This document shows positions 1-12,118 of a stretch of DNA of 12,118 bases, piece after piece. How positions within the stretch are numbered: position 1 is the first letter of the stretch; each line of letters opens with the position of its first letter. Both the position numbers and the translations under genes were made by a program. Origin of the DNA: Candidatus Raymondbacteria bacterium RIFOXYA2_FULL_49_16 (lineage in GTDB: Bacteria > Fibrobacterota > OXYB2-FULL-49-7 > XYB2-FULL-49-35); NCBI GenBank assembly GCA_001789205.1, contig MFYT01000053.1:1-12118 (forward strand), written 5' to 3'. The notes beneath the pieces are model-generated. The model was not told the DNA's origin. It worked only from the letters and a program-made list of their open reading frames with translations, and did not search any database.

Positions 1-468
1 TACACGCATTTGAAGGGGCAATTGACCAAGGCAATGCGCACTGATTACACATTTACAGACAATATGGTGACCTTGGGCAAGACCTATGAATACAAGCTTG
101 AGAGCGTTGACCTATATCATTTTACTGAGGAGTATAAGAACAAGGCAAATCTGACCATAGACAAAATCTTTCTCTTTGACCTTGAGCAGAACATGCCAAA
201 TCCTTTTAATCCAACTACCATCATTTTCTACAGCGTGCCTGGGAGATACAGTTCACAGAAAAAATTACCTGTGCGGCTTGAAATATTCAATATCAGGGGC
301 CAGTTGGTAAAGAACCTGGTGACCAGTGATAAGGGGCCAAACAGGTACAAGGTTGCATGGAATGGCAAGGCGAACAATGGAAGATATGTTGCATCAGGGG
401 TCTATGTATACCGAATCAATATTGGCGATAAGTATCTGAAAACAAAGAAGATGGTGATAGTTAAATAG
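1..468 (+). CDS. Secreted protein with T9SS type A C-terminal sorting domain (5' end missing)
   Basis: The reading frame is already open at base 1 and ends at TAG (466-468), so only the last 155 residues are visible; the true start is upstream. An in-frame TTG at base 10 is not taken as a start because coding continues before it. The first part (YTFTDNMV..GKTYEYKLESVD) looks like the last strands of a fibronectin-III-like fold, often found just before a sorting domain. From base 190 the NMPNPFNP motif opens a domain of about 92 residues with LEIFNIRGQLV, a W-x-G turn, a GVYVYRI strand and the Lys-rich end KTKKMVIVK, all hallmarks of the FlgD-like Por/T9SS type A sorting domain. Known role of the family: recognition by the type IX machinery after Sec export, then removal and attachment to the surface. 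The passenger domain and its function are outside the window. The sorting-domain call is strong; the host phylum is inference. Confidence 0.9.
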   Translation, partial: YTHLKGQLTKAMRTDYTFTDNMVTLGKTYEYKLESVDLYHFTEEYKNKANLTIDKIFLFDLEQNMPNPFNPTTIIFYSVPGRYSSQKKLPVRLEIFNIRGQLVKNLVTSDKGPNRYKVAWNGKANNGRYVASGVYVYRINIGDKYLKTKKMVIVK

Positions 469-471
469 CAG

Positions 472-516
472 GGGCGTCATTCAACAATGATTGCCCGCGT
501 CAAATGAATGACGCCC
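472..516. repeat. Inverted repeat just after the upstream stop codon
   Basis: A perfect 12-bp inverted repeat, GGGCGTCATTCA (472-483) against TGAATGACGCCC (505-516), encloses a 21-base loop and begins four bases after the TAG of the upstream gene. It could fold into a hairpin in the mRNA and protect or end the transcript. There is no T-run after the right arm, so it is not a textbook intrinsic terminator. The same segment is repeated downstream, which fits a dispersed intergenic repeat better than a dedicated terminator. Confidence 0.65.
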
Positions 517-595
517 TCTATGCAATGGTCATTCAACAACGATTGCCCGCATTAAATGAATGGCGCCCATACGCCCGTGCAATGGTCATTCAACA
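476..595. repeat. Tandem intergenic repeat, two full units and one partial
   Basis: Unit 1 (476-516) and unit 2 (528-568) are both 41 bp and match at 37 of 41 positions by eye. A third partial unit begins at 585. The join TGCAATGGTCATTCAACA occurs at 521-538 and 578-595, so the periods are about 52 and 57 bp. Each full unit begins with GTCATTCAACA and ends with TGAATG(A/G)CGCCC, so each is itself roughly palindromic. No coding frame fits. Probably a family of small intergenic repeats (REP/MITE-like); its genome-wide copy number cannot be seen here. Confidence 0.75.
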
Positions 596-710
596 GTTCC
601 CAATGTCCTGATCCCCCCATTAGCGCTCATTTCTGGAACACCCCCCCTTGCTAATGGGGGTATAATTCGCAAGGGTGCTCTGGGGGGATCATTTTCCCGC
701 ATTGAATGAC
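585..710. repeat. Nested palindromic element, MITE-like
   Basis: Three nested sets of inverted arms occur in 126 bp. Outer arms: GTCATTCAA (585-593) against TTGAATGAC (702-710). Middle arms: TGATCCCCCCA (609-619) against TGGGGGGATCA (681-691), perfect over 11 bp. Inner arms: CCCCCATTAGC (614-624) against GCTAATGGGGG (650-660), also perfect over 11 bp. The middle and inner left arms overlap at 614-619, so the RNA or single-stranded DNA can form one pairing or the other but not both in full. There is no ORF inside. It may be a miniature inverted-repeat element or a structured leader of the giant gene; the outer arms share sequence with the tandem units upstream. Confidence 0.7.
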
Positions 711-832
711 TAACACCCTTATCTATTCCTGTTTCCCACGATTAATCAAAAATCAATAATTCCAACCAAAAGTGATATATATCATTGATTTATAACTGCC
801 ATAAATATAGATTAATGGGTGGAGTTCGTATA
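711..832 (+). promoter_or_regulatory. AT-rich leader of the giant gene with a 12-bp palindrome
   Basis: This stretch is much richer in A and T than the coding DNA around it and should contain the promoter, but I see no convincing -10/-35 pair and no exact Bacteroidota-type TAnnTTTG box. It contains a perfect palindrome, TGATATATATCA (773-784), flanked by the weaker inverted pair AATCAAT (751-757) and ATTGATT (784-790). These could be an operator, a stem, or simply AT-rich sequence. An in-frame stop at 773-775 closes the giant frame upstream. Confidence 0.35.
821..824 (+). promoter_or_regulatory. Ribosome binding site choosing the start at 833
   Basis: GGAG lies 8 bases before the ATG at 833, a normal Shine-Dalgarno spacing. 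The other in-frame ATG at 815 has only AT-rich sequence upstream and no purine-rich site, so 833 is preferred. The two starts differ by six residues. Confidence 0.6.
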
Positions 833-940
833 ATGCGCGTATACGTTCAAATATATCTTTCTTTATTCTTTCCCAACAGAGCTGCAGGAATAAAAATCTT
901 GCTCCTCTCCTTTCTGTGTCTGCCTGCAATAGCATTTGCC
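833..940 (+). other. Sec signal peptide of the giant protein
   Basis: Residues 1-36 comprise a long N-region with R2, R16 and K21, a hydrophobic core (ILLLSFLCLPAIAF, residues 22-35) and an A-x-A cleavage site (AFA, residues 34-36) before T37. Cys29 lies inside the core and lacks a lipobox (the preceding residues are SFL), so signal peptidase I rather than lipoprotein processing is expected. The N-region is longer than usual, so a later start is conceivable but no better-placed ATG is seen. Confidence 0.8.
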
Positions 941-3900
941 ACCATCCTTCATGTTGGCTCAGGCCAGACTTATACGACCATTGCAGCTGGCATTGCCGCA
1001 ACCGCAAACGGCGATACGGTCTATATCCACAACGGAACGTACAGTGAAAATAATCTCTCCGTCTCTGCCAAGACAGGCGTTGTGATCAAAGGTGAGTCCA
1101 TGAAGGGCGTTATCATGAACTGCACAAGCACAAGCAGGGCGTTTTATATAAACGATGGTTGCGACTCAATTTATTTTATAAACTTTACCATACAAAATAC
1201 AAGCTCGTCAGCTATAAGCGCAGGTGGAAGCCCTGCTGGTCAAAGCCATATAAATTTCTCCAACATGACCTTCCAGAATTGTGTCTCTTCTACCAGAGGC
1301 GGGGCCATGGATGCGTATTATTTTCTAAAACAATGGCGTATTGACACCTGTTTTTTCTATGCTTGTTCGGCAAAAAGCGGCAATGGCGGGGCCATATACC
1401 ACAATCATAGCTCAACAGATACGCTTACAATAACAAACACCGTGTTTGAAAATTGTTATGCGAGCGGAGAAGCTGGCGCATTGCATGAATACGGATGTTG
1501 CGGTCCCGTTACGGTGGGATATAATTACCGGTGCAAATTTATAAACAACTATGCCGGCAATAAAGGCGGCGCTATCGGCAATATCGATGGAAACGGGGGG
1601 AGTTGGTGGACGCATGGGGGTTCAGCGGCTAGCCAATGCGATTTTATCGGCAACACCGCAGGAACCGATGCCCAACACCTAAATTTCTTATTAACTGGCG
1701 GCCAGAACGCGGAATACTGCTTCTGGGACGACGGCACAGCACCCGCAAACCCTGCTGACGCGAATTTCGCCATCACCAACTATGCCACAGCAATGCTTCC
1801 CATGAATTATTTCCCGCAATATCAGTACGACACACTGACCAGGTCTGACCCATGCAGTGTTTTTTATTCAGTGGGCACTTCAACCTCCAATCTCATGACC
1901 GGCACTCCCACGGTGTCTGTTTCCAGCGGTGTTGCCACCTTTTCAACTGCCCAGACCGGCAACATTGGCGCGGGAGACATGGTTACCCTTGATAACGGCT
2001 GGGTCTTTTATCTTAAACAAAAAACCTCGACCACTGTCTGGACTGTTTCTGCACCAATAGGCGCAAGTCCCAACAATATCTCCAGCCGCAAGGTTGTTTT
2101 CATCAAACGCGCGTTCAATTCATTGAATGCCGCCATTAGCGGCTCTGCTCCAGGTTCTGCAAATTCCAGCCATTTGAATACCATGGCGTTGACCACGGCA
2201 AAAACCAAATTATATATCTCCTGTTATGCTGATGGAAACGACGCTTCAATGGATACGGTGAGTAATACCTGGACCACAAGCGCATCGTATTACATCACCA
2301 TCTATACACCAACAAACACATTAACTGAATGCAATCAGAATCAAAGGCACGATGGCGTGATAAGCGGAGGCGGATATACCCTTACAAACACTGTTGCGAC
2401 CGACTACAAACGGAATCTGGATATTGGCGCCAGTTATACAAAAGTAATTGGATTGAAGATAATACGAACATCCTCTAACTGGTCATACGGAAGTTGCATA
2501 GGGGATTACTCTACCACAGGTGGCGTGACCAACTGTGAGTTTGCATATAATTTACTCTACCAGCAAAGCGGCGGTGACTATGGATGTCTAATTTATAATG
2601 GGAACATATCAGCAACAGACCACTATGCCTTCTCCATTCACGACAATATATTGATCAGCGGTTCCAGCACTTTGCTATGGGGAATTTATTACGGAGCAGC
2701 CTATCAAACCACAGCGGCGAGGCAGAGTAAGATTTATAACAATACCGTGTATGGAAGCTACACATCCTCGGGTGGGGCCATACGTATTGTTGTAAACAAC
2801 AGCGCCTCTTCATCATATCTGCCGCTGGTAAAAAATAATTATGCGGCAAATACGGGCACAGGTTCGGATTACATATTTGGCGGCGCTGACTACAGCAATG
2901 CGAACGCGGAATTCGCCTATAACGGGTCTGACGATGGCACTGCCGGCACCAGCAACGCCAACCAGACCATTTCCGCGGCAAACATGTACTTTACCTCTAC
3001 TACAGGCGGCAGTGAAGATTTGCACATAAAATCATGGTCATATGCCATTCTTGGCGGTGTGGGACCGTCGTCAGACGCCAATGTATCGTCCTTTGATATC
3101 GACGGTAATACACGTACGGGAACACAGACTGATATGGGTGCGGACAACACGCCTTATACACTCACCGCTGCCGCAGATCCCTGTACTTTGTATTATTCAG
3201 TTGGCACAAGCACCAATGATTTTAAGACCAGCTCTCCCACCATCTCTGTATCAGCCGGCATTGCCACCTTCTCTACTGGCCAAACCAGCACCAGTATGGG
3301 CGTGGGTGACATGATCACCGTGGCAACCAATTACACGCTGTATATAAAAAAGAAAAATTCTTCCACAGAATGGGTGGTCTGCGATCCAAGAGGCCGGACA
3401 CCCTCAAACATGTCAGCGCTTACTGTCACCTCCATCAAGCGCGCGTTCAATTCGCTCAATGCGGCCATAAGTGGCGCAAACCCGGGTGTGTGCAATGCTT
3501 CACACCTGAATCTTTCCGGCACCCCCATCAACCTTATCACTGCCGGCAAGCTGATATTTGTTCCATGCTATGCCGACGGCAATGACGAAGGGGGTTCGAT
3601 AAGCCTGTCGGCTTTCGGCTCATACCCGACCGAAGGGTGCGACGCTACCCATTATATTAAAATCTATACTCCCACCAATACATCAACCGAATGCAACCAG
3701 AGCCAGCGCCACAATGGGACGACAGGCAGCGGGTACAAACTGAATATCACAAGCACGTCAGGAAACGGCATTACTTTCACAGGTTCAGTGATGTACACCC
3801 GCATCGAAGGGCTCATCATACAGGGGCCGGGCGGTACGAGCACCGGGGATGGAATATTCAGTGACATCAACCATTACCTTATCAAGAACTGCATCATCAC

Positions 3901-6900
3901 CGGGTTCCAGGACGGCCATAGGAACGGCCGGACAGCGTCCCCAGGTATTTTTTTTGAGAACTGCCTTATATACGATTGCGTGAGCTACGGTGTGCATGGC
4001 GGATCCGTGACCCAATCCGGCGCGCTTTATCTGCTCAACAGCAGTATCATCGCCTGCGGATATGGCGCATGCTGCGAGCATGCGGCGCATGACTATATCA
4101 TCAGAAATACCATTTTCCAGAACAACGCCACCGATATCGGCTACAGCGGTACAGCGACCTCCTCCGATATTTTTGTGTATTCATCACTGCTTGAAACCAA
4201 TCCCGCTGCCTTTAGCGGCGCGGACAGCGCCAATCAGACCGGTGTCACCCTGCAATTCTCAGACTCCAGTAATAACAACTGGCACCTGTCCGCGTACGAT
4301 GCGTCTGCGCGCGATATAGGCACGGTCCTTTCCGGTCTTGCCATCTATCCCATTACTGACGATATTGACGGCACAACACGGCCGCTTGGCGCAGGGTGGG
4401 ATATTGGAGCGGATGAAATTGCCGCCTGCACCAACACCGCATTTCTCACAGGCAATATCTGGGTCGATTCAGCTCGGGGGAATGACCGCACGTGCAATGA
4501 ATGCAACGACTCCTTGCACCCCTTCAATACGTTGGACACGGCCTTTTCGCGTATCAGCAGGGTATCGGCCCTTACCGGCAATTTGACAGCCAAGATCGGC
4601 AAAGGTACATATACCATCGGAGAATTCGGGTTTATCCTCTCCGATGTTCAAACCTCGTCCAATAAGCGGCTTATCATCGAACCTCAGGAATTTGCTAAAA
4701 AAACCACTCAGATGCCTATCCTGACCAAAGCTGCAAAAACCGGAGGCGCTACGGCGTATATATTAGGCATAACCAACCACACAACTGTTCGAGGACTGAA
4801 ATTCTGCCTAACCGGCGACGGCGGATCACACGGAAATAGCCTGATCGTGGTCGGCAGACCCAGCGGCGGTACTCCGAACCATGTGGACAGCGTGATCATT
4901 GAGCGGAACATGTTTGACAATTCAGGCGTCACCAGCGGTTCTAGTATCTTTAAAATCGCAATCTCACCCGGAGAGGGCAGTTCGCACGACGTTTATATAC
5001 GAAACAACATCTTCTACAAAGGCGGCGGCGGGATCAACATCAACGAAAATAGTTGCTGCAACGCTGGTATGCGCGATTCCGCATATGTAATCACACAAAA
5101 CACTGTTTATGACTGCGATAGCAAATTCCTGAGCATCAACAATTATGGCGGGACCGCTGTTATGGCCAACATCACCATTGCCAACAATCTGATATCCAGC
5201 GCAAACGACACAATTTTCTACGGCACGCCTGATTATGCCGTTGGTCCGTACATGGTGTATAATACTGTGTATGAGTCTTCTCCCATCACCTATCCCTTCC
5301 AAGGGTTAAACGGCACCTATTATACCAAGAGCATCTGCGACTCTGCAACCTCAGCCTACCTGAGCACCACAAGCACAGACACCAACTTCCTGCGGCCGGC
5401 TGACGGGGCGCGGGCTGTTGATTTTGGCAGCGCCACGTATGCTCCCTCCACGGACATCTGGGGAAACACGCGCAGCCAGCAAGGCGGGCCTGACGCTGGC
5501 GCTGTGGAATCTCCCTATATTGGCACAACCATAACCCTTGGCGCGCACGACGCGGGCCAGGTCTCGGACGCATGCAACCAGACTGGGAAGCAAATAGACA
5601 CGGTCCTCTTCAGATTCAAGATCACCCCCACCGCCTCTCCCACTGTGGATCGCATTGCCTTCAGGCTCTGGAATATCAATAATCTTTTACAGCAAGATTT
5701 TTCCAATGTAAAAATAATCGAAGATACGGACAACGACGGCATACACGACGCCGGTGAAGTGACCCAAGTCGGCGGCTCGGCAACCACGGAGATCGCAAGC
5801 GACGCAGGCCGTATATATTTCACCGCTGATTTCGCGGTTGCCAGCGCCAAAAACTACCTCCTTGTGGCAGACCTGCAGTCGCTGTATCATAACGATTCAA
5901 TACGTATCGGTCTATACACGGACAGCATAACGCTCCTCAGCGGCCTTAAAAGCGGGACAGTCACGGACATTGCCCACAAGGAAGTATACACTACCCCCCC
6001 GTACCGGTTTGTGGCAATAGGAAACAAAACAAATTACACTACCGGGACCATTTCGACAACAGCAGGTTCAAAGGTGGTGACTGGCAGCGGTACTGCCTGG
6101 ATCACAGACAACCGTGGCCAGGGTGACAGCATATACATTGCCGCTTGTGGTAAAGGATATACAATTGATTCCGTGACTTCAGAAACGCGGATTGTGCTGC
6201 AACAAAACGCCAATACAACCAACAGCGGTGTTGCCTATACACTGCTGCGCAAATACCGGTTGCTGAGCAATTGGGAGGGACAACACACCAACCTTATTGC
6301 CAAAAATTGGGGTGAAAAAGTCCTGATCTATAAGGACACTATCCAAAATGCGCCTGGTATAGAAGGGGAACCATGGAATCCCGGCAAATGGGCCACCAAT
6401 GCCACGCATAAAATATGGCTTACAGCAAATGATTCCAACCGCCATAAAGGCATTGAAGGTACAGGCGTCATTATTGACGCGAATGGGGGCTATTTCACAA
6501 ACAGGCCCCCGCATATCATTTTTGAAAACATCGAGATACGGAACATGGGGGGGAGTTCTTCGTACTATGGCCTTTATTTTAGCGGTGATTCATGCGTTGT
6601 GAGGAACTGCATTGTGCACAATGCGACCCAAAGCGGCATCTATTTTAGCGACAACCAGGGTGATTCAGCATACAACAATATTGTGTATGATTGCGCAAAA
6701 TGGGGAATAATGCAGGACAATACCACTGAAGCATGCTATGTTGCCAATAACACAGTGTTCCACTGCGACACGGGAATCAGCAAAAGCTCAGCCAATGGTT
6801 CAGTCATTAACAACATCTGCTGGGGCAACCATGTATATGATTTTAATCAAGTTGGTTCCAGTAAATATTCCACAACCAAAGACACCAACAATATTTCAAG

Positions 6901-9900
6901 CGATGCCACATTGAACACGCTCGGTGTTGGTTCAAAAAACTATTACAGTATTACGTATGGCCAGATCGCTTTTATAGACACCGTTACCCGTAACCTCCGC
7001 CTGCGGGCAACAAGCACAGCCATCAATGCCGGAGCAGACCTCAGCGCGGTATTTACGAATGATATCGACGCTACAACACGGCCCACAGGCAGTGCGTTTG
7101 ACATTGGCGCGGACGAATTTCCCTATGGGGTGAGTCCCTGCGGATCAGACCCGTGCAGTGTCTATTATTCCGTTGGCACCAGCACATCGGACTTTAAAAC
7201 CAACACACCCACAATTTCAATCACCAATGGCACTGCCACGTTCTCGGAAGGCCAGACCGGCAACATAGGCGTGGGTGACATGATCACGTTCAACACCAAC
7301 TACGAAGTATACATCAAAAAGAAAAACACCGCGAGCGAATGGATTGTGCAGTGGCCCAATGGCAAGATACCATCGGGTGTATCAGGCGCTCCAGTGACGT
7401 CCATCAAACGCGCGTTCAATTCGCTCTACGCCGCAATTGACAGTTTACCTTCAGGGGCCTCGAATGCCGCACACCTGAATACCAAAGGATTGGTTGCCGG
7501 AGCATACAGATTATTTGTTCCCTGCTATGCCGATGGTACTGATGCCACGCGAGTCATTGTCGCCGGTTGGACCACTGATGCGACGCATAAGATAAAAATA
7601 TTCACTCCGAACAATACGAGCACGGAATGCAATCAGACGCAGCGGCACGATGGAACATGGTCAACAGGCTATCTTTTATCGTACAGTTCAACAAGTTTTT
7701 ACGCCCTGAGACTGGAAGTGCAAAACAACATAACAGTTGAGGGGTTGCGGGTAACCGCGACAGGCGCTTCCAACAATGGAATACAACTTATAAATACTGA
7801 CAATTGTATAATTAAAGATTGTATCATCAAAGGCTGTAATAGTGATGGAATCTACAATTTTAACCCCTCGGACGGAAAAAAGAATTATCTGATCAATAAT
7901 ACCATCTACGATAACAATGCTTCCGGAATCAGGACTGGACAAGCGGGATACAGCTCGGAAATAACGTATATTTACAACAATACCATATTCGGCAATGCTG
8001 AATACGGCATATTTTTATGGCGATACAGCAGCGGGACCACTCATTCGGCAATATTAAAAAACAATGTCTGCCAAAAGAATGGTAATGGCTCAACATCTTT
8101 TGACTATGGTGCAAGCGCCACAACAGGAACGTCAACCTATGATTTGTTCAACTGCATCAGTAAGGACAGTACGGCTGACGATTTCGGCGGTTCGGGTAAT
8201 GTGGTGGCCGCTACGCTGGAGTTCCAGGACTCCGCAAACAAGGATTTCCACCTGAACATCAATGACGCATCCGCGGTGGATAAAGGTTTGAGCCTCGCGG
8301 CTGACACATATTATCCCTTTAGCACTGATATTGACGGCGCCACCCGTTCAGGCACCTGGGACATTGGCGCAGATGAAGAGCTATACGCCATTGGCGCATG
8401 CACCTCTTCCCCGTGTAGTGTCTGCTATTCAGTGGGGACCAGCGCGTCGGATTTCAAAACCGGCACACCAACCATCTCAATAACCACGGGCACAGCCACC
8501 TTTTCAACAGGCCAGACCGGAAACATCGGCATTGGCGACAAAATCTATTTTGGCACAGGGACCAATGCCGTCTACATCAGGAAAAAAACATCGGCAACGG
8601 AATGGGAAGTGTCCACTGGCACTGGCGGAAGGCCAACCGGCATATCAGGTGCAACAGTCACTTCCATAAAAAGGGCCTTTGGTTTCCTTGGGGCTGCGAT
8701 AAATGGCATAAACCCTGGAGCGGCAAATGCAACCCATTTAAACGGCAAGGCGCTCACCACCAAGGACACCAGGCTCTACATTGCCTGCTATGCGGATGGT
8801 ACTGATACGTCCATGAACTTGCTCCATTATTCATGGACCACGGATGCAACACGGTATATCACCATTTTCACACCCGCAAACACATCGACTGAGTGCAACA
8901 GCAGCCAGCGGCACAATGGGGCCATTGATGGCGGCGGTTATACCATGAACAGCCCAAATCCCGATGGTTATGTATATAACATTGAGCTTGATGCACATTA
9001 CACAAAAGTTTTTGGAATCAAAATAGTGAGGACTTCAGCCAATTCCGGGTATTTTTCCGCTATTGGACGCCGTAATTATTCCAACAATTCCAGTACTGGG
9101 TGCGAAGTTGCCTATAATTTGCTCTACGAACCAAGCGGCGGGACCTTCGGAGGAATATTCTCGTGGTCAAACGCAGGTTGGTCATACGCCTATGCGTTAA
9201 ATTTCCATGATAATATTATCATCTCCACCTCCACTACTGCGCTATACGGTCTATCTTTTGCCATTAATAATCAAACTGACGCGGCCCATCAATGCAAAAT
9301 ATATAACAATACCGTGTATGGAAATTTTACCTCAGGGGGCGGGGCAATACGGATTGCCGTTGACAATAGCAGCGCATCGTCATACAGGTCCCTGGTCAAA
9401 AACAATTATGCGGTAAGCACGGGCGACGGCCCGGATTATATATTTAATGGCAATGATTATGACAACACCGCAAGCGTATTTGCCTACAATGGTTCGGACG
9501 ACGGCACAACTGGGACCAGCAACAGTAACCAGACCATTAGCGCAACAAACATGCTTTTTGTATCAACAATAAGCGGGAGCCAGGATCTTCATATATCGCC
9601 CTCGTCCTCCGGCATTGGCGCAGGCATAGGCCCATCGAGTGACGCCAATGTTTCAACAAGCGATATAGACGCTAACACCCGGTCCGGCGCCACTACAGAC
9701 CTTGGCGCGGATTTTTTCGAAGGGGCCTCAATGCTCTATCTTTCCGACCATACCGCGGGCCAAAAAAGCGACGCGTTTCACGAAAATGGCGTGGAAACCA
9801 ATGCGCACTTGTTCGCGTTTAAGTTGACTCCCGGCACTGGCACAGCCACTGTTACACAATTGGTATTTACGCTTTCAGGCATTTCCGGACTGACGGATGG

Positions 9901-12118
9901 AGACTGGACAAAAGACAGTATTTTTATTGACGCTGACAACGACGGTGTGGTGGATGCTGGCGAATCAAAGGTAGGCGGCCAAGGGGTGGTAAGCGGGACG
10001 GCCTTGACGTTTTCAACCAGTTTTGACGTATCAGCTGCCACAAACTACATTCTTCGAGGTGATTTCGCCTCACTTTCACTGAACGATAGTGTGCGAATAT
10101 CACTGACCGCAACAAACATTACCACCACCTATGGGAAAAGCGGTTCAACCACGCCAATAAAACATGCCGAATTTTTTTCCACACGGTATGTGTCGGTTGG
10201 CAGCAAGGTGGATTATACCACCGGGAGCGTAACAGCGACCAATGGTTCGCGCGTGGTGACAGGAAGCAGTACAGCGTGGATTACAGCCAACCAGGGACGG
10301 GGCGACAGCATTATCATCAACAGCGTGGGATACACCATTGATTCAGTGACTTCGGAGACAAGGATAGTGCTCCAGGCCCTGGCAACCGCCAGTTACACTG
10401 GCAGCAGTTACAGCATAAAACGCAGGTATGCGACCTTTGTGGCATGGGAGAACCAGAACGCCAATCTGGTGACTGCCGGACGGAGCGAGGTAGTGTATTT
10501 TTACAAGGACGCTGAATTTACCTCCCAGACCATAAACGATTGGACAACGAATGCAACTAACAGGCTCACATTAACAGCCAATGAGTCCAACCGGCACAAT
10601 GGGACAGCTGGTACGGGTGTTGTTATAAACTGCAACGCAACCAACCTGAGCGTTTATCCGAGCTATACAATAATAGAATACCTCGATTTCAGAAACATGG
10701 GAGGGAACGGACTGCATATCATGTCCACATATTCAAGAGTCAGGAATTGCATTGTCCGTAACGCTACCGGAGAAGCGGGCATCAGGATGTATTATACATC
10801 AGCGAATGACAGTATTTACAACAATATTGTATACGACTGCGCCCGTTCAGGGATTTATGCTGGCGGGGACCGGTCTCTTTTCTCGAATAATACGGTCTTT
10901 CATTGCGATACAGGCATCTATGGATATGATCTTCAGGTCATCAGAAATAATATCTGTTGGGGCAATCATACTGTTGACTATGCGGAAGGCCACACGTGGA
11001 CATTAAGCACGGAAGACACCAACAATATCTCAGGCGATGCGTCCCTTAATACCATTGGCGTGGGTTCCAAAAATTACGCTAATGTGAAATACTACCAGAT
11101 ATCCTTTGTTGACACAGCTACCCGTAACCTGCATCTGCAGGCAAGCAGCATTGCGCGTGATAAGGGGGCGAACCTCAGCTATATGTTTACCAAAGACATT
11201 GACAATGCCGCGCGCCCCTTTGGCAATGACTGGGAAATAGGCGCTGATGAGATAGCCGCGTGCACCAATACCGCGTATCTTTCGGGAAACATCTGGGTGG
11301 ATTCGGCGAATGGGTACGACAACCTGTGCAACGAATGCAACGACTCCCTGCACCCGTTCCTGACAGTTGATACAGCTGTGACGCGCATTAGCACAGCATC
11401 AGCTCTGACCGGTACGGTAGCGGTAAAAATCGGACCTGGGACATATTCATGGGCAAGCACCGGGGGTATTAGCACAACCTCAATACAGGCGACCTTTGCC
11501 AACAATCTGGTCTTCGAACCGCAGCGCTGGGCAAAAAAACCCTCAGAAATGCCCCTGCTTACCAAACCCGCCACCACTGGAGCCGGCAGCAGCATTTTAT
11601 TCAATATCGCAAGCTATACCTCCATACGCGGGTTACGATTGGCATTTACAGGTAACGGTGGCGCCAACTGGAATATCATGATCAATTGCTCAAAACCTGG
11701 ATATAGCGGCGCGCCCAACCATTTCGACAGCATTTGGGTGGAAAAGAATCTTTTCGACATGTCGGGCATTACCGGAGGGTCAGCGTATAGAGCCCTTAGC
11801 GTCCATTACCATGAGGGCAGCCACAAAGGCCTCTTTATACGCAACAACATCTTTAATAAATGTTACGGAGCCATGTTTTTCACTGAAAACAACTGCTGTA
11901 ACGCAAGTAGCCGTGATTCTCTCTACTATGTCGTTAACAATACCGCATACGATTGCAGCAACAAATTCATCAATATCAGCGATGAGGGCGGGACCGCTGT
12001 CATGGCCAACATCACCATTGCCAACAACCTGATATCCAGCGGCAATGACACGGTCTTTTACGGTACTGCCGGATACGCGGTTGGCCCATATACTGTGTAC
12101 AACACGGTTTACGAGACC
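833..12118 (+). CDS. Giant secreted multi-module parallel beta-helix surface protein (3' end missing)
   Basis: A single frame of 3,762 codons runs from ATG 833 to the window edge without a stop. Residues 1-36 are a Sec signal peptide. Residues 37-338 form a Pmp-like helix with GGA(I/M/L) motifs. Eight modules follow: A1 339-781, A2 782-1198, D 1199-1560, E 1561-2105, A2' 2106-2522, A1' 2523-2965, E' 2966-3476 and D' from 3477. The helix parts show rungs such as NNTVY, NCII and GIY, and the seven complete modules close with D-[ILMA]-G-A-[DV]-type motifs, as in choice-of-anchor-Q-like beta-helix families. No lyase or hydrolase active site is recognisable. Inferred role: a long extracellular fibre, adhesin or glycan-binding protein. 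A C-terminal sorting domain is expected downstream because the neighbouring gene carries one, but it is not visible. Composition is typical of such proteins: rich in Asn, Thr, Ser and Gly, with unusually many Cys. The ORF is certain; the function is not. Confidence 0.93.
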   Translation, partial: MRVYVQIYLSLFFPNRAAGIKILLLSFLCLPAIAFATILHVGSGQTYTTIAAGIAATANGDTVYIHNGTYSENNLSVSAKTGVVIKGESMKGVIMNCTSTSRAFYINDGCDSIYFINFTIQNTSSSAISAGGSPAGQSHINFSNMTFQNCVSSTRGGAMDAYYFLKQWRIDTCFFYACSAKSGNGGAIYHNHSSTDTLTITNTVFENCYASGEAGALHEYGCCGPVTVGYNYRCKFINNYAGNKGGAIGNIDGNGGSWWTHGGSAASQCDFIGNTAGTDAQHLNFLLTGGQNAEYCFWDDGTAPANPADANFAITNYATAMLPMNYFPQYQYDTLTRSDPCSVFYSVGTSTSNLMTGTPTVSVSSGVATFSTAQTGNIGAGDMVTLDNGWVFYLKQKTSTTVWTVSAPIGASPNNISSRKVVFIKRAFNSLNAAISGSAPGSANSSHLNTMALTTAKTKLYISCYADGNDASMDTVSNTWTTSASYYITIYTPTNTLTECNQNQRHDGVISGGGYTLTNTVATDYKRNLDIGASYTKVIGLKIIRTSSNWSYGSCIGDYSTTGGVTNCEFAYNLLYQQSGGDYGCLIYNGNISATDHYAFSIHDNILISGSSTLLWGIYYGAAYQTTAARQSKIYNNTVYGSYTSSGGAIRIVVNNSASSSYLPLVKNNYAANTGTGSDYIFGGADYSNANAEFAYNGSDDGTAGTSNANQTISAANMYFTSTTGGSEDLHIKSWSYAILGGVGPSSDANVSSFDIDGNTRTGTQTDMGADNTPYTLTAAADPCTLYYSVGTSTNDFKTSSPTISVSAGIATFSTGQTSTSMGVGDMITVATNYTLYIKKKNSSTEWVVCDPRGRTPSNMSALTVTSIKRAFNSLNAAISGANPGVCNASHLNLSGTPINLITAGKLIFVPCYADGNDEGGSISLSAFGSYPTEGCDATHYIKIYTPTNTSTECNQSQRHNGTTGSGYKLNITSTSGNGITFTGSVMYTRIEGLIIQGPGGTSTGDGIFSDINHYLIKNCIITGFQDGHRNGRTASPGIFFENCLIYDCVSYGVHGGSVTQSGALYLLNSSIIACGYGACCEHAAHDYIIRNTIFQNNATDIGYSGTATSSDIFVYSSLLETNPAAFSGADSANQTGVTLQFSDSSNNNWHLSAYDASARDIGTVLSGLAIYPITDDIDGTTRPLGAGWDIGADEIAACTNTAFLTGNIWVDSARGNDRTCNECNDSLHPFNTLDTAFSRISRVSALTGNLTAKIGKGTYTIGEFGFILSDVQTSSNKRLIIEPQEFAKKTTQMPILTKAAKTGGATAYILGITNHTTVRGLKFCLTGDGGSHGNSLIVVGRPSGGTPNHVDSVIIERNMFDNSGVTSGSSIFKIAISPGEGSSHDVYIRNNIFYKGGGGININENSCCNAGMRDSAYVITQNTVYDCDSKFLSINNYGGTAVMANITIANNLISSANDTIFYGTPDYAVGPYMVYNTVYESSPITYPFQGLNGTYYTKSICDSATSAYLSTTSTDTNFLRPADGARAVDFGSATYAPSTDIWGNTRSQQGGPDAGAVESPYIGTTITLGAHDAGQVSDACNQTGKQIDTVLFRFKITPTASPTVDRIAFRLWNINNLLQQDFSNVKIIEDTDNDGIHDAGEVTQVGGSATTEIASDAGRIYFTADFAVASAKNYLLVADLQSLYHNDSIRIGLYTDSITLLSGLKSGTVTDIAHKEVYTTPPYRFVAIGNKTNYTTGTISTTAGSKVVTGSGTAWITDNRGQGDSIYIAACGKGYTIDSVTSETRIVLQQNANTTNSGVAYTLLRKYRLLSNWEGQHTNLIAKNWGEKVLIYKDTIQNAPGIEGEPWNPGKWATNATHKIWLTANDSNRHKGIEGTGVIIDANGGYFTNRPPHIIFENIEIRNMGGSSSYYGLYFSGDSCVVRNCIVHNATQSGIYFSDNQGDSAYNNIVYDCAKWGIMQDNTTEACYVANNTVFHCDTGISKSSANGSVINNICWGNHVYDFNQVGSSKYSTTKDTNNISSDATLNTLGVGSKNYYSITYGQIAFIDTVTRNLRLRATSTAINAGADLSAVFTNDIDATTRPTGSAFDIGADEFPYGVSPCGSDPCSVYYSVGTSTSDFKTNTPTISITNGTATFSEGQTGNIGVGDMITFNTNYEVYIKKKNTASEWIVQWPNGKIPSGVSGAPVTSIKRAFNSLYAAIDSLPSGASNAAHLNTKGLVAGAYRLFVPCYADGTDATRVIVAGWTTDATHKIKIFTPNNTSTECNQTQRHDGTWSTGYLLSYSSTSFYALRLEVQNNITVEGLRVTATGASNNGIQLINTDNCIIKDCIIKGCNSDGIYNFNPSDGKKNYLINNTIYDNNASGIRTGQAGYSSEITYIYNNTIFGNAEYGIFLWRYSSGTTHSAILKNNVCQKNGNGSTSFDYGASATTGTSTYDLFNCISKDSTADDFGGSGNVVAATLEFQDSANKDFHLNINDASAVDKGLSLAADTYYPFSTDIDGATRSGTWDIGADEELYAIGACTSSPCSVCYSVGTSASDFKTGTPTISITTGTATFSTGQTGNIGIGDKIYFGTGTNAVYIRKKTSATEWEVSTGTGGRPTGISGATVTSIKRAFGFLGAAINGINPGAANATHLNGKALTTKDTRLYIACYADGTDTSMNLLHYSWTTDATRYITIFTPANTSTECNSSQRHNGAIDGGGYTMNSPNPDGYVYNIELDAHYTKVFGIKIVRTSANSGYFSAIGRRNYSNNSSTGCEVAYNLLYEPSGGTFGGIFSWSNAGWSYAYALNFHDNIIISTSTTALYGLSFAINNQTDAAHQCKIYNNTVYGNFTSGGGAIRIAVDNSSASSYRSLVKNNYAVSTGDGPDYIFNGNDYDNTASVFAYNGSDDGTTGTSNSNQTISATNMLFVSTISGSQDLHISPSSSGIGAGIGPSSDANVSTSDIDANTRSGATTDLGADFFEGASMLYLSDHTAGQKSDAFHENGVETNAHLFAFKLTPGTGTATVTQLVFTLSGISGLTDGDWTKDSIFIDADNDGVVDAGESKVGGQGVVSGTALTFSTSFDVSAATNYILRGDFASLSLNDSVRISLTATNITTTYGKSGSTTPIKHAEFFSTRYVSVGSKVDYTTGSVTATNGSRVVTGSSTAWITANQGRGDSIIINSVGYTIDSVTSETRIVLQALATASYTGSSYSIKRRYATFVAWENQNANLVTAGRSEVVYFYKDAEFTSQTINDWTTNATNRLTLTANESNRHNGTAGTGVVINCNATNLSVYPSYTIIEYLDFRNMGGNGLHIMSTYSRVRNCIVRNATGEAGIRMYYTSANDSIYNNIVYDCARSGIYAGGDRSLFSNNTVFHCDTGIYGYDLQVIRNNICWGNHTVDYAEGHTWTLSTEDTNNISGDASLNTIGVGSKNYANVKYYQISFVDTATRNLHLQASSIARDKGANLSYMFTKDIDNAARPFGNDWEIGADEIAACTNTAYLSGNIWVDSANGYDNLCNECNDSLHPFLTVDTAVTRISTASALTGTVAVKIGPGTYSWASTGGISTTSIQATFANNLVFEPQRWAKKPSEMPLLTKPATTGAGSSILFNIASYTSIRGLRLAFTGNGGANWNIMINCSKPGYSGAPNHFDSIWVEKNLFDMSGITGGSAYRALSVHYHEGSHKGLFIRNNIFNKCYGAMFFTENNCCNASSRDSLYYVVNNTAYDCSNKFINISDEGGTAVMANITIANNLISSGNDTVFYGTAGYAVGPYTVYNTVYET
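941..1846 (+). other. N-terminal Pmp-like beta-helix domain
   Basis: Residues 37-338. The opening HVGSGQTYTTIAAGI followed by GDTVYIHNGTY is the standard first turn of a parallel beta-helix (x-TI-x-x-A...GD-x-V-x-I...G-x-Y). Four GGA-type motifs follow: GGAM at 156-159, GGAI at 185-188, AGAL at 214-217 and GGAI at 245-248, spaced 29, 29 and 30 residues. They come with F-x-N or F-x-x-N elements (FQNC, FENC, FINN, FIGN). That combination matches the chlamydial polymorphic membrane protein repeat (GGAI plus FxxN), which is also found in many other bacterial surface proteins. This domain occurs once; the later modules lack GGA repeats at this spacing. It probably caps the fibre. Confidence 0.75.
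1847..3175 (+). other. Module 1 (A1): YSVGTS linker plus beta-helix
   Basis: Residues 339-781, 443 residues. It opens with DPC-x-x-x-YSVGTS, then a small beta-rich domain ending around GAGDMVT, then the segment FIKRAFNSLNAAI and a CYADGND strand (to base 2242). The helix begins at ITIYTPTN and TECNQNQRHDG (Cys at residue 500). Typical rungs follow (FAYNLLY, HDNILIS, IYNNTVYG, VKNNYA), then FAYNGSDDG. It closes with DIDGNTRTG...DMGADN (767-772). It is paralogous to module 6, which has exactly the same length under the same boundary rule. The closing motif has M and N where the consensus has I and E. Confidence 0.8.
3176..4426 (+). other. Module 2 (A2): YSVGTS linker plus beta-helix
   Basis: Residues 782-1198, 417 residues. 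It opens with DPC-x-x-YYSVGTS, has the GVGDMIT small domain, SIKRAFNSLNAAI and CYADGND (to base 3586). The helix starts at IKIYTPTN and TECNQSQRHNG (Cys954). Rungs include YLIKNCIITGF, FFENCLIYDCVSYGV and YIIRNTIFQNN. A WHLSAYDASARDIG segment and DIDGTTRPLG...DIGADE (from 1190) close the module. That ending is the diagnostic pattern of choice-of-anchor-Q-like beta-helix proteins. It pairs with module 5, which has the same length and the same kind of ending. Confidence 0.8.
4427..5512 (+). other. Module 3 (D): VDS/GND beta-helix with conserved Cys motifs
   Basis: Residues 1199-1560, 362 residues. It opens with ACTNTAFLTGNIWVDS and GND, a variant of the usual YVD...GND helix cap. CNEC (1221-1224) and DSLHPFNTLDTA follow, matching the PF-x-T-(I/L)-x-x-A first turn, then KIGKGTYT. 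Later rungs include VIIERNMFDNSG and VYIRNNIFYKGG, then a CC pair (1408-1409) and a final stretch whose DNA is almost identical to module 8. It closes with NFLRPADGARAVD and DIWGNTR...DAGAVE (from 1554), the most divergent of the closing motifs. It is followed directly by module 4 with no extra linker. Confidence 0.78.
5147..5201 (+). repeat. Near-identical DNA patch in module 3, copy 1
   Basis: These 55 bases match 11987-12041 at 53 positions; both differences (GTT/GTC and AAT/AAC) are synonymous. They encode GGTAVMANITIANNLISS. The bases on either side are clearly less similar, with many third-position changes. Confidence 0.9.
5513..7147 (+). other. Module 4 (E): beta-sandwich with Ca-type loop, GD domain and beta-helix
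   Basis: Residues 1561-2105, 545 residues. The first part (LGAHDAGQVSD..., then LFRFKITP) alternates hydrophobic strands like an Ig-type sandwich and carries DTDNDGIHDAGE (1631-1642), which has acidic residues at positions 1, 3, 5, 9 and 12 of an EF-hand-like loop. A small domain follows (GSKVVTGSGTAWI..., RGQGDSIYI, SVTSETRIVL), resembling the VTGSGTAW...GD domain of phage tail fibres and large surface proteins. The helix begins at KIWLTANDSNRHKG and shows rungs such as VVRNCIVHNA, YNNIVYDCA and VINNICWGN. The end is DIDATTRPTG...DIGADE (from 2090). It is paralogous to module 7 and 34 residues longer. Confidence 0.77.
7148..8398 (+). other. Module 5 (A2'): YSVGTS linker plus beta-helix
   Basis: Residues 2106-2522, 417 residues, the same length as module 2. 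It has DPCSVYYSVGTS, GVGDMIT, SIKRAFNSLYAAI and CYADGTD (to base 7543), then IKIFTPNN and TECNQTQRHDG (Cys2266). Rungs include IIKDCIIKGC, YLINNTIYDNN, YIYNNTIFGN and ILKNNVCQKN. The end, DFHLNINDASAVDKG plus DIDGATRSG...DIGADE (from 2510), is close to the choice-of-anchor-Q consensus. The short SPCGS stretch before it adds an extra Cys next to the module boundary. Confidence 0.8.
8399..9727 (+). other. Module 6 (A1'): YSVGTS linker plus beta-helix
   Basis: Residues 2523-2965, 443 residues, the same length as module 1. It has SPCSVCYSVGTS, GIGDKIY, SIKRAFGFLGAAI (the most divergent copy of the KRAFNSL segment) and CYADGTD (to base 8806). The helix starts at ITIFTPAN and TECNSSQRHNG (Cys2688). 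It shares with module 1 the rungs VAYNLLY, HDNIIIS, IYNNTVYG, VKNNYA and FAYNGSDDG. It closes with DIDANTRSG...DLGADF (from 2956), again lacking the final Glu of the consensus as module 1 does, which supports common descent of these two. Confidence 0.8.
9728..11260 (+). other. Module 7 (E'): beta-sandwich with Ca-type loop, GD domain and beta-helix
   Basis: Residues 2966-3476, 511 residues. The sandwich part (LSDHTAGQKSD, LFAFKLTPG) carries DADNDGVVDAGE (3033-3044), the second EF-hand-like loop. The small domain (GSRVVTGSSTAWI, GRGDSIII, SVTSETRIVL) matches module 4 almost word for word in its key residues. The helix starts at RLTLTANESNRHNG and has rungs VRNCIVRNA, YNNIVYDCA, FSNNTVFHCDTGI and IRNNICWGN. 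The end is DIDNAARPFG...EIGADE (from 3468). Unlike module 4, it follows an A1 module and precedes a D module. Confidence 0.77.
11261..12118 (+). other. Module 8 (D'): VDS/GND beta-helix, incomplete
   Basis: Residues 3477-3762, 286 residues seen before the window ends. It opens with ACTNTAYLSGNIWVDS and GYDN (in place of GND), then CNEC (3499-3502), DSLHPFLTVDTA, KIGPGTYS, the rung WVEKNLFDMSG, LFIRNNIF, the CC pair (3688-3689) and VYNTVYE. Against module 3 the visible part differs by only two residues in length up to VYNTVYE. No closing DIGADE-type motif is reached. The gene continues off the right edge. Confidence 0.78.
11987..12041 (+). repeat. Near-identical DNA patch in module 8, copy 2
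   Basis: This is the partner of 5147-5201, 6,840 bases downstream on the same strand, with 53 of 55 bases identical. It lies inside the incomplete D' module. Confidence 0.9.

Follow-up and report, generated by a model that had tools for sequence, protein, structure and literature searches.

Module reordering in a giant beta-helix protein of Candidatus Raymondbacteria probably reflects recombination between paralogous genes

Surface proteins that evolve by recombination are a known kind. The bab and sab products of Helicobacter pylori are outer membrane adhesins that are not built as chains of repeated modules. Their paralogous genes (babA/babB and sabA/sabB) swap segments to give chimeric genes, an exchange that is probably RecA-dependent and tied to adhesion (PMC3960876). 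In Porphyromonas gingivalis, the large type-IX-secreted proteins HagA, Kgp and RgpA have module classes that are reordered between genes and strains, and the work describing this combinatorial modularity pointed to gene conversion as one source of the variation (PMC5266723). DDxP repeat proteins, which are likewise giant and carry several module types in mosaic order, are reshaped by homologous recombination, and their growth has been proposed to occur by insertion with target-site duplications (PMC7730722).

Here, we analysed a 12,118-nucleotide stretch of DNA (the window) from Candidatus Raymondbacteria bacterium RIFOXYA2_FULL_49_16, which is the full length of contig C53, one of 112 contigs in a 5.43 Mb genome rated 100% complete. 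The window encodes the greater part of a giant secreted protein made up of about ten beta-helix modules. This protein resembles HagA/Kgp/RgpA in architecture, while those proteins carry cleaved adhesin and DUF2436 domains and their variation was seen between strains rather than, as here, between genes of one genome (PMC5266723). Segment swapping between paralogues is shared with the H. pylori genes, whose RecA dependence and link to adhesion we only infer for the family in the window, and the mosaic order is shared with the DDxP proteins, although the latter are built from DDxP-motif repeats and not from beta-helix modules. The models for choice-of-anchor Q (NF041518) and parallel beta-helix proteins (PF13229) match three GADE-type module-end stretches and four beta-helix stretches, respectively, but their reach is limited to the module ends and a portion of the helix. 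A description of this beta-helix family itself was not found in our searches.

According to the ORF reading of the window, a single frame (833-12118, plus strand) runs without a stop and is still open at the contig end, beyond which the C-terminus of the protein lies. All-against-all comparison within the window resolved the chain N-A1-A2-D-E-A2'-A1'-E'-D' inside this frame, visible as far as D', which is cut where the frame leaves the contig (Table 1). The order of modules read in the first-pass annotation is therefore real within the window, given the BLASTP matches and the one open frame. Each module also has its namesake as best match in the window: A1/A1' share 58% amino acid identity (E 6e-177), A2/A2' 43% (4e-97), D/D' 55% (3e-115) and E/E' 47% (8e-149), and the top score between classes is that of A1'/A2' (39%, 1e-81). 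The annotation's count of four classes, each occurring twice, holds to this extent only, because E consists of two modules, a linker domain L and a beta-helix module Eh, which occur apart in other genes: L was found without Eh behind it in six of them and Eh without a preceding L in C23, C57, C75 and C96. Written in separable modules, the halves read A1-A2-D-L-Eh and A2'-A1'-L'-Eh'-D', so that D jumps over both L and Eh. The reversal within pairs thus exists as labelled but does not amount to a pairwise swap; moreover, once the places of the A and D/E pairs are fixed, only four orders are possible, and a swap would arise by chance one time in four. That a single tandem duplication is insufficient to produce this module order was borne out.

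Table 1. Coordinates of features in the window, with the evidence for each.
Feature	Position	Strand	Evidence
Last 155 aa of an upstream paralogue, bearing a type IX sorting domain	1-468	+	TIGR04183, 30.4 bits (cut-off 23)
Signal peptide region plus beta-helix-like N domain; opens the N+header exchange block	833-1846	+	DNA match to C106/C89
Module A1, three-source mosaic: header 1847-2140, then beta-helix body	1847-3175	+	MaxChi breaks 2135, 2630
Conserved header-end DNA (CATCAAACGCGCGTTCAATTC...AATGCCGCCAT), codes for beta-helix cap helix; main crossover point	2101-2137	+	21-bp exact repeat with 7402-7422
Module A2, body sister to C106 A module	3176-4426	+	Body tree 100/100
Module D, clusters with D of C106 and C96 and apart from D'	4427-5518	+	Tree; AU p 3.2e-5 against D+D'
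Module E of the first-pass annotation (L + Eh)	5519-7147	+	
Linker domain L, first part of E, sister to C106 L	5519-6010	+	Tree 95/94
Module Eh, beta-helix with small header domain	6011-7147	+	Pfam Beta_helix, 38 bits
Module A2'	7148-8407	+	BLASTP, tree
Module A1', body sister to C75_A1	8408-9730	+	Body tree 99/99
Linker domain L', first part of E'	9731-10189	+	BLASTP, module occurrence across genes
Module Eh', second part of E' (E' = 9731-11260)	10190-11260	+	BLASTP, module occurrence across genes
Module D', cut by contig end, sister to C109 D	11261-12118	+	Tree 100/100; 78% DNA identity to C109

The modules are matched by PF13229, a right-handed parallel beta-helix model, with 71.8 bits (gathering score 25.9), and by NF041518 with 75.6 bits (cut-off 25), and no Pfam model matched L, D or the header above cut-off. 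A fold model using 11 sequences (pLDDT 75), which replaced a four-sequence model (pLDDT 49), predicts a small beta domain at residues 1-90, a cap helix at 94-99 that starts the body, and a beta-helix body thereafter; Foldseek returned weak matches only, to LnbX and Pel9A (E ~0.013). Complete tails of paralogues bear a type IX secretion sorting domain, as in C69 (24.8 bits, cut-off 23) and in the gene upstream of the window frame, and a search for the type IX machinery that covered SprA_N alone found it on C61 (81.5 bits). The window protein is thus probably secreted by the type IX route and would be located at the cell surface, where its fold suggests a role in binding carbohydrates or surfaces, or in adhesion.

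About a dozen frames in the genome are built from the same modules. The architectures are partial, several contigs ending inside modules and sharing end sequence, and read N-A-L-Eh-D in C106, A-A-L-Eh-D in C109, ..A-N-A-A-L-tail in C89, five A followed by L and tail in C69, A-L-tail in C90, A-Eh-L-Z-A in C75, Eh-Eh-L-Z-A in C23, Eh-Eh-x-D-L-Eh-x-Eh in C96, Eh-Eh-tail in C57 and Eh-L in C44. Among the family genes compared, the N domain occurs only in C53, C106 and C89. The C75 and C23 genes have a 1,900-aa middle region in common (60% identity) between L and a second A module, and the Eh and D modules assigned in the 4,909-aa open frame at C96:71-14797 (minus strand) lie beyond its first 2,551 aa. 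At the start of the window, the tail of the upstream gene, whose body lies beyond the contig start, shares 74% identity with the C90 tail and 68% with that of C69; since it is of the same family, at least two paralogues stand in tandem at C53. The intergenic region holds two copies of a 41-bp direct repeat (476-568; 90% identical, starts 52 bp apart), and an Rfam scan of the window gave no match. By body-tree class, C89 reads N-A1-A2 and C109 reads A2-A1-L-Eh-D, an order that recurs, minus A1, in C106. It follows that the second half in full, and the first half at its start, have counterpart genes of the same order, and the window gene juxtaposes two arrangements that are also present as separate genes.

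Module A1 is itself composite. Window positions 950-2178 match C106 at 82.5% DNA identity with an abrupt end of the match, positions ~939-2457 (1.5 kb) match C89 at 80%, and the N domain plus header of C53, C106 and C89 form one block of 80-85% DNA identity, which fronts an A2-type body in C106 and an A1-type body in the window. Identity to C106 drops to ~47% at position ~2147, and the sources of the module are, in order, a C106/C89-like N+header, a C109-like segment from ~2135 and a C69-like segment from ~2630. MaxChi located the switch from C106-like to C109-like sequence at 2135 (chi2 212, 0/5000 permutations; informative sites 79/94 to the left and 60/465 to the right) and that from C109-like to C69-like sequence at 2630 (0/5000 permutations), and both were recovered from third codon positions alone. 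At fourfold sites, W_A1 (the prefix W_ marking modules of the window) agrees with C106 at 33/56 positions in the header and 7/35 in the body (Fisher 4e-4), and with C69 at 12/35 in the header and then 68/100 in the body (Fisher 6e-4). Because fourfold identity falls from header to body for one parent and rises for the other, the switches are not due to uneven constraint on the protein. In the header tree, W_A1, C106_A1 and C89_A2 fall together (100/100), whereas the body tree places C106_A1 with W_A2 (100/100) and W_A1 with C109/C69 (96/96), a conflict with AU p-values of 1.6e-52 and 4e-8. In the fold model, the main break falls at residue ~96 and hence separates header from body.

The same pattern extends across the family. 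Header and body distances of A modules are nearly uncorrelated (r=0.12), and 86 of 2040 A-module triples, which have sequences in common and so count comparisons and not events, contain complete switches, whose breakpoints cluster at module nucleotides 240-420; a breakpoint near module nucleotides 1070-1071 proved to be an artefact of the N gap in C69_A1 and was dropped. C69_A1 and C90_A1, for example, have a common header (84/96 aa) and a divergent body (81/239 aa), and C106 and C109 reach 98-99% identity over the Eh-D linker within flanks of mostly 42-67%, the larger part of the D body being at 42-64%. Three regions of the window, 2434-2503, 2750-2917 and 12011-12075, hold exact tracts of 65-80 bp in common with C69 and C109, the last a 65-bp tract that is also present in the D module of C109. 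Clean header-body switches were few and weak in Eh (6/1092 triples), and same-gene clustering of headers was not significant (p 0.064). The breakpoints, together with the conflicting header and body trees, support the earlier suggestion that recombination occurred near shared sub-domains, and they make this family a probable case of surface-protein diversification by intragenomic recombination. The header-end DNA (CATCAAACGCGCGTTCAATTC) is kept in the majority of the genome's A modules and could act as recombination homology, while its conservation may reflect the protein alone. An invertible shufflon was also considered and set aside, as the window contains no inverted repeat pairs of at least 40 bp and all its modules lie on the plus strand.

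Could these arrangements have arisen within the gene itself? In the model drawn from the first-pass annotation, a four-module block was duplicated inside the gene and places were then exchanged within pairs, which would fit the best in-window match of every module being its namesake. This is very unlikely, given that both orders already exist in other genes, that E divides into two modules, and that the predicted sister pairs did not hold up in trees and AU tests that took in module copies from paralogues of the same genome: the clades A1+A1' (p 1.3e-4), A2+A2' (p 1.1e-7), D+D' (Table 1) and L+L' (p 9e-6) were rejected, and only Eh+Eh' was not (p 0.088). Neighbouring modules did not group with one another either; the nearest relatives lie mostly in C106, C109, C69, C75 and C96. 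The annotation had further proposed selection for a particular order along the fibre, and A2-A1-L-Eh-D is indeed seen in two genes, but a fixed order is scarcely credible when the first half of the window, C89, C96, C69 and C75 all have other orders. A history of repeated duplication in tandem, and of deletion, in a longer array, (A2-A1-L-Eh-D)n for example, with the halves as different remnants and little exchange between genes, could yield any order and would agree with the recurrence of this array in C109 and, in part, in C106. We nevertheless regard it as unlikely on its own, because it leaves unaccounted for both the switches of nearest relative to other genes within modules and the near-identical linker tracts in diverged surroundings; tandem duplication and deletion may operate alongside intergene exchange.

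A chimera assembled between repeats deserves attention, since the evidence base is one genome in a single draft assembly, without reads. Family contigs break off within modules, with overlaps of 31-67 bp, and C69 contains an N gap. The overlaps, which lie in an A header at the C83 end, the C69 start and the C37 start, probably stem from a single repeat node that the assembly did not resolve. Against this, the longest exact repeat within the window is 26 bp and the parental sequences share a run of at most 11 bp at the main breakpoint, which makes a k-mer chimera unlikely there, and the tracts are 80-98% and not 100% identical, so that no assembled parent was copied in. Assembly error as the cause of the order, a caveat raised at the outset, is accordingly highly improbable.

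Given the paralogues with their differing orders, the tree conflict, the breakpoints and the near-identical tracts, we consider it likely (probability roughly 0.8) that exchange between paralogous beta-helix genes, through ectopic homologous recombination or gene conversion, has reordered the modules, with crossovers at headers and linkers. The conserved headers (~98 aa, ending in a beta-helix cap) and the inter-module linkers would supply the homology, presumably for recombination of the RecA type. A crossover at the header end would put a new beta-helix body behind an existing header with the fold retained, and longer exchanges would move several modules at once. The window gene would then be an N-A1-A2 arrangement, as in C89, chained to A2-A1-L-Eh-D, as in C109, and not a duplicated block with swapped parts. 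Most shared tracts are only ~80-98% identical; they are therefore not recent and do not imply ongoing exchange within one strain, and exchange between lineages would look like exchange between paralogues of one genome.

Across the phylum (167 genomes, counting this one), only two others have body-only A matches at E <1e-10 and none has a match to the D module. As the 166 other genomes include no close relative carrying these modules, the paralogues stood in for the related genomes in which the first-pass annotation had expected other orders. A search of 84,980 species found only remote relatives, with 27-29% identity over full-length modules; A-type modules with header occur in an Archangiaceae MAG and a Bdellovibrionales MAG, too distant for comparing orders. 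We tentatively entertain the possibility of a lineage-specific body-exchange system, in which headers would serve as fixed docking and homology arms and bodies would be swapped among about a dozen genes, frequently enough for variable surface specificity.

These results carry the warning that pairing repeats within one window can mislead if paralogues elsewhere are left unsampled. The roughly twenty natural header-body combinations in this one genome are a resource on the foldability of swapped beta-helix modules. The mapping of breakpoints to a short stretch indicates that protein modules can be reordered when a different body is placed behind a conserved header, instead of by movement of whole modules.
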